Shown here: piece after piece, positions 1 to 64,000 of the stretch
Layout of the letters: the number at the start of each line of letters is the position of its first letter
Numbering within the stretch: position 1 is the stretch's first letter
NCBI RefSeq assembly: GCF_004295345.1
Contig: NZ_CP036200.1
Coordinates: 4,465,501-4,529,500, forward strand
Length of the DNA stretch: 64,000 bases
Reading direction: 5' to 3'
Source: Shewanella maritima
GTDB lineage: Bacteria > Pseudomonadota > Gammaproteobacteria > Enterobacterales > Shewanellaceae
Program-made: the position numbers and the translations under genes
Notes under the pieces: model-generated
The model's input: only the letters and a program-made list of their open reading frames with translations
Told to the model about the DNA's origin: nothing
The model's database searches: none

Positions 1-14
1 GGTTAAACATAAAG

Positions 15-39
15 AACGGCACCATTCAATGGTGCCGTT
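15..39 (-). terminator. Hairpin terminator behind the binding-protein gene
   Basis: A perfect 10-bp stem (15-24 with 30-39) closes a five-base loop. On the minus strand it is followed by a short T-rich stretch (TTCTTTA), so it most likely ends the minus-strand gene at 73-836. It could also act on the plus strand for whatever lies to the left of the window. Confidence 0.6.
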
Positions 40-72
40 GTTATTCAGGGTGGTTTGACAATAGAGTTGTCG

Positions 73-836
73 CTAGCGACTAGTCAATTGGTAAGCATTG
101 AGTAATCGCTCAAACATGCCTTTTTGCTTTATACGCTTAAGCCACTTGCTAAGCTGCTGGCGTGATACCTTAGACTGTGGATTTAAAATTACCCCGTGCT
201 GATATTGCTGATCACGAAAATTTGAAACAAGCAATTTAGTCTTGGCGTCCGGAAATTCTAAATAATAGTGTTGCAAGTATGACCATGTAACGGGAGCGAC
301 CTGTGCACGCTTTAACAAAATGCTTTCGATTGATGCGTGGTTCGAGTTAACAAATTGCACTCGAAAGTCTTTTTCTAGTGCACTGGCATTGGGGTTTAAT
401 GCCGCAAACTGGTAATGATAGCCACGAACCAGACTTAGGGTTTTATTTTTGATTGATTTGAAGAATTGTTGACTCTTTGCTGTAGACTTAAGTGCGATAA
501 ATACTTCACCGTCATCAACATTAAGGGGAATAAACTCATGGGGAACGTTTGCCATCCCCATTGAGGACTTTCAAACAGCATTAAGTCAAAGCGGTTGATA
601 CTGTACGCAGAGGTGCGCTGCTCAATACTAGTTGGTACAAAGTTAAACTCTACCTCATTTTGTACTTGATTAAGCGCGGCAATCAAATCTATGGTTAATC
701 CCGAAAAATGCCCATCATTTTCTTGGGTAACATAAGGCGAAAATTCATAGCCGCCAACATTAATGATGGGTTTAGCGCTTGTTGAAAATGGCATGGTAAG
801 TACCACTAACACAAGCGCGCTAAGCATTGTTCTCAA
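73..836 (-). pseudogene. Periplasmic solute-binding protein (family 3), broken by a frameshift
   Basis: Two overlapping minus-strand reading frames together read as one protein of about 254 residues, the usual size of an SBP_bac_3 amino-acid-type binding protein. The N-terminal part (836 back to about 550) starts with a signal peptide ending near STSA-KP and has the family's GGYEFSPY and GLTIDLIAALN stretches. It then reads LFESPQWGWQ. The C-terminal part (561 down to 73) continues the fold in the other frame. The frames join if one A is restored in the AAA run near 551-553, giving WQNVPHEF across the junction. The start is a TTG at 836 with AGGA about seven bases upstream; an ATG nine bases further in is the alternative. 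The substrate cannot be told. Shewanella genomes hold many stand-alone proteins of this family with no ABC permease beside them, and none is seen here. Either a real pseudogene or a sequencing error. Confidence 0.75.
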
Positions 837-959
837 GATTAGATCCTAAATATTATTTAATTTGGTATTTGTTGCTAACTCTTACTTAATAGCTGTTAGG
901 TACAATTGCTACGTACAACTTAAGTTTACTGTACGAGTAATTGTAACAGTTAAACCTGA

Positions 960-1181
960 TCACTCAATTTTGTTTTTCGCACTATTTACATTGTCAGTTT
1001 CGATCGCATTATCAATCAGTGGTGCTGTTTTTTCATCGACTTGAATCGCAATTTCATGCTCAATTTTCACATTTAGGTTTATTTCAATAGGCTCTTCAGG
1101 TGGTGCTAGGGTCACCGTTGGCGTACACGCCACCAGTAGCATGCCGGTGATACTGATATACAGAGCTATATGCTTTCTCAT
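960..1181 (-). CDS. ynbE: YnbE-family small outer-membrane lipoprotein
   Basis: 73 residues with a lipoprotein signal peptide and lipobox LVAC (Cys about 19). After it comes the YnbE-type stretch PEEPIEINLNVKIEHEI. In E. coli YnbE is the outer-membrane partner of the AsmA-like protein YdbH; the two form a bridge for phospholipid transport between the membranes. Here it begins 18 bases after ydbH stops, with AAGGAT as ribosome site, so the two are co-transcribed. The C-terminal tail (about 25 residues rich in Asp and Asn) is longer than in the E. coli protein. The third gene of the usual operon, ydbL (DUF1318), is not found downstream. Confidence 0.85.
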   Translation of the reverse strand: MRKHIALYISITGMLLVACTPTVTLAPPEEPIEINLNVKIEHEIAIQVDEKTAPLIDNAIETDNVNSAKNKIE

Positions 1182-1199
1182 TAAAAAGATCCTTTTAAT

Positions 1200-4100
1200 T
1201 TAACGCTCGATGTTAGCAGCACTGGACGTAAGATTAGTTTCTATTTGCTGCTCAAGTAAATAGGGTATCTGTAAGCTTTGGTAAAGCGAGTACAGGTTTT
1301 CTTGATGTTGATAGTTTAAATGCACAGGTCGGCTATAGTTTTTGGCTTTGCCTTGCACTGAAACTGATAATTTCGCATCACCTGTGTCTTGCATATCAAA
1401 TGTTCCAGCAAGGTGATGATAGTTCAAATGGGCAAGGGCTTGCACGGCAGTTTCTAATTGGGGCTGGGTTCGAACAAGCTCAGTTATTGCCTCATTTTGT
1501 TGTAGCTCAATTAGACCACCCGGTTGTCTTGCTGCCAAATTACCCCCACTAATGGTGAGCTTTCCTTTATCTAGTTTAGCGGGCAATACACCGTCAAAAA
1601 TACCGGAAATATTGAGATTACTGATAGGCTGTTGTTTGAGCAATGCATCGGCACTGACGCCTTGAACTAAGATATAGCCATTGGACTCATCATGCAGCTT
1701 GATTACGGCTTGCGGAATGATAAAACGACCATCGAGCACCTTGCCCCTCGCCGAGAGTTTCACATCAGACTGACTAAGACCGGTTAATCGCTGCAGCCAA
1801 TTATTGGGTTCAGTTTGGCTATCGCGATTAAGCAGTATATCTGCGCCAATTTGTACGTTTTCAAATTTGAGGCTTGAATGAAGCTGCTTTACTGAAAGCA
1901 AAGCTTTCGGACAGTGTAACTGGCTCTGAGTATTAGATTGCATTTGAGTACTCGATACCCAATCAAATTGGCAGTCCAGTTGTAGTTGGCCATTGTTAAT
2001 ACGATTGTCACTGACCAGAGCACTGACTTGATTTACGTGTTGTTGTAGTTTGAGCTCAAAACTATTCTGATGAGGGTATTGGGTCAGGGCAAAGTTTGCT
2101 TTAATTCCATAATCACCAGTAAGCTCGTAAGGCTGTGCTAGCGTATTAAGTCGCAAGCTGTCGATTGTGTCTATAGCGCTGCTATCTAACTGCCACTGGC
2201 CAGCAAATGTTGGGTTTTTATTTAGATTTACCCAGTGTTTAGATTGTGGTTTTAACGCGCCGAGTTGCCAGCTTTCGTGTGTACTCCAAAGCCCTCGAGT
2301 CAAATTGATACCTTGCGCGATGGATAACTTATCTAATGCAATCAATCGATAATTTTTACCTGAGCGCGCTTTTCTATCCAGGGCGAGACCAGTGAACTGC
2401 CAACTTAATTGGCTACTCAATGTGGTTTGATCTTCTTCAAGTTTGATGCCTGCTCTAGGTGACGTTTGCGAGAGGGCAATGTTGTCGACCTTGTAGTAGC
2501 TAATCTCACTAAGGCTAGTGTCTCTGGCGATACTTAAGCTATTGATATCTAGCAACCAATTACCAAAATCAATATCGCTTTCAGCCAGACTCCCTTTAAA
2601 CCTTAAGCTAGCTGGGTCTATCACAGTAAACTTGGTTGCACCGATAACCCCGCTTAACACTTCGCTGTTAAAAGTGGCCGCAGAAAGCTTGATTTCGCTA
2701 CCAGGGTCAAGCGCTAACTCTATATTTTGGGAGTGATTAAGTCTGAGTGAGCCGTCAATATTGAATTCTGGTTGATTGATGGATAAATGACTTGATTGCA
2801 GGGCTTGGCTTAGTAAATCGCTTAAAGGGTAGGTGTGTGAGTCAGTATTAGGGGCTAGGCGCTTCAACGAGCCAGTTAGACTGAAGTTTGCAGACATGTC
2901 TGTTTCGTTACCTTGGCTCATTGCTAGTGAGTTAGAGGTTAGTGAGTTAAAGGTTAGCGACTTCAAGACAAGGCGCAATGATTCGTCATCATTACATAAG
3001 CTCAATGACGCTTTATCTTGTTGAAGGTAAAGGTTTGCTGTGTCGTGATTAAATTCAAATTTAAGTGGAGTGTGACCAGCAAACTTAGCATCTGGTAGCT
3101 GTTTTAGTGTCGCATGAAGATAGGTTTTAACTTCATGTGGCAGGGCGAGCAGTTTCCAAAAGCCCTGATTGGCGATCAGCAGCTCATTATTGGGTTCGAG
3201 CTCGAATGGGGCAAGGCTGAAGCTGTGCTTTGGCGAGATCCCTTGAATAACGAGAGGCCGCAGCATGTTAATTTGATGTTCGGACATCAGTTGCATGCTT
3301 GTGTGCGGCTTTAGCCAAACATTATCGTTAAAACTAATACTGGCATTATCAAGCGTATGCTTAGTGTTCACCAAACCGCTTTGGGGATTGAGCAGGGCTT
3401 GCCCTTGCAATGTTCCATGCAAGCTTGCTCGCATTTGTGACATTTGATGAAGTGGGATAAGTGCTTCAAGTATCGATTCATATATTCGGTTTACTTCATA
3501 TCCTTGGGCTAGCTTTGCTTTTGCGTAATCCAATAAATAGCGCTGAAGCTGTTCTAGTGCTGCAATGGTTTGAGAAACTTCAAGGTGGTAACTTGCGCTA
3601 ATGCTATTTTGTCTGTTCCCCGCGCTATCGCTAAGGCTATGACGAGCAGTGAGCGATATAAGTTGATGGTGGTTAATGCTGGCAGTCGCAGCGAGTTGAT
3701 GCTCATCGCTATGCAAGTTAGTCAGGGCGATATTGAACGGTTGATTGTGTTGACTGTCAGAGATTTTGGCAAAGTTGAGCGATAGTTCATCGATACTAAG
3801 CGCTGGAAGCTTTTCAAGCTGAGTTAAATCAAATGCATAGTCAGTGTTTTGCTTGCTTACATCACTGACGTTTTGCTGCTCAGCTTTTTGTTTAATGCTT
3901 GGGTCATTTACGTGCACATAGATGCGTTTAGCACTGATACTTTGTATTTTATCAAGCTCAAATGAAGCGCTAAGCAACATACTTAAGCCCTGATTTAGCC
4001 TGATGTTTAGCTCTTCAACCGCAATATAGTTATGCTGAAACTGTAAAACGAGTCTGGGAATATGCAGCTGATTTAGATTAATAGATTCAGTGTCTAAGTT

Positions 4101-4286
4101 AAGCACTCTGATATTGTAGGGTGCTAGAATACGGTTGATGACTCTCACCGATAAGGTTTGCTGCGGCGTGTAATCAACCGATACTGACCCGGATTGAGGC
4201 TCGTGAAGAGGCTGCTGTATCCAAAAGTAAGCAGCCAATAGCGCGACTAATATGAGTGAAAACAGTAGAAATAATCGCCTAAACAT
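1200..4286 (-). CDS. ydbH: YdbH-family AsmA-like intermembrane phospholipid transport protein
   Basis: 1028 residues. One N-terminal transmembrane anchor (about residues 5-24) is followed by a very long periplasmic part rich in beta-strand-like repeats, as expected of AsmA-like bridge proteins. The C-terminal region (about residues 880-980, around GVLPAKLDKGKLTISGGNLAARQPGG) matches the conserved end of YdbH. In E. coli YdbH works redundantly with TamB and YhdP in moving phospholipids to the outer membrane, together with the lipoprotein YnbE, which lies directly downstream here. The ATG start at 4286 gives the anchor immediately. Family membership rests on the partner gene, architecture and C-terminus; the central region is poorly conserved. 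Confidence 0.85.
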   Translation of the reverse strand: MFRRLFLLFSLILVALLAAYFWIQQPLHEPQSGSVSVDYTPQQTLSVRVINRILAPYNIRVLNLDTESINLNQLHIPRLVLQFQHNYIAVEELNIRLNQGLSMLLSASFELDKIQSISAKRIYVHVNDPSIKQKAEQQNVSDVSKQNTDYAFDLTQLEKLPALSIDELSLNFAKISDSQHNQPFNIALTNLHSDEHQLAATASINHHQLISLTARHSLSDSAGNRQNSISASYHLEVSQTIAALEQLQRYLLDYAKAKLAQGYEVNRIYESILEALIPLHQMSQMRASLHGTLQGQALLNPQSGLVNTKHTLDNASISFNDNVWLKPHTSMQLMSEHQINMLRPLVIQGISPKHSFSLAPFELEPNNELLIANQGFWKLLALPHEVKTYLHATLKQLPDAKFAGHTPLKFEFNHDTANLYLQQDKASLSLCNDDESLRLVLKSLTFNSLTSNSLAMSQGNETDMSANFSLTGSLKRLAPNTDSHTYPLSDLLSQALQSSHLSINQPEFNIDGSLRLNHSQNIELALDPGSEIKLSAATFNSEVLSGVIGATKFTVIDPASLRFKGSLAESDIDFGNWLLDINSLSIARDTSLSEISYYKVDNIALSQTSPRAGIKLEEDQTTLSSQLSWQFTGLALDRKARSGKNYRLIALDKLSIAQGINLTRGLWSTHESWQLGALKPQSKHWVNLNKNPTFAGQWQLDSSAIDTIDSLRLNTLAQPYELTGDYGIKANFALTQYPHQNSFELKLQQHVNQVSALVSDNRINNGQLQLDCQFDWVSSTQMQSNTQSQLHCPKALLSVKQLHSSLKFENVQIGADILLNRDSQTEPNNWLQRLTGLSQSDVKLSARGKVLDGRFIIPQAVIKLHDESNGYILVQGVSADALLKQQPISNLNISGIFDGVLPAKLDKGKLTISGGNLAARQPGGLIELQQNEAITELVRTQPQLETAVQALAHLNYHHLAGTFDMQDTGDAKLSVSVQGKAKNYSRPVHLNYQHQENLYSLYQSLQIPYLLEQQIETNLTSSAANIER

Positions 4287-4391
4287 GACGCGCCAAGTTT
4301 GTCCCTAAATTCTTGAGTTAGTTTAGCATGTTCGCCAAGCTACTGGCATTAATGGTTATTTATATCGGTAGTAAATAAATGCTAAATAATT

Positions 4392-4414
4392 AAGCCTCAT
4401 CAAGGATGAGGCTT
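4392..4414 (-). terminator. Hairpin terminator, separated from its gene by a foldback element
   Basis: A 9-bp stem (4392-4400 with 4406-4414) around a five-base loop, with a loose T-rich tail on the minus strand. It probably ended the mutarotase operon originally; the foldback element at 4452-4745 now lies between the stop codon (4751) and this hairpin. Confidence 0.5.
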
Positions 4415-4451
4415 TACTAGTTCTTCGTCATTTAAATTAACGTTTAAGCCA

Positions 4452-4745
4452 GGGCCTGTTGATCTTTCAAGATTATTTTTTGCAGCTGCTTGTTGGAAAT
4501 TTATACAAGGCAACGACTTTGATGTGTGGTTGTTCCACATGATAAGTCGTTAACGCAGTAGAAATGACAACAAGCGCTGCCTGAAAGGTTCGTTTAAAAG
4601 CACCTACGCCCTTAGCAAAGAGATAGTTTGTTGCGAGCCCTGTTGTTAAAATCGATAGGTTTAGGTGACTAGACGTCATCGCTCGCGTCGCGATTAAAGT
4701 GCTTTTAATTCGAACAAAGTCTAATCAGCAAAGAGCAACAGGCCC
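4452..4745. mobile_element. Foldback MITE-like element, copy 1
   Basis: A 294-bp non-coding element bounded by inverted repeats: GGGCCTGTTGATCTTT on the left and its near-perfect complement (one change, AAAGAGCAACAGGCCC) on the right. The same element recurs at 7891-8168. Inside, the left half folds on itself (arm starting at 4482 against the CAACAAGCGCTGC arm, with a nested AACGACTT/AAGTCGTT hairpin), and the right half does likewise (TTTAAAAGCACC against AAGTGCTTTTAA). No transposase is encoded and no clear target-site duplication is visible. The right end lies five bases from the stop codon of the mutarotase gene. The short open frame inside it is not kept in copy 2, so it is not a gene. 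Probably a non-autonomous element moved by a transposase elsewhere in the genome. Confidence 0.8.
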
Positions 4746-4750
4746 TAGTG

Positions 4751-5599
4751 TTAAGTTTGCCAGTATATGGTGGTGGTCAATGTATGGCTTGCGCCAGCGG
4801 CAAGTGTTACTTGATCTTCTAACACGTTGGTCGCCTCAAGACACAACATACTCAAGTAGTCATTGTCGTTAAAGCGACTGAGACGCTGAGATTTATCTAT
4901 CCAAGGATTCCACAGCACGGCCGATTGACTGTTTTCGCGCTCGACTACGATGCACCCCTCTGGCGTAGTAATGACTTGGGCTGCACCTAGATTGGTGTAA
5001 ACCCTGTCTGTTTCGCGAGTGAACTCAACCAGATCATCATTTTGAGCATAAGGCCCTTTAGCAAACTCAATGTATTGAGATTCAGCTAAGCCACTTACAT
5101 AGGTGTTATGAATATCACTTGTAGGGAAGTAGGTATGCAGCGCTTGGGTAAGGCTAACTGGATAATCGGTTAAGTTGGTATTGGTTAAGCTCACTTTGAG
5201 CTTGCTGCCAAGTTCAAACACCACCTGCAATTTGGTTTCATGGGGCCAGAAGTTTCGATGCTCAGGTTTAACGTTTAGCTCCATGGTGACAAAAGCAACT
5301 TGATTGACCATTTTTACTGAGACTAAATCCCACGTTGTCGTGCGAGCAAATCCGTGCTGTGGGAATCCCTCAACTTGGCTTTGACCAAACCAGGGCCAAC
5401 AAATCGGTATACCGCCGCGGATCCCGTTGCCGGGCTGATAATCATCGGCACTGGACACCCATAATAAGGGCTGTTGACCCTTGGGCTGAAATTGGTCAAT
5501 TTGTGCACCTTGAAGATAAATGGTGGCAAAACATAGATCAGTATTGATTTCGACGAACTTAAGTCCATTTACGTGAGTTTTAGTTGTAACTGAGCCCAT
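4751..5599 (-). CDS. yeaD: D-hexose-6-phosphate mutarotase (YeaD family)
   Basis: 282 residues of the aldose-1-epimerase-like fold. It interconverts the alpha and beta anomers of glucose-6-phosphate and related sugar phosphates in the cytoplasm. Visible family motifs are GIRGGIPICWPWFG (about 58-71), HGFAR (about 82-86), ALHTYF with the presumed catalytic His (about 153-158), and a late LEATNV segment (near 255) with the presumed acidic partner. It is the last gene of a tight minus-strand operon, starting 10 bases after the DUF938 methyltransferase ends. A foldback element sits right behind its stop codon. Confidence 0.9.
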   Translation of the reverse strand: MGSVTTKTHVNGLKFVEINTDLCFATIYLQGAQIDQFQPKGQQPLLWVSSADDYQPGNGIRGGIPICWPWFGQSQVEGFPQHGFARTTTWDLVSVKMVNQVAFVTMELNVKPEHRNFWPHETKLQVVFELGSKLKVSLTNTNLTDYPVSLTQALHTYFPTSDIHNTYVSGLAESQYIEFAKGPYAQNDDLVEFTRETDRVYTNLGAAQVITTPEGCIVVERENSQSAVLWNPWIDKSQRLSRFNDNDYLSMLCLEATNVLEDQVTLAAGASHTLTTTIYWQT

Positions 5600-5609
5600 T
5601 GGTATTCCG

Positions 5610-6224
5610 TTATTTGCTGGTTTTGCGTATGAATCGTAATAGTCTGTTATTGGCAGGCATGGTTACATCGTCCACAAGACTGAATCCTTGCGCAGATGCT
5701 AACTGGGTTACCCACTCGATATCGCGGATCCCGCGCTGTGAGTCTTGCTCGGCTAACAAAGCATCAAAGTTAGCGTTAGATTCGCTAGTGTACTTGCCCT
5801 GATAATTAAATGGCCCATAGATAATAAGCTGGCAGCCACTTTGTTCAAGCAAAGTGCCTAATCCGCGAAACAATGCTTCGACCATGGTTTTCGACATGAT
5901 ATGCAAGGTATTGGCAGTAAAAACGCTATGAACTTGCTCATTCAATGTTGGCCAGGGTTTGGTTACATCGAGCGCTACAGGAAATTGAAGGTTATTGAGC
6001 TTCGCAAGTTCAATGCGGCGTTTGATATTCTCTAGGTATATTGGTTGATCGCTAGGTTGCCAACGTATATGTGGCAGCTGCTCACTAAAGTAAACACTGT
6101 GCTGACCTGTGCCACTGCCAATTTCCAATACGCACTGTTCATTAACTAGCCATTTGGTTAATTGCTCGAGTATGGGTTGTTTATTGTTTTCGCACGCCTG
6201 TGAAAAAGGAAGCTCGTTGAACAT
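5610..6224 (-). CDS. DUF938 SAM-dependent methyltransferase
   Basis: 204 residues of a class I methyltransferase fold. The SAM-binding glycine loop is seen in VLEIGSGTGQHSVYF (about 32-46) and the acidic residue after strand 2 in QPSDQP. The set fits the DUF938 family, whose substrate I cannot name. Its ATG overlaps the stop of the upstream response regulator by one base (TAATG), which points to translational coupling. The mutarotase follows 10 bases later. Why a methyltransferase of this family shares an operon with a two-component regulator is not evident from sequence. Confidence 0.85.
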   Translation of the reverse strand: MFNELPFSQACENNKQPILEQLTKWLVNEQCVLEIGSGTGQHSVYFSEQLPHIRWQPSDQPIYLENIKRRIELAKLNNLQFPVALDVTKPWPTLNEQVHSVFTANTLHIMSKTMVEALFRGLGTLLEQSGCQLIIYGPFNYQGKYTSESNANFDALLAEQDSQRGIRDIEWVTQLASAQGFSLVDDVTMPANNRLLRFIRKTSK

Positions 6225-6883
6225 TAGCTTAGGTCAACCTTTTCCATTTCTAATTGCTGTAGAGCAATAACCGCTTGGGTGCGATTGCGAACGCCCAACT
6301 TTCTAAAAATAGCTGTAGCATGAGCTTTAATCGTTGCCTCTGACACGCCAAAATCATAAGCGATTTGTTTGTTGAGTAACCCTTCGGCAAACATTTGTAG
6401 CACTCGATATTGCTGAGGTGTAAGTTCTGACAATTTAGAGGCGACTTTTTCTGAGTCGTTGTTTTCAATCTCAACCAGCTTAGTGTTTTCTGGTAACCAA
6501 ATGTCACCATATAACACGGCCGACAAGGCATCCGTTAGGGTTTCCATTGAGGCTGATTTTGGAATAAAGCCACTGCTGCCATAATGAATTGCGCGGCTAA
6601 TTGTGGTGATGTCTTCATGGGCCGAGACCACTACAACCGGTATTTCTGGGTAGTGGCTACGCAAATGAATCAGGGTTGAGTAACCATGGGAGCCGGGCAT
6701 TTGCAGGTCGAGTAAAATCAAATCAAATTCACTTGATTGATCTAAAGTCTGTTGCAGTGCGTCTGCACTATCAGCTTCGACCCACTGAGTGTTGGTAAAA
6801 GTGGCTGATAGCGCTTGGCGTAGGGCGTTTCTAAATAACGGGTGGTCGTCCGCAATTATTATCTTTAAATTTTCTAGCTTCAT
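6224..6883 (-). CDS. NarL/LuxR-type response regulator, orphan
   Basis: 219 residues: receiver domain (about 6-125) with acidic pair Asp12-Asp13, phospho-acceptor Asp59 in ILLDLQMPGSHG and the conserved Lys in GFIPKSAS. A LuxR-type helix-turn-helix follows (about 150-212: LTPQQYRVLQMFAEGLLNKQIA then VSEATIKAHATAIFRKLGVRNR). It is a DNA-binding transcription factor controlled by phosphorylation. No sensor kinase is nearby. It heads an operon with the DUF938 methyltransferase and the mutarotase. The receiver resembles regulators of the CrbR type that act with sodium/solute-symporter-linked kinases in Vibrio and Shewanella, but that is only a resemblance from memory. Confidence 0.9.
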   Translation of the reverse strand: MKLENLKIIIADDHPLFRNALRQALSATFTNTQWVEADSADALQQTLDQSSEFDLILLDLQMPGSHGYSTLIHLRSHYPEIPVVVVSAHEDITTISRAIHYGSSGFIPKSASMETLTDALSAVLYGDIWLPENTKLVEIENNDSEKVASKLSELTPQQYRVLQMFAEGLLNKQIAYDFGVSEATIKAHATAIFRKLGVRNRTQAVIALQQLEMEKVDLS

Positions 6884-7210
6884 GGACTTATTATTTTTTG
6901 CGTGCTCGTGAAGATAACTTCAATGTAGCAAATGGTGGTTGCACATTCTATGACTAAAAATGAATATAAGCTGAAAAATGAGCTAAATAGAAGTGTTATT
7001 AGACTTAGGTCTAATGCTGAAAAAGCAGAATAATCACAATAGCTTAGTTTTGCTGCATCTGAGGTTTCTTCCATAAGGGTAATCTAAGTTCAAGATGTGG
7101 CTGTAACTCTAGGTCGTTAAGCTTCGAAAAGGATTTGCGTTGAAGTGGCAGTGATCCAAAGAAGCTTTGGTTTAACGCGGATCTGATTTAAAAATGCTTT
7201 GGTTTAAAGA

Positions 7211-7235
7211 GAATGTCCGCAATGCACGGACATTC
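7211..7235 (-). terminator. Hairpin, probable terminator of the thioesterase gene
   Basis: In the 429-bp gap 6884-7312 the only clear structure is a perfect 9-bp stem (7211-7219 with 7227-7235). It lies about 80 bases behind the thioesterase stop on the minus strand, followed there by TCTCTTT, a weak T tract. The rest of the gap should carry the promoter of the response-regulator operon, but I could not pick one out. Confidence 0.5.
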
Positions 7236-7312
7236 CCCATTATTGGCCGCTTCGCACAGTGGTAATGGGCTTTACCTAGACGTAGCTTCACTTAGATAGT
7301 GGTAAACCTTAA

Positions 7313-7747
7313 TTAGAGTTTAACTGGCCAAACTTGAGTCGGCTGACGGTTTTCGTCGACTGCCACAAAGGTGAATACGCCGCGAATAGCATGCTCGCGG
7401 TGCTCTGTGTACATGTCCTCTACGTAAATATTGACTTCAACTTTTAGTGAGGTATTCCCCACATGGATCACACGTGCAATCAGCTCTGCTAGCGTACCGG
7501 CGGGGATCGCCTTTTTAAAATCAATCTTGTCCGAACTCACTGTCACCAACGACTTACGACAAAACCGGGTCGCAGCAATGAACGCAGTTTCGTCCATCCA
7601 TGCAAGCGCATCTCCGCCAAATAGGGTGTTATGATGATTGGTGTTTGAAGGAAAAATCGCCTTAATGACGCGGGCTTCTGATTGCTCAATTCGCTGTTGA
7701 ATTTCTGGTGTTAAGTAAGACTGATCGCTTGGCGCTTGAGAAGACAT
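7313..7747 (-). CDS. Acyl-CoA thioesterase, hotdog fold (YciA/ACOT type)
   Basis: 144 residues, one hotdog domain. The active-site pattern of this group is present: Asn in SNTNHHNTLFGGDAL (about 34-48) and Asp in AWMDETAFIAA (about 49-59). It hydrolyses acyl-CoA to free CoA and fatty acid in the cytoplasm and acts as an oligomer. The C-terminus carries the FTFVAVDENRQPTQVWP type of end seen in YciA-like enzymes. Single-gene unit; the element at 7891-8168 lies upstream of it. Confidence 0.9.
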   Translation of the reverse strand: MSSQAPSDQSYLTPEIQQRIEQSEARVIKAIFPSNTNHHNTLFGGDALAWMDETAFIAATRFCRKSLVTVSSDKIDFKKAIPAGTLAELIARVIHVGNTSLKVEVNIYVEDMYTEHREHAIRGVFTFVAVDENRQPTQVWPVKL

Positions 7748-7890
7748 AAATACAACCTAGAGTTATGAACGACTGCAACACGTCTGAGGTACTCAGACGC
7801 AGGGCATGGATAGAAAAAGCGCAGATTATAAATGCTTCTTAGTTGTTTTTCACGGCTGTTTTATCTGGATCTACCTTACTCAAGCAACTT

Positions 7891-8168
7891 GGGCCTGTTG
7901 ATCTTTCAAGATTATTTTTGTAGCTGCTTGTTGGAAATTTATACAAGGCAACGACTTTGATGTGTGGTTATTCCACATGAGTAAGTCGTTAACAAAGTAG
8001 AAATGACAACAAGCGCTGCCGGAACGGTTCGTTTAAAAGCACTTACGCTCTTAGCTAAGAGTTCTGCGTTGCGAGCCACTTGTTTAGTCGACTAAACTGC
8101 ATAGCTCGCGTCTTGATTAAAGTGCTTTTAATTCGAACAAATTTTAATCAGCAAAGATCAACAGGCCC
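7891..8168. mobile_element. Foldback MITE-like element, copy 2
   Basis: A 278-bp second copy of the element at 4452-4745, in the same orientation. Its terminal inverted repeats, GGGCCTGTTGATCTTT and the exact complement, match over 16 of 16 bases. Inside are two conserved foldbacks. The left one pairs 7920-7933 with 8007-8019 and holds a nested AACGACTT/AAGTCGTT hairpin. The right one pairs 8027-8044 with 8120-8138 and holds GCGAGC/GCTCGC and, at its tip, the 14-bp palindrome TTTAGTCGACTAAA (8083-8096). The two copies differ most in the tip of the right foldback. Its right end is six bases from the stop codon of the histidine phosphatase gene, matching the placement of copy 1. It is also most of the gap between 7748 and 8174; nothing else was seen there. 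Confidence 0.82.
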
Positions 8169-8174
8169 TAGGTA

Positions 8175-8735
8175 TCAGTAGCGCAGGATTTTGCTACTTA
8201 CTATTGTGGGCGAGTGTGCATTTTCAGGTTGTTGCATTGCAGGAGGTGATAGATGAATCACGTAAAATCGGTTGAACTCGGTTTTATCATCGATTGGCAT
8301 ACCCGGTTTTGCCCCAAGCAGTTTTGCAAGCTCATGGGTGGTATTACTGTGACCTACAACCAAGTGTTTTCCTGGCATAGCTGATAATTCCGTTGCAAAT
8401 TCGCGCAAGGCGCGAGGGTTGTATTGCTGAATGACGAGTCCCTGTAATCGCGCCGTAGGCGTAGCGGTATGAATGGTGCGCTGGTAGTTTGTGCTGTATA
8501 CCGAGGTGAGCTTTACATCTTTAAAAAGCGTGGCGAGAGTCTGTGCTCTTTTCTCGCCGGCTATAGTAAGCAGCGGGTCGCGTCCAGGTTGTTTTTCACC
8601 GTGGCGAACTAAATAAACTGTGGTCGTCGCCTCATCGTGCGTTAACTCGTTTATTGGTAGGGCGGCGTTGGCGTGGCTATTGATAAGCGTCATCGCCACA
8701 GTCAAAGCCGCGCAGCATATTTTCATGATGTTCAT
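8175..8735 (-). CDS. Exported histidine phosphatase family protein
   Basis: 186 residues. A signal peptide (cleavage near NAA/ALP, about residue 24) sends it to the periplasm. The histidine-phosphatase core shows LVRHGEK (phosphorylated His about 44), a second-half VVGHSNT with the second catalytic His (about 129), and YSTNYQRTIHTA between them. The C-terminal 25 residues past IHLSPP look like a loose extension. The phosphate ester substrate cannot be told. The start codon is uncertain: ATG at 8735 or the one nine bases further in; neither has a good ribosome site. Confidence 0.85.
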   Translation of the reverse strand: MNIMKICCAALTVAMTLINSHANAALPINELTHDEATTTVYLVRHGEKQPGRDPLLTIAGEKRAQTLATLFKDVKLTSVYSTNYQRTIHTATPTARLQGLVIQQYNPRALREFATELSAMPGKHLVVGHSNTTHELAKLLGAKPGMPIDDKTEFNRFYVIHLSPPAMQQPENAHSPTIVSSKILRY

Positions 8736-8803
8736 TTATGTTTTTACTTACGTCGCCATTAATTTATTCGCATACTCAAGTCTTCACTTCTTCATTTGGC
8801 TAC

Positions 8804-9523
8804 TTAGTCAGCTAGATAATATTCAACAGTTGATACCACACGTACACGTTTAATGTGAGGCGTGTTTTTATCACGGTTGCTAATACTAAATTGACCTTGT
8901 CGAGCACGTTTAATTTTTCCGAGTTGGCTGTCCGAGTCGGTGGCAAATTTTTGCGCGACAATACGTGCGTTCTTAGTAGACTCTTCTACCATTTGCGGCT
9001 TCACATCATTAAGTTTGCTAAATATATATTCGATACGCATGTCGTAATTATTTTGCGCAAACACAATACCTTGTTTACCTAACTGACTAAGTTGACTGAT
9101 CGCTGCACGGGCGACATCAATTTGCTGAGTGTACACGGTGATGGTTTGCAGTGCCGTATAACGAAATTCAGTTGGCCCGCCGTTACCATATTGCTGAGCA
9201 AGTTTATCGTTAACCGATGGTGGCGAAATAGTCACGCTTGCTTCTGGCAGCCCCTGAGCTAATAGAAACTGCTTAACTTGCTGACTTTGCTTATCTATTT
9301 GTAAGTATATGGCGTCGAGATCGTTGCTTGCTGCCGTGAATTGAATTGGCCAAATCACAGTATCAGCAGCAAACTCTTGCTCTGCTAATCCTTTGACAGT
9401 AACGGTACGATCAAGCAGCTTGTAATTAATTGCTGTTTGTTGGATTTGGTAACCAAATGCGACGATTGCTGCAAAAAACAAGCAACCAAAGATAGTTGCG
9501 CTAGACTTTGATGATGAAGTCAT
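8804..9523 (-). CDS. SIMPL (DUF541) domain protein, membrane-anchored
   Basis: 239 residues. A single N-terminal hydrophobic segment (about 10-30) anchors or exports it, and the rest is the periplasmic SIMPL domain. The family's first strand is seen in VTVKGLAEQEFAADTVIWPIQF. Family members are linked to envelope or oxidative stress (E. coli YggE) without a known reaction. It lies 68 bases upstream of the histidine phosphatase and may be co-transcribed with it. Confidence 0.85.
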   Translation of the reverse strand: MTSSSKSSATIFGCLFFAAIVAFGYQIQQTAINYKLLDRTVTVKGLAEQEFAADTVIWPIQFTAASNDLDAIYLQIDKQSQQVKQFLLAQGLPEASVTISPPSVNDKLAQQYGNGGPTEFRYTALQTITVYTQQIDVARAAISQLSQLGKQGIVFAQNNYDMRIEYIFSKLNDVKPQMVEESTKNARIVAQKFATDSDSQLGKIKRARQGQFSISNRDKNTPHIKRVRVVSTVEYYLAD

Positions 9524-9729
9524 TTTTCGCCCTCGATAATGATCAAGTTGATAGAAAAGGTATCATTGATTAGACCATAATTATTTAGCTTTGATAACTA
9601 TGAAGTGTGTTTGCTTGATAAGTGTTGTGTCAGCAACCCTCTTTGAAAGAGTTATTTAGTGCTGAGTTAACAGTATTTGCCCCAAATTAGTTGCCTACTA
9701 TTTAATGGCTGTTGTACAAGGATGTATCT

Positions 9730-10932
9730 ATGGACGCAATAATTCCTCAAGTTTATAGCTCAAGTCCAGTCGCCTACTGGCGTAGGCAGATTTTCAGCCG
9801 TGTGTTTCGTATTATCGCCGTACTTTGCATACCCGTTTATTTAACCAGTGTCTATTTATCTGTTGTGCTTGGTTTATGGAGCATGGTGGTGCTAGATACC
9901 GTGGTTTATAGCATGTTCTTGCTCGCTATCTACCTTCCGAAGTTACCCGATAAGCAAAGGTATTTAATTGGTTGTAGTGTTGGTTATATCATCGGTATTG
10001 GCTTTACAGTAGTTATTGGCCCTTCGGGTGCTGGGTTATTTTGGTTGTTCTGTTTCCCCATTCTTGCCGTGTTACTCCTTGGTAAAAATGCCGGAGCCAA
10101 CGCGTTGTATATCAATGGTTTTTCATTGGCAATTGTTGGTATGGCGTATCACTTGGGCTATACCAAATGGCCAGAAACGGTTGGCTATGACATTTTTATT
10201 TACGTTGTCGTAATGATTAATTTTATGGTGACTAATGCTATTTGTACTCTGATGGCGGGATTCATTTTGAGGCGCGTTGAAGAGAGACTTGGGCAGCAAG
10301 CCTTGACCAGTAAGCTGTTGTGTTTGGCGCTTGCAAAATCTGCTGAGTATCAGGATCCATTTTTATATGGGCATGTACTTCGTGTAGAGCAATATATTGA
10401 TATCCTCTCAAAGGAAATTTTGCAGTCCAAACAATGCCCTGATGAATTTACTCATGAGATAGTCGAAGACTTGCGTTGCGCCTGTATGCTCCATGATGTG
10501 GGGAATATTGATGTAAACCAACAGTTTTTGTTGAAAGCTGGCCGAGTTAACGCTGATGAGTTTGAGGAACTAAAAGCTCATACGATAACAGGTTGTGAAT
10601 TTATTAAACAATTACAGGCATATGGACAAGGTTCAGAGATTATGGCTCTAGCCAAGCAATTAAGTCGCTCTCATCATGAAAACTGGGACGGCTCAGGTTA
10701 CCCTGACGGTATTAACGGTGCTCATATTCCTTTTGCTGCAAGAGTCTTACGTGTATGCGATGCCTACGATGCCATGACGTCTCCTCGGCATTACAAGAGT
10801 GCCAGTAGCCATAAGGAAGCGGTTTATCAATTGGTTAAAGGTAAGTCGGTGCAATTCGATCCATTAGTGATTGAACACTTTTTAAAAGTTGAGCAGCGAT
10901 TTGAGCAAGTAAACAAAGGGCAGCATCACTAG
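9730..10932 (+). CDS. Membrane HD-GYP domain protein (cyclic-di-GMP phosphodiesterase-like)
   Basis: 400 residues. The N-terminal half holds about five or six transmembrane helices (about 20-190) and the C-terminal half an HD-GYP domain. The catalytic signature is His255-Asp256 in LHDVGN, then HHENWDGSGYP with GYP at 323-325, and the late DAYDAMT. HD-GYP proteins cleave cyclic-di-GMP. Two departures are visible: the conserved Lys of HDxGK is Asn259, and the closing RPY is RHY. The metal ligands seem intact, so activity is possible but not assured. I start it at the ATG at 9730, which has AAGGA seven bases upstream; an in-frame TTG six codons earlier has no such site. Confidence 0.9.
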   Translation: MDAIIPQVYSSSPVAYWRRQIFSRVFRIIAVLCIPVYLTSVYLSVVLGLWSMVVLDTVVYSMFLLAIYLPKLPDKQRYLIGCSVGYIIGIGFTVVIGPSGAGLFWLFCFPILAVLLLGKNAGANALYINGFSLAIVGMAYHLGYTKWPETVGYDIFIYVVVMINFMVTNAICTLMAGFILRRVEERLGQQALTSKLLCLALAKSAEYQDPFLYGHVLRVEQYIDILSKEILQSKQCPDEFTHEIVEDLRCACMLHDVGNIDVNQQFLLKAGRVNADEFEELKAHTITGCEFIKQLQAYGQGSEIMALAKQLSRSHHENWDGSGYPDGINGAHIPFAARVLRVCDAYDAMTSPRHYKSASSHKEAVYQLVKGKSVQFDPLVIEHFLKVEQRFEQVNKGQHH

Positions 10933-11028
10933 AGTATTAGTCATTAGATGACTAACTTGGAGCTCTAAAGTGTGCTAGCAAGAATATTCACATACTCGAG
11001 TTGATAGACATAAGTTGCTACTTGCTGG

Positions 11029-11343
11029 TTAGCTACTAAGTTTTAAACCGATGACGCCAAGCACTATTAAACATAGGCTAATGCACTTTAACAGCGTAAA
11101 TGACTCGCCAAAGTAAATAACACCGACTATCGCGCTGCCACAAAGCCCAATTGCCACCCAGATTGCATACGCGATACTCAGTGGCAGTTGTTTCATCGAA
11201 TATGCGAGCAAGCAAAAGCTAACCACGAGTGCAATAACTGTAAAAGATGAGGTCAATGGTTTGCTTAGACCGTTTGATAGCTTTAAGCCAACAGCCCAAA
11301 TTATTTCAAATAAACCTGCGAGGATCAGCGCCGTCCAATACAT
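11029..11343 (-). CDS. gdx: Gdx/SugE-type SMR guanidinium exporter
   Basis: 104 residues, four transmembrane helices, the size of the small multidrug resistance family. The first helix carries the essential Glu in LAGLFEIIWAVGLK (Glu13), and the LPLSIAYAIWVAIG segment and the GLKLS end match the SugE (Gdx) branch rather than EmrE. These are guanidinium/proton antiporters. The start is the ATG at 11343 with AGGA upstream. A longer frame from a GTG at 11406 runs through the riboswitch and should not be used. The guanidine-II riboswitch directly upstream agrees with the substrate. Confidence 0.93.
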   Translation of the reverse strand: MYWTALILAGLFEIIWAVGLKLSNGLSKPLTSSFTVIALVVSFCLLAYSMKQLPLSIAYAIWVAIGLCGSAIVGVIYFGESFTLLKCISLCLIVLGVIGLKLSS

Positions 11344-11361
11344 GATCAGTTTCCTAATATG

Positions 11362-11406
11362 TTTGGGCCGTCCCAAGATGAAGGTGAGCGGTGAGGTCGT
11401 CCTCAC
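11362..11406 (-). promoter_or_regulatory. Guanidine-II (mini-ykkC) riboswitch
   Basis: On the minus strand two short hairpins with the diagnostic ACGR loops lie in tandem: GTGAGG-ACGA-CCTCAC (11406-11391) and TTGGG-ACGG-CCCAA (11376-11363), followed after about 10 bases by the AGGA ribosome site and the gdx ATG at 11343. This is the standard form of the guanidine-II riboswitch, in which guanidinium binding in both loops stabilises the hairpins and frees translation. A further 7-bp hairpin at 11421-11440 lies upstream; its role is unclear. Confidence 0.93.
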
Positions 11407-11487
11407 TTCATGTGCGAGTTAGGGTTATTTGCTTAACCCTAAAATTGTGAACAATGACATCGGCGGTTGACGATATTATTGTTTGTA

Positions 11488-11521
11488 ATAAAAAACACTT
11501 AAGGCGAAAACCTTAAGTGTT
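11488..11521 (-). terminator. Rho-independent terminator of the DAHP synthase gene
   Basis: An 11-bp stem (11494-11504 with 11511-11521) around a six-base loop, followed on the minus strand by a run of T. It lies 38 bases behind the stop of the DAHP synthase gene. Confidence 0.85.
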
Positions 11522-11558
11522 TATCACTTATTTACCTACCACTTTAGCAACGAGTTGC

Positions 11559-12626
11559 TTATTTAGCAGCGAGCTTTTGCATACGCTCTCTTGAAGCCTG
11601 AGCAAGCTTGCGCAGCAAAGCTTCTGAATCTTGCCAGTGCAGGCAAGCGTCAGTAATACTTTTACCGAAGGTAAGTGGTTTGCCAGCTTCGACTTTTTGG
11701 TTACCTTCCTCGATAAAGCTTTCAGCCATAATACCTGCGATTGCGGTAGAGCCATTTCGCATTTGCTCCATAATGCTATCTGCTACACTTAGCTGATTCT
11801 TATGGATTTTTTGACTATTGCCATGACTAAAATCTACCACCATACGCTCGGTTACACCCACTTTTTCGAGTTTAGCGCGAGCATCTTCAATATCTTCTGC
11901 GTGATAATTAGGCTTGCTACCGCCACGCAAAATAATGTGACCATACGGGTTGCCGTGAGTGCGGTAAACTGCCATTGCACCGTCTTTATCTGGCGAGTAG
12001 AAGATATGTGGAGCTTGTGCCGCACGTACCGCATCAACCGCAATCTTGATATTGCCGTCAGTACCGTTTTTAAAGCCTACTGGGCACGATAGAGCAGAAG
12101 CCATTTCGCGGTGGATCTGACTTTCAGTGGTACGTGCGCCAATTGCGCCCCAAGTAATAAGGTCGGCAATATACTGACCATTCACCATGTCTAAAAACTC
12201 AGTGGCGATTGGCAGTTTTAACTCGGTAATCTGCTGCAGCAGGTGGCGAGCAAGGCGTAGCCCTTTGTTTGGGCTAAAGCTGCCGTCGAGATCTGGATCA
12301 GAAATCAAACCTTTCCAGCCCACAATTGTGCGAGGCTTTTCAAAATACACCCGCATCAAAATACATAAGTCATCCTTTAACTCATGATGAAGCTTGGCTA
12401 AGCGCTGCGCGTATTCGAGTGCCGCTTCTGTATCGTGAATTGAGCAAGGGCCTACAATAACTAACAGGCGTTGGTCTTTGCCTTCAATGATGGCTTCAAC
12501 CTGGCGACGCTGCTCAACGAGATAATCAGCCGCATCTTGAGTCAGTGGGTATTCTGAGGCGAGTTGCGCTGGAGAGATGACCTTACATAAAAGTGATGTA
12601 CGTAGTTCGTCTGTCTTAATTGTCAT
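11559..12626 (-). CDS. aroH: 3-deoxy-7-phosphoheptulonate (DAHP) synthase, class I
   Basis: 355 residues. It condenses PEP and erythrose-4-phosphate, the first step of the shikimate pathway, in the cytoplasm. Class I motifs are plain: VGPCSIHD (about 58-65, metal-binding Cys), MRVYFEKPRT, WGAIGARTTESQ, GFKNGTDG and VDFSHGNSQK. The N-terminus (TDELRT) and overall sequence are nearest to the AroH branch of E. coli, but which amino acid inhibits it cannot be read safely from the sequence. Single gene with its own terminator. The gap up to 12788 should hold its promoter; no leader peptide or attenuator was seen. Confidence 0.93.
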   Translation of the reverse strand: MTIKTDELRTSLLCKVISPAQLASEYPLTQDAADYLVEQRRQVEAIIEGKDQRLLVIVGPCSIHDTEAALEYAQRLAKLHHELKDDLCILMRVYFEKPRTIVGWKGLISDPDLDGSFSPNKGLRLARHLLQQITELKLPIATEFLDMVNGQYIADLITWGAIGARTTESQIHREMASALSCPVGFKNGTDGNIKIAVDAVRAAQAPHIFYSPDKDGAMAVYRTHGNPYGHIILRGGSKPNYHAEDIEDARAKLEKVGVTERMVVDFSHGNSQKIHKNQLSVADSIMEQMRNGSTAIAGIMAESFIEEGNQKVEAGKPLTFGKSITDACLHWQDSEALLRKLAQASRERMQKLAAK

Positions 12627-12788
12627 TCATTCTACCAATAAAAAAGGGTGATGCTTTTAACATCATATTGCTCTGGATTATAACTAATACAGCCAAGTTA
12701 AACACCGCTAAAAGCTCAATAAGCGATGCATTTTGTAAAGAAAAAATGGTTATTTGATAGAAGTAACGCTTATTTTGTGCAAATTGGT

Positions 12789-12820
12789 AAAAAAATAGCC
12801 AGTACAAAAGGTACTGGCTA
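12789..12820 (-). terminator. Rho-independent terminator of ppsR
   Basis: A perfect 10-bp stem (12796-12805 with 12811-12820), then a T tract on the minus strand (12790-12795). It lies about 80 bases behind the ppsR stop. Confidence 0.85.
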
Positions 12821-12901
12821 GATGATTCGTTATTGAATTACAGCATGGGTAATTAATTATTGCTTACACTAGTGCTTATGAATTCAATACGCTTGTTAGC
12901 A

Positions 12902-13713
12902 TTAGAACATGTGACGCTCAAGTCCAGTTACATCAATAATCTTGGCGGCAATCTCTTCGACCGAATGATTGGTCGTATTAACAAAAGGAATTTTCTCTTT
13001 CTTGTACATCATTTCTACTTCTTTGACTTCAATACGGCATTGGCGTAATGACGAGTAGCGGCTGTTTTCCAATCGACTTTGACGAATTTCATGCAAACGC
13101 TGCGGATCAATAGTTAAGCCAAATAGCTTCTTTTTATTGCGCTTAAGCTCAGGTGGTAGCTTTAAATTGTCCATATCGTCTTCTGTAAATGGATAATTCG
13201 CTGCTTTAATACCAAACTGCATAGATAGGTACAGACTTGAAGGGTTTTACCGCAGCGGGATACGCCAAGTAAAATGATGTCAGCTTTATCCATGTTCTTC
13301 ATGGTTTGGCCATCATCATTATCTAAGGTGTAATTAATGGCGTCGATACGGTTTTCGTAAGATTGATTGGCTTTACCGTGTGTGCGGTTGATCACAGGTT
13401 CAGCTTTTATACCGAGTTGTTGTTCGAGTGGCGAAACAAAGGTGTTCAAAAAGTCGTAATCAAGGGCTTCGCTGGCGAAAATAATGTCGCGAATTTCTTG
13501 ATTGACGATGGAATGGAACACAATCGGCCTAACCTCTGTTGTAAAAAAACAATCGTTGATTTGCTGTTTTACTTTTTCTGCTTTGGTTGTGCTGTCGACA
13601 AATGGAATCGTAAGTGCTTCAAATTCAACTGGAAACTGTGACAGAACTGCATGGCCAAAAACTTCTGCAGTGATTGCGGTTCCGTCGGAAATATAAAATA
13701 CTTTTGGTGTCAT
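12902..13713 (-). pseudogene. ppsR: PEP synthase regulatory protein (PSRP), interrupted by a one-base frameshift
   Basis: PSRP (DUF299) is a bifunctional serine/threonine kinase and pyrophosphorylase that inactivates and reactivates PEP synthase. The N-terminal frame (13713 to about 13245) reads from [17 protein letters not shown] to the P-loop GVSRCGKT. The C-terminal frame (about 13240 to 12902) carries [18 protein letters not shown] to the end. The frames join exactly if one C is restored in the run at 13242-13244 (GGG on the plus strand), giving [18 protein letters not shown], the expected family sequence. The whole would be about 270 residues, the normal length. It lies back to back with ppsA, its target. 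A single homopolymer contraction in an otherwise intact gene makes a sequencing error as likely as a real mutation. Confidence 0.9.
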
Positions 13714-13755
13714 TTCGGCCTCTTGTAGTAATAAAATTACAAATAAAATTATACA

Positions 13756-13784
13756 TTTACGCTTGCTGAGTGGCAGTGTAGAAT
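13756..13784 (+). promoter_or_regulatory. Candidate sigma-70 promoter of ppsA
   Basis: TTTACG, a 17-base spacer, then TAGAAT (five of six to consensus), which would start transcription near 13791, about 48 bases before the ppsA start. It lies in the 125-bp space shared with the divergent ppsR. Found by eye only. Confidence 0.4.
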
Positions 13785-13838
13785 GCCGCTGCCCTCGTGT
13801 GAAGTGGCCATTGAAATTAAACTTGCGGAGAGATAACT

Positions 13839-16208
13839 GTGCAGCAATACATACTCTGGTATCAAGAATTAGGTATGGGTGATGTTAACAAGGTAGGCGG
13901 TAAGAACGCTTCTCTTGGTGAAATGATCAGTAACCTTGCCAATGCTGGTGTTCAAGTACCTGGCGGGTTTGCTACAACATCACATGCGTTTAACGAGTTT
14001 CTTGAACAAAGTGGTGTTAACCAGAAGATTTTCGACATTCTAGAAACATTGGATGTAGACGACGTAAATGAATTAGCGAAAGTTGGTGCACAGATCAGAC
14101 AATGGGTTATCGAAACCCCGTTCCAACCAGAACTAGAAGCAGCCATCCGCGAAGCTTATGACAAGCTATCAAGCGAGACTCAAGATGCATCGTTTGCCGT
14201 TCGCTCATCAGCAACTGCAGAAGACATGCCTGACGCGTCTTTCGCCGGTCAACAAGAAACTTTCCTAAACGTGAAAGGTTACGATGCTGTATTACTTGCG
14301 ATTAAGCATGTATTTGCATCGTTATTTAACGACCGCGCAATCTCTTACCGTGTTCACCAAGGTTATGAGCACCAAGGTGTAGCGTTATCAGCTGGTATCC
14401 AGCGTATGGTGCGCTCTGATAAAGCATCATCAGGTGTAATGTTCACCATGGATACTGAGTCTGGTAACAATGACGTTGTATTTATTACTTCATCATTCGG
14501 TCTAGGTGAGATGGTTGTACAAGGTGCGGTGAACCCAGATGAGTTCTACGTACACAAACCAATTTTAGCGCAAGGGCACAAAGCCGTTGTGCGCCGTAAT
14601 ATCGGCAGCAAGTTAATCCAGATGGTGTACTCAGATGATGAGTCACATGGTAAGCAAGTTAAAATTGAAGACGTTGCGCCAGAAATGCGCCGCGAATTCT
14701 CTATCAATGACGAAGAAGTTCAAGAGCTAGCTAAGCAAGCTTGTATCATCGAGAAGCACTATGGTCGTCCAATGGACATCGAGTGGGCTAAAGACGGTAA
14801 CGATGGCAAGCTTTACATCGTTCAAGCGCGTCCAGAGACTGTTCGTAGCCGTGAAGATGTGCAGCTAATTGAACGCTACCACCTGAAAACTAAAGGTGAA
14901 GTAGTAAGCGAAGGTCGCGCAATCGGTCATAAGATTGGTAGCGGCGTAGCGAAAGTTCTAGCTTCAATTGATGATATGGACCAAATCCAGCCAGGTGACG
15001 TACTTGTTACTGACATGACTGATCCAGACTGGGAGCCAATCATGAAGCGCGCTAGCGCGATTGTTACTAATCGTGGCGGCCGTACTTGTCACGCGGCGAT
15101 TATCGCTCGTGAGTTAGGTGTCCCTGCAGTTGTTGGTTGTGGCGATGTCACAGACCAAATCAAGAGCGGTCAAGTTGTGACAGTATCTTGTGCAGAAGGT
15201 GATACAGGTTTCATCTATGACGGCAAGCAAGAGTTTGATGTGGTTACTAACCGCGTTGACGCACTGCCAGATCTACCAATGAAGATCATGATGAATGTAG
15301 GTAACCCTGACCGTGCATTTGACTTTGCTCGTCTGCCAAACGAAGGTGTGGGTCTTGCTCGCCTTGAGTTCATCATTAACCGCATGATCGGTATTCACCC
15401 GAAAGCATTGCTTGAGTTCAACGAGCAAAGCGCTGAGCTACAACAAGAAATCAACGATATGATCGCAGGTTATGCATCACCAGTTGAATACTATGTTGAG
15501 CGCTTAGTTGAAGGTATCGCCTCTATCGGTAGTGCCTTCTATCCGAAGAAAGTTATCGTACGTATGTCAGACTTTAAGTCTAACGAGTACGCTAACCTAG
15601 TTGGTGGTGAACACTATGAGCCGGAAGAAGAAAACCCAATGCTTGGTTTCCGTGGTGCTAGCCGCTATATCTCTGAGTCGTTCCGCGACTGTTTCGCACT
15701 AGAGTGTGAAGCAATCAAGCGTGTGCGTAACGAGATGGGTCTGAAGAATGTTGAAATTATGATCCCATTTGTGCGTACGCTTGATGAAGCGCGTCAAGTA
15801 ATCGAGCTACTTAAAGAGCAAGGTTTAGAGCGTGGTAAAGACGGTTTACGCGTGATTATGATGTGTGAGCTACCTTCAAATGCACTGCTTGCAGAGCAGT
15901 TCCTTGAGTACTTCGATGGTTTCTCTATCGGCTCAAACGACTTAACTCAGCTAACACTCGGTCTTGACCGTGACTCAGGTATCATCAGCCACCTGTTTGA
16001 TGAGCGTAACGAAGCGGTTAAAGCACTGCTATCTATGGCAATTAAAGCTGCTAAAGCTAAAGGTGCTTACGTAGGTATTTGTGGTCAAGGTCCATCGGAT
16101 CACGCAGACTTTGCTGCATGGTTAGTAGAGCAAGGTATCGACACAGTATCACTTAACCCAGATACAGTAATCGATACTTGGTTATACCTAGCACAAGAGC
16201 ACGCATAA
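13839..16208 (+). CDS. ppsA: Phosphoenolpyruvate synthase
   Basis: 789 residues, usual length. It makes PEP from pyruvate and ATP (giving AMP and phosphate) and starts gluconeogenesis from three-carbon compounds such as lactate. Order of domains: N-terminal ATP-grasp (about 1-340, [10 protein letters not shown] and [17 protein letters not shown]), the phosphohistidine domain with His418 in [14 protein letters not shown], and the C-terminal PEP/pyruvate barrel with [11 protein letters not shown] and [10 protein letters not shown]. The start is a GTG with GGAG about eight bases upstream. Its regulator PSRP is encoded divergently. The YdiJ-type oxidoreductase follows after a terminator. Confidence 0.97.
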
Positions 16209-16315
16209 GCTAAGCTTGTAAAACACAGTTGACAAAATTTAGCTTATAAAATTGTTCTAGTTAAATTTCAACGCGAGTCACATAATCGTGATAACGCAAT
16301 TTGATCAAGTTATTA

Positions 16316-16343
16316 AAAAGCCGCTTTTTAGCGGCTTTTTTTT
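16316..16343 (+). terminator. Rho-independent terminator of ppsA
   Basis: A 9-bp stem (16316-16324 with 16331-16339), then a T run. It lies about 110 bases behind the ppsA stop and 40 before the next gene. Confidence 0.88.
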
Positions 16344-16383
16344 GTTTATAATGGCTGTCATAAATCGATAACAACAGTGCGCC

Positions 16384-19300
16384 ATGTTACCTCTACTTTC
16401 ACACCAGCAAACCTTAGAACCTGTCTACTTATCGTTTCTCGATGAGTTAGCTCAAAGTGCCTTTGAGGGCGATATCGACTCACGCTATAGCGCCCGAATG
16501 GTGCAAGCGACGGACAACTCTGTTTATCAATTTTTGCCACAGGCGGTGATTTACCCAGCTCACCAACAAGACATTGAGCTGTTACTGAGCCTGGCGTCAA
16601 CTGAGCGTTTTAAGCAGGTAACATTTAGTGCCCGTGGTGGCGGTACTGGAACTAATGGCCAGTCTTTGACCCATGGACTGATTGTGGACGTGTCGCGCCA
16701 CATGAATAAGGTGCTTGAGGTTAACGCGAAAGAAGGGTGGGCAAGGGTACAAACTGGCGTGGTGAAAGATGCGCTGAATGATGCGCTGCGTCCACATGGT
16801 TTCTTTTTTAGCCCTGATCTATCAACGTCAAATCGCGCAACAGTTGGCGGTATGATCAACACTGATGCATCGGGTGCGGGCTCATTAGTTTATGGTAAAA
16901 CCTCTGATCATGTTCTTGGGTTAACCAGTGTATTAGTTGATGGCTCGGTATTATCGACAGAGCCCGTTGCCAAAACTGATATTAGCTCAGAGCCACAAAA
17001 CCTTGGACAGCAGCTTACCAAACAAATTGCGGAGGCTTGTGAAGATAAACGCGGGCAAATCTTATCTCAGTTTCCTGATTTGAATCGTTTTCTTACTGGT
17101 TATGATTTAAAACATGTGTGGAATGACGAGCTATCTCAGTTTGATTTATCACGTATTTTAACTGGCAGTGAAGGCACACTAGCCGTTATTACCGAAGCTA
17201 AGCTAAACCTTACGCCGCTGCCGAAACAAAGGGTGATGGTTAACATTAAGTACGACTCGTTTGAGTCAGCATTGCGTCATGCGCCGTCATTGGTTGCTGC
17301 TAAGGCTACCGTGGTGGAGACCATTGACTCCAAAGTACTGAACCTTGCCCGAGAAGATATCATTTGGCATTCAGTGTCAGAGCTGATCAGCGATGTACCC
17401 AATAAGACGATTGAAGGTCTTAACATGGTCGAGTTTGCTGGTGACGAGCAAGATGTTGAGGCGAGACTTGTGGCGCTAGAAACTACTTTGTCCAAGCAAC
17501 TTGAAAATCAGCAATATGGCCTAGTTGGTTTTCAAATAACCAAAGATAAATCTAGCATTACTCAAATTTACGCCATGCGTAAAAAAGCGGTTGGTTTACT
17601 TGGTGCTGTAAAAGGTCGCCGCAAACCACTAGCGTTCGCTGAAGATACCGCAGTGCCGCCAGAGAACCTTGCCGACTTCATCATGGAGTTTCGCGCATTA
17701 CTAGATTCTCACAATCTACAATATGGCATGTTCGGTCACGTAGATGCAGGTGTGCTGCATGTAAGGCCTGCGCTGGATATGTGCGATCCACAAGATGAAA
17801 GGCTGTTAAAGACCATCTCAGATGAGGTTGCCGCGCTCACGCTTAAATATGGCGGGTTGATGTGGGGCGAACACGGCAAAGGCGTGCGTGGTGAGTATGG
17901 GCCAGATGTGTTTGGCGATGAGCTATTTGCCTTGCTTGAACAAATTAAAGGCTGGTTCGACCCTGATAATCGCTTAAATCCCGGTAAGTTAGTGTCGCCG
18001 CCGGGTTTTGGCCCGATGCAATTTAATGTTGATAGCGTCAAACGCGGCACTTTTGACAGACAAATACCGATAAATGTGCGCGAAGCTTATCCTGATGTGA
18101 TGAACTGCAATGGTAACGGGCTTTGTTTTAACTACAGTCATTACTCACCAATGTGCCCATCGTTTAAAGCGACAGGCGATCGCATTCACTCACCGAAAGG
18201 GCGAGCAGGGCTGATGCGCGAGTGGCTGCGTTTACTTGAAGCCGAAGGCGTTGATGTACTAGAACTTGCCAACTCCAAGCCGCTTGGGATGATGCAGCGT
18301 ATTCAAAATAGTCTGCGCAGTGACCGGGACTATGATTACTCTCATGAAGTGATGGAGTCGCTCAAAGGGTGTTTGGCTTGTAAGGCTTGTTCGAGTCAGT
18401 GCCCGGTAAAGGTGGATGTGCCTAAATTTAGAGCGCAGTTCTTTGATATTTACTACAAACGCTATATGCGCCCGGCAAAAGACTATTTAGTTGGCGGCAT
18501 TGAAGACTCATTACCACTCATGGCTGCAATGCCAAAATTCACTAACTTTGCATCGCAAAATAGCTTAAGCAAATGGCTGATTAAAAAGTCTATTGGTTAC
18601 GTAGACTCGCCGTTACTGTCAGTGCCGACCCTAAAACAGCGCTTAGATGGTCATGCTAGCCGTGGTTATGATTTAGAGGACTTGCAAGCACTAACTGAAG
18701 AGCAAAGAGCGCAGCACGTGCTTGTCGTTCAAGACCCATTTAATAGTTTTTATGATGCAGGGTTAGTGTTCCGTTTTATTCAATTAGTTGAAAAACTCGG
18801 GTTAAAACCCGTTTTACTGCCGTACAAGCCAAACGGCAAACCAGCACATATTAAAGGTTTTTTGGCTAAGTTTGCCAAGATGGCAAAAGACAGTGCAGAC
18901 TTTTTAAATCAAGTACACCAACTTGGTATGCCGATGGTGGGGTTAGATCCTGCTTTAGTGCTGTGTTATCGCGACGAATATCAGCAAATACTGGGTGACA
19001 AACGCGGTGATTTTGAAGTGTTACTGCCAAACGAGTGGCTCGTCGGTGTGGTGGCAAAGCAGCTAGAAAATGGTTCGCCAAGTGAACTATCCAGTAAAGA
19101 AAGTGAGTCTAAACTGCACTTTACTTGGTATAGCCACTGCACTGAGTCAACGGCTAAACCTAATACCGCAAAAGAGTGGCAAGCTATTTTCAAACACTTT
19201 GGTGCTCAGCTTGAAACTGTGAACCTAGGTTGTTGCGGCATGGCAGGGACTTACGGCCATGAAGTTGATAACCTTGAACGCTCTAAAGCCTTGTACGAAA

Positions 19301-19449
19301 TGTCGTGGAAGGAGCAAATTAAGCAGCAGGCAGATAAAGGACAGATATTAGTGTCTGGTTACTCGTGCCGCAGCCAGGTTAAGCGCTTTGACGGATTTAA
19401 GCCTAAACATCCAATCGAAGCCATACTAGAGCTAGTGACTCACGATTAA
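16384..19449 (+). CDS. ydiJ: YdiJ-type FAD/Fe-S D-2-hydroxyacid dehydrogenase
   Basis: 1021 residues, close to E. coli YdiJ (1018), reported as a D-2-hydroxyglutarate dehydrogenase. Order: an FAD-binding PCMH domain (about 45-280; SARGGGTGTNGQSL and the NTDASGAGSLVYGKT loop), the FAD-oxidase C-terminal domain (about 290-540; HVDAGVLHVRPALD, WGEHGKG, NPGKLV), then a ferredoxin-like part with cysteine clusters (CNGNGLCFNYSHYSPMCPSF and GCLACKACSSQCP) and a cysteine-rich domain with NLGCCGMAGTYGHE near the end. It should oxidise a D-2-hydroxyacid and pass electrons on. E. coli ydiJ also lies near ppsA. The DUF1285 gene starts eight bases after its stop, so the two form an operon. Confidence 0.88.
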   Translation: MLPLLSHQQTLEPVYLSFLDELAQSAFEGDIDSRYSARMVQATDNSVYQFLPQAVIYPAHQQDIELLLSLASTERFKQVTFSARGGGTGTNGQSLTHGLIVDVSRHMNKVLEVNAKEGWARVQTGVVKDALNDALRPHGFFFSPDLSTSNRATVGGMINTDASGAGSLVYGKTSDHVLGLTSVLVDGSVLSTEPVAKTDISSEPQNLGQQLTKQIAEACEDKRGQILSQFPDLNRFLTGYDLKHVWNDELSQFDLSRILTGSEGTLAVITEAKLNLTPLPKQRVMVNIKYDSFESALRHAPSLVAAKATVVETIDSKVLNLAREDIIWHSVSELISDVPNKTIEGLNMVEFAGDEQDVEARLVALETTLSKQLENQQYGLVGFQITKDKSSITQIYAMRKKAVGLLGAVKGRRKPLAFAEDTAVPPENLADFIMEFRALLDSHNLQYGMFGHVDAGVLHVRPALDMCDPQDERLLKTISDEVAALTLKYGGLMWGEHGKGVRGEYGPDVFGDELFALLEQIKGWFDPDNRLNPGKLVSPPGFGPMQFNVDSVKRGTFDRQIPINVREAYPDVMNCNGNGLCFNYSHYSPMCPSFKATGDRIHSPKGRAGLMREWLRLLEAEGVDVLELANSKPLGMMQRIQNSLRSDRDYDYSHEVMESLKGCLACKACSSQCPVKVDVPKFRAQFFDIYYKRYMRPAKDYLVGGIEDSLPLMAAMPKFTNFASQNSLSKWLIKKSIGYVDSPLLSVPTLKQRLDGHASRGYDLEDLQALTEEQRAQHVLVVQDPFNSFYDAGLVFRFIQLVEKLGLKPVLLPYKPNGKPAHIKGFLAKFAKMAKDSADFLNQVHQLGMPMVGLDPALVLCYRDEYQQILGDKRGDFEVLLPNEWLVGVVAKQLENGSPSELSSKESESKLHFTWYSHCTESTAKPNTAKEWQAIFKHFGAQLETVNLGCCGMAGTYGHEVDNLERSKALYEMSWKEQIKQQADKGQILVSGYSCRSQVKRFDGFKPKHPIEAILELVTHD

Positions 19450-19457
19450 GGGTTCAA

Positions 19458-19931
19458 ATGACTCAAGCCTCAAATGACAAGTTCGATCAAAGGACTGATA
19501 ATCAGCATGATGTAGGTGAGCAGCTTAACTCACTGACTAAAGTGGCTTTATGTAGTGATGAAGTGCTGTTTACTATTCAGGCGAACGGTGACTGGCTTTA
19601 TCGCAATGAACCACTGCCGAACAAGTTTGCCCGTATGTTCAGTCAAATTCTTTGCTGTGAGCAAGGTGAGTTTTACTTAATTACGCCAGTTGAGAAAGTC
19701 AGAGTTGAGGTGCAAGCTTATCCGCTGCTTGCCGTCGATTTTGACTCATCGGTCAATGACAAAGGTTTATTTACACTTACCACTAACTTAGATACCCAAT
19801 TCACGGTTAAGCCTCAAGATATTACTGTGACAGATGATGCTATTGTTGCCAACGCAGAAAGAGGGTTATCTATTCAGTTTAATCGCGCGAGTTACTATCG
19901 CTACATTAATGAAATTTTATCTATTGACTAA
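19458..19931 (+). CDS. DUF1285 family protein
   Basis: 157 residues. After a Gln/Asp-rich lead of about 20 residues it shows the DUF1285 pattern: DWLYRNEPLPNKFARMFSQIL, then GEFYLITPVEKVRVEV. No signal peptide or membrane segment; presumably cytoplasmic. Function of the family is not known to me. It follows the YdiJ-type gene by eight bases and so is likely co-expressed with it. Confidence 0.8.
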   Translation: MTQASNDKFDQRTDNQHDVGEQLNSLTKVALCSDEVLFTIQANGDWLYRNEPLPNKFARMFSQILCCEQGEFYLITPVEKVRVEVQAYPLLAVDFDSSVNDKGLFTLTTNLDTQFTVKPQDITVTDDAIVANAERGLSIQFNRASYYRYINEILSID

Positions 19932-20010
19932 ATTTAGTGTGGTTTTCGTATAGACTTATATTAACGTGCGTACAAGTTTCACTCTAACCAGAAGTCATGA
20001 GGAGGTGGTG

Positions 20011-20436
20011 ATGAAGCGTTATGAAAGCCTGAGCTATTTAGTTTCCCACTTGAACATCTCTCTTCAGCAGGAGTTAGATGATAGGTTAAAGCGTTATCAA
20101 CTCGATATTAAGCTTTGGCCGGTGCTGTTTGCTTTGTGGGAGAAGCAAGGCCAGACGCAAACTGAGCTGTCAAAGCGTTGTGACGTTGCCAACTACACTA
20201 TGACGCGGCTGCTTGACCAATTACAAGTTCAAGGCTTAATCACTCGCCATCAAGAAGCGGATAATCGCCGCGCATTTCAAATTTATTTAACTGACGATGC
20301 CAAAGCGCTAGAGCAAGATCTAGTGCAAGAGGCCGAATGGGTCAATGAACAATTCCTAGCGGCGTTAGATGAGCAAGAACAAGCTACATTGATTGCACTG
20401 CTTAATAAGATAAACGGGTTTAAGCAAGCGGAATAA
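20011..20436 (+). CDS. MarR-family transcriptional regulator
   Basis: 141 residues with a winged helix-turn-helix in the middle (about 45-100): TQTELSKRCDVANYTMTRLLDQLQVQGLITR, followed by the wing with EADNRRAFQIYLTDDAKAL. MarR proteins bind DNA as dimers and often respond to small aromatic or lipid ligands. The start at 20011 is set by a strong ribosome site (GAGGAGG about five bases upstream); a longer frame begins at 19966 without one. There is no obvious target gene beside it; the upstream DUF1285 and YdiJ genes are candidates. Confidence 0.9.
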   Translation: MKRYESLSYLVSHLNISLQQELDDRLKRYQLDIKLWPVLFALWEKQGQTQTELSKRCDVANYTMTRLLDQLQVQGLITRHQEADNRRAFQIYLTDDAKALEQDLVQEAEWVNEQFLAALDEQEQATLIALLNKINGFKQAE

Positions 20437-20548
20437 CTGTAGAGTAGTTTGTGACCGTTACCAGTTTAGTTAAAAATCATCTCTACCTGTTTTACTACTC
20501 TCGCAAATAAAGCGTTCAAAATTCTTTGAGCATCATTTACCACAAGCT

Positions 20549-21667
20549 TTATGCAACGTGATCTAAATAACTTTCTACGCGGTTACGACCGTTTTCCTTT
20601 GCTCTGTACAGCGCTTTGTCTGCTTGGATCAATAAGTCTTTAAATTCTGTATGTTTGTCGTGAGCATTAATGAACCCAAAACTGGCTGTGCAGATTAATT
20701 CTGTTTGCTCGCCCTCAGCTTGAGCCCCCGGAGTTAAGACACCAAGGTTAATCTTGGTATCAGCTATCGCTTTGCGCAGTTTCTCGGCTTTAGTACGACA
20801 AAGTTCAAATGTAGTATTTGGCATTAATACCACAAATTCCTCGCCGCCAATACGTGCAACGCTGGCATCTGCAGGGCTATTTTCGATTAAGGTTTGGCTA
20901 ACGGCTTTCAAACATTTATCACCATTGATGTGACCGTATTTATCATTAATCTTTTTGAAGTGGTCAATGTCCAATAGCACCAATGAAAACGGCTTATTCG
21001 ACGCTTGGTACTGTGCAAATAAGTGGTTGCCCGTGATAAAAAATTGGTGGCGGTTCATCAATTGCGTGAGCGAATCTGTAGAGGCTTGAAGAACGAGTTG
21101 TTTCTCATTTGAGTCAATTTGCTTGGCAAAGTAGTTGAGCACAAAAATTACCTCAATCATATTTACCAAAATAACTGATTGATACAGCATATGATTTGTT
21201 GTTTCAGTTAGCAGCAGTAGCGGGTCAGCATTCATGGTGTTTTCGCAATACAAAAACAGAATGACCGCTATAACGCTAAGCAACAGTTTTTCAGCGCGTT
21301 CGTTGAGTTCAAAGAGTAAAAACACACCTGTGGGCACTAAAAAGAAATACAGGTGGAAACCACTGTCTTTCGTCATGTAAACAAAGGTACAAACTAAAAG
21401 ATGCGCCATCAGTACGCCAAAAAACCAAATTTTAGCTAGTTTGGCTTGCTGCAACAGGCTAAAAGCTAAAGTCGCAAAATACGCACAGGTAAAGCCGAAG
21501 TTTATCAGCCCAACGTGTAAGTGATTAATTGCAATAAGGAAAAACAGCGTGTAACCAAAGGAAATCCCAGTGGTGATCAGCGCAATAATATTGGTGGTTT
21601 TAATGCGGTTGGCTGATGAAAAAGCTTGCCCTTGAGTGCCAAGGTTTATAAGAGGAGCTAACGGCAT
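20549..21667 (-). CDS. Membrane diguanylate cyclase (GGDEF)
   Basis: 372 residues. Six or so transmembrane helices fill the first 190 residues, then a GGDEF domain (about 200-365) with the active-site loop GGEEF at 274-278 and DIDHFKKINDKYGH upstream. It makes cyclic-di-GMP from two GTP. The RxxD inhibitory site normally placed just before the loop is absent (NSPADASVARIGGEEF), so product inhibition of the usual kind is not expected. No periplasmic sensory domain was seen; the membrane part is probably the sensor. Stands alone. Confidence 0.92.
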   Translation of the reverse strand: MPLAPLINLGTQGQAFSSANRIKTTNIIALITTGISFGYTLFFLIAINHLHVGLINFGFTCAYFATLAFSLLQQAKLAKIWFFGVLMAHLLVCTFVYMTKDSGFHLYFFLVPTGVFLLFELNERAEKLLLSVIAVILFLYCENTMNADPLLLLTETTNHMLYQSVILVNMIEVIFVLNYFAKQIDSNEKQLVLQASTDSLTQLMNRHQFFITGNHLFAQYQASNKPFSLVLLDIDHFKKINDKYGHINGDKCLKAVSQTLIENSPADASVARIGGEEFVVLMPNTTFELCRTKAEKLRKAIADTKINLGVLTPGAQAEGEQTELICTASFGFINAHDKHTEFKDLLIQADKALYRAKENGRNRVESYLDHVA

Positions 21668-21791
21668 AAGCGAATTGATAATAAATTGTTAATATCGTCT
21701 TAATGTAGCAGTTTAGTCGCGCTATTGCATTAGCATAGAGTTGTTTGACGTATGCGGTGGTGTTGTATGTAGACCATAACAGTCTTTGAAG

Positions 21792-21814
21792 AAAAAACGC
21801 GGCCAGTGGCCGCG
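21792..21814 (-). terminator. Rho-independent terminator of the DUF1538 operon
   Basis: A GC-rich 7-bp stem (21798-21804 with 21808-21814) and a T run on the minus strand (21792-21797), about 50 bases behind the CBS-protein stop. It closes the four-gene operon 21864-24138. Confidence 0.85.
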
Positions 21815-21863
21815 AACAATTGGATAGATAAGCTTATTAGTTAGCTTAGGTACTGACGACAAA

Positions 21864-22268
21864 TTACTTTTGAGAACACATGCCTTTCAATACAATATCG
21901 TCATAAGAAACAAAGCCTAAAATCTTACCATTCTCGATAACTGGCGCTTTATTAATGTCAAAGCGCTCAAACAAACGGGCTGTGTATCTTACATCCATTT
22001 CTGCAGGGACAGAGAATACTGGTTTATTCATAATTTCATAGATGTTGGTCCGCTCAGGCGACTTATCAACGGCAAGTACCTTACGGGCAATGTCCGACAG
22101 TAACACCATGCCATATTCGTCGTGATCGTGGCGCTTTTCAACGATTAAGATATTGACTTGATTAGTGGTAGCAACATTAATTGCCTCTGCCACAGTGCGC
22201 ATGCCATCGACATAAGCGAAATTATTATTGAGTACATCTTTGTTAAATACTGGCTTACGAGTATTCAT
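21864..22268 (-). CDS. CBS-pair protein of the DUF1538 operon
   Basis: 134 residues, two CBS motifs and nothing else: first about 15-75 (TVAEAINVATTNQVNILIV then GMVLLSDIARKV), second about 80-130 (VPAEMDVRYTARLFERFDINKAPVI then GKILGFVSYDDIV). CBS pairs usually bind adenine nucleotides and act as sensors of energy state or ionic strength. Its ATG overlaps the stop of the P-II-like gene by four bases, so it is translated with it. In this place it is most simply a regulator of the DUF1538 proteins; that is inference. Confidence 0.85.
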   Translation of the reverse strand: MNTRKPVFNKDVLNNNFAYVDGMRTVAEAINVATTNQVNILIVEKRHDHDEYGMVLLSDIARKVLAVDKSPERTNIYEIMNKPVFSVPAEMDVRYTARLFERFDINKAPVIENGKILGFVSYDDIVLKGMCSQK

Positions 22269-22615
22269 ATTTGGTCCTCTATCTCTTTGCTGAGTTCTTC
22301 TACCTGATGGGCGACGCCGACCGCGTCCTCAACGTCTAGTTGAATAGCAATACCTTTACCTGAATTAGTGTCGAACTCACCAACGGTAGATATGGTTTCA
22401 AGAATATGGCGGCTCATGTGCTCTTCAACGAGAAATAAAATCACATCACGTTGGATGTCTAAGCCCAGACCCATAAAGGTTTTACGTTTCTTGATACCCT
22501 CACCGCGGGCATGATTGATGACAGTAGCGCCGGTCGCTCCAGCTTCTCTCGCGGCATCCATCACTTTATCTGTGCAATCGTCGTCAACGAACGCGACAAT
22601 GAGTTTAAAGCGCAT
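22265..22615 (-). CDS. P-II-like signalling protein of the DUF1538 operon
   Basis: 116 residues. The ferredoxin-like start MRFKLIVAFVDDDCTDKVMD and AAREAGATGATVINHARGEG followed by a loop (GIKKRKTFMGLG, in the place of the P-II T-loop) match P-II-related trimeric signal proteins. It lacks the tyrosine modified in classic GlnB. The C-terminus after about residue 90 is acidic and helical. I start it at the ATG at 22615, which has AAGGAG eight bases upstream and lies inside the end of the DUF1538 gene (11-base overlap); a longer frame from 22669 is not needed. P-II-like proteins commonly gate membrane transporters, and here it sits between a transporter-like pair and a CBS protein. Confidence 0.8.
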   Translation of the reverse strand: MRFKLIVAFVDDDCTDKVMDAAREAGATGATVINHARGEGIKKRKTFMGLGLDIQRDVILFLVEEHMSRHILETISTVGEFDTNSGKGIAIQLDVEDAVGVAHQVEELSKEIEDQI

Positions 22616-23387
22616 CTTGTTGCTCCTTAGCAGACTTGTCTTTATTAATAAATTCGACCAACTGGGCATAGCCCATTACTGTGATCATTGGAAATAAACT
22701 GGCAAATGCGATTAATCCAAAGCCATCAATTAGCGGGTTACGGCCCTCGACATTGGTAGCAAGCCCTAATCCTAAAGCTGCTACAAGTGGTACGGTGACC
22801 GTAGAGGTGGTTACGCCGCCGCTATCATAGGCGAGGGGAATAATCATTTTTGGGGCGAAAAACGTTTGGATTACTACGATGACGTAACCCGCCATAATGT
22901 AGTAATGAATTGGGTCGCCCACCACGATGCGAAAGCAGCCAAGCGAAATTCCCATAGCCACACCAATGGCCACAGAGATCCTAAGTCCCTGAATGCCAAT
23001 GGTTCCACCGGATACTTCATTCGCTTTAATCGCAACCGCAATCAATGAGGGCTCAGCGATTGTGGTACTAAAGCCAATGGCCGCTGCGAAGATATATACC
23101 CACATGTAATCTTGCCAAATATAAGGGCCGCCACTGCCATCAGGGTGTAAAAAACTCGGGCTAGTTAGCTGATCTGCCATCGACTCACCAATAGGGAATA
23201 GCGCCATTTCTAAACCCACCAAGAAGAATGTCAGCCCAAAAATCACATAGATAAACCCGAGAATAACGGTTTTGACATTGGTAATACGGCGCTTTAATAC
23301 CCCAAGCTGAAATCCAAATAAGATAACCGCGATAGGAATAACGTCGCGAGCAGTCAACAGTAAGGTTTCAAATAATTGTTCAATCAT
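22605..23387 (-). CDS. DUF1538 membrane protein B
   Basis: 260 residues with about six or seven transmembrane segments. Family marks are GLTFFLVGLEMALFPIGES (about 50-68), GFSTTIAEPSL (about 103-113) and [23 protein letters not shown] (about 187-209), followed by [20 protein letters not shown]. It is a paralogue of the gene upstream and starts 13 bases after it ends. From memory, a DUF1538 pair from Halomonas was reported as a two-component Na+(Li+,K+)/H+ antiporter (UmpAB); if so, both subunits would be needed. The charged residues in the membrane (Glu in GLEM, Glu in AEPSL, Asp in YDSGG) would be the ion-handling candidates. Confidence 0.85.
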   Translation of the reverse strand: MIEQLFETLLLTARDVIPIAVILFGFQLGVLKRRITNVKTVILGFIYVIFGLTFFLVGLEMALFPIGESMADQLTSPSFLHPDGSGGPYIWQDYMWVYIFAAAIGFSTTIAEPSLIAVAIKANEVSGGTIGIQGLRISVAIGVAMGISLGCFRIVVGDPIHYYIMAGYVIVVIQTFFAPKMIIPLAYDSGGVTTSTVTVPLVAALGLGLATNVEGRNPLIDGFGLIAFASLFPMITVMGYAQLVEFINKDKSAKEQQDAL

Positions 23388-23400
23388 TAGCTGCTCCTTA

Positions 23401-24138
23401 CTAGCTTAAAAAGACCATGCCGTAAATCAGCACGAATATCATTGGACTCAGGCTGGCAAAAGCGATCAAACCAAAACCATCCAACATGGGGTTTCGCCCT
23501 TTAATGACGGTGGCTAAACCGACACCCAGTGCGGTGACCAGAGGCACAGTAATGGTTGAGGTTGTGACGCCGCCAGAGTCATAAGCGATACCAATAATGT
23601 TGGCTGGCGCAAAGCTCGTCAGTACCATTACCAAAATGTAGCCTCCAATAATCAGATAATGGATAGGCCAACCTTTGATAATGCGAATAACACCAAGCAA
23701 AATCGCCAACCCTACAGACAAGGCAACGGTAAACCTAAGCCCCATTGCGTAATCATCCATGGCTTGCTCAGTAGAGCCGATAGCGCCTGATTCTGCGGCA
23801 ACCTCAGCCGCTTCATTGGCAACAGCGGTTAATGCGGGCTCCGCCAGCGTAGTACCAAAGCCTAGCGAGAATGAGAAAATGACTAGCCAGAACAAGCTAC
23901 CTTTTTGTGCAAGTGCATGGGCAAGTGACTCGCCGATAGGGAATAGCCCCATTTCTAAGCCAAATACAAAAAACGTTAAACCGAGTACGATAAATACTAG
24001 GCCAATCAGAATACTACCTAAATGGTCGGGAGCTTGTTGCAGCACAAATACTTCAAAAAAGCCGACAACGAGGATGATAGGAACAAGATCTTTAAAGCTT
24101 GAAAATAATGCGCTGAATAGCTTCATTATTGCGGGCAT
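23401..24138 (-). CDS. DUF1538 membrane protein A
   Basis: 245 residues, first gene of the operon. It carries the same three family stretches as its neighbour: [50 protein letters not shown], then [20 protein letters not shown]. In place of the periplasmic-looking insert of protein B (about 75-95 there), it has an Ala/Glu-rich insert between residues 115 and 135. The start at 24138 has AGGAG about five bases upstream. The 253-bp gap to the plus-strand gene at 24392 must hold its promoter; I could not assign one. Confidence 0.85.
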
Positions 24139-24391
24139 GCATTCTCCTGCTAGGCAAATTTTAAGGTTAATTTAAGTTTGCCAGCTGTTGACCATCTGGC
24201 AACAATTATTTAACTTTAATTGTTAATTTTTTGATGTGAATCAAATATATGTAAATCATGAATTGCTAGGAGTGCTTGCTAGCGTAGGCCTACTCGAAGT
24301 TAGTAGCGTGTCTGTAGGAAATGATAAGTAAATGCGCGTAGGGCTTTATCGCGCAAGAGATGTGAATAGTAAGGCAAAAGGAATTGATTTA

Positions 24392-25459
24392 ATGAAAACT
24401 TCAGTATGTGCAGCGACGCTTCTGGTTTTAGTTTTAATGTCACCATCGACAAGTTTAGCATCACCGGAAAGCTTAAATAGCGCTTATGCAAAATACCAAA
24501 AGGCACTTAGAGATAATAACAATGAAGTTGCATTAGAGTATGCAAAGTTAGCTCTCGAACTAGGGGAAGCACGCTTGCAACCCAGTGACATTACTTTAGC
24601 CTATTTAAAGGTCAACCTCGCTAAATTGCTAGATGCAGAGCAAGAAGACAAAGCGCTAACGCTATTTGCTGATGCTATGGAGTTATATGAAAGCCATTAC
24701 AACGATGATGCGATCGAGCTCATCGATATCTTACTGCCTTACGCTAAGCGCATAGATAATGATAAACAGGCTAAATCTATGATGTTCGACGCATTAGATA
24801 TCGCTGAGGATGCTAACAACCCTTTGTTGTTAGCAGAGGTGCAATTAGCCACTTTCGAGAGACTAGTTTCGACTAAACTGTATTCCAGAAAAGTGAGCCG
24901 ATTGCCGGGTAAGGCTTTAGCTATTTTTCAGGAACATGGGCATGGCTTCTCACCGTCGCAACTAAAGGCGGAATTTCTAAGTGCTAAAGTGTTCGTGAGT
25001 AACAAAAAATATCAGCGTGCTTCCGAACAGTTTGAGTCCATCCTGTCACAGCTCAATGAGCTCGAATTCACTCATCCATATGCGCTGGCATCTCATGCTC
25101 AATTAGTAGAGGCTTATGAGGAGTTAGGTGATAGTGACAAAGCGACTAAGCACTGTATTGCAATAGGTGCGATGAGACCTTGGAAAGACAATCAGCAACA
25201 ATTACCTGTGTATCGAGCAGCGCCAAAATATCCTATGTCGGCATTGCTTAATGGCGTTGATGGTAAGGTAAAGGTTGAAGTTGAGGTCGATGCCAACGGT
25301 TTTGTTAGCGTAACCAAAGTCATAGACTCACGAGGTGGGAGTCAATTTGTTCGTAAGACTGTTGAAGCGATTGAAAAGTGGCGATATGCACCAAAGTTTG
25401 AAAATGGTAAGCCAGTTGTTGCTACTACGTCGGTTGAATTAGAGTTTTCGATACAGTAG
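24392..25459 (+). CDS. Exported TPR protein with a C-terminal TonB domain
   Basis: 355 residues. A signal peptide (MKTSV to SLA-SP, about 1-24) is followed by helical TPR-like repeats (about 25-265), then a TonB C-terminal domain (about 275-355: APKYPMSALLNGVDGKVKVEVEVDANGFV, VEAIEKWRYAPKFENGKPV). Unlike true TonB it has no N-terminal anchor of the ExbB/D-contacting kind and no Pro-rich spacer, so it is unlikely to energise receptors in the standard way. Similar TPR-TonB proteins are common in Shewanella and relatives; their role is unknown to me. I chose the ATG at 24392, 20 codons inside the longest frame, because it places the signal peptide at the terminus and has AAAGGA upstream. Confidence 0.8.
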   Translation: MKTSVCAATLLVLVLMSPSTSLASPESLNSAYAKYQKALRDNNNEVALEYAKLALELGEARLQPSDITLAYLKVNLAKLLDAEQEDKALTLFADAMELYESHYNDDAIELIDILLPYAKRIDNDKQAKSMMFDALDIAEDANNPLLLAEVQLATFERLVSTKLYSRKVSRLPGKALAIFQEHGHGFSPSQLKAEFLSAKVFVSNKKYQRASEQFESILSQLNELEFTHPYALASHAQLVEAYEELGDSDKATKHCIAIGAMRPWKDNQQQLPVYRAAPKYPMSALLNGVDGKVKVEVEVDANGFVSVTKVIDSRGGSQFVRKTVEAIEKWRYAPKFENGKPVVATTSVELEFSIQ

Positions 25460-25473
25460 TTGCTGGTGTAGGG

Positions 25474-25818
25474 TTACCAGCCAAGCAATAGGGCAAATAC
25501 GCCTATCGTTATCGTCAGCGTCGATAGTTCCATAAAGCGTTTAGTAGAAGATAGATGCTGTTTGCCTTGCTTAAGTGTCGTCATCAACTCGTTGTGTTTA
25601 TAAACGCGGCAACTTAATAAATCCGATTGACCATCCAATAACAGTTGAAGTTTACATAGACTGCCATTGCTGAGTTTGATCTTGTGGGTACTGTTGACGC
25701 CAAAATTAAATTTGCGTGATACTAACTTACCATTGACGAATACACTTTCTAGTCCACACCAGTTGCTGACTTTTAGCAAGATATCTTGTTGATTAAACTG
25801 ATAATTAAACGTCACCAT
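25474..25818 (-). CDS. Small conserved-looking protein with C-terminal membrane segment
   Basis: 114 residues, not recognised. The N-terminal two thirds look like a small beta-rich domain (FNYQFNQQDILLKVSNW, VFVNGKLVSRKFNFG, then HKIKLSNGSLCKLQLLLDG). The last 20 residues are a hydrophobic segment ending GVFALLLGW, so it may be tail-anchored with the domain in the cytoplasm. The ATG at 25818 has AGGTGG five bases upstream and is preferred over the longer frame from 25863. It converges with the TPR-TonB gene, 14 bases away. Confidence 0.6.
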   Translation of the reverse strand: MVTFNYQFNQQDILLKVSNWCGLESVFVNGKLVSRKFNFGVNSTHKIKLSNGSLCKLQLLLDGQSDLLSCRVYKHNELMTTLKQGKQHLSSTKRFMELSTLTITIGVFALLLGW

Positions 25819-26221
25819 AAAGACCACCTTGTCAACTAAAGCCATGTTTGTCATGGCATGCAACGAGCAAATTCAATAGTCAAAGCTTGGTAGATATCAG
25901 CTGGAATTCAAGCAATAAAATGTCATAGATTGCTATCTTGTTGCTGCTAAACAAAATTTATTTTTTCTACGTGCTGTCTTGATTTTCTCTGTTTTTGAAC
26001 TTGGTAAAAATAGGTGACGCATCGAGTTGGTTGGGTTTGCTTTTTGACGTACTTGGTTTTGGAAAAGGAAGGTGCTTGTTTCTCGCCAAGCTTAAAGCTG
26101 TTGAGGTAATACAAAAAACTGGCGCTAATTTAGCTAACTGCAAAAGGTTACTTGAATACGCGCGGAAATTGTATGAAAGCGTTGCTAGCTCGCTTAAGCG
26201 CTATACACTGGCAGTATAGTT
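25819..26221. other. Gap between the small membrane protein and the CBS gene
   Basis: About 400 bases without a convincing gene. A plus-strand frame from a TTG at 25995 has no ribosome site and no family features. No strong hairpin was seen. It should hold the promoter for the minus-strand gene at 25474. Confidence 0.4.
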
Positions 26222-26683
26222 TTACGCATTAATCACAAGGTACACGCTTAACAGATCTTTCCAGGTGATAATACCAATTACCTTGTCGTCCTCGACAACA
26301 GGTAAGCTGCCAATCTTGTGCTCCAGCAATACTTCGGTGGCTGTTTTGATACTTGTATTAGGAGATATCGTGATTGGGTTGTGGCTCATCACCTGATGTA
26401 CGCGCTGTTCCAGTGTACGCGTGTCTCTGGCAAACTCCGCCGCTGTACCAATACGCGGACTAAGGGCTGCGAGATAATCACGGTAAGATAATAAGCCTAC
26501 AAGTTTGTTATCTTCTAATACAAGCAAGTGATTAAAGCTAACGTTTTCGAAGATGGTCCGAATGACATGCAGGCGATCATCAAGGTCAACGGTGACAACA
26601 CGCGTTGTCATGATATCTTTTACTAACGCCGAATTGGCACTTTTAGCTGCTAGGGTTGAAATTTGCTCTGCATTTAGGGTCAT
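26222..26683 (-). CDS. CBS-pair protein
   Basis: 153 residues made of two CBS motifs: first about 20-75 (VKDIMTTRVVTVDLDDRLHVIRTIF, LVGLLSYRDYLAAL), second about 95-150 (VHQVMSHNPITISPNTSIKTATEVL, VIGIITWKDLL). Short CBS proteins like this bind adenine nucleotides; its partner is not evident. It lies 97 bases behind olsF on the same strand, so read-through is possible, but there is no overlap. Related to, but clearly different from, the CBS protein of the DUF1538 operon. Confidence 0.88.
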   Translation of the reverse strand: MTLNAEQISTLAAKSANSALVKDIMTTRVVTVDLDDRLHVIRTIFENVSFNHLLVLEDNKLVGLLSYRDYLAALSPRIGTAAEFARDTRTLEQRVHQVMSHNPITISPNTSIKTATEVLLEHKIGSLPVVEDDKVIGIITWKDLLSVYLVINA

Positions 26684-26780
26684 ATGGTTTCACCTATGCT
26701 AAACCGCATAATATAACTTGTTTGATAATCATACAGTTAAGCATAGGTCGGCGACTAGTACTTTGACAACGTTTATTCGT

Positions 26781-28544
26781 TTATTGCGCGGCACCTAGGT
26801 ACTTTTGACGTTTGTTCGGCTTAAGTTGGTTTACATCAACCAAGACTAGACCGTCGATGCAGTCACCAAAATCGGGATCTGTGCCAAAGTCGATAAACTT
26901 AACTCCATCATTGTCACATAGCTCTGCATATTGCTTGAATAGCGTGGGTACTGATACGCCCATATTGGCAAGTGTCCTTTTTAAAATTTTAAAGTTTTCG
27001 CTATAGTTAGCGCCGCAAAAAACTTGCGCTAGTTCTCGCTGTTTTACTTGAGGTAATTGGTAAGGCTTGAATGAGTGAGCTAGCCCTTGAGTATCGGCAA
27101 ATTGACTTTGATAGAAGTAAGTCATTAGCTCTTTAGCGTGTTGAGGGTAGCTTGCACTAAGAGATACAGGTCCAAACAGATAGCGATATTGCGGGTTTTT
27201 AGTTAAAAAAGCGCCTATGCCTAGCCATAAGTATTCTAGTGAGCGACGTCCCCAGTATTTAGGTTGCACAAAGCTTCGGCCAAGCTCTAGTCCTCGCTCG
27301 AAGTATGGCTCAAAGATTGATGAGTACTTAAATAGCGTTTGGCTATAAAGCCCTAAACTCGAATTATCAACGCTACTTTTTGCACATGCAAAGCGGTATG
27401 CACCAACAATTTCTAAGTCGTCTTTATCCCACAAAACCAAGTGCAGATAGTGGCTGTCATATCGGTCGATATCACGCTTTTTGCCCGTTCCTTCACCTAC
27501 AGCGCGAAAGGCGACTTCTCTAAGCCTGCCAATTTCGCGCATTATTGGACTACTCTGTTCGTGGCGATATAAGTAGATTTGCTTGTTATCGGGTGTTTCT
27601 CCTAAATGCTCACATTGCTTAAGTGCGTGCTGAATAGCCTGTTTTGACTCCGGGTGCGCGATGGCTTTTTGGGTATTAAAAATAGGGTCGCGACCTTTAC
27701 CCACACGATAGAGGTGATTTTTAAGTAACTTGACCTGGGTTTTAATTGGAAAGTCTTTTTGGCTGACCACTTCTTTCGCGATAAGCTCACCGATTTTTAC
27801 CGGTAGTGTTTTATTTGTTTGCTTAAACATCTCTTTTACCAATAGCAGGCTGGCTAATGGCTTGTAGATCATCGAAGTGCTGTAAAAGGCCGCTGAGTTC
27901 TTGGCGTTGACATAGATAGGTAGCAGGGGAGCATCACAGCTCTTTGCAATTCGTAAAAATCCAGTATGCCATTTTAAGTCCGTGACACCGTGTGGACGCA
28001 GACGCGATACTTCACCTGCAGGAAAAATTAATACTGCACCTTCATTGTTTAAATGCTGATGAATTTCATTTAGGTGTTGTTTTGGCGTGCCGCCAGTCAT
28101 GTTTCGTACTGGTAATAAAATGGAGTGTAAGGGCTTAATTGCCATGAGCAGTTCATTGGCAACAACCTTAATATCAGGGCGAAATTGGCTGATTAGCTTA
28201 ATTAACACTAACGCATCCATCGACCCTATTGGGTGATTGGCATAGATGACGACTCTGCCTTCTGAAGGGATGTTTTCCACCTCCTTGTCTGGCACGGTAT
28301 AGCTAACATTAAACGTAGCAAGGACTTGCTCAACAAAGTCGACGCCTTGCAAATGAGCAAATTGCTCAGCAAAGGTGTTGCATTGCTCTTCGTGGAGTAA
28401 ATACTTAAGCATGGCTTTGGTTGGTTTTGCTAGCCAAGGTGAAGCTTCGATGCGTGGAAAGCTTTGTTTGACGATTTGCTCTACATTGAGAAGTGCATTG
28501 TTATTGTTGTTTTCTTGCTCGTTATTAAGCAACATGTCGATCAC
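26781..28544 (-). CDS. olsF: OlsF-type bifunctional ornithine-lipid synthase
   Basis: 587 residues, two fused acyltransferases. The N-terminal half (about 60-290) is a PlsC-type O-acyltransferase with NHPIGSMD (His and Asp spaced by five residues, the spacing of this subgroup), and FPAGEVSR. The C-terminal half (about 310-540) is a GNAT-type N-acyltransferase like OlsB (RDIDRYDSHYLHLVLWD, ELGRSFVQPKYWG). This arrangement is that of OlsF, which N-acylates ornithine with a 3-hydroxyacyl group and then O-acylates the lyso-lipid, giving a phosphorus-free membrane lipid. The gene overlaps the end of the plcP-type gene by 20 bases, so the two are translationally coupled. A candidate Pho box precedes the pair. 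Confidence 0.82.
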   Translation of the reverse strand: MIDMLLNNEQENNNNNALLNVEQIVKQSFPRIEASPWLAKPTKAMLKYLLHEEQCNTFAEQFAHLQGVDFVEQVLATFNVSYTVPDKEVENIPSEGRVVIYANHPIGSMDALVLIKLISQFRPDIKVVANELLMAIKPLHSILLPVRNMTGGTPKQHLNEIHQHLNNEGAVLIFPAGEVSRLRPHGVTDLKWHTGFLRIAKSCDAPLLPIYVNAKNSAAFYSTSMIYKPLASLLLVKEMFKQTNKTLPVKIGELIAKEVVSQKDFPIKTQVKLLKNHLYRVGKGRDPIFNTQKAIAHPESKQAIQHALKQCEHLGETPDNKQIYLYRHEQSSPIMREIGRLREVAFRAVGEGTGKKRDIDRYDSHYLHLVLWDKDDLEIVGAYRFACAKSSVDNSSLGLYSQTLFKYSSIFEPYFERGLELGRSFVQPKYWGRRSLEYLWLGIGAFLTKNPQYRYLFGPVSLSASYPQHAKELMTYFYQSQFADTQGLAHSFKPYQLPQVKQRELAQVFCGANYSENFKILKRTLANMGVSVPTLFKQYAELCDNDGVKFIDFGTDPDFGDCIDGLVLVDVNQLKPNKRQKYLGAAQ

Positions 28545-29511
28545 CTTGTTGTGGCTTAGTTGGTTCTATTTCATTAGATTGTGAGATTGAAAACATTATG
28601 CTGCTTAACGGTTTAAGCCCTGAGAGCTTCTCTTCCCATTTGAGTAAATGGAAATCTCCGCTAGGGCATTCAGCTATAACAGTGCAGTTCTCAACCCAGT
28701 CGCCGTCGTTGGCGTAGATGATGGCGCGGTCATTAATTAAATTGTGTGAAAGTTCAGGCTGATGAATGTGGCCACACACCACAAGATCAGCGCCTTGTTT
28801 ACGTCCATAAGCCAAAGCTGCCGTCTTGAACTGATTGATTGCAGCTTGTGCTTTTGAGACGCGCTGTTTGACATAGCCAGCTAATGACCAATAGGAATAA
28901 CCAAACAAGCTTCTTGCCTTGTGTAGGCCACGGTTAAGCCACAACAACACGTCATATAAACGGTCACCAAGCTTGGCATAGAAAGGGTGAATTCCGACCT
29001 CGGAATCGAATTGGTCGCCATGGATCAGCAGGCAACGTTTACCTTGCTTAGACACATGCATGTGCTCTTGTTTAATCGTGATGCCTCTAAAGTAACTGTC
29101 AGAGTATGCTTTAAAAGCTTCATCATGGTTGCCCGGTATGTAGAACACTTGCGTGTCAGTATCTGCAGCAATCTGCATGATTTTTTGTAGTACACGCTGG
29201 TGCGGTTCAGGCCAATATACACGGCGCTTTAATGCCCAAATATCAACAATATCGCCGACTAAATAAAGGTAATCACACTGAGCTTGTTCAAGCAGCTGCA
29301 ATAAGAACTCGGCCTTACAATCTGGTGTACCTAAATGAACGTCAGATATCCAAAGCGCATGATATTGATTAGACTTGCAAGAATTCTTTGACTGAGTAGA
29401 TGAGGGCAGGTGAGAGACGCTCGTTTGCTCTCTCTGTGAAATGCTGTTGGGTTGTGAAATGCTTTGGTGGTGAGAATTGTGCTGACGCTTGACTTGATTC
29501 ATGCTGTGCAT
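28525..29511 (-). CDS. plcP: PlcP-type phospholipase C (calcineurin-like metallophosphoesterase)
   Basis: 328 residues. A Ser/Gln-rich N-terminal stretch of about 45 residues precedes a metallophosphoesterase domain with all metal-binding blocks: ISDVHLG, VGDIVD, PGNHDE, IHGDQFD and VCGHIHQPE, then ANDGDWVENCT. General annotation would be LpxH-like UDP-diacylglucosamine diphosphatase, but the sequence between the blocks (LKRRVYWPEPH, YWSLAGYVKQRV, GDWVENCT) follows the PlcP proteins of Sinorhizobium and marine bacteria, which cut phospholipids to diacylglycerol under phosphate starvation. I start it at the ATG at 29511: the longer TTG frame (29556) would begin upstream of the predicted promoter element. 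It overlaps olsF. Confidence 0.7.
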   Translation of the reverse strand: MHSMNQVKRQHNSHHQSISQPNSISQREQTSVSHLPSSTQSKNSCKSNQYHALWISDVHLGTPDCKAEFLLQLLEQAQCDYLYLVGDIVDIWALKRRVYWPEPHQRVLQKIMQIAADTDTQVFYIPGNHDEAFKAYSDSYFRGITIKQEHMHVSKQGKRCLLIHGDQFDSEVGIHPFYAKLGDRLYDVLLWLNRGLHKARSLFGYSYWSLAGYVKQRVSKAQAAINQFKTAALAYGRKQGADLVVCGHIHQPELSHNLINDRAIIYANDGDWVENCTVIAECPSGDFHLLKWEEKLSGLKPLSSIMFSISQSNEIEPTKPQQGDRHVA

Positions 29512-29542
29512 AGCCAATCCATTCTGTGGCAAAGTTTCACCA

Positions 29543-29576
29543 AGAATAAAAAGCAAAATTGACAGCTACATGAAAC
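29543..29576 (-). promoter_or_regulatory. Candidate Pho box and -10 of the plcP-olsF operon
   Basis: On the minus strand GTTTCAT-GTAG-CTGTCAA (29576-29559) matches the PhoB repeat pair CTGTCAT-N4-CTGTCAT at 11 of 14 positions with the right spacing. A -10-like TATTCT (29548-29543) follows about 10 bases after the second repeat, where PhoB-dependent promoters have it. Transcription would begin about 25 bases before the plcP ATG. The spacer is less A/T-rich than usual. Spotted by eye. Confidence 0.5.
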
Positions 29577-29606
29577 CCTTGTGGCATTTTTATTAAACTG
29601 TAGATT

Positions 29607-29782
29607 ATACCAATTAGCACAAAAACGTGAGCATTATTACTGGTTACATCTTATTGATAAAAAAGGCTTATAACTTCGTTAGAAATTTTGTAGGTAGAGC
29701 AACTAGCTAGCTTCAATTTCCGCCTTGTTCTAAGCGATTTTTCCTGCGTAATCTCTGACCACTTATTTATCCCAATTGGTAT
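29607..29782. repeat. Short intergenic repeat with ATACCAATT ends (MITE-like)
   Basis: A 176-bp non-coding block flanked by inverted ends ATACCAATT (29607-29615) and AATTGGTAT (29774-29782). The interior, with a stretch reading on the minus strand GTGGTCAGAGATTACGCAGG, resembles a family of intergenic repeats I recall from Shewanella and Vibrio genomes. Only one copy is in this window, so the call rests on the ends and on memory. Confidence 0.5.
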
Positions 29783-29784
29783 TA

Positions 29785-29811
29785 TAAAAAAGGAGACCCT
29801 GAGGTCTCCTT
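29785..29811 (-). terminator. Rho-independent terminator of leucine dehydrogenase
   Basis: A perfect 9-bp stem (29790-29798 with 29803-29811) with a four-base loop, then a T run on the minus strand. It lies about 35 bases behind the ldh stop. Confidence 0.88.
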
Positions 29812-29844
29812 ATAAGTATGTATACAGCTAGCTCTCTCGCAGAA

Positions 29845-30885
29845 TCAGCTCTTCGCCGAGTTGATAATGGCTTTTGCCATTTCATCAGCAACGTCTGCAG
29901 TGGTGCGATTTTGCTCATCTGCGGCGGCAAAAATCTTGATTAGCGTATTGTAAATTTGTTCTACCTTGGCAGTCGAAGCCGCTTCGTCATAGTTATTCTC
30001 AAACGAAACATTGATAATACCACCAGCGTTAATCACATAATCTGGTGCGTATAGAATGCCAAGCTCTTTTAGCTTTTCACCGTGACGAGGCTCAGCTAGC
30101 TGGTTGTTGGCACAACCGGCAACAATAGATGCTTTTAGCATTGGGATTGTGGTGTCGTTGATAGTTGCACCAAGGGCACAAGGCGCGTAAACATCGACGT
30201 CTTGATGATAGATATCATTAGGCGCTACCACGGTTGCGCCGAACTCAGTTGCTACTCTATCTAGCGACTCTTGGTGAATATCAGTAACGATAAGCTTGGC
30301 GCCTTCTTCATGTAGGTGCTTACATAAGTAGTAACCTACGTGACCCACGCCTTGTACAGAAATCGTTAGTCCTTCTAGGCTATCTAGGCCTTTTTGATGC
30401 TTAACCGCTGCTTTAATGCCTAGATATGTACCAAGTGCCGTGAATGGTGATGGGTCGCCTGATTTTCCCTCAAGGCCTGCGACGAATTCAGTTTCGCGGT
30501 TAGCGATCATAATATCAGCGGTAGATACACCAACATCTTCAGCAGAGTAGTAACTGCCACCTAATTTGTTGATGAAGCGACCAAATGCAAGGAATAAAGC
30601 TTCACGGTCTTGGGTTTTCGGATCGGCAAGAATAACTGCTTTGCCGCCACCCATTTCTAGGCCAGCGAGGGCATTTTTGTAAGTCATGCCACGAGATAAG
30701 CGCAGAACATCATTGAGTGCTTCGTCATCCGAGTCGTAATTCCACATACGACAGCCGCCAACTGCTGGGCCTAGGTTGGTATTATGAACTGCAATAATGG
30801 CTTTTAGGCCGCTTTGTTTGTCATGGCAGAACACCACATTTTCGTGTTCATCGAACGAGACATGATTAAATACCGTCACGTGCAT
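29845..30885 (-). CDS. ldh: Leucine dehydrogenase (Glu/Leu/Phe/Val dehydrogenase family)
   Basis: 346 residues. It reversibly deaminates leucine, valine and isoleucine to the 2-oxo acids with NAD+. The N-terminal substrate domain shows GGCRMW, MTYKNALAGLEMGGGKAVI with the catalytic Lys (about 80), and YSAEDVG. The C-terminal Rossmann domain shows SVQGVGHVGYYL (about 178-189) and the end NAGGIINV. Length and motifs fit leucine dehydrogenase rather than the longer glutamate enzymes. GGAG lies about six bases before the ATG. Confidence 0.93.
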   Translation of the reverse strand: MHVTVFNHVSFDEHENVVFCHDKQSGLKAIIAVHNTNLGPAVGGCRMWNYDSDDEALNDVLRLSRGMTYKNALAGLEMGGGKAVILADPKTQDREALFLAFGRFINKLGGSYYSAEDVGVSTADIMIANRETEFVAGLEGKSGDPSPFTALGTYLGIKAAVKHQKGLDSLEGLTISVQGVGHVGYYLCKHLHEEGAKLIVTDIHQESLDRVATEFGATVVAPNDIYHQDVDVYAPCALGATINDTTIPMLKASIVAGCANNQLAEPRHGEKLKELGILYAPDYVINAGGIINVSFENNYDEAASTAKVEQIYNTLIKIFAAADEQNRTTADVADEMAKAIINSAKS

Positions 30886-31189
30886 TCTCCGCTTGCGATA
30901 AAAATTTGTTAGCGTGAGGCTAACACCTACTTGTTATATTTATTGCAGCAAGATAGCATCTAGGAATAATCTCAACAAAGTTTGACAGGGTTATTTTTGT
31001 GATCTACGTGGCAATTTTGCTTGCCACTTTACGTAAACGTAAAGAAGTTGATGAATTCCATTCAATTTTGACTAAGTTAGCCGCAAAACTCCGATTGTTA
31101 TTTCTTGGTTGGTAGCCTCATTATTGAGGAATTTTTGAATATCGTGCTCAGCGAGATTTGTAAAGTATAACAATAAGATAGGAAGTATT
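30886..31189. other. Divergent promoter region of ldh and the DUF4826 gene
   Basis: A 304-bp gap between divergent genes. A good -35-like TTGACA (30982-30987, plus strand) has no convincing -10 at the right distance. No hairpin of note. It must hold both promoters. Confidence 0.35.
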
Positions 31190-31630
31190 ATGAGTGAAGA
31201 AGCAGTAGAACTGACTCCAGAGCAAATTCAAGAGCAGGAAGCGTTAAGAGCACAATGGGTGCGTGAACATTTTCAAAAGGCGAATAAGTTTTTAGCCGAG
31301 AAAGGCGTGATCCCAACAAAAGTTCATACCGAAGAAAGCCGTTACCTAGCGCCATACTTAGCTGTATGGAAAATGGATGCTAAGCAGCCTAAGAAACAAA
31401 CATTCTGGGTAATGTCTGGTGATTTACCGTCAGATTATGTTGATGTAAAAGTGGCGGCAACAGCCCGTGATGCACTGCGTCACTTTTCAATGATGTGGCA
31501 GCTAAAGGCTGAAAATCTACATCAATCTGGTTTAACCCAAGATAAAACTCAACGTGAGTTTGCCAATCTGTTGGTCTCACGTGCTGAGAGTTTGTATCAC
31601 ATGCACAATGACGACAAATTGTGGGGTTAA
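31190..31630 (+). CDS. DUF4826 family protein
   Basis: 146 residues, soluble, no signal. Glu/Gln-rich start, then WVREHFQKANKFLAEKGV, APYLAVWKMD, FWVMSGDLPSDYV and ARDALRHFSMMWQLKAE, the pattern of DUF4826 proteins seen in Shewanella and relatives. Function not known to me. AGGAAG about five bases before the ATG. Single gene with a shared terminator. Confidence 0.8.
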   Translation: MSEEAVELTPEQIQEQEALRAQWVREHFQKANKFLAEKGVIPTKVHTEESRYLAPYLAVWKMDAKQPKKQTFWVMSGDLPSDYVDVKVAATARDALRHFSMMWQLKAENLHQSGLTQDKTQREFANLLVSRAESLYHMHNDDKLWG

Positions 31631-31676
31631 CAAATAGCGGGGCAAATTACCCAAGCTTGTAATTGTTATAACCATA

Positions 31677-31705
31677 AATAGGGCGCCAATTGGCGCCCTA
31701 TTTAT
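31677..31705. terminator. Bidirectional terminator between DUF4826 and roxA
   Basis: A nearly perfect palindrome centred on CCAATTGG with an A run before and a T-rich stretch behind, between two converging genes. It should stop transcription from both sides. Confidence 0.85.
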
Positions 31706-31726
31706 GTCTGTTATCTGCGGCTCTCA

Positions 31727-32857
31727 CTACTCTGCAAGATAATAAAAGCCTTGGCTAAGCAGCTGGGTAAAGAGTGTTTGTAGCTGTGGCTCCGCATCAA
31801 TTAGTGCTAGTGCTTGCTCAGATGTAAAACTCACTTGATTGGTGAGCAGTGTAAGCGTTTCAGCATTTAATTCATTAAGCTCAAATACTTCACCATTAAC
31901 GAAAATACGCTGAGCGCTGTCATCTTCGAGTTTGAGCACTTTGAGGCCGCCAATGCGGCTGATAGTCGCACCTTGTGTCAGAGCATCGATGAGCTCTTGC
32001 TCAGTTATCGATTCATCTGGGCAGATATCTAGCTCAAAGCGGTTTTGACTAAGCAGCTTACCCATCATGGTTTGATAAGCTTGCGGGTTGTTTGCTAGCT
32101 CAGCTAATAGCTTCATGATGCCTTGCTGGTGGGAGGTAGACACAACACCAGGGCTTGATGGTTCATCATTTGACGTAAATCGCTGACTGCCAAGGTTGTT
32201 GTCAATAAAGTAATCTGCAAGTTCGTTGACTACTTCTTGCTGACTAGGGGCGCGAAAACCGATTGAATAGCTCATGGCAGTCGTTAGGGTTTCACCGCAA
32301 TGTGGGTATCCAGGTGGAATGTATAAAATATCGCCTGCTTGTAATACTTCGTCGATAATTGGTTCAAAGTCTTCAATTAGCGGCGAGTCTGGGTTGTTGT
32401 CACGTTGCTGATAGTTGCCAAGATCGCCAACGCGCCAGCGGCGCTCACCTTCGCCTTGAATAATGAATACATCGTAATTATCAATGTGGGGGCCGACTCC
32501 ACCTTTTGGTGTGGCAAATGACGCCATAAGATCATCAAAACGCCAGTCGGGGATAAAACGAAACGCTTCGACTAACGGCTGTGAGTCTGGATACCAGTGA
32601 TTGACGGCTTGCACTAGCAATTGCCAGTTTTGCTCACCATATTCACTGTAGTCTTCAAATGGACCGTGGATAACATCCCAACCATCAGCTGTTGTGTTTA
32701 CCACGCGTGATGCAATGTCTTCTTCACACGCCAGTCCCGCAAGCTCTTCAGCGCTGATCGGATCAACGAAATCTTTAAATGCGCCGCGAAGTAGTACTGG
32801 GTTTTTCTGCCAGGTGTTTGCCAGGAACTCGTTTATGTCGAAGGTTAGTTGATACAT
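31727..32857 (-). CDS. roxA: 50S ribosomal protein L16 arginine hydroxylase RoxA
   Basis: 376 residues, cupin/JmjC-type 2-oxoglutarate oxygenase (YcfD family). It hydroxylates an arginine of ribosomal protein L16. The iron triad is seen as His-x-Asp in VGPHIDNYDVF (about 130) and the distant His in PPGYPHCGET (about 188). GEGERRWRVGD and DILYIPPGYPH are family stretches, and the C-terminal winged-helix-like part is present. It has a separate transcript from purB, which ends at its own terminator upstream. Confidence 0.93.
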   Translation of the reverse strand: MYQLTFDINEFLANTWQKNPVLLRGAFKDFVDPISAEELAGLACEEDIASRVVNTTADGWDVIHGPFEDYSEYGEQNWQLLVQAVNHWYPDSQPLVEAFRFIPDWRFDDLMASFATPKGGVGPHIDNYDVFIIQGEGERRWRVGDLGNYQQRDNNPDSPLIEDFEPIIDEVLQAGDILYIPPGYPHCGETLTTAMSYSIGFRAPSQQEVVNELADYFIDNNLGSQRFTSNDEPSSPGVVSTSHQQGIMKLLAELANNPQAYQTMMGKLLSQNRFELDICPDESITEQELIDALTQGATISRIGGLKVLKLEDDSAQRIFVNGEVFELNELNAETLTLLTNQVSFTSEQALALIDAEPQLQTLFTQLLSQGFYYLAE

Positions 32858-32923
32858 ACAAGACTCGTTTATGGTGCTGAAAATATGGATTAGTGTCGGG
32901 CTTTATCGCTTAGGGTTAACGAA

Positions 32924-32954
32924 TAAAAATGGCGGCATCATAGATACCGCCATT
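32924..32954 (-). terminator. Rho-independent terminator of purB
   Basis: An 8-bp stem (32928-32935 with 32947-32954) followed on the minus strand by TTTT. It lies about 40 bases behind the purB stop. Confidence 0.8.
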
Positions 32955-32993
32955 GTCTTAGCTTATTGCTGTGCTATCGAGTTAAAAAGGCTG

Positions 32994-35032
<2,039 letters not shown>

Positions 35033-35034
35033 GT

Positions 35035-36150
35035 TTATCCTCGAATTAAGCTATCGATGATGCCGCCGCCTAAGCAAACTTCACCATCATAAAATACTGC
35101 GCTTTGACCTGGGGTAACTGCAGCTACTGGCTCGTCGAAGACGACTTCAATTGTGCCTTCATCTTTATGGTACACAGTACAAGCGACATCTTGTTGGCGA
35201 TAGCGAGTTTTAACAGTAATGCTTGCTTTATCTGCAGGGCCTTTACGGTCAACCCAGTGCAGCTGATTTACCATCATACCATTTGACATCAGGCGAGGGT
35301 GGTTCGCACCTTGGCCTACAATCAACACGTTACGCTTAAGATCTTTCTCTACCACATACCATGGATCTTCACTTGAATTCTTAAGGCCACCAATGCCTAA
35401 ACCTTTACGTTGGCCAAGCGTGTGATACATCAAGCCCTGGTGGGTGCCAATTACTTCACCTTCAGGCGTTTCGATATCGCCTGGCTGAGCAGGTAGGTAG
35501 GTTGATAAGAAGTCGGTAAATTTACGCTCACCGATAAAACAGATACCTGTGCTGTCTTTTTTGTCATGGGTGATTAAGCCCATTTTCTTAGCAATATCGC
35601 GAACTTCGTGCTTTTCAAGTTCGCCCACAGGGAAGAGGCTGCGCGCTACTTGCTCATGACCTAGGGTATAAAGGAAGTAGCTTTGATCTTTGTTGTTATC
35701 AACGCCGCGCAGCATTTGTGTGCTGCCATCCTGCGCGTCAAAGCGACGAACATAGTGACCCATAGCAATATAATCGGCATCAAGAATATCATCAGCAAAG
35801 TCTAGAAAAGCTTTGAACTTGATTTCTTTGTTGCACATGATGTCTGGATTTGGCGTGCGACCTGCTTTGTATTCAGCTAGGAAGTACTCGAATACATTGT
35901 CCCAGTACTCTGCGGCGAAGTTAACTGTGTGCAGTTTGATCCCTAGCTTGTCGCAAACCGCTTGGGCATCTTTTAAATCTTCGGCAGCGGCACAGTATTC
36001 ATCAGTGTCGTCTTCTTCCCAGTTCTTCATGAACAGACCTTCTACCTGATATCCCTGCTCTAAAAGCAAGTATGCTGAAACTGAAGAGTCCACACCGCCA
36101 GACATGCCGACAATGACTTTTTTATCATGATTGGGATTTGCTGATGTCAT
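35035..36150 (-). CDS. mnmA: tRNA-uridine 2-sulfurtransferase MnmA
   Basis: 371 residues. It thiolates U34 of tRNA for Lys, Glu and Gln with sulfur from the Tus relay. The PP-loop [15 protein letters not shown] (about 14-28), the first catalytic Cys in [12 protein letters not shown], and the second in [12 protein letters not shown] are present. First gene of the mnmA-hflD-purB operon. Confidence 0.97.
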
Positions 36151-36551
36151 ATATCCTAAACCGTCACTATGTTTGAAAAATTGCGAAAAACCGCGTTTGA
36201 GAGTTTCAATATGGGGACTGCCTTTGTATCTTCAACCCCTTAAGGGCATTGATTGATACAAGTTAGCCAACTGGCTATGGATTCCGTAAGCCAACTGATG
36301 GCAAATACCTGAAACTAGCTCGCAAAACTCGGTGTTTTGTGCGGCGCGTATTCTATCACGCATTAAGTTATCGGGCTATGATTGTGGTGAGCTAACTAAT
36401 GATGTGTGGGTAATAGTGTAATGCTTAGGTTTCATTGATGTTATTACGTGCATTACTGAGTGGATTTTGACAGTTTTTATTGAACATCTCTATTAAGACC
36501 TGCATCAATATCGCCACCGTCGCGCTAAAGCTATCGCGCAGAATTTAAATG
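36151..36551. other. Gap upstream of mnmA
   Basis: 401 bases without a gene. A short inverted pair (TTGTATC/GATACAA around 36224-36280) is too loose to call. It should hold the promoter of the mnmA operon and the end of the rluE-nudJ transcript; no clear terminator was seen. Confidence 0.35.
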
Positions 36552-37004
36552 CTACAGATATTGCGTATCAATAAAGTTTAATGGCAGTAATTGCTGAGAT
36601 TGCTCAAAGTCGATAATTGACTGCAGTACTAATGGGCTGCGATGCTGATTTTCACATTGTTTAACCTCATTTAGGTTCAGCCAGTGGCAGGCAGTTATCG
36701 CACTGTCTTGTGGGACGGCCGTAACTAACTCTTGTACTTCAGAGGCAAAGGTATAGCGCACAAAACGAGTGCCATCGGCTGCAGTAAATTGATAGATTTT
36801 AACCAAGCCATCAAGGGTGACGCTTAAGCCGGTTTCCTCTAATACTTCCCGAGTGCAAGCCGCTACAATTGATTCACCGGCTTCGATGTGACCCGCTGCT
36901 TGGTTAAAACGCTTTTGTCCGTCGATTTGTTCTTCTACTAACAAGTAGTTTCCTTGGCAGTGGATGATGCAAGCGACAGTTGTGTTGGGTTTATAGCGAG
37001 TCAT
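36552..37004 (-). CDS. nudJ: Nudix phosphatase NudJ
   Basis: 150 residues, a single Nudix domain. The Nudix box is complete: GHIEAGESIVAACTREVLEETG (about 37-58). E. coli NudJ hydrolyses nucleoside tri- and diphosphates and thiamine pyrophosphate. Its place between rluE and mnmA matches E. coli. It starts 31 bases after rluE ends. Confidence 0.92.
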   Translation of the reverse strand: MTRYKPNTTVACIIHCQGNYLLVEEQIDGQKRFNQAAGHIEAGESIVAACTREVLEETGLSVTLDGLVKIYQFTAADGTRFVRYTFASEVQELVTAVPQDSAITACHWLNLNEVKQCENQHRSPLVLQSIIDFEQSQQLLPLNFIDTQYL

Positions 37005-37035
37005 GGCAAATTCCTGTATAGCTTAGTTTTAATAG

Positions 37036-37770
37036 TTATTGCTTATTAGGCTGCTTATTTAGAGGCTTTATCAGTTGATTTATCACTTTATAGTCGCCAT
37101 TTTTAAGTTCGTCTAATTGCCATTGACCTATTTTGTAGCGGATCAGTCGCAGTGTTGGAAAGCCAACATGCGCCGTCATGCGCCTAACCTGACGATTACG
37201 TCCTTCGCAGATCTGTATCTCAAGCCAGCTGGTAGGGATAGACTTTCGCTCGCGCACAGGTGGCGTTCGCGGCCAAATATTTGGTTGCTCAATCAGCTTT
37301 ACTTTGGCGGGTAAAGTTGGGCCATCTTTTAGCTCTACGCCATTTTGCAGTGCTGCTATCGCAGCTGGTGTCACTTCGCCTTCTACTTGTACCCAATAGC
37401 CTTTAAAGGTTTTCTTTTTCGGCTGGGTGATCTGTGCTTGTAGCTTGCCGTCATTAGTTAGTAGCAATAAGCCCTCGCTGTCTCGATCTAACCGGCCCGC
37501 AGCATACACGTCTTTGACATCAATGAAGTCTTTTAGCGTTTTACGGCCTTGCTCATCGGTAAACTGACACAAGACATCAAATGGCTTGTTGAATAATACA
37601 ATTTTAGGATCGTTAACCTGGCGAGCAGGCTTGTTGGTCTTCTTATGCGCAGCACGTGAATGACTTTTGCCTATGTTCGAAAAGGGTTTACGAGCACCGG
37701 TTTTATTGGCACTCGATTTATGGCGAGGTTTGTGGCTATTTGATTTGCGAGCGTTGGAGTCTACAGGCAT
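37036..37770 (-). CDS. rluE: 23S rRNA pseudouridine(2457) synthase RluE
   Basis: 244 residues. A very basic, Lys/Ser/His-rich N-terminal tail of about 50 residues precedes an RsuA-family domain with [11 protein letters not shown], the catalytic [15 protein letters not shown] (Asp about 94) and [23 protein letters not shown]. No S4 domain, as expected for RluE. The tail makes it longer than the E. coli enzyme. Divergent from icd, as in E. coli. Confidence 0.93.
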
Positions 37771-37939
37771 AGATAACAGGTAATTTGCGCTAAGTAATGA
37801 AATAACCGGGCTATTTTAGCATGTTAAATCCATACCTGTCTGTGTTGGACGAACTATGCTGCATCGCTGTCAAGCGGCACGTCATCTAAGTGGATTCACT
37901 TGCTCTTAAGAATGTTAGCTTAGACTAAAGTTGGTTAGT

Positions 37940-37968
37940 TTGTCTGACCAATATTTTTCGATTATAAA
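37940..37968 (+). promoter_or_regulatory. Candidate sigma-70 promoter of icd
   Basis: TTGTCT, a 17-base spacer, TATAAA. It would give icd an untranslated leader of about 315 bases. It lies in the 522-bp gap between rluE and icd (37771-38292), which also holds the structure at 38097-38142 and a small 6-bp hairpin near 38229-38245. By eye only. Confidence 0.35.
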
Positions 37969-38096
37969 TCAGTGCTTTAACTGTTTTTGCTCGCGGTTTA
38001 CAGCCAGAAGTGTAAAAAATTTTGGCGCTAAACTCGCTAAATGTGACGTTTTGGGTATATTATGTTGCCGTAAAAATGTGATCTACACCTAATTTT

Positions 38097-38142
38097 AAGT
38101 TGCAGAGGTGGCCGTTCATTATCTGCAACTTTGATGAACACC
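38097..38142 (+). other. Hairpin with competing pairing in the icd leader
   Basis: A perfect 10-bp stem (38097-38106 with 38122-38131) encloses a 15-base loop. Six loop bases (38114-38119, GTTCAT) are complementary to 38134-38139 (ATGAAC) just behind the stem, and GGT (38107-38109) to the next ACC. Both pairings cannot fully form at once, so the leader could switch between two shapes. It ends about 150 bases before the icd start. Confidence 0.4.
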
Positions 38143-38262
38143 GGGATAGGCAAGCTCACATTATCCGCTGATTTATTATTAGCTCAGCAGCGTGACGCAA
38201 CAGATACCTTTCTTGGATTTATCTTAACTCGCAGCCATTGCGAGACAGCATAATTATTCTAA

Positions 38263-40518
<2,256 letters not shown>

Positions 40519-40540
40519 TAAGCGCTGACATAAAGACATA

Positions 40541-40577
40541 AAAACGGCCAGATGTGCGAACATCTGGCCGTTTTTTA
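40541..40577 (+). terminator. Rho-independent terminator of icd
   Basis: A 14-bp stem (40541-40554 with 40561-40574) with a six-base loop and a T run, 22 bases behind the icd stop. Confidence 0.9.
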
Positions 40578-40646
40578 TTGGTACTTACAAAGTTGCATAT
40601 TGTGGTAAGTCAACGTGTTCATTTTGATGGTATAAAAAACGCGCAT

Positions 40647-40680
40647 AAAAAAAGACAGGGATTACACTCCCTGTCTTTTT
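40647..40680 (-). terminator. Rho-independent terminator of cspD, probably bidirectional
   Basis: An 8-bp GC-rich stem (40653-40660 with 40669-40676) with A and T runs on both sides, 20 bases behind the cspD stop on the minus strand. Confidence 0.87.
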
Positions 40681-40699
40681 GTTTTATAGTTTCACCACA

Positions 40700-40906
40700 C
40701 TATTTTGTTGGTGAAATGGCCGAAGCGTGCATCCCTTTAGGGCCTTGCTCAACTTCGAAGGAAACTGGCTGACCCGCTTTTAATGTGCGGTAGCCTTCCA
40801 TCTCAATTGTTGAATAATGCGCAAATACATCTTCGCCACCCTGATCTGGGCAGATAAACCCGAATCCTTTGGCGTTGTTGAACCATTTAACAGTTCCGCT
40901 TGCCAT
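40700..40906 (-). CDS. cspD: Cold-shock-domain protein CspD
   Basis: 68 residues, one cold-shock domain with both RNA-binding motifs: [12 protein letters not shown] and DVFAHYSTI. Its place opposite clpS and the [13 protein letters not shown] ending fit CspD, which in E. coli is made in stationary phase and inhibits replication. A normal AAGGAAG-type ribosome site precedes it. Confidence 0.93.
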
Positions 40907-41101
40907 ACTTCCACTTCCTTCTGTTGTCTACTTACCAGTAAGATAGTAAAACTTATTATCCAGCGGTCTCATGTCGCCGCCTAGCAAACAGAATGAAATT
41001 TGTACGAAAAGAAGTCAAGCTAAAATTAACAAAAACTCAACATTTAAGTAAATTAATGTTATCAAGTGGTAGTATATCAAACGAGAGGCTAGTATTAACT
41101 C

Positions 41102-41410
41102 ATGGCTAAATTAGGTAGCGTAGAACACACGGAAGAGACCTTAGGGACAGATCTACAACCTCCTAGTATGTATAAGGTTGTTTTGAATAACGATGACTAC
41201 ACGCCAATGGATTTTGTTGTAGAAGTATTACAGCGATTTTTTAATAAGACTGAACAACAAGCGACTGACATCATGTTAGCCATCCATCATAAAGGAAAAG
41301 GGCTTTGCGGGGTTTACCCTTTCGGGATAGCAGAAACCAAAGTGCTACAGGTAAACCAATTTTCTAAAGAAAACCAACATCCATTATTGTGTACATTAGA
41401 AAAGGCATAA
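41102..41410 (+). CDS. clpS: ClpS, N-degron adaptor of ClpAP
   Basis: 102 residues. It hands proteins with Leu, Phe, Trp or Tyr at the N-terminus to ClpA. The conserved [20 protein letters not shown] (about 22-41) forms the binding pocket; the mobile N-terminal arm is present. GAGAGG ribosome site. clpA follows 49 bases later. Confidence 0.97.
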
Positions 41411-41459
41411 ACCTTATGCCGATTCTTAACGCCGCAGCAGTTAATTTTGGGGGGAGCTT

Positions 41460-43718
41460 ATGCTGAATAAAGACTTAGAGGTAACCTTGAACCTTGCCTT
41501 TCAGCAAGCGAGAGATTCGCGTCATGAGTACATGACGGTAGAACATTTGTTATTAGCGTTAATTGACAACCCAGCGGCTTACGATGCACTCGTTGCATGT
41601 GGTGCGGACATCAACAAACTTAGAGATGAAGTTGCGACTTTCATTGAGCAAACCACACCGCTGATCGCTGAACCAATCGAAGATAAAGAAACTCAGCCAA
41701 CGTTAGGATTTCAACGCGTACTGCAACGCGCTGTATTTCATGTGCAGTCTTCTGGCCGTAACGAAGTAAACGGCGCTAACGTATTAGTTGCGATTTTTAG
41801 TGAACAAGAATCACAAGCTGTGTATTTACTGCGCCGCTGCGATATTACTCGCCTTGATGTGGTTAATTACATTTCACATGGCTTCTCGAAAGATGAGAAA
41901 GCTAACGAGGGCATTGAGAACGAGCATACCGATGAGCAGTCAGAGCAATCTGAAACTCGCACAATGCTTGAGCAATTTGCCAGCGATCTAAATCAACAAG
42001 CATTAGATGGCAATATCGACCCATTAATTGGCCGTGACGCTGAAGTTGAGCGCGCAATCCAAACGCTTTGTCGTCGCCGCAAGAATAACCCATTACTAGT
42101 GGGGGAAGCCGGTGTCGGTAAAACTGCCATTGCAGAGGGGTTAGCCTACCGCATTGTTAATAACCAAGTGCCGGACGTGATGAACGACGCCAAAGTGTTC
42201 TCGCTTGATATGGGCGCGTTGCTTGCCGGAACTAAATATCGCGGCGACTTTGAAAAACGTTTTAAAAGTTTACTAAAAGAACTCACGGCCAACGAGCACG
42301 CGATTTTATTTATCGATGAAATCCACACCATTATCGGCGCAGGCGCTGCGTCAGGCGGGGTGATGGATGCATCTAACTTATTAAAGCCATTGTTATCAAG
42401 TGGCCAGCTACGCTGCATGGGCTCAACCACATTCCAGGAATATCAAAGCATTTTTGAGAAAGACCGTGCCTTGGCACGTCGATTCCAAAAAATTGATATT
42501 AATGAGCCAAGTGTTGCTGAAACCACTAAGATTTTGATGGGACTCAAGTCTAAGTACGAAGAGCATCACGGCGTACGCTACACCCAGGCGGCGATTAGCT
42601 GCGCTGCAAGTTTATCTGATAAACACATTAATGATCGTCACTTACCAGATAAAGCCATTGACGTGATTGATGAAGCGGGCGCGCGCATGGTTATGATGCC
42701 GCAAAGCAAACGTAAAAAGACCATTGGGCAGGGCGAGATTGAGCAAATCATCGCTAAACTTGCCCGTATTCCTGAAAAAACTGTCTCGTCATCTGACAAA
42801 GACCTACTTAAGAACCTTGAGCGTAATCTTAAGATGGTGGTGTTTGGTCAAGATAAAGCCATTGAAAGCCTTAGCTCAGCAATTCGTTTGTCTCGTAGCG
42901 GTCTTGGTGTCGATAAAAAGCCTGTGGGCAGTTTCTTGTTTGCAGGCCCAACCGGTGTGGGTAAAACCGAGGTGACGAATCAGTTGGCGGCATGCTTGAA
43001 CTTAAAACTAATCCGCTTTGATATGTCCGAATATATGGAGCGTCACACTGTGTCACGCTTAATCGGTGCACCGCCAGGTTATGTTGGTTATGACCAAGGC
43101 GGTTTGCTAACGGATGCCGTGATTAAGAATCCGCATTGTGTGGTGCTGCTGGATGAAATCGAGAAAGCCCATCCAGATGTTTATAACTTGCTGCTGCAGG
43201 TGATGGACCACGGCACGCTTACCGATAATAACGGCCGCAAAGCTGACTTTAGACACGTTACCTTAGTGATGACAACCAATGCGGGTGTGCAAGAGACTGT
43301 GCGTAAGTCGATAGGCTTTAGGCAGCAGGATCATTCACAAGACGCCATGGCAGAAATCAATAAGGTGTTTTCACCAGAGTTCCGTAACCGTTTAGATTCA
43401 ATTGTGTGGTTCAATCACCTTGATATGACGGTTATCGCCAAAGTGGTCGATAAGTTCTTGGTAGAGTTACAGGCTCAGCTTGATGATAAAGGCGTGACTC
43501 TGGACGTGAGCGATGAAGCGCGTACCTTACTTGCTGAGAAAGGTTACGATAAAGCCATGGGCGCGCGCCCAATGGGACGTGTTGTGACTGAGCTGATTAA
43601 ACGTCCTTTAGCCGATGAAATCTTATTTGGTGAGCTAGAGTCAGGTGGCGTCGCCGTAATTGATGTCAAAGACGGCGAGATTAACATTGATTGTCAGACG
43701 ACAGAAAAAGTTTCATAA
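41460..43718 (+). CDS. clpA: ClpA, ATP-dependent unfoldase of the ClpAP protease
   Basis: 752 residues. Order: N-domain that binds ClpS (about 1-140), an acidic linker ([19 protein letters not shown]), first AAA+ domain (Walker A GEAGVGKT, about 219; [12 protein letters not shown]), second AAA+ domain (Walker A GPTGVGKT, about 498; [12 protein letters not shown]). It unfolds substrates and feeds them to ClpP, which is not in this window. Strong GGGGGAG ribosome site. Confidence 0.97.
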
Positions 43719-43757
43719 GTTTAAGCTCTGGCTTCAAAGCTAACAGATACCACTTCC

Positions 43758-43787
43758 AAAGCCACGCATCGTCGTGGCTTTGTTTTT
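43758..43787 (+). terminator. Rho-independent terminator of clpSA
   Basis: A 9-bp stem (43758-43766 with 43773-43781) and a T-rich tail, 40 bases behind the clpA stop. Confidence 0.87.
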
Positions 43788-43926
43788 GATGAGTTTATAT
43801 AAACATTTAGTTTTACTTTGGTTTTTACCTGTAGCCTATTTAAAGCGCTTCATTACCTAGGGCGAGATCATGCACATATATCGCGCATTTTCTTATGGAG
43901 TTAATGAGCTTTGAGTAAGCAAGCCT

Positions 43927-43994
43927 CTTTAGCATGGATGCTAAAGCGGAGCCCCTAAAGTAACCATAGGGGATGATTTTACGGTGTCTTGTGC
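43927..43994. repeat. Double-hairpin REP-like intergenic element
   Basis: In the 436-bp gap between clpA and infA, two hairpins lie in tandem: a 9-bp stem with a GG loop (43927-43935 with 43938-43946) and a 6-bp stem (43952-43957 with 43967-43972), followed by TTTTACGGTGTCTTG. This arrangement resembles short palindromic repeats I remember from Shewanella intergenic regions. One copy only here. Not a tRNA, although E. coli has tRNA-Ser in this place. The rest of the gap shows nothing. Confidence 0.4.
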
Positions 43995-44110
43995 AATCAA
44001 ATTCCGTTAACTCTTATTACATGGTTGATAATTAATCACTCATGCGCTCGCGCTGGTTCACTACCCATTAACGTTAAGGCTGGTACAACAAATTAGTTAA
44101 ATTCAGGCAC

Positions 44111-44137
44111 AAAAAAACCGACATAGTGTCGGTTTTT
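44111..44137 (-). terminator. Rho-independent terminator of infA
   Basis: An 11-bp stem (44113-44123 with 44127-44137), tri-base loop, T run on the minus strand, 17 bases behind the infA stop. Confidence 0.88.
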
Positions 44138-44154
44138 AACTTCAGGGCTAACGA

Positions 44155-44376
<222 letters not shown>

Positions 44377-44469
44377 TTAGTTATCCCATTAGCCTTTAAA
44401 TATAAAAAACGGGCGTATCATGCCGCAAAATAGCCGCGCTGTAAAGTCCGTTGTACTTTGACATGAAAG

Positions 44470-45168
44470 TTATTGCTGTTGTTGCCAACCTTGTGCAGTA
44501 AGAATTTGGTACGGGCGGTACAAGCGCTTGTAGTTCATTTTAGCGTTCTCATCGATTTGATACCCCAGGTATAGATAACGTTTACCAAGGACCTTAGCGA
44601 GCTCACATTGCAATAAGATCATTAAAGAACCGAGCGAGCGCTTGCTGTAGTCAGGGTCAAAGTAACTGTAAATTGCCGATAAACTATTAGGCATGAGATC
44701 GGTTACCGCAACAGCGATTAATTTATCTTGATGAAACAATTCGATAAAGGTTGGCTCTAGCCAATCACATATTAAGAACTCGTTAAACTGCTCGCGGCTT
44801 GGTGGAAACATGGGACCATCACTGTGACGAGCATTAATATAACGCTCATATAGTTCAAAGTGACCTTCAGCGTGCTGATGACTGAGTCGCCATTGGATAT
44901 CAACATTTTGTTTTAGTGTACGTTTCTGCCTCTTTGACGGGCTAAATTCGGCTATCGGCACCCGAATAGACTGACACTGCTGGCAGGCTGGGCAGTGTGG
45001 TTTGTAGATTGAGTTACCATTACGCCTAAAGCCCATTCCTAAAAGTTGTTCAAATAGGTGATCATTGAGTTGCTGTTCTTGAATGACCAACAGTCGCTCC
45101 TGATTGCCTGGAATGTAATTGCAATCAAAGGTGTTGGTCAGTCCCACCATTAAGTTGTTAGAACTCAA
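44470..45168 (-). CDS. bpt: Aspartate/glutamate leucyltransferase Bpt
   Basis: 232 residues, ATE1-like. It transfers Leu from Leu-tRNA to proteins with N-terminal Asp or Glu, making them ClpS substrates. Visible marks: [32 protein letters not shown] (Cys pair), [17 protein letters not shown] and [16 protein letters not shown]. Its start overlaps the end of aat by 11 bases. Confidence 0.95.
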
Positions 45169-45865
45169 GTGCTAACTCCTTGGCTTGCCAGATACTTGTA
45201 TCTGTTGTTTGATGGCGCAGCTCATGCAATTGGGCTAAAAACTCGACTCTAGGGATATCAACTGCGCCTAGACTTTGAAGATGTGGGTTCATGATTTGCG
45301 CGTCAATGAGCTTAAAATCGTGCTCAACTAAAAACCTATTGAGCGCAAAAAAAGCCGCTTTAGACGCATTCGTTTGATGATGGAACATGGACTCGCCGCA
45401 AAACACTTTACCCACATTGATCCCATATAGTCCGCCAATCAATTCATCTTTGCTCCAAACTTCAACGCTGTGAGCGTGACCTAGCTGGTGTAGCTTGATA
45501 TAAGCCAGCTGGATCTCTTTAGTTATCCAGGTGCCATCTTGAGTTTGCCTTGGGCCTGCACAAGCTTCAATGACCTGTTCAAAGGCGTGATTGATGGTAT
45601 AACGCCAGGGTTGCTTCTTGAGATACTTAATGAGGCTTTTACTGCCAGCGTTTGGCTTAGGCGTAAAAACAGCTCTTGGATCTGGGCTCCACCATAAAAT
45701 GGGATCATTAACGTTAAACCAGGGAAAGATGCCATTAAAGTAGGCTTGCTCTAACCGCTCGGGTGTGAGTTGTCCGCCGACAGCCAGCAACCCATTGGGC
45801 TCGCTGAGCGCTAGGTTTGGATCGGGGAAATCATCAAATGGATTTAAATAAGACAGAGCGTTCAC
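45158..45865 (-). CDS. aat: Leucyl/phenylalanyl-tRNA-protein transferase Aat
   Basis: 235 residues. It adds Leu or Phe to proteins with N-terminal Lys or Arg, making them ClpS substrates. Marks: [67 protein letters not shown]. Overlaps bpt, with infA beyond. Confidence 0.97.
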
Positions 45866-45910
45866 AAATCGCGTATATTAGGGGAATAGGTACCTATAAT
45901 TTAGCGGAAA

Positions 45911-46405
45911 ATGCTTATGTTGAATATATCGATAAAACAAATAGCTTGTCTATTTGGGATGATTGCAGCGTTGTTGAGCGCAAGTTTTTCGGTTGAGGCT
46001 AATTATCAGCGTAATACTGCTCAGCAAGTTGAGAAGGTGCTTTATGGTAATGTAGAGTCAATTAAGCATATTACTGAAAAGCAGTTAGTTGAAGATCGCA
46101 ATAATGGCTGGCGTACCTTTGGTGGCGCGTTAATTGGTGGCTTAATTGGTAACCAGTTTGGTAGTGGTCGTGGTAAGGATGCGGCGACGGTACTAGGCGC
46201 CTTGATTGGTGGCCGTGCTGCCAATGAATATCACAAACAGCCATACTATATAGAGCACAAGCTTATCGAGTTAATGATCAAGCAAGAAGATGGCACCCAA
46301 GTAATGGTGATTCAGGATCTAGATCCAGGTATGCCGTTAGCTGCAGGAGATGAAGTGCGTGTGGTGTATTTGCCAGGATTTGTGCGTGTTGATATTGCGA
46401 TGTAG
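45911..46405 (+). CDS. Glycine-zipper (2TM) envelope protein
   Basis: 164 residues. N-terminal signal peptide (about 1-30, ending SVEA), no lipobox cysteine at the cleavage site. In the middle a glycine-zipper hairpin: FGGALIGGLIGNQFGSG then AATVLGALIGGRAANEY (about 70-108). The C-terminal part (VMVIQDLDPGMPLAAGDEVRVVYL) is the SlyB-like domain. Probably sits in or at the outer membrane. Divergent from aat; role not known. Confidence 0.8.
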   Translation: MLMLNISIKQIACLFGMIAALLSASFSVEANYQRNTAQQVEKVLYGNVESIKHITEKQLVEDRNNGWRTFGGALIGGLIGNQFGSGRGKDAATVLGALIGGRAANEYHKQPYYIEHKLIELMIKQEDGTQVMVIQDLDPGMPLAAGDEVRVVYLPGFVRVDIAM

Positions 46406-46417
46406 TATGCTAAGCGC

Positions 46418-46450
46418 ATTAAAAAAGGAGCATTAAGCTCCTTTTTTAAT
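46418..46450. terminator. Bidirectional terminator
   Basis: A 14-bp stem (46418-46431 with 46437-46450) with A/T runs at its base on both strands, between the converging genes 45911-46405 and 46472-46840. Confidence 0.85.
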
Positions 46451-46471
46451 GGTTGTCACTTACGAGACTAT

Positions 46472-46840
46472 TTAGAAACCACGAGGTAGGGTATTTTTAC
46501 CTGCGTTAGCAAGTTTTTGACGCCATAGCTGCTTAGGTGTTAGACCACCGTTTGCAGAAGTTGCTGGTTTTTTCTTTTCTGATTTAGCCGCAGCTTTTTT
46601 AGCAGGCTTAGCTTTTACTTCTTTTTTTACCGGCTCTGCTTTGGTTTCTTCAGCTTGTACAGGTGCTTCACCACCATCAAACTCAGCTAGCATTTTTTCT
46701 AGTTCGCTAAAACGAACCGATTTACCGCCATCAATTTTGTACCAGCTACCAGATTGCTCAATCGATACCGCTTTACCAGATTGTTTCTCTAGCGCAGCAG
46801 ACAATGCGCTGATGACTTCTTCTTTGCTTAGTGCAGTCAT
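46472..46840 (-). CDS. Small basic protein with Lys/Ala-rich linker
   Basis: 122 residues, not recognised. A folded-looking N-terminal part (1-55: VISALSAALEKQSGKAVSIEQ, WYKIDGGKSVRFSELEKML) is joined by an Ala/Lys/Pro-rich linker (60-95, resembling histone H1-type tails) to a short C-terminal motif, LTPKQLWRQKLANAGKN. A nucleic-acid or ribosome contact is possible from the charge, but that is a guess. Single gene. Confidence 0.75.
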   Translation of the reverse strand: MTALSKEEVISALSAALEKQSGKAVSIEQSGSWYKIDGGKSVRFSELEKMLAEFDGGEAPVQAEETKAEPVKKEVKAKPAKKAAAKSEKKKPATSANGGLTPKQLWRQKLANAGKNTLPRGF

Positions 46841-47036
46841 TTTATCTATAACCTATTTTTAGGGTAAATTAATTTCAGCGGACAATTCTAATGGGGAATG
46901 ACCCAAAAAGTCCAATTTCATTACTTTTTATGCCGTATTTGAGGCCAAAGTGGGGCTTTTTAGGTGATTTTTGATGATTGAGTATGATTAGTGCCGTACA
47001 ATTTCACATATTAAACGTTAATGTAATAATAGCCTT

Positions 47037-47795
47037 ATGACCATTTCTACAACTGAACTTACCCAATATTTAGCTGACTACCTACAAGTTGACCAATATA
47101 AAGACTACGCGCCCAACGGCCTTCAGGTACAAGGTAGTGAGCAAATTACTCGTATCGTGACCGGTGTAACGGCATGTCAGGCGCTGATTGATAAAGCGGT
47201 TGAAGTTAATGCAGATGCCATTTTGGTTCATCATGGCTTTTTCTGGAAAAGTGAGCCAGAAGTGTTAACGGGGATGAAATACCAGCGTATTAGCGCGTTA
47301 ATTAAAAACGACATCAATCTATTTGGTTACCACTTACCGATTGATGGACATCCGCAAATAGGCAACAACGCTCAGCTTGCAAGTAAAATTGGCGTAGCCT
47401 TACCAAAAATCGCCGAGTCAGTTAAACAAAACCTGCTTTGGCATGGCGAGCTTGAACAAGCATTAGCTCCGCAGCAGTTAGCTAAGCGACTTAATGAAAC
47501 GCTAGCGCATAAACCGCTTCATATTGGTGAAGCTCCTGAGCTAATTAAAACTGTTGCCTGGTGTACTGGCGGGGCACAAGATTATATAGATGCTGCAGTG
47601 GAATTAGGTGTGGATGCATTTATCAGTGGTGAGGTGTCGGAGCGAACATTCCATGCCGCTATGGAGCAAAACATTCACTATTTTGCCGCAGGGCATCACG
47701 CAACTGAGCGATACGGTATTCAGGCGCTTGGCGAACATCTAGCAGACAAATTTGGCCTAGAACATCAGTTTATTGATATTTACAACCCTGTATAA
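47037..47795 (+). CDS. ybgI: Nif3-like dinuclear metal-centre protein (YbgI family)
   Basis: 252 residues. Metal-binding residues of the family are present: LVHHGFFW (His pair about 64-65), YHLPIDGH (about 97-104) and the C-terminal GHHATERYG (about 219-227). Also APNGLQVQG near the start. These proteins form a hexameric ring with two metals per unit; in E. coli the homologue is YbgI. The reaction is not settled. Confidence 0.93.
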   Translation: MTISTTELTQYLADYLQVDQYKDYAPNGLQVQGSEQITRIVTGVTACQALIDKAVEVNADAILVHHGFFWKSEPEVLTGMKYQRISALIKNDINLFGYHLPIDGHPQIGNNAQLASKIGVALPKIAESVKQNLLWHGELEQALAPQQLAKRLNETLAHKPLHIGEAPELIKTVAWCTGGAQDYIDAAVELGVDAFISGEVSERTFHAAMEQNIHYFAAGHHATERYGIQALGEHLADKFGLEHQFIDIYNPV

Positions 47796-47971
47796 AGGTT
47801 TGCGGCTTTTGAGTTCGTTGAGCCTACTGAGATGTGAGTGCTGAGAGTTTTAAATGTCATTGCAACGTGAGCTCGTTACTAAAGTCGTCGGAACTGAAGA
47901 AAACCAGAATTTACAGGCAAAGCCAAATCGAATGATAACCACCTAATGAAGTAGGTGATTTAGGGGGAAAC

Positions 47972-48004
47972 AAAAATGGCGACCAATTGGTCGCCATTTT
48001 TTAA
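47972..48004. terminator. Bidirectional terminator between ybgI and metG
   Basis: A long palindrome (stem 47972-47984 with 47989-48001) flanked by A and T runs, between two converging genes. Confidence 0.87.
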
Positions 48005-48020
48005 TGAATGCAAATGCGAA

Positions 48021-50057
48021 TTACATGACGCGCATGCCAGGTTTTGCACCAGCGTGTGGCTCTAAGATCCATAGGTCTTTACCGCCTGGGCCTGCAGCTA
48101 GCACCATGCCTTGCGACTCACCAAACTTCATTTTACGCGGAGCTAGGTTAGCAACCATTACTGTGTGTTTACCAACTAGGTCTTCTGGAGCATAAGCAGA
48201 CTTAATACCAGCAAATACTTGGCGAGTTTCACCGCCTAAGTCTAGCTCTAGGCGTAGCAGTTTATTCGCCTTCTCTATGTGCTCCGCTTTGGCGATCAGG
48301 GCGATACGTAAATCAACTTTCGCAAAATCGTCAAAGGTGATTTCATCGGCAATAGGCTCTTTTTCTAGCTCAGTTTGCTCAGCTTTTGCGGGTTCCGGCT
48401 GAGATACTTGTAGGTTTTCAGTCGACGCATCGATGATAGCCTCAATGCTCTTCATCTCAATGCGTTGCATTAGCGCCTTAAACTTAGCGATTTCATGGCC
48501 AGCAAAGTCATCGCCCATGTTGTCCCAAGTTAGTTCAACTTGTAAGAAGCTTTCTACGTCTTGAGCAAGTTTTGGCAGCACTGGTTTTAAATAAGTCACA
48601 AGAATGCGGAACAGGTTTAGCGCGTTTGAACAAACCTGGTGCGCGGCATCTTGCTGATCTTCTTGCTTAATTAATTGCCAAGGCGCAGCATCTGCCACGT
48701 AAGCATTAGCAATATCGGCAAGCGCCATGATTTCGCGCATCGCTTTACCAAATTCACGAGTTTCGTAAAGCTCGGCAATGGTTTCACGCTTAGCTAAGAA
48801 TGAGTCGATAAGTGATTTATCTTCCACAGCAGCAAGTTTGCCGTCAAAGCGTTTGCTGATGAAGCCGGCAGTTCGTGATGCCAGGTTAACTAGCTTACCC
48901 ACAAGATCAGAGTTCACACGCTGAGCAAAATCTTCAAGGTTTAAGTCTAAATCGTCAATACGGCTATTTAGCTTAGCGGCGTAGTAGTAACGTAGGTATT
49001 CTGGATTTAAGTTGTCTAAGTAGGTACGTGCCTTAATAAAGGTACCCTTAGACTTAGACATTTTCGCACCGTTAACCGTGACATAGCCGTGGGCGTATAC
49101 GCTAGTTGGTTTACGAATTCCAGCGCCATCAAGCATGGCTGGCCAGAATAGGCTGTGGAAGTAGACAATATCTTTACCAATGAAGTGGTAAATCTCAGCG
49201 TCTGAATCTTTGCCCCAGTAATCATCGAAGTTAAGGTCGTCACGTTTGTCACATAGGTTTTTGAACGAACCCATGTAGCCGATAGGCGCATCTAACCAAA
49301 CATAGAAGAATTTGCCTGGTGCATCTGGGATCTCAAAACCAAAGTAAGGCGCGTCACGAGAAATATCCCACTGTTGCAGGCCTTGCTCAAACCACTCATT
49401 TAGCTTGTTGGCCATTTCTTGCTGTAATGAACCAGACTGGATCCACTCTTTTAACATGCCTTCAAACGCTGGTAGGTCGAAGAAGAAATGTTCAGTGTCT
49501 TTCATTACTGGTGTTGCGCCAGATACAGCCGAATATGGGTTGATCAAATCTGTGGTGCTGTAGGTCGCGCCGCAGTTGTCACAGTTATCGCCGTATTGAT
49601 CTTCACTCTTACACTTCGGGCAAGTACCTTTAACGAAGCGATCTGGCAAGAACATTTGTTTTTCTGGGTCAAACAATTGCGAGATGGTCTTGGTTTTGAT
49701 GTAATCGCCATCACGAAGCTTTAGGTAGATTTGACTGGCCAGCTCACGGTTTTCATCACTGTGAGTGCTGTGGAAATTGTCAAACTGGATATGAAAATCT
49801 GCAAAGTCTTGCTCGTGTTCTTTTTGCACCTGAGCAATCATTTCTTCAGGTGTCATACCTAACTGCTGCGCTTTTAGCATGATAGGTGTGCCGTGAGCGT
49901 CATCTGCACAAATATAGTGGCACTCATGGCCACGTAATTTTTGATAACGTGACCAAATATCAGTTTGAATATATTCCAGCATGTGGCCTAAATGGATTGG
50001 GCCGTTAGCGTATGGAAGGGCACTGGTGACCAAAATTTTACGCGTTGAATTTGTCAT
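48021..50057 (-). CDS. metG: Methionyl-tRNA synthetase
   Basis: 678 residues. Class I synthetase: HIGH-type motif in [15 protein letters not shown] (about 14-28), zinc knuckle [17 protein letters not shown] (about 146-162), KMSKSKG (about 333-339), anticodon-binding helices, then a Glu-rich linker and a C-terminal tRNA-binding (EMAP) domain from about 575. Divergent from mrp, as in E. coli. Confidence 0.98.
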
Positions 50058-50215
50058 TTTATCTCTATATCGATCTACTTCAAAAATATTGCCAAGATAC
50101 TACCTGATTGCGGTCACCTTTTCATTATTAGATGATACAAATTCTTCAACAAAGCAGTAAATTGCTGCCTAAGTTCTGCTACACTAGCTCGAAATTACAA
50201 TGAGGAGTTGATGTT

Positions 50216-51331
50216 TTGTCTAATCCGCATCCAGATTATCAGTTACCTGATCAATTATTGTCCCAAGTTCTTGCTATTCTCGACGATTTCCAAGACCCAT
50301 ATTTAAATAAGAGTTTCATTGCTGCAGGTTTGGTAAACAAACTTGCCATTGAAGATAAGCGCTTGCAGCTAGGTTTGGTATATCCATACCCATGTATGAC
50401 TCAATACCGCGATACAGTTATGGCTGTGACCAACAAGCTCGCGGTATTGGATGAAATTGATGAAGTTGAATGTGAGATAGACTTTCAACCAGCAACATAC
50501 TCAGCTATTACCTCAGTAGCGCCGGTCAAAAATGTTAAGCAAGTGATTGCTGTTGCCTCTGGTAAAGGCGGCGTAGGTAAATCAACCACCGCGGTTAACT
50601 TAGCATTAGCCCTTAAAGCAGAAGGTGCTAATGTCGGTATTCTTGACGCTGATATTTACGGACCGTCAATCCCTATCATGCTGGGTGTGCCGCACTTTAA
50701 GCCTCAGTCTCCAGATGGCAAGATCATGACAGCGGCCGAGGCTCACGGCATTGCTGCGCAATCAATTGGTTTTATGCTAGCCGATGAAGAAGCTGCGGTT
50801 TGGCGCGGGCCAATGGCTGCGGGCGCACTGTCACAACTGTTAAATGAAACCCAGTGGCCTGAACTAGACTATTTAGTTATCGATATGCCGCCAGGAACCG
50901 GTGACATTCAGCTAACCTTATCGCAAAAGTTCCCTGTAAGCGGCGCTGTGATAGTCACCACACCGCAAGATATTGCACTTGCTGATGCCAAAAAAGGCAT
51001 CACCATGTTTAACAAGGTGAGTATTCCTGTACTTGGTATTGTTGAGAACATGAGCTTCCACTTATGCCCAGAATGTGGTCATAAAGAGCACCCATTCGGA
51101 ACCCATGGTGGTAGTGCGATTGCTGAGCGATACAATGTGCCTTTATTGGGCGCACTGCCGCTAAATATTAATATTCGCGAGTCGATGGATGATGGCGCGC
51201 CATGTGTCGTGAGTCAGCCAGAAAGTGAAGTTGCGGGCATTTACCGCGAGATAGCTCGCAAATTAGGTGCACAGCTAGCCCAGCAAACGGTACAATCTAG
51301 CATCGCAATCAGTATTACAGACGACGAATAA
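50216..51331 (+). CDS. mrp: Mrp/ApbC iron-sulfur carrier ATPase
   Basis: 371 residues. An N-terminal MIP18-like domain (about 1-95) precedes a ParA-type ATPase with the deviant Walker [18 protein letters not shown] (about 118-134) and [20 protein letters not shown]. The Cys pair CPECGHKEH (about 284-292) binds the bridging 4Fe-4S cluster. It carries Fe-S clusters to apoproteins. The start is a TTG with GAGGAG eight bases upstream; the ATG at 50211 is out of frame. Confidence 0.95.
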
Positions 51332-51339
51332 GGTTTTAT

Positions 51340-51978
51340 ATGAATTCACAGCAATGTGTCATTATTGGAATTGCTGGCGCGTCTGCGTCTGGTAAGAGCC
51401 TAATTGCTAACACTATTTTTAACGAGCTATGCCGCGATTTGGGCACAGATCAAATTGGTGTGATCAATGAAGATGCTTACTACCGTGACCAGAGTCACCT
51501 CACCATGGATGAGCGTGTTAAGACTAACTATGACCATCCTAAGGCGCTTGATCATGAGTTATTGGCGAGCCACCTTCGCGAGTTAAAAGCACTAAAGCCG
51601 GTAGAGATCCCGACTTATAGTTACACCGAGCACACGCGTATGGAGCAAACCCAATGTATGAGCCCGAAAAAGGTGATTATTTTGGAAGGTATTTTGCTGT
51701 TAACCGATCCAAAATTGCGTGAGCTGATGGACGCGAGTGTATTCATGGATACGCCTTTAGATATTTGTTTTTTGCGCCGCCTACAGCGTGACGTGCAGGA
51801 AAGAGGGCGCACCATGGAGTCTGTAATTAGTCAGTACAAAGCAACGGTTCGGCCTATGTTCTTGCAGTTCATTGAACCGTCAAAACAATACGCTGATATT
51901 ATCGTGCCACGTGGCGGCAAAAACCGCATTGCAATCGATATTCTTAAAGCGCGATTACAGCACTTGTTGGGCAAATAA
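51340..51978 (+). CDS. udk: Uridine/cytidine kinase
   Basis: 212 residues. It phosphorylates uridine and cytidine with GTP or ATP. P-loop [15 protein letters not shown] (about 10-24), [22 protein letters not shown] and [14 protein letters not shown] are family marks. It starts eight bases after mrp ends, so the two are co-transcribed. Confidence 0.96.
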
Positions 51979-52040
51979 CCAATGGGCAATTAGCTGAGGT
52001 TAAAAGCATTGCTAATTAACCCTTGCTAATGCAGTCTAGA

Positions 52041-52067
52041 AAGAGCCGTTATTACGGCTCTTTTTTA
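52041..52067 (+). terminator. Rho-independent terminator of mrp-udk
   Basis: A 9-bp stem (52041-52049 with 52054-52062) and a T run, 62 bases behind udk. Confidence 0.88.
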
Positions 52068-52104
52068 TATGAGATTTTGTACCTGCGTACTTATGGGATG
52101 AGTC

Positions 52105-52941
52105 ATGACGCAAAACCTAGACACTAACGTATGGGTCAATCAAGATGAGGCTGGCACCATAAGCCCGTTTGATCGCGGACTTGCTTATGGCGATGGCTTA
52201 TTTGCTACCATTCAAACAAATAATGGCGTTATTTTATTGCTTGATGCCCATTTAGCACGTTTGCATCAAGGTGCTGTTAGGCTCGGTATCAATTGGTCGC
52301 CAACTGAATCTTTTATTGCTCATCTAAAGCAACTGGCTGCTAGTAATCCTAATCATTGTATTAAGGTAATATTGTCTCGCGGCAATGGTGGGCGCGGTTA
52401 TATGCCGCCAGAGCATGCAAAGCTTACCGAAATTACCTCGGTGCACCCGTTGCCTTCGCATTATCCGATTTGGCAGCGTGAGGGCATTAAGCTTGCGCTG
52501 TCTGAAGTTGAGCTTGGCAGACAACCATTGCTTGCCGGTATCAAGCACTTAAATCGTCTGGAGCAAGTGTTGATTAAGGCGCAGCCCCTTGCAAATGATG
52601 TTCAAGATTGGCTTGTTGTCGATACTCAAGGCAAAGTGATTGAATCGTCAATGGCGAACCTGTTTGCGATTAAATCAAGTAAGGTCTATACGCCGTCAAT
52701 GGCATACTCTGGTGTGGCTGGTGTTACCCGTGAACGGGTAATTGATGCTTTGCTGCAATTTGGGCTGAGTGTGGAGTGTACTGAGTTTGATGTTACTTTC
52801 TTGCAAAGCTGTGATCATGTGATGCTCAGCAATAGTCTATTTGGCGTGGTTGACGTGACTACAATAGGTAACCAGGTTTTTGAGCGTTTTGCTGAAACTA
52901 AAAAGCTTACTGAGTTAATCTATGCAAACGAAAAGCGCTAA
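52105..52941 (+). CDS. pabC: Aminodeoxychorismate lyase
   Basis: 278 residues, class IV PLP fold. It releases pyruvate from aminodeoxychorismate to give 4-aminobenzoate for folate. FDRGLAYGDGLFATIQ at the start, the PLP Lys in GIKHLNRLEQVL (about 149), ESSMANLFAI and GVAGVTRERVID are present. First gene of the conserved pabC-mltG-tmk-holB run, though 190 bases separate it from mltG. Confidence 0.93.
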   Translation: MTQNLDTNVWVNQDEAGTISPFDRGLAYGDGLFATIQTNNGVILLLDAHLARLHQGAVRLGINWSPTESFIAHLKQLAASNPNHCIKVILSRGNGGRGYMPPEHAKLTEITSVHPLPSHYPIWQREGIKLALSEVELGRQPLLAGIKHLNRLEQVLIKAQPLANDVQDWLVVDTQGKVIESSMANLFAIKSSKVYTPSMAYSGVAGVTRERVIDALLQFGLSVECTEFDVTFLQSCDHVMLSNSLFGVVDVTTIGNQVFERFAETKKLTELIYANEKR

Positions 52942-53131
52942 CACAAATGCTTCGTGTAAGAGGTGGCAGTTAGAGGCACTTTAGGATTAATAGCTTTGAG
53001 CGAAAGGCAATGGTTATAATGGCGCGATTCAAGCTTAAGACCACTATGGTTGCCGACTTGCTAAAATCTCAGTGCTAAAAACTCAGCGCTTAAAAAGCGA
53101 TAATGATTGATGACAATTATAATTACAGGTT

Positions 53132-54139
53132 ATGACAAAAATAATTAAATGGATTTTAGCCAGTACCTTTACTTTGGCTAGTGTGGCGATTGTTGCTGCT
53201 TATTGGTTTACCCAACAGTTAAGTGCATTTCCACAGCAACAGCTTTCCCTTGATGCGCCAATCGAGATAGAGATCACTCGCGGTAATACTGCTATCGGTT
53301 TAGTTCATCGGCTACAAAATGATGGCTTAATCACCGATGCCTGGAAAATGAAATACCTGCTTAAACTTGAGCCACATTGGGCGCAAATCAAAACGGGATT
53401 ATTTGCGCTACAGCCGGGTGACAACCTAGCGGACGTATTAAATCGCATTAAATCTGGTGAGCAAATGGTGTTTTCTGTCACCTTGATCGAAGGAAAAACC
53501 ATTAAAGAATGGCAAGCATTGCTCAATGAACAATCAAGACTGACCGTCGATGAAGATGTGTTCAATAAGGTATTAGCAAAACACGGTGATACGTCTGGGC
53601 TTCCAGAGGGCAAATTTTATCCTGACACTTATCAATTTCATGCCGGCGACAGCGCGCAAAGTGTGCTTGAGCGTAGTTATTTGCGTATGCAGACGGAGAT
53701 TGACAATGCCTGGCAACAACGTGATCCGCAGTTAAAGTTAAAAACACCTTATGAACTGTTGATCATGGCGTCGATTATCGAAAAAGAAACTGCGCAATCG
53801 ACTGAGCGTGATTGGGTGTCAGCGGTGTTTAATAATCGTCTGAAAAAGGGCATGCGTCTGCAAACGGACCCAACCGTGATTTATGGCATGGGCGATCGCT
53901 TCAACGGTAATATTACTCGTAAAGACTTACGCGAGCATACGCCATTTAATACATATAGAATTAATGGTTTACCACCAACCCCAATTGCTGCGCCAAGCCG
54001 CGCATCGTTAATCGCAGCAGCCAAGCCTGCTGACGTCGACTATTTGTATTTTGTGTCGCGTAATGATGGCACTCATGTGTTTTCAACCAATCTTCGCGAT
54101 CACAATAATGCTGTTAATAAATTTCAGAGAAACCAATAA
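53132..54139 (+). CDS. mltG: Endolytic murein transglycosylase MltG
   Basis: 335 residues. An N-terminal membrane anchor (about 7-28), a LysM-like region, then the YceG domain with the catalytic Glu in [13 protein letters not shown] and [38 protein letters not shown] end. It cuts new glycan strands in the periplasm. Its stop overlaps the tmk start (TAATG). Confidence 0.96.
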
Positions 54140-54771
54140 TGAGTTTAGGTAAGTTTATCGTCATTGAAGGCCTAGAAGGTGCGGGCAAGTCATCTGCAAT
54201 CGAGTTAGTTAAGCAGGTTATCACCGAGTTTACTGAGCAAGAGCCAGTATGTACTCGCGAGCCTGGTGGCACTCCACTTGCCGAGAAAATGCGCGATTTA
54301 GTGAAAATTGCTGATGAATCGGATCCACTATGTGATGAAGCAGAGTGTTTATTATTCTATGCTGCACGTACCCAGCTTATCGCCAACGTCATCAAGCCTG
54401 CACTTAACAAAGGTCAATGGGTGTTGGGTGACCGTCACAACTTATCTTCACTTGCGTATCAGGGCGGTGGTAGAGGGTTAATGACACTCGTGCAATCTAT
54501 CAGTGATATTAGCTTGCAAGGCTTCAAACCTGATTTAACCTTATACCTTGATATTGACCCTAGACTAGGGCTTGCTCGTGCAGCACAGCGTGGTGAGCTC
54601 GATCGCATCGAGACGCAAAAGATTGCCTTTTTTGATAGGGCACGTGAAACCTTCTTATCATTTGCAGATCAAGACGAATCAATTGTGGTCATTGATGCCT
54701 CACAGCCGATGGAAAAGGTGCATCAAGATATACGTAGCCAGCTTAATCAACATTTAGCAAATTTAAACTAG
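54139..54771 (+). CDS. tmk: Thymidylate kinase
   Basis: 210 residues. It phosphorylates dTMP. P-loop [16 protein letters not shown] (about 9-24), DR(H) motif in [17 protein letters not shown], and the LID-type [14 protein letters not shown] are seen. Translationally coupled to mltG; holB follows 20 bases later. Confidence 0.97.
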
Positions 54772-54791
54772 ACGTTTGGGAAGGAAGACCA

Positions 54792-55787
54792 TTGCCTTTT
54801 AAATCGAGCAGCCCAGATACTGCGCTAAATTCTATTGTGCTTAACCATGGCGAGCTGCCATGGCTTAGTGCAATGACGCAGCAGTTTTATCGACAAGTTG
54901 TTGATGAGCACTACAGTCATGCATACATGCTTAATGCCGATAAGGCTTATGGCGGTGAATTGCAGGCCAGTGTGATGGCGCAAGCTGTACTTTGCTATAA
55001 CCCAAGTGAACAAGGCGCTTGTGGTCATTGTAAGAGCTGTCAATTGATTGCTGCTGGCTCACACCCTGATCTACACCTTGTGGCACCTGATGGGCATCAG
55101 ATTAAAGTCGATCAAATTCGTCAGCTTTGTAGCAGTCTCAGCCAAACGGCTCAGCAGGGTGGGCGACGTGTTGCCGTTATTCATCAAGCAGAAAGACTTA
55201 ACCTTGCCGCGGCAAATGCGCTGTTGAAAACATTAGAAGAGCCAGGTCAAGAGACCTTGATTATTTTGCAAGTGAATCATGGTGCTCAGTTGCTGGCAAC
55301 CATTAAGAGTCGTTGTCAGGCTCTAGAGTTTACCCGCCCCAATAAAGCACAGCTGTTGTCCTGGTTAGGGGCATTGAATATTCAGCTACCGCTAGATAAA
55401 AACGATAAACCTCAAGATGTTACCTGGTGTATTGGCATTCTCGGTGGTCCAATTGCTTTGGTTGACAGTTTAGCTAACGGACGCTATCAACAATTACTTG
55501 CCTACCGACAGGATTGGGCACTTGCCGCTAAACAAGGCTATGTGAGTGGGGAACTTAGCAAGGTAAGTGAGGAGCAAATAATTGATGCTCTTAATGTTTT
55601 TTATTTGTACTTACGCCAATATGTGTTAAAAAATACCAAGACATCACCTTTTATTCAGGCTAAAATTATTTCACTTGCAGGTGAGGTGATGCAGATGTGT
55701 CAACGCTTGTCGAGTATGCCAAACGTCAATACGACGGCTTTATGTCAGCAGTACATCATTTCTTTTAGGCAACTAATTTTGTCTTAG
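54792..55787 (+). CDS. holB: DNA polymerase III delta-prime subunit
   Basis: 331 residues. Clamp-loader subunit. Zinc module CGHCKSCQ with an upstream Cys (about 75-90), GGRRVAVIHQAERLNLAAANALLKTLEEP and the SRC motif in TIKSRCQALEF are present. As usual for delta-prime it lacks a working P-loop. The start is a TTG with AAGGAAG upstream. Confidence 0.93.
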   Translation: MPFKSSSPDTALNSIVLNHGELPWLSAMTQQFYRQVVDEHYSHAYMLNADKAYGGELQASVMAQAVLCYNPSEQGACGHCKSCQLIAAGSHPDLHLVAPDGHQIKVDQIRQLCSSLSQTAQQGGRRVAVIHQAERLNLAAANALLKTLEEPGQETLIILQVNHGAQLLATIKSRCQALEFTRPNKAQLLSWLGALNIQLPLDKNDKPQDVTWCIGILGGPIALVDSLANGRYQQLLAYRQDWALAAKQGYVSGELSKVSEEQIIDALNVFYLYLRQYVLKNTKTSPFIQAKIISLAGEVMQMCQRLSSMPNVNTTALCQQYIISFRQLILS

Positions 55788-55821
55788 CAACAACTATGTT
55801 ATTGGAATATGTGAATTTATT

Positions 55822-56148
55822 ATGGTCGATTTAGTTGTTAACTACGATACATTACATCAGCTTTACCGTGCTTATATGCCGTTTATTAAGCCCGCAGGGC
55901 TGTTTGTTGCAACAACAGAAAGCCACTTTTTGGGTCAAGAACTGACTATTTCTTACCGTTTACCTGGCGCTTCACAATCAAATGAGTTTCAAGGCACAGT
56001 CGTTTGGATTAATCCACTCGGTGCATCAGGCGGTCGTCCTGCCGGTATCGGTTTGAAGATCAACACCGAAGCGGAAAGCCATAAGCATCATATTGAAAAG
56101 CTATTGTCCCATGAGCTTTCTTCAGGAGATTTGACCTGCACTATGTAG
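55822..56148 (+). CDS. pilZ: PilZ domain protein, type IV pilus type
   Basis: 108 residues. Compact PilZ fold without the RxxxR and D/NxSxxG residues that bind cyclic-di-GMP, as in the founding PilZ of Pseudomonas, which is needed for type IV pilus assembly and also lies beside holB. GTVVWINPLGASGGRPAGIGLKI is the family stretch. Confidence 0.88.
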   Translation: MVDLVVNYDTLHQLYRAYMPFIKPAGLFVATTESHFLGQELTISYRLPGASQSNEFQGTVVWINPLGASGGRPAGIGLKINTEAESHKHHIEKLLSHELSSGDLTCTM

Positions 56149-56191
56149 GTCGGTATCCTCTGCGCTTTATTCACCATAGAACCTGCTAAAC

Positions 56192-56974
56192 ATGTTAATT
56201 GATTCACACTGTCACCTTGACCGTCTTAAATCTGCGCCAGATCAACCGAGTTTAAAAGCCATTATTGATGGCGCGAAAGCACGCGGCGTTGATTATTTTC
56301 TTTGCGTTAACGTGCGTCAGCAAGGTTTTGAAGCCATGCGCGATAAAGTGGCTGAATTTGAAAATGTGTTTTTATCTTCAGGCGTGCATCCGCTTGATGT
56401 GCAAGACGGCTTAAACGTGGAGCAAATTCGCCAATTCGCCGCCGAAAAGCGCGTGGTTGCGATCGGTGAGACTGGGCTAGATTATTACTATGCTAACGAA
56501 ACTAAAGCTCTGCAGCAAAGCTGCTTTGAGCAGCAAATTGCACTTGCCGTAGATATCGATAAACCGCTGATTGTCCATACTCGTGATGCCCGTGAAGATA
56601 CCATTGCTATGTTGAAAAACGGCAATGCTGACAAAGTAGGCGGGGTACTGCATTGCTTTACCGAGAACTGGGAAATGGCGAAAGCGGCTATAGACTTAGG
56701 TTTCTATATCTCAGTTTCAGGCATTGTTACGTTTAAAAATGCAGGTGAACTACGCTCGGTGATCCGAAAAGTCCCTAAAGACAGATTGTTAGTCGAGACT
56801 GACGCACCGTATCTTGCGCCAGTGCCGCACCGAGGTAAAGAGAATCAGCCAGCTTATGTGCGTGATGTTGCCGAGTTTGTTGCTGAGCTGCGTGGTGAAA
56901 AGTTTGGAGATCTTGCCAACTACACCACAGAGAACTTCTTCAACTTGTTCACTCAGGCTAAAAGCCTTATTTAG
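56192..56974 (+). CDS. ycfH: TatD-family metal-dependent hydrolase (YcfH type)
   Basis: 260 residues. TIM-barrel with the metal ligands: DSHCHLDRL (about 4-12), GETGLDYYY (Glu about 92), IVHTRDA (His about 128), GVLHCFTENW (His about 153) and ETDAPYLAP (Asp about 205). A probable deoxyribonuclease. Ends the pabC-ycfH run. Confidence 0.95.
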   Translation: MLIDSHCHLDRLKSAPDQPSLKAIIDGAKARGVDYFLCVNVRQQGFEAMRDKVAEFENVFLSSGVHPLDVQDGLNVEQIRQFAAEKRVVAIGETGLDYYYANETKALQQSCFEQQIALAVDIDKPLIVHTRDAREDTIAMLKNGNADKVGGVLHCFTENWEMAKAAIDLGFYISVSGIVTFKNAGELRSVIRKVPKDRLLVETDAPYLAPVPHRGKENQPAYVRDVAEFVAELRGEKFGDLANYTTENFFNLFTQAKSLI

Positions 56975-57037
56975 TTTGAGTTTGAATTTCTTCTTAAGTT
57001 AACAGCGCCAGTTTCTAAATAACTGCGTTGCTACAGT

Positions 57038-57076
57038 AAGCCTTAACATTGAATTATGTTAAGGCTTTATTTTTTG
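57038..57076 (+). terminator. Rho-independent terminator of the pabC-ycfH run
   Basis: A 12-bp stem (57038-57049 with 57056-57067) and a T-rich tail. It lies in the 344-bp gap 56975-57318 between converging genes. Confidence 0.88.
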
Positions 57077-57100
57077 GTGACAGGCTACAAATTTCAGACA

Positions 57101-57133
57101 AAAAAAGACCCAAAACTATCCAATTGTTTTGGG
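57101..57133 (-). terminator. Rho-independent terminator of rsmF
   Basis: An 8-bp stem (57109-57116 with 57126-57133) followed on the minus strand by a T run (57101-57106). A smaller 6-bp hairpin (57145-57160) lies between it and the rsmF stop. Confidence 0.8.
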
Positions 57134-57318
57134 CCTAGGGGAATGGCTCTTCTCAGAGCCGTGCGCTATCTTCAATTCAAGATGAATAAATTATAGACAG
57201 TGATTTTGGTTTTGCACAAATTCTACACAAGTTTTGCACAGTTTTTTGTTGATAAAAATGTATCTATTTATAACCTATTGAATTAGCGTTTCTTATTTAA
57301 CTGGCAGCTTTCGTTTGA

Positions 57319-58791
57319 TCAATAGTGATAAACCCTGTCGTGGACTAAATCTCTTGGTAAGCCATTTTTTAGTCTGTGACCGAGAAACTTCATTACACCT
57401 AAAGTAACTTGATGTAAGGTGACGATTAACTCGCCATTGTTGTAGCTCGCAAGCTTTGTTTGTTGAGCGTCGTTTAGTTCGCTAACTTGAATATCGCGCC
57501 CCATTAAAAATAGTTTGGCTTGTTCTGGGGTGAGCTCAAATCTGTGTTGAGTATCAATTTGGTTGTTGGTGTCTACTGTAGTTAAAGCAATCACTGCCTC
57601 GTGACGGATTTTGAAGCCCTTTTTCAAAATATCGGCCAGCTTGAAGCCAATCCGCTGAAAGCGCATCTTACCGACAAACTCATCGAATGCTTGCGGGAAT
57701 AACCAAATTTCTTCATCGCGGACTTTGGCGTTAAAGTGCTCAGGTATCGATAACCCAATGTTATCTAGGTAGACTTGCAGCTGCGAAAGTTGCTTACTAC
57801 TGATATCGCTAAACGGGAATTTGCGTTGCGGCTTTGGTTGCTTTTTAGCTCGTTCAACTGAAGTTAGCTTGTTGATTTTGGCAACAAAAAAGCCCTCGCT
57901 ATCATAAATTTGCGGCCAAACATGTAGAAAGCCTTCTTCAGTTGTGGCCTTGTCGGCATCTTCAAACAAGTTAGCCAAACTTTCAAACTCTACTGCTTCA
58001 CCAAATACTTGCTTGAGGTGATGACATACAGCTTGGTTTTCAGCGCGGCTTAATGTACAGGTTGAGTAAACTAAACTGCCACCGGGTTTTAAGGCTAAAA
58101 ATGCAGATTCGATGAGATCTTGCTGGGTATCACCAATTGCTTCGACATCACTAATGTCCCAACTTTTTAGTGCATTAGCATCTTTACGCACCGTACCTTC
58201 ACCGCCACAAGGCGCATCGAGTAAGATAGCGTCAAATTGCTCATACATGTATTCGCCAAACACACGACCGTCAAAGTGGGTGAGGGCGCAGTTACTTACG
58301 CCCATACGCTGAACATTAGCGTGCAGCACTTTTACTCGGCTAGACGAGTACTCATTGGCAACGAGTAGCCCTTGATTGTTCATTAAAGCGGCGAGCTGAG
58401 TCGATTTAGAGCCTGGCGCTGAAGCAACATCGAGCACATAGTGATCACTAAAATCATCGTTATCACATGCTGAGAATAATGCGGTTGGCGGCAACATAGA
58501 GCTGGCTTCTTGAATATAAAACAGGCCTTGCAAGTGCTCGACAAGATTACCCAGGTTTGCGTCATCTTCAACGGTTATCCAAAAGCCAGAGTCGCACCAA
58601 GGAATAGGCTCAAATTGCCAACCATGGGGATGCATTAACTGCTTAAACTCGTCTACCGAAATTTTTAAGGTATTCACTCGGATTGATTTACGCAGTGGGC
58701 GCTGACAATATTCAATTAAATCATCAATATTGAGGTGTTCAGGCAGCTCTTGCTCGATATGTTTGATAAAGTTAGGGTTGATATTTGCCAT
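57319..58791 (-). CDS. rsmF: 16S rRNA m5C1407 methyltransferase RsmF
   Basis: 490 residues. Catalytic part (about 1-310) with VLDVASAPGSKSTQLAALM (SAM loop), the PC motif LLDAPCGGEGTVRKD and the STCTLSRAENQAV Cys; then the C-terminal PUA-like domain of RsmF. It methylates C1407 of 16S rRNA. In E. coli rsmF (yebU) also lies next to letAB; here the SpmA-SpmB gene separates them. Confidence 0.95.
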   Translation of the reverse strand: MANINPNFIKHIEQELPEHLNIDDLIEYCQRPLRKSIRVNTLKISVDEFKQLMHPHGWQFEPIPWCDSGFWITVEDDANLGNLVEHLQGLFYIQEASSMLPPTALFSACDNDDFSDHYVLDVASAPGSKSTQLAALMNNQGLLVANEYSSSRVKVLHANVQRMGVSNCALTHFDGRVFGEYMYEQFDAILLDAPCGGEGTVRKDANALKSWDISDVEAIGDTQQDLIESAFLALKPGGSLVYSTCTLSRAENQAVCHHLKQVFGEAVEFESLANLFEDADKATTEEGFLHVWPQIYDSEGFFVAKINKLTSVERAKKQPKPQRKFPFSDISSKQLSQLQVYLDNIGLSIPEHFNAKVRDEEIWLFPQAFDEFVGKMRFQRIGFKLADILKKGFKIRHEAVIALTTVDTNNQIDTQHRFELTPEQAKLFLMGRDIQVSELNDAQQTKLASYNNGELIVTLHQVTLGVMKFLGHRLKNGLPRDLVHDRVYHY

Positions 58792-58929
58792 TGAGTTTTG
58801 CGGTCATGCTAAGTTTGCAGCGATCATACCTTAACTGGCTGCACTTGTATGCGAAAGCGTGATCTAGTTTGGTTGAATTGACTTGAAAATCAACTATTGC
58901 ATCAACGCTGATAAATAATTGGAGCTTGT

Positions 58930-60156
58930 GTGTTAAATCGAGTTTGGTTTACGTTTTTTATCGTCGCTGCACTAGCGATAACCGCTCAGCTTTTTTCGGG
59001 CAATACTCAGGTTCTGCATGAAAGTGTCGCTGGCATTTTCGCTAGTGCTAAGCTGGCTGCGGAAATCTCGCTTGGCTTAATCGGCGTACTTGCACTGTGG
59101 ATGGGGCTAATGCAAGTTGGTGAGAAAGCTGGCGTTGTTGGTGTATTTGCCAAAGCCTTTGAGCCCTTGCTTGCCAAATTAATGCCAGAGGTGCCAAGAG
59201 GGCACAGAGCATATGGCAGTGTGACGATGAACCTCACTGCGAATATTTTAGGGCTAGATAACGCAGCTACACCACTGGGCTTGAAAGCAATGAACGATTT
59301 GCAATCGCTTAACCCAAACAAGTCCGTTGCCACCAACGCCCAAATATTGTTTTTGGTGCTCAACACATCCTCAGTCACCTTAGTGCCGGTCACGGTTTTT
59401 CTATACCGAGCACAGCAGGGAGCGACGGCGCCAGCAGATATTTTTTTACCGATTTTATTAGCAACAACATGCTCAACGCTGGTGGGCTTAATCATTGTCG
59501 CCTTAGTGCAGAGGATATCTTTACTTAACACAGTGGTACTTGGCTATGGCATGGTGATAGTTTCCCTGCTTTGCGCGTTAGTTTGGAGCCTCGTTGGTTT
59601 AACAAGTGAAGCGATTGGTGCGGTTTCTACAGCATTAGGTAATGGTATTTTGCTATTACTTATCTTGAGTTTTGTGCTGGTAGCTGGCGTTAGGCGTGTT
59701 GCCGTGTATGACGAGTTTATCAGTGGTGCTAAACAAGGGTTTGAGCAAGCAATTAAGCTTATTCCATACCTACTTGCCATGTTGCTCGCGATTGGCCTGC
59801 TTAGGAGTTCAGGAGCACTAGACTATTTACTCAGTCTGGTAGCCGCAATAGTCAGTGCATTTGGCGCCGACACTCGGTTTATTGATGCGATGCCAACAGC
59901 CTTGATGAAGCCATTTAGCGGCTCGGGTGCGCGGGCTATGATGCTGGAAACCATGCAGCATCATGGCGTTGACTCTTTCGCAGGTAGACTAAGCGCAGTA
60001 TTGCAGGGTAGCACTGAAACCACCTTCTATGTATTAGCTGTGTATTTTGGCTCAGTTGGGATCAAACATGGTCGACATGCTTTGGGCTGTGGACTTGCCG
60101 CAGATTTTGCTGGGATTGTCGCTGCGATATCTGTTTGCTATTGGTTTTATGGCTAG
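58930..60156 (+). CDS. SpmA-SpmB fusion, nucleoside-recognition membrane protein
   Basis: 408 residues, about ten transmembrane helices. Two halves each correspond to one of the Bacillus spore maturation proteins: SpmA (about 1-190; MNLTANILGLDNAATPLGLKAM, FLVLNTSSVTLVP) and SpmB (about 210-408; EQAIKLIPYLLAMLLAIGLL, PFSGSGARAMM, TETTFYVLAVYFGSVGIK). Similar fusions occur in many non-sporulating proteobacteria; the transported or sensed molecule is unknown. The start is a GTG with GGAG upstream. Confidence 0.88.
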   Translation: MLNRVWFTFFIVAALAITAQLFSGNTQVLHESVAGIFASAKLAAEISLGLIGVLALWMGLMQVGEKAGVVGVFAKAFEPLLAKLMPEVPRGHRAYGSVTMNLTANILGLDNAATPLGLKAMNDLQSLNPNKSVATNAQILFLVLNTSSVTLVPVTVFLYRAQQGATAPADIFLPILLATTCSTLVGLIIVALVQRISLLNTVVLGYGMVIVSLLCALVWSLVGLTSEAIGAVSTALGNGILLLLILSFVLVAGVRRVAVYDEFISGAKQGFEQAIKLIPYLLAMLLAIGLLRSSGALDYLLSLVAAIVSAFGADTRFIDAMPTALMKPFSGSGARAMMLETMQHHGVDSFAGRLSAVLQGSTETTFYVLAVYFGSVGIKHGRHALGCGLAADFAGIVAAISVCYWFYG

Positions 60157-60241
60157 GGTAAATTTGTGTTTGATGGTTTTATGTAAGCCAAGTTAATCCT
60201 AGTAAAGTTACGCGGATAAAGCGCATATGTTTGAAAGTAAA

Positions 60242-60265
60242 AAAGCCAGCGTGACTGCTGGCTTT
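60242..60265 (-). terminator. Rho-independent terminator of letB
   Basis: A 9-bp stem (60242-60250 with 60257-60265) and a T run on the minus strand, 20 bases behind the letB stop. Confidence 0.87.
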
Positions 60266-60284
60266 CGTTATAAAAAGATAAGAG

Positions 60285-62924
60285 TTAACGTTGCTGCTCA
60301 GGTGACCAATCTTGCCATTCCTTGTTCATTTTATGGTGCAGGATAAAGCGTGAGCCTGAGGTGAGTTTGTTGTTATCGGTTGTGATCTCTTCAGTCACTA
60401 CTGAGATGCCACCTGCTAGCAAGGTTTCTAATGACCCTGTTTCGATTTGCGCGCCAGAGAATAAGCCTACTTCTAGCTTGATCCCAGATGCATCCCAGAA
60501 CTTACTACTTTGGTTTATCAAGAAAGTGTATTCTTTTTCAATGTGGCCAAAAATTTCCACATGACTGCCACTGCTACTTAGTTGGTAACCGTCGATTTGA
60601 CCAATGGCAATGCCGCGGTAAAACACAGGTGTGCCTTGTTTAATTGAGCCGAGTTGTTCATCTTTTAGGACGAAATCAACCGAGCCAGATGGGCGATGGG
60701 AATCAAACTTGGATTCAAGGTTAACCTTAAAACTACGGGCTTTGGTATCGGCGCTACCTGGTAGTACTCCAAGATAAGGGCCGGTAATTAAAGTATCAGG
60801 AGCTTCTATGCCAGCAAGCGAAATGCTGGCATCAACAATATAGTATTCACTGTCGGACTTACTGAAGTGATCAGCGTATTCACCATATAAATAAGCGTTT
60901 GCCTGAATGAATGCTAAGTCACTTTGTAGCTTGACTTGTTTCACAAAGCCGATTTGGTGCCCTTGATAACGAATAGCTGCGTTGTCATTGAGTTTGACAC
61001 TAGCCGGCACAGTAAGAGTGACCAGTTGCGCTTGACGCATGGCAAGCTGTTTATCTTCATAAAGCAACCCTTTAGCGCTTGGTTGAACCTCTATGCCTTC
61101 ATCTATCATGCCGAGAGAAATGCTACCTTTAATTGCGCCGGCCAAAGGCGCTACGTCGACTTCTACGCCCGCAAGTGACGCATTTACGCTAAGGGCGTTG
61201 TTACGCCAAAAAACGGTACGTTCATTTATCAACTTTTTATATTTGGGCTCAATAGCCAACTCAAACTCGAAGCTATCTTGCTCGGCTATCCAGTCAATAC
61301 GGTTGATATGGCCGATCACCATTTTCTTGTAGTAGATAGGAGAATCCACAGACAAGTCAGCACCGTTGTTGGCGCTTAAACTCAGTTTGTGCATTTTTGC
61401 CAGTCTAAATTCATCTTGTGCGACATCACCTGACTCGTACAGCTTCATTTGCGCATTTGCTTGTACACTCTCACCTTTAAAGCTAGGTATTAAACTAATT
61501 GCACCCTTCATAAACGTATTAATATCGCGGGTTTTGACACTTACCTCATCAAGCGATGCCTTTATGTCTAAAGCCGCTTCATGAACGAAGTAACTTCCTT
61601 GGGTAAGTAGCTTTTTATATTCAGGGTAAATCTCAATTTGATAGCTAACTTTATTGAAATCGTCACTCAATGCTATATCTAGTACTTCACCGATAGGCAA
61701 CTGTTTATAGCGAATTTGCGCGCCAACGCTGACACCTGTGTGAATGTCAGCACTTAATGTGAGTGGTAGTTTGTCTGCTAGTAATAAGTCAGGTTGCTCA
61801 GCTTGCAGTTCAAAGTAAGCCGGTAATGATTCTTTGCTGTTACCAGGTAAAATATTGATGACATGGCCTGTAACAAGACGTGAAAGATGTTTGACTTCAT
61901 CAAGGGAGATGTGCGCGCCAGCAAGCCAGAACTGACTGTCTGCGGTTAGTAGCCCTTGGTATTCTTGCTCAAGCTTGGCATCCACAGCAACCTTGTCACC
62001 GTCAAGGGTAACCTGAGTGACTTCACCGACCGTTAGTCCGCGGTAAACAATTTGCGTACCTTTACTTACATCATCGCCAGTGTCGATTTTGAATTTTAAT
62101 TCAATACCGTCAATGGCGAGTTCTTGTGAGTCGTATAATTGGTATTGATCGCCATAAGTGGCTTGTTCACCGTCGCCTGAGCTAAAGCTAATGCCGCCGG
62201 CAAGAATAGATGCAATACTTTCGGTGTTAACGCTAATGCCTGACAAAGACGCGTCAACTTTTAACCCTGAAACATTCCAAAAGCGTGAGTCTTGTTTAAC
62301 TAGGTGAGCGTATTGATCTTCAATAAAGCTATTGATGATGATGGTTTTATCGTCTTGAAGATGAAAGCTAACGACATTACCAACAGGAATTTGTCTGAAG
62401 AAAAGTGGTGAGCCAACGTCAAGTGAGCCAAGCTTATCCGCCTTTAACGAAATCACCATTCCCCGAGAACCTGGAAGAATAGCTGGTGCAGATTGCTTGG
62501 CAACAAAGTCTGTAGTGGCTTTACCTTCACCTGGCTGAACCGCGATATAATTTCCCGAGAACAAGGTGTCTAGTCCTTCAATTCCAGTGATACTTGCCTT
62601 TGGTTTAACCAGCCAAAATTGACTGCTTTCGTTTAAAAATGGCTCTGAACGGTAGTCCATTAATACACGCACATTTACCCCGACCAAGTCATCATCGAGA
62701 CTAATGTCAGTCACTTTACCTACGGTGAGACCTTGGTATTTGACTAGGGTTTTACCAATTTCGATACCAGCGGCATTTGGGAAGTGAATCTGAATTTCAA
62801 CGCCGGCTTCTTTTACGCTTTTATATCCAAGCCAGGCAGCCAGTACAAGCGCAACAATAGGTAACAGCCATACTGGAGAGAATAATTTCTTTTTAACGAT
62901 CTTAGGTGATTCACTTTGCGTCAT
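60285..62924 (-). CDS. letB: LetB (YebT), seven-MCE-domain lipid transport tunnel
   Basis: 879 residues, close to E. coli LetB (877). One membrane anchor (about 25-45) and then seven tandem MCE domains, each with a recognisable V-Y-G-I-variant start (KTLVKYQGLTVGKV, SPLFFRQIPVGNV, TQIVYRGLTVGEV, AQIRYKQLPIGEV, SPIYYKKMVIGHI, AAIRYQGHQIGFV, TPVFYRGIAIGQI). The rings stack into a tunnel that spans the periplasm. I start it at the ATG at 62924, overlapping the end of the letA gene by 14 bases; the longer frame from 62963 adds an unlikely lead. Confidence 0.96.
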   Translation of the reverse strand: MTQSESPKIVKKKLFSPVWLLPIVALVLAAWLGYKSVKEAGVEIQIHFPNAAGIEIGKTLVKYQGLTVGKVTDISLDDDLVGVNVRVLMDYRSEPFLNESSQFWLVKPKASITGIEGLDTLFSGNYIAVQPGEGKATTDFVAKQSAPAILPGSRGMVISLKADKLGSLDVGSPLFFRQIPVGNVVSFHLQDDKTIIINSFIEDQYAHLVKQDSRFWNVSGLKVDASLSGISVNTESIASILAGGISFSSGDGEQATYGDQYQLYDSQELAIDGIELKFKIDTGDDVSKGTQIVYRGLTVGEVTQVTLDGDKVAVDAKLEQEYQGLLTADSQFWLAGAHISLDEVKHLSRLVTGHVINILPGNSKESLPAYFELQAEQPDLLLADKLPLTLSADIHTGVSVGAQIRYKQLPIGEVLDIALSDDFNKVSYQIEIYPEYKKLLTQGSYFVHEAALDIKASLDEVSVKTRDINTFMKGAISLIPSFKGESVQANAQMKLYESGDVAQDEFRLAKMHKLSLSANNGADLSVDSPIYYKKMVIGHINRIDWIAEQDSFEFELAIEPKYKKLINERTVFWRNNALSVNASLAGVEVDVAPLAGAIKGSISLGMIDEGIEVQPSAKGLLYEDKQLAMRQAQLVTLTVPASVKLNDNAAIRYQGHQIGFVKQVKLQSDLAFIQANAYLYGEYADHFSKSDSEYYIVDASISLAGIEAPDTLITGPYLGVLPGSADTKARSFKVNLESKFDSHRPSGSVDFVLKDEQLGSIKQGTPVFYRGIAIGQIDGYQLSSSGSHVEIFGHIEKEYTFLINQSSKFWDASGIKLEVGLFSGAQIETGSLETLLAGGISVVTEEITTDNNKLTSGSRFILHHKMNKEWQDWSPEQQR

Positions 62925-63558
62925 TTTGAGGTTCCAAACGATCCCATAGTAAGCGAGTATCAAGTACTTTCGCTGCTAATTGTGTCAGCAATATAACTAG
63001 TGCAAATGCGGTAGCTGCTGGGGCGGGTTTTGCATCGAGAAGCTGCCCCATATTAACCAAAGCTACGGTAATAGAAATAACAAACAAATCTAACATCGAC
63101 CAGCGGCCAATCCATTCAATTATATGAAAGCCTACCATTAATTTCTTCTTAGAAACTGGTAAGTTAAAGCTAATCGCTGTTAAATAAATCGCAAGTCCAA
63201 TGATTTTTAGCCATGGCACCAACACACTGGCGGTAAATACAATGATGGCAATCGGGATCATGCCAGTTTTTACCAGGTGTACGGTGCCACTGAAAATGGT
63301 GTCATTAGTAACGACGCCGCGATTAGTAATCAATGTAATTGGATAAATGTTGGCAAGCACCAACAAGATAACCGCTGTGATTAGTAAAGCCCAGCTTTGG
63401 CCGATACTCGCATAATTTCGAGTTGCTAACGGGGCATGACAGCGGGTACAAGAGCCGTTACTTGTTAGGTTTATCTTGCGGCAGACTTTACAAAGGCATA
63501 AGCCCTTATTCATACCTTGAATCTGTGTTTGATTGTCTAGGGAAGAGCTAGTTGTCAT
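62911..63558 (-). CDS. letA: LetA/PqiA-domain protein, second half-protein
   Basis: 215 residues. A zinc-ribbon-like Cys pair set (CKVCRKI then CTRCHAPL, about 23-45) and four transmembrane helices with ANIYPI, GMIPIAIIVF and IEWIGRWSMLDLFV, the marks of one PqiA domain. E. coli LetA (YebS) has two such domains in one chain; here they are two overlapping genes (11-base overlap). Works with LetB. Confidence 0.9.
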   Translation of the reverse strand: MTTSSSLDNQTQIQGMNKGLCLCKVCRKINLTSNGSCTRCHAPLATRNYASIGQSWALLITAVILLVLANIYPITLITNRGVVTNDTIFSGTVHLVKTGMIPIAIIVFTASVLVPWLKIIGLAIYLTAISFNLPVSKKKLMVGFHIIEWIGRWSMLDLFVISITVALVNMGQLLDAKPAPAATAFALVILLTQLAAKVLDTRLLWDRLEPQNDAK

Positions 63559-64000
63559 CTAACAAGCCCCACATATGTTCAAGGTTGTACTCTCGTTGTA
63601 AAAACAACAGCAATAAAAATAACATGGTAAAACAAAACGTGCCCATGCCCATGTGTACGTCGGCAAAATCAGACAGCTGGAAAGCCGAAACTAAAAAACT
63701 CAACACGTATATTTCAAGCATGGTTAACTGTGATAACAGCCCTTGCTGTTTAAGTAGCATCCGCAGAGTTTTCTTACCAAGTTCTAAATGCAGGGCAAAT
63801 TTTGCAATACATACTTGCGCGAGTATTGAGCTAAGTAGTAACAAGGGCGCGATTACCGCTGATATCGCGACCGCGACTCCAACAACCCAATAACCTTGGT
63901 CGCCCACAGCGATTGCAGCTTGAAATGCTGTGGTGTTACGTATGCTGCCAAGGAAGTGGATTTCAAGCACTGGTAGCAAGTTGGCGGGGAAAAACATAAT
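63548..64000 (-). CDS. letA: LetA/PqiA-domain protein, first half-protein (cut by window end)
   Basis: The visible 149 residues begin inside the first transmembrane helix (MFFPANLLPVLEI, a PqiA mark) and run to the stop at 63548. The reading frame stays open to the window end, so the true start and the first Cys motif lie beyond 64000; the Met at 63997 is internal. The conserved LTMLEIYVLSFLVS is the counterpart of SMLDLFVISIT in the second protein. Confidence 0.88.
   Translation of the reverse strand: MMFFPANLLPVLEIHFLGSIRNTTAFQAAIAVGDQGYWVVGVAVAISAVIAPLLLLSSILAQVCIAKFALHLELGKKTLRMLLKQQGLLSQLTMLEIYVLSFLVSAFQLSDFADVHMGMGTFCFTMLFLLLLFLQREYNLEHMWGLLDDN

Follow-up and report, generated by a model that had tools for sequence, protein, structure and literature searches.

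A putative Pho-regulated plcP-olsF operon in Shewanella maritima predicted to replace phospholipid with ornithine lipid

Two overlapping minus-strand open reading frames lie within the 64,000-nucleotide stretch of Shewanella maritima DNA that was analysed (the window). The first encodes a phosphoesterase (343 aa from a TTG start) and the second, downstream of it, an acyltransferase (587 aa from a GTG start). Both were re-found on the minus strand where a preliminary description had placed them, and they are named plcP and olsF here on the grounds given below (Table 1). PlcP enzymes cut the head groups from phospholipids and leave diacylglycerol, and OlsF enzymes join ornithine, a 3-hydroxyacyl chain and an acyl chain. 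The pair is flanked by a gene for a CBS protein and, upstream, by one for an ELFV-type dehydrogenase, which would be split off from plcP-olsF by a terminator-like hairpin; the region contains five such hairpins, compared with 3.2 in shuffled sequence. The host genome is a single contig of 4.72 Mb.

The TTG of the plcP frame (29556) falls within the promoter described below, and the start of the gene is likely to be ATG 29502, which gives 325 aa, or ATG 29511, rather than the TTG. A length of 325 aa is also that of the protein from Shewanella sp. WXL01, the nearest relative of the phosphoesterase among the matches listed (98% identity). For olsF, the first ATG (28535) is the likely start. As open reading frames the two genes do overlap by 20 bases, as first reported, but the likely olsF start shrinks this to 11 bases. 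Nor is the overlap a conserved feature, because the first olsF ATG in relatives often lies past the plcP stop (the olsF open frame itself overlaps that stop in 41 of 74 loci), and the idea that the 20 bases represent a conserved coupling is unsupported.

Table 1. Features of the plcP-olsF locus, in window coordinates
Feature	Position	Strand	Basis
Array of Pho boxes in tandem, with four TGTCA-like half-sites spaced 11 bp apart: GTTTAATAAAA ATGCCACAAGG GTTTCATGTAG CTGTCAATTTT	29555..29598	-	16/20 matches; held-out matrix; relatives
-10-like hexamer TATTCT	29543..29548	-	spacing as in relatives (TAnnCT)
plcP, predicted phospholipase C, calcineurin-like phosphoesterase superfamily	28525..29502 (ORF to 29556)	-	PF00149; LpxH cut-offs missed; identities; tree
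olsF, predicted bifunctional ornithine lipid synthase	26781..28535 (ORF to GTG 28544)	-	NF052615; PF19576 + PF13444
Terminator-like hairpin behind upstream ELFV-type dehydrogenase gene	29790..29811	-	9-pair stem + T tail; consensus match only

An 11-of-14 match to a two-half-site Pho box had been noted upstream of plcP at 29559-29576. The count was right, but such a box is weak alone because eight sites on the two strands of the window, this one included, reach 11 or 12 of 14; the seven others equal or beat it, and a two-half-site box was rejected as sufficient evidence. The real signal is larger. Four half-sites form an array of which this box is the downstream half; the array has 16 of 20 matches, and nowhere else in the window are there as many as 15. 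A matrix derived from relatives (24 clusters, 60 relatives' sites scoring at least 14, with the S. maritima genome left out) ranked the array first in the window at 30.9 bits, followed by sites at 11.0 and -0.6 bits. The TA..CT columns stand out in this matrix although the sites were chosen by their half-sites alone, and the hexamer TATTCT has the spacing observed in relatives. A scan for consensus sigma-70 promoters found eight against 7.2 expected.

To follow the array across relatives, the 300 bp preceding the PlcP motif were scanned in 74 of the 75 family loci in which plcP and olsF adjoin (G067 was dropped). The score was at least 12 of 20 in 73 of the 74, the S. maritima locus included, the exception being G070 with 10. 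The best four-half-site score averaged 15.27 of 20 at a period of 11 bp, compared with 10.8-11.4 at periods of 7-10 and 12-17 bp and 10.85 ± 0.09 in 30 shuffles, and such averages are not probabilities, because related genomes are not independent. Conservation of the box in related genomes, which the preliminary description had put forward as a check, was thus found in a stronger, tandem form. Similar values were obtained for 20 fetched loci of the 28 adjacent loci in other families (15.3 against 10.9-11.9 at other periods, with two loci scoring only 10 and 12) and for 20 loci in which plcP is not beside olsF (mean 14.75), while 19 plcP loci from across the phylum carried a weaker array (13.05 against 10.6-11.3 at other periods). 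Where plcP does not adjoin, the array occurs upstream of olsF itself, scoring 15.13 against 10.7-11.7, with a lowest value of 12, in the 15 loci sampled from the 17 such family genomes (all but G001 and G008). The genome encodes PhoB (371 bits, cut-off 296.2). With the same matrix, the best score near dgkA of this genome was 2.8 bits, with no such array nearby, and the region upstream of phoB gave a weak match of 6.0 bits, so that neither of these genes provides a positive control from elsewhere in the genome. With half-sites 11 bp apart and a -10 behind them, the plcP-olsF promoter qualifies as a putative Pho regulon promoter.

The gene order was surveyed at three scales. In Shewanellaceae, plcP immediately precedes olsF, with both on one strand, in 75 of 152 genomes, S. 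maritima included. OlsF scored above its cut-off in 92 of these genomes and plcP was present in 86 (E ≤ 1e-30); at this threshold seven genomes have both genes apart, ten have olsF only and four have plcP only. The two enzymes can therefore work apart, given that 10 of the 92 OlsF genomes lack plcP and seven carry it elsewhere. A sample of 397 genomes from the order gave 180 with OlsF above cut-off and 88 with plcP, 64 of the latter outside the family. The pair was found in 28 of these 64, in families f5 (17 genomes), f14 (5), f6 (4) and f17 (2). Among the other 36, olsF lies apart from plcP in 28, including G197, where it is on another contig; five (G239, G313, G409, G432 and G439) have OlsF at a coordinate that is not among the matches listed, and three (G163, G199 and G340) are not among the OlsF matches at E ≤ 1e-100.

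For loci with named sources we took the best 80 of at least 567 relatives, starting from an Alteromonadaceae-like query. Of these 80, 16 have plcP immediately before olsF; they come from Alteromonas, Aestuariibacter, Paraglaciecola, Glaciecola, an uncultured Thalassotalea, Rheinheimera, Shewanella and their kin. A looser rule, which accepted olsF at any position within flanking sequence of up to 4 kb (in places cut short by a contig end), assigned 22 of the same 80 loci to olsF, 37 to agt, 21 to neither and none to both. Among the 22 are olsF genes that lie in reverse order, on the opposite strand or at a distance, as in Psychrosphaera, two Halieaceae MAGs, a Kangiellaceae MAG, Aliikangiella and a Glaciecola MAG; two of the 37 agt assignments are weak 30% matches, and all five Pseudoalteromonas loci have neither gene. 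Other genomes share the arrangement: roughly half of the Shewanellaceae sampled have it, as do several related families, and by this distribution the plcP-olsF order is judged to be old and common.

The usual partner of PlcP is the glycosyltransferase Agt, which the preliminary description regarded as replaced here by OlsF. No Agt was detected in the S. maritima genome at E ≤ 0.001 with a Pseudomonas-type Agt as query. With the Agt of genome L208 as query, none of 73 plcP-olsF genomes (45 of the 75 Shewanellaceae and all 28 from other families) gave a match above 75.5 bits; 11 of the 73 had weak matches of 42-76 bits and 30-39% identity, most of them over part of the protein. All seven control genomes with known plcP-agt pairs were positive at 332 bits or more, one of them being the query's own genome. 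An Agt homolog adjoins plcP in 11 of 19 plcP loci picked from across the phylum. The contrast between the two partners is not one of strict exclusion, since L208 carries a plcP-agt-dgkA-olsF cluster in which both occur together, and a Polynucleobacter (L331) has plcP-agt-dgkA-olsB-like. The lack of a detectable Agt stood up, but the phrase "instead of Agt" is too narrow, because PlcP already had other partners, namely btaAB and other glycosyltransferases, in PMC4796936 (section 13). The six plcP contexts described in that section comprise btaAB, agt, other glycosyltransferases or no operon, and olsF is not named among them.

The pair might be co-regulated while an unrelated enzyme (another glycosyltransferase or betaine-lipid enzymes) turns the diacylglycerol mainly into another phosphorus-free lipid, ornithine lipid being made in parallel. 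This view has a basis in two descriptions: elsewhere among marine bacteria plcP adjoins btaAB or glycosyltransferases other than Agt (PMC4796936), and some methanotrophs have a different putative diacylglycerol glycosyltransferase (PMC9239053). We consider it unlikely for S. maritima, given that Agt, the partner enzyme searched for, was not found in this genome or in any of the 73 plcP-olsF genomes and that the genes flanking the pair encode the CBS protein and the dehydrogenase.

The assignment of the second gene is direct. Its product scored 870.5 bits on the OlsF equivalog NF052615 (NCBIfam; cut-off 620), matching positions 1-569 of the 570 in the profile, and consists of a PF19576 O-acyltransferase half and a PF13444 N-acyltransferase half. 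PF19576 is typical of the OlsF N-terminus according to a review (PMC11631085). By this curated model the second gene is classified as OlsF, as the preliminary description had it. Related synthases use other amino acids, and the OlsF of this clade could in principle build its aminolipid from one of these rather than from ornithine, in keeping with the matches of GlsB and GlsA to the two halves of the protein. Those matches reach only 194.6 bits (cut-off 300) and 172.9 bits (cut-off 260), respectively, far from the OlsF score, and the OlsB models are also below their cut-offs. In addition, both OlsF homologs of Vibrio cholerae caused ornithine lipid synthesis in Escherichia coli, as reported in PMC12186959, and we regard a different amino acid as very improbable.

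The phosphoesterase required closer scrutiny, as most of its relatives, where the source gives a name (best 120 of each search), are called LpxH or UDP-2,3-diacylglucosamine diphosphatase. It has PF00149 and PF12850 domains and the motifs D.H, GD, GNHD, HGD and GH.H, which align with those of LpxH and presumably bind metals. Two LpxH models scored it at 54.5 and 51.9 bits, short of their cut-offs of 134 and 190.35, whereas a separate LpxH is encoded in the same genome (C1:3979965-3980666, 296.5 bits against the cut-off of 134). In an alignment of 70 PlcP-type and 24 LpxH rows (L274, an LpxH, was dropped), the window protein and all 70 PlcP-type rows have GNHD, while all 24 LpxH rows have GNRD. 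Its mean identity is 42% to 60 PlcP-type rows (ten 'SHE' rows excluded) and 21% to LpxH; pairwise, it shares 40% identity with a PlcP-type protein from Pseudomonas aeruginosa and 21% with the LpxH of its own genome. A maximum-likelihood tree thinned to 52 of the 94 rows, from which plcPs apart from olsF were left out, separated 38 PlcP-type rows from 14 LpxH rows with a support of 100/100 and placed the window protein on the PlcP side, not with true LpxH. In a coarse tree with 12 LpxH rows, the plcPs apart from olsF mostly fall among the olsF-adjacent ones. A FastTree support of 0.388, obtained after rerooting for the 70 + 24-row alignment, was judged unusable.

The PlcP side of the tree also holds proteins encoded beside agt, as well as the P. 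aeruginosa protein P0125. P0125 is 89% identical to the PlcP of L202, where plcP is followed by a family-4 glycosyltransferase gene, and since this is the arrangement of PA3219-PA3218 described for P. aeruginosa (PMC8528852), we infer that P0125 is PA3219. On these comparisons the phosphoesterase is classed as PlcP-like and not LpxH, in line with its initial description as a PlcP-type enzyme; the LpxH names of its relatives we take to be misnaming. That phospholipid is its substrate is suggested by the tree and by the 40% identity. A second LpxH, in a pair concerned with outer-membrane lipids as the public names say, is barely credible in view of the sub-cut-off scores, the GNHD motif, the tree and the presence of LpxH elsewhere in this genome and above cut-off in 25 of 30 plcP-bearing genomes tested, even though all seven solved structures found by sequence are LpxH-type hydrolases and the other five of the 30 genomes, with no LpxH above cut-off, could use the enzyme in a double role.

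Taken together, plcP-olsF is very probably a phosphate-starvation operon, driven by PhoB, for the replacement of phospholipid by ornithine lipid. This is the interpretation that the preliminary description had offered, and at the level of sequence it is supported by the PlcP and OlsF assignments, the conserved Pho array and the lack of a detectable Agt. At low phosphate, PhoB would bind the tandem Pho boxes and a single transcript would be made. PlcP would then strip phosphate-bearing head groups, yielding diacylglycerol and releasing phosphorus, and the phosphorus-free ornithine lipid made by OlsF would refill the emptied membrane. The diacylglycerol would need a kinase or some other use, because the product of PlcP is not a substrate of OlsF, unlike the situation with PlcP and Agt. 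A single diacylglycerol kinase gene of the prokaryotic type, dgkA, is present in the genome, and its product could recycle diacylglycerol to phosphatidic acid, but phospholipid would then be rebuilt, and lipases or another acceptor may play a part.

PlcP has served as a marker for marine phosphorus stress, as described in PMC4796936, and its presence is read as a sign of glycolipid or betaine-lipid synthesis. For several genera of marine gammaproteobacteria, the partner gene suggests a different outcome, ornithine lipid, which costs nitrogen rather than sugar and leaves the diacylglycerol without evident use. Surveys can also miss plcP, as it is often named LpxH. Our literature search, which mainly covered papers available without subscription, found no paper on a plcP-olsF operon and no laboratory work on the pair; Table S2 of PMC4796936, which covers lipid genes within 5 kb of plcP, might list olsF. 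The pairing differs from the textbook partnership of PlcP and, within the literature searched, we call it new as a combination of partners. We are more hesitant, and slightly on the doubtful side, about the joint proposition that PlcP-OlsF may be a distinct type of remodelling, in which phospholipid is replaced by ornithine lipid alone, diacylglycerol is recycled or degraded and the system is mostly an alternative to PlcP-Agt (with L208 as an exception), and that this type is found in many Shewanella, Alteromonas, Glaciecola, Paraglaciecola, Rheinheimera and their kin. With one promoter, two enzymes and no Agt, the pair provides a clean, testable case.

One of the closest known systems is the lipid renovation by PlcP and Agt described for SAR11, Erythrobacter, P. 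aeruginosa and Methylosinus (PMC4796936, PMC8528852 and PMC9239053), which, as reported there, shares with the S. maritima locus a PlcP homolog, an upstream Pho box and a phosphorus-free replacement lipid. The logic would be different, as Agt takes the product of PlcP while OlsF does not use diacylglycerol; the replacement lipid predicted here would not be built on what PlcP releases, and Agt was not found in the genome. In V. cholerae, the OlsF protein VC0489 is reported to be PhoB-dependent and its loss to slow growth at low phosphate (PMC12186959). OlsF, phosphate control and ornithine lipid, the last predicted here from genes, are common to both systems, but in S. maritima olsF follows plcP in one putative operon. 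No plcP was seen in the family coded f16, taken as Vibrionaceae, among the 88 plcP-matching genomes of the order sample; Photobacterium halotolerans has plcP, with neither olsF nor agt near it. The pairing of phospholipid removal with ornithine lipid synthesis has a parallel in Pseudomonas putida BIRD-1, where both fall within one PhoBR regulon: in the results given in PMC5082522, a phoBR mutant lacked PlcP and OlsAB when phosphate was low. The plcP and olsAB locus tags given there are distant from each other and synthesis takes the two-gene OlsBA route, whereas S. maritima has one pair of adjoining genes and a bifunctional OlsF. The L208 and L331 clusters resemble the S. maritima locus in placing plcP beside an ornithine-lipid-type gene, and differ in that both also contain agt and dgkA and so combine glycolipid and aminolipid branches.

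An element of ~180 bp with imperfect terminal inverted repeats (26 nt, 77%) separates the Pho array ahead of plcP from the terminator-like hairpin farther upstream, and looks like a MITE. A second copy, 84% identical, is located in the same genome immediately upstream of dgkA, the diacylglycerol kinase gene. Because this comparison covered the retrieved loci only, the proximity of both copies to lipid genes may be due to chance.

The gene following olsF, which starts 97 bp beyond it on the same strand, encodes a protein with two CBS domains. Elsewhere in the window, one strand carries a cluster of genes for two DUF1538 membrane proteins (a family without an assigned function in Pfam) and, after them, for a P-II-like protein and a CBS protein.

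Coordinates of the features described
Feature	Location	Position
MITE-like element	window	29604-29785
Second copy of element	L287, same genome	1214-1375
Two-CBS-domain protein gene	window	26222-26683
DUF1538 cluster	window	21864-24138
Patatin-like phospholipase gene	L203, genome G605	1513-2448

Three loci (L310, L351 and L357), which belong to Psychrosphaera haliotis and two Halieaceae MAGs, feature the reversed order, with olsF directly upstream of plcP; this suggests that the pairing formed, or was rearranged, more than once. At another locus, the gene immediately 3' of plcP encodes a patatin-like phospholipase, a possible outlet for diacylglycerol. Clusters that also feature agt, the glycosyltransferase gene that usually partners plcP, were found in genome G655 (L208, plcP-agt-dgkA-olsF) and in Polynucleobacter (L331, plcP-agt-dgkA-olsB-like), and each of these unites genes for glycolipid, diacylglycerol recycling and aminolipid.
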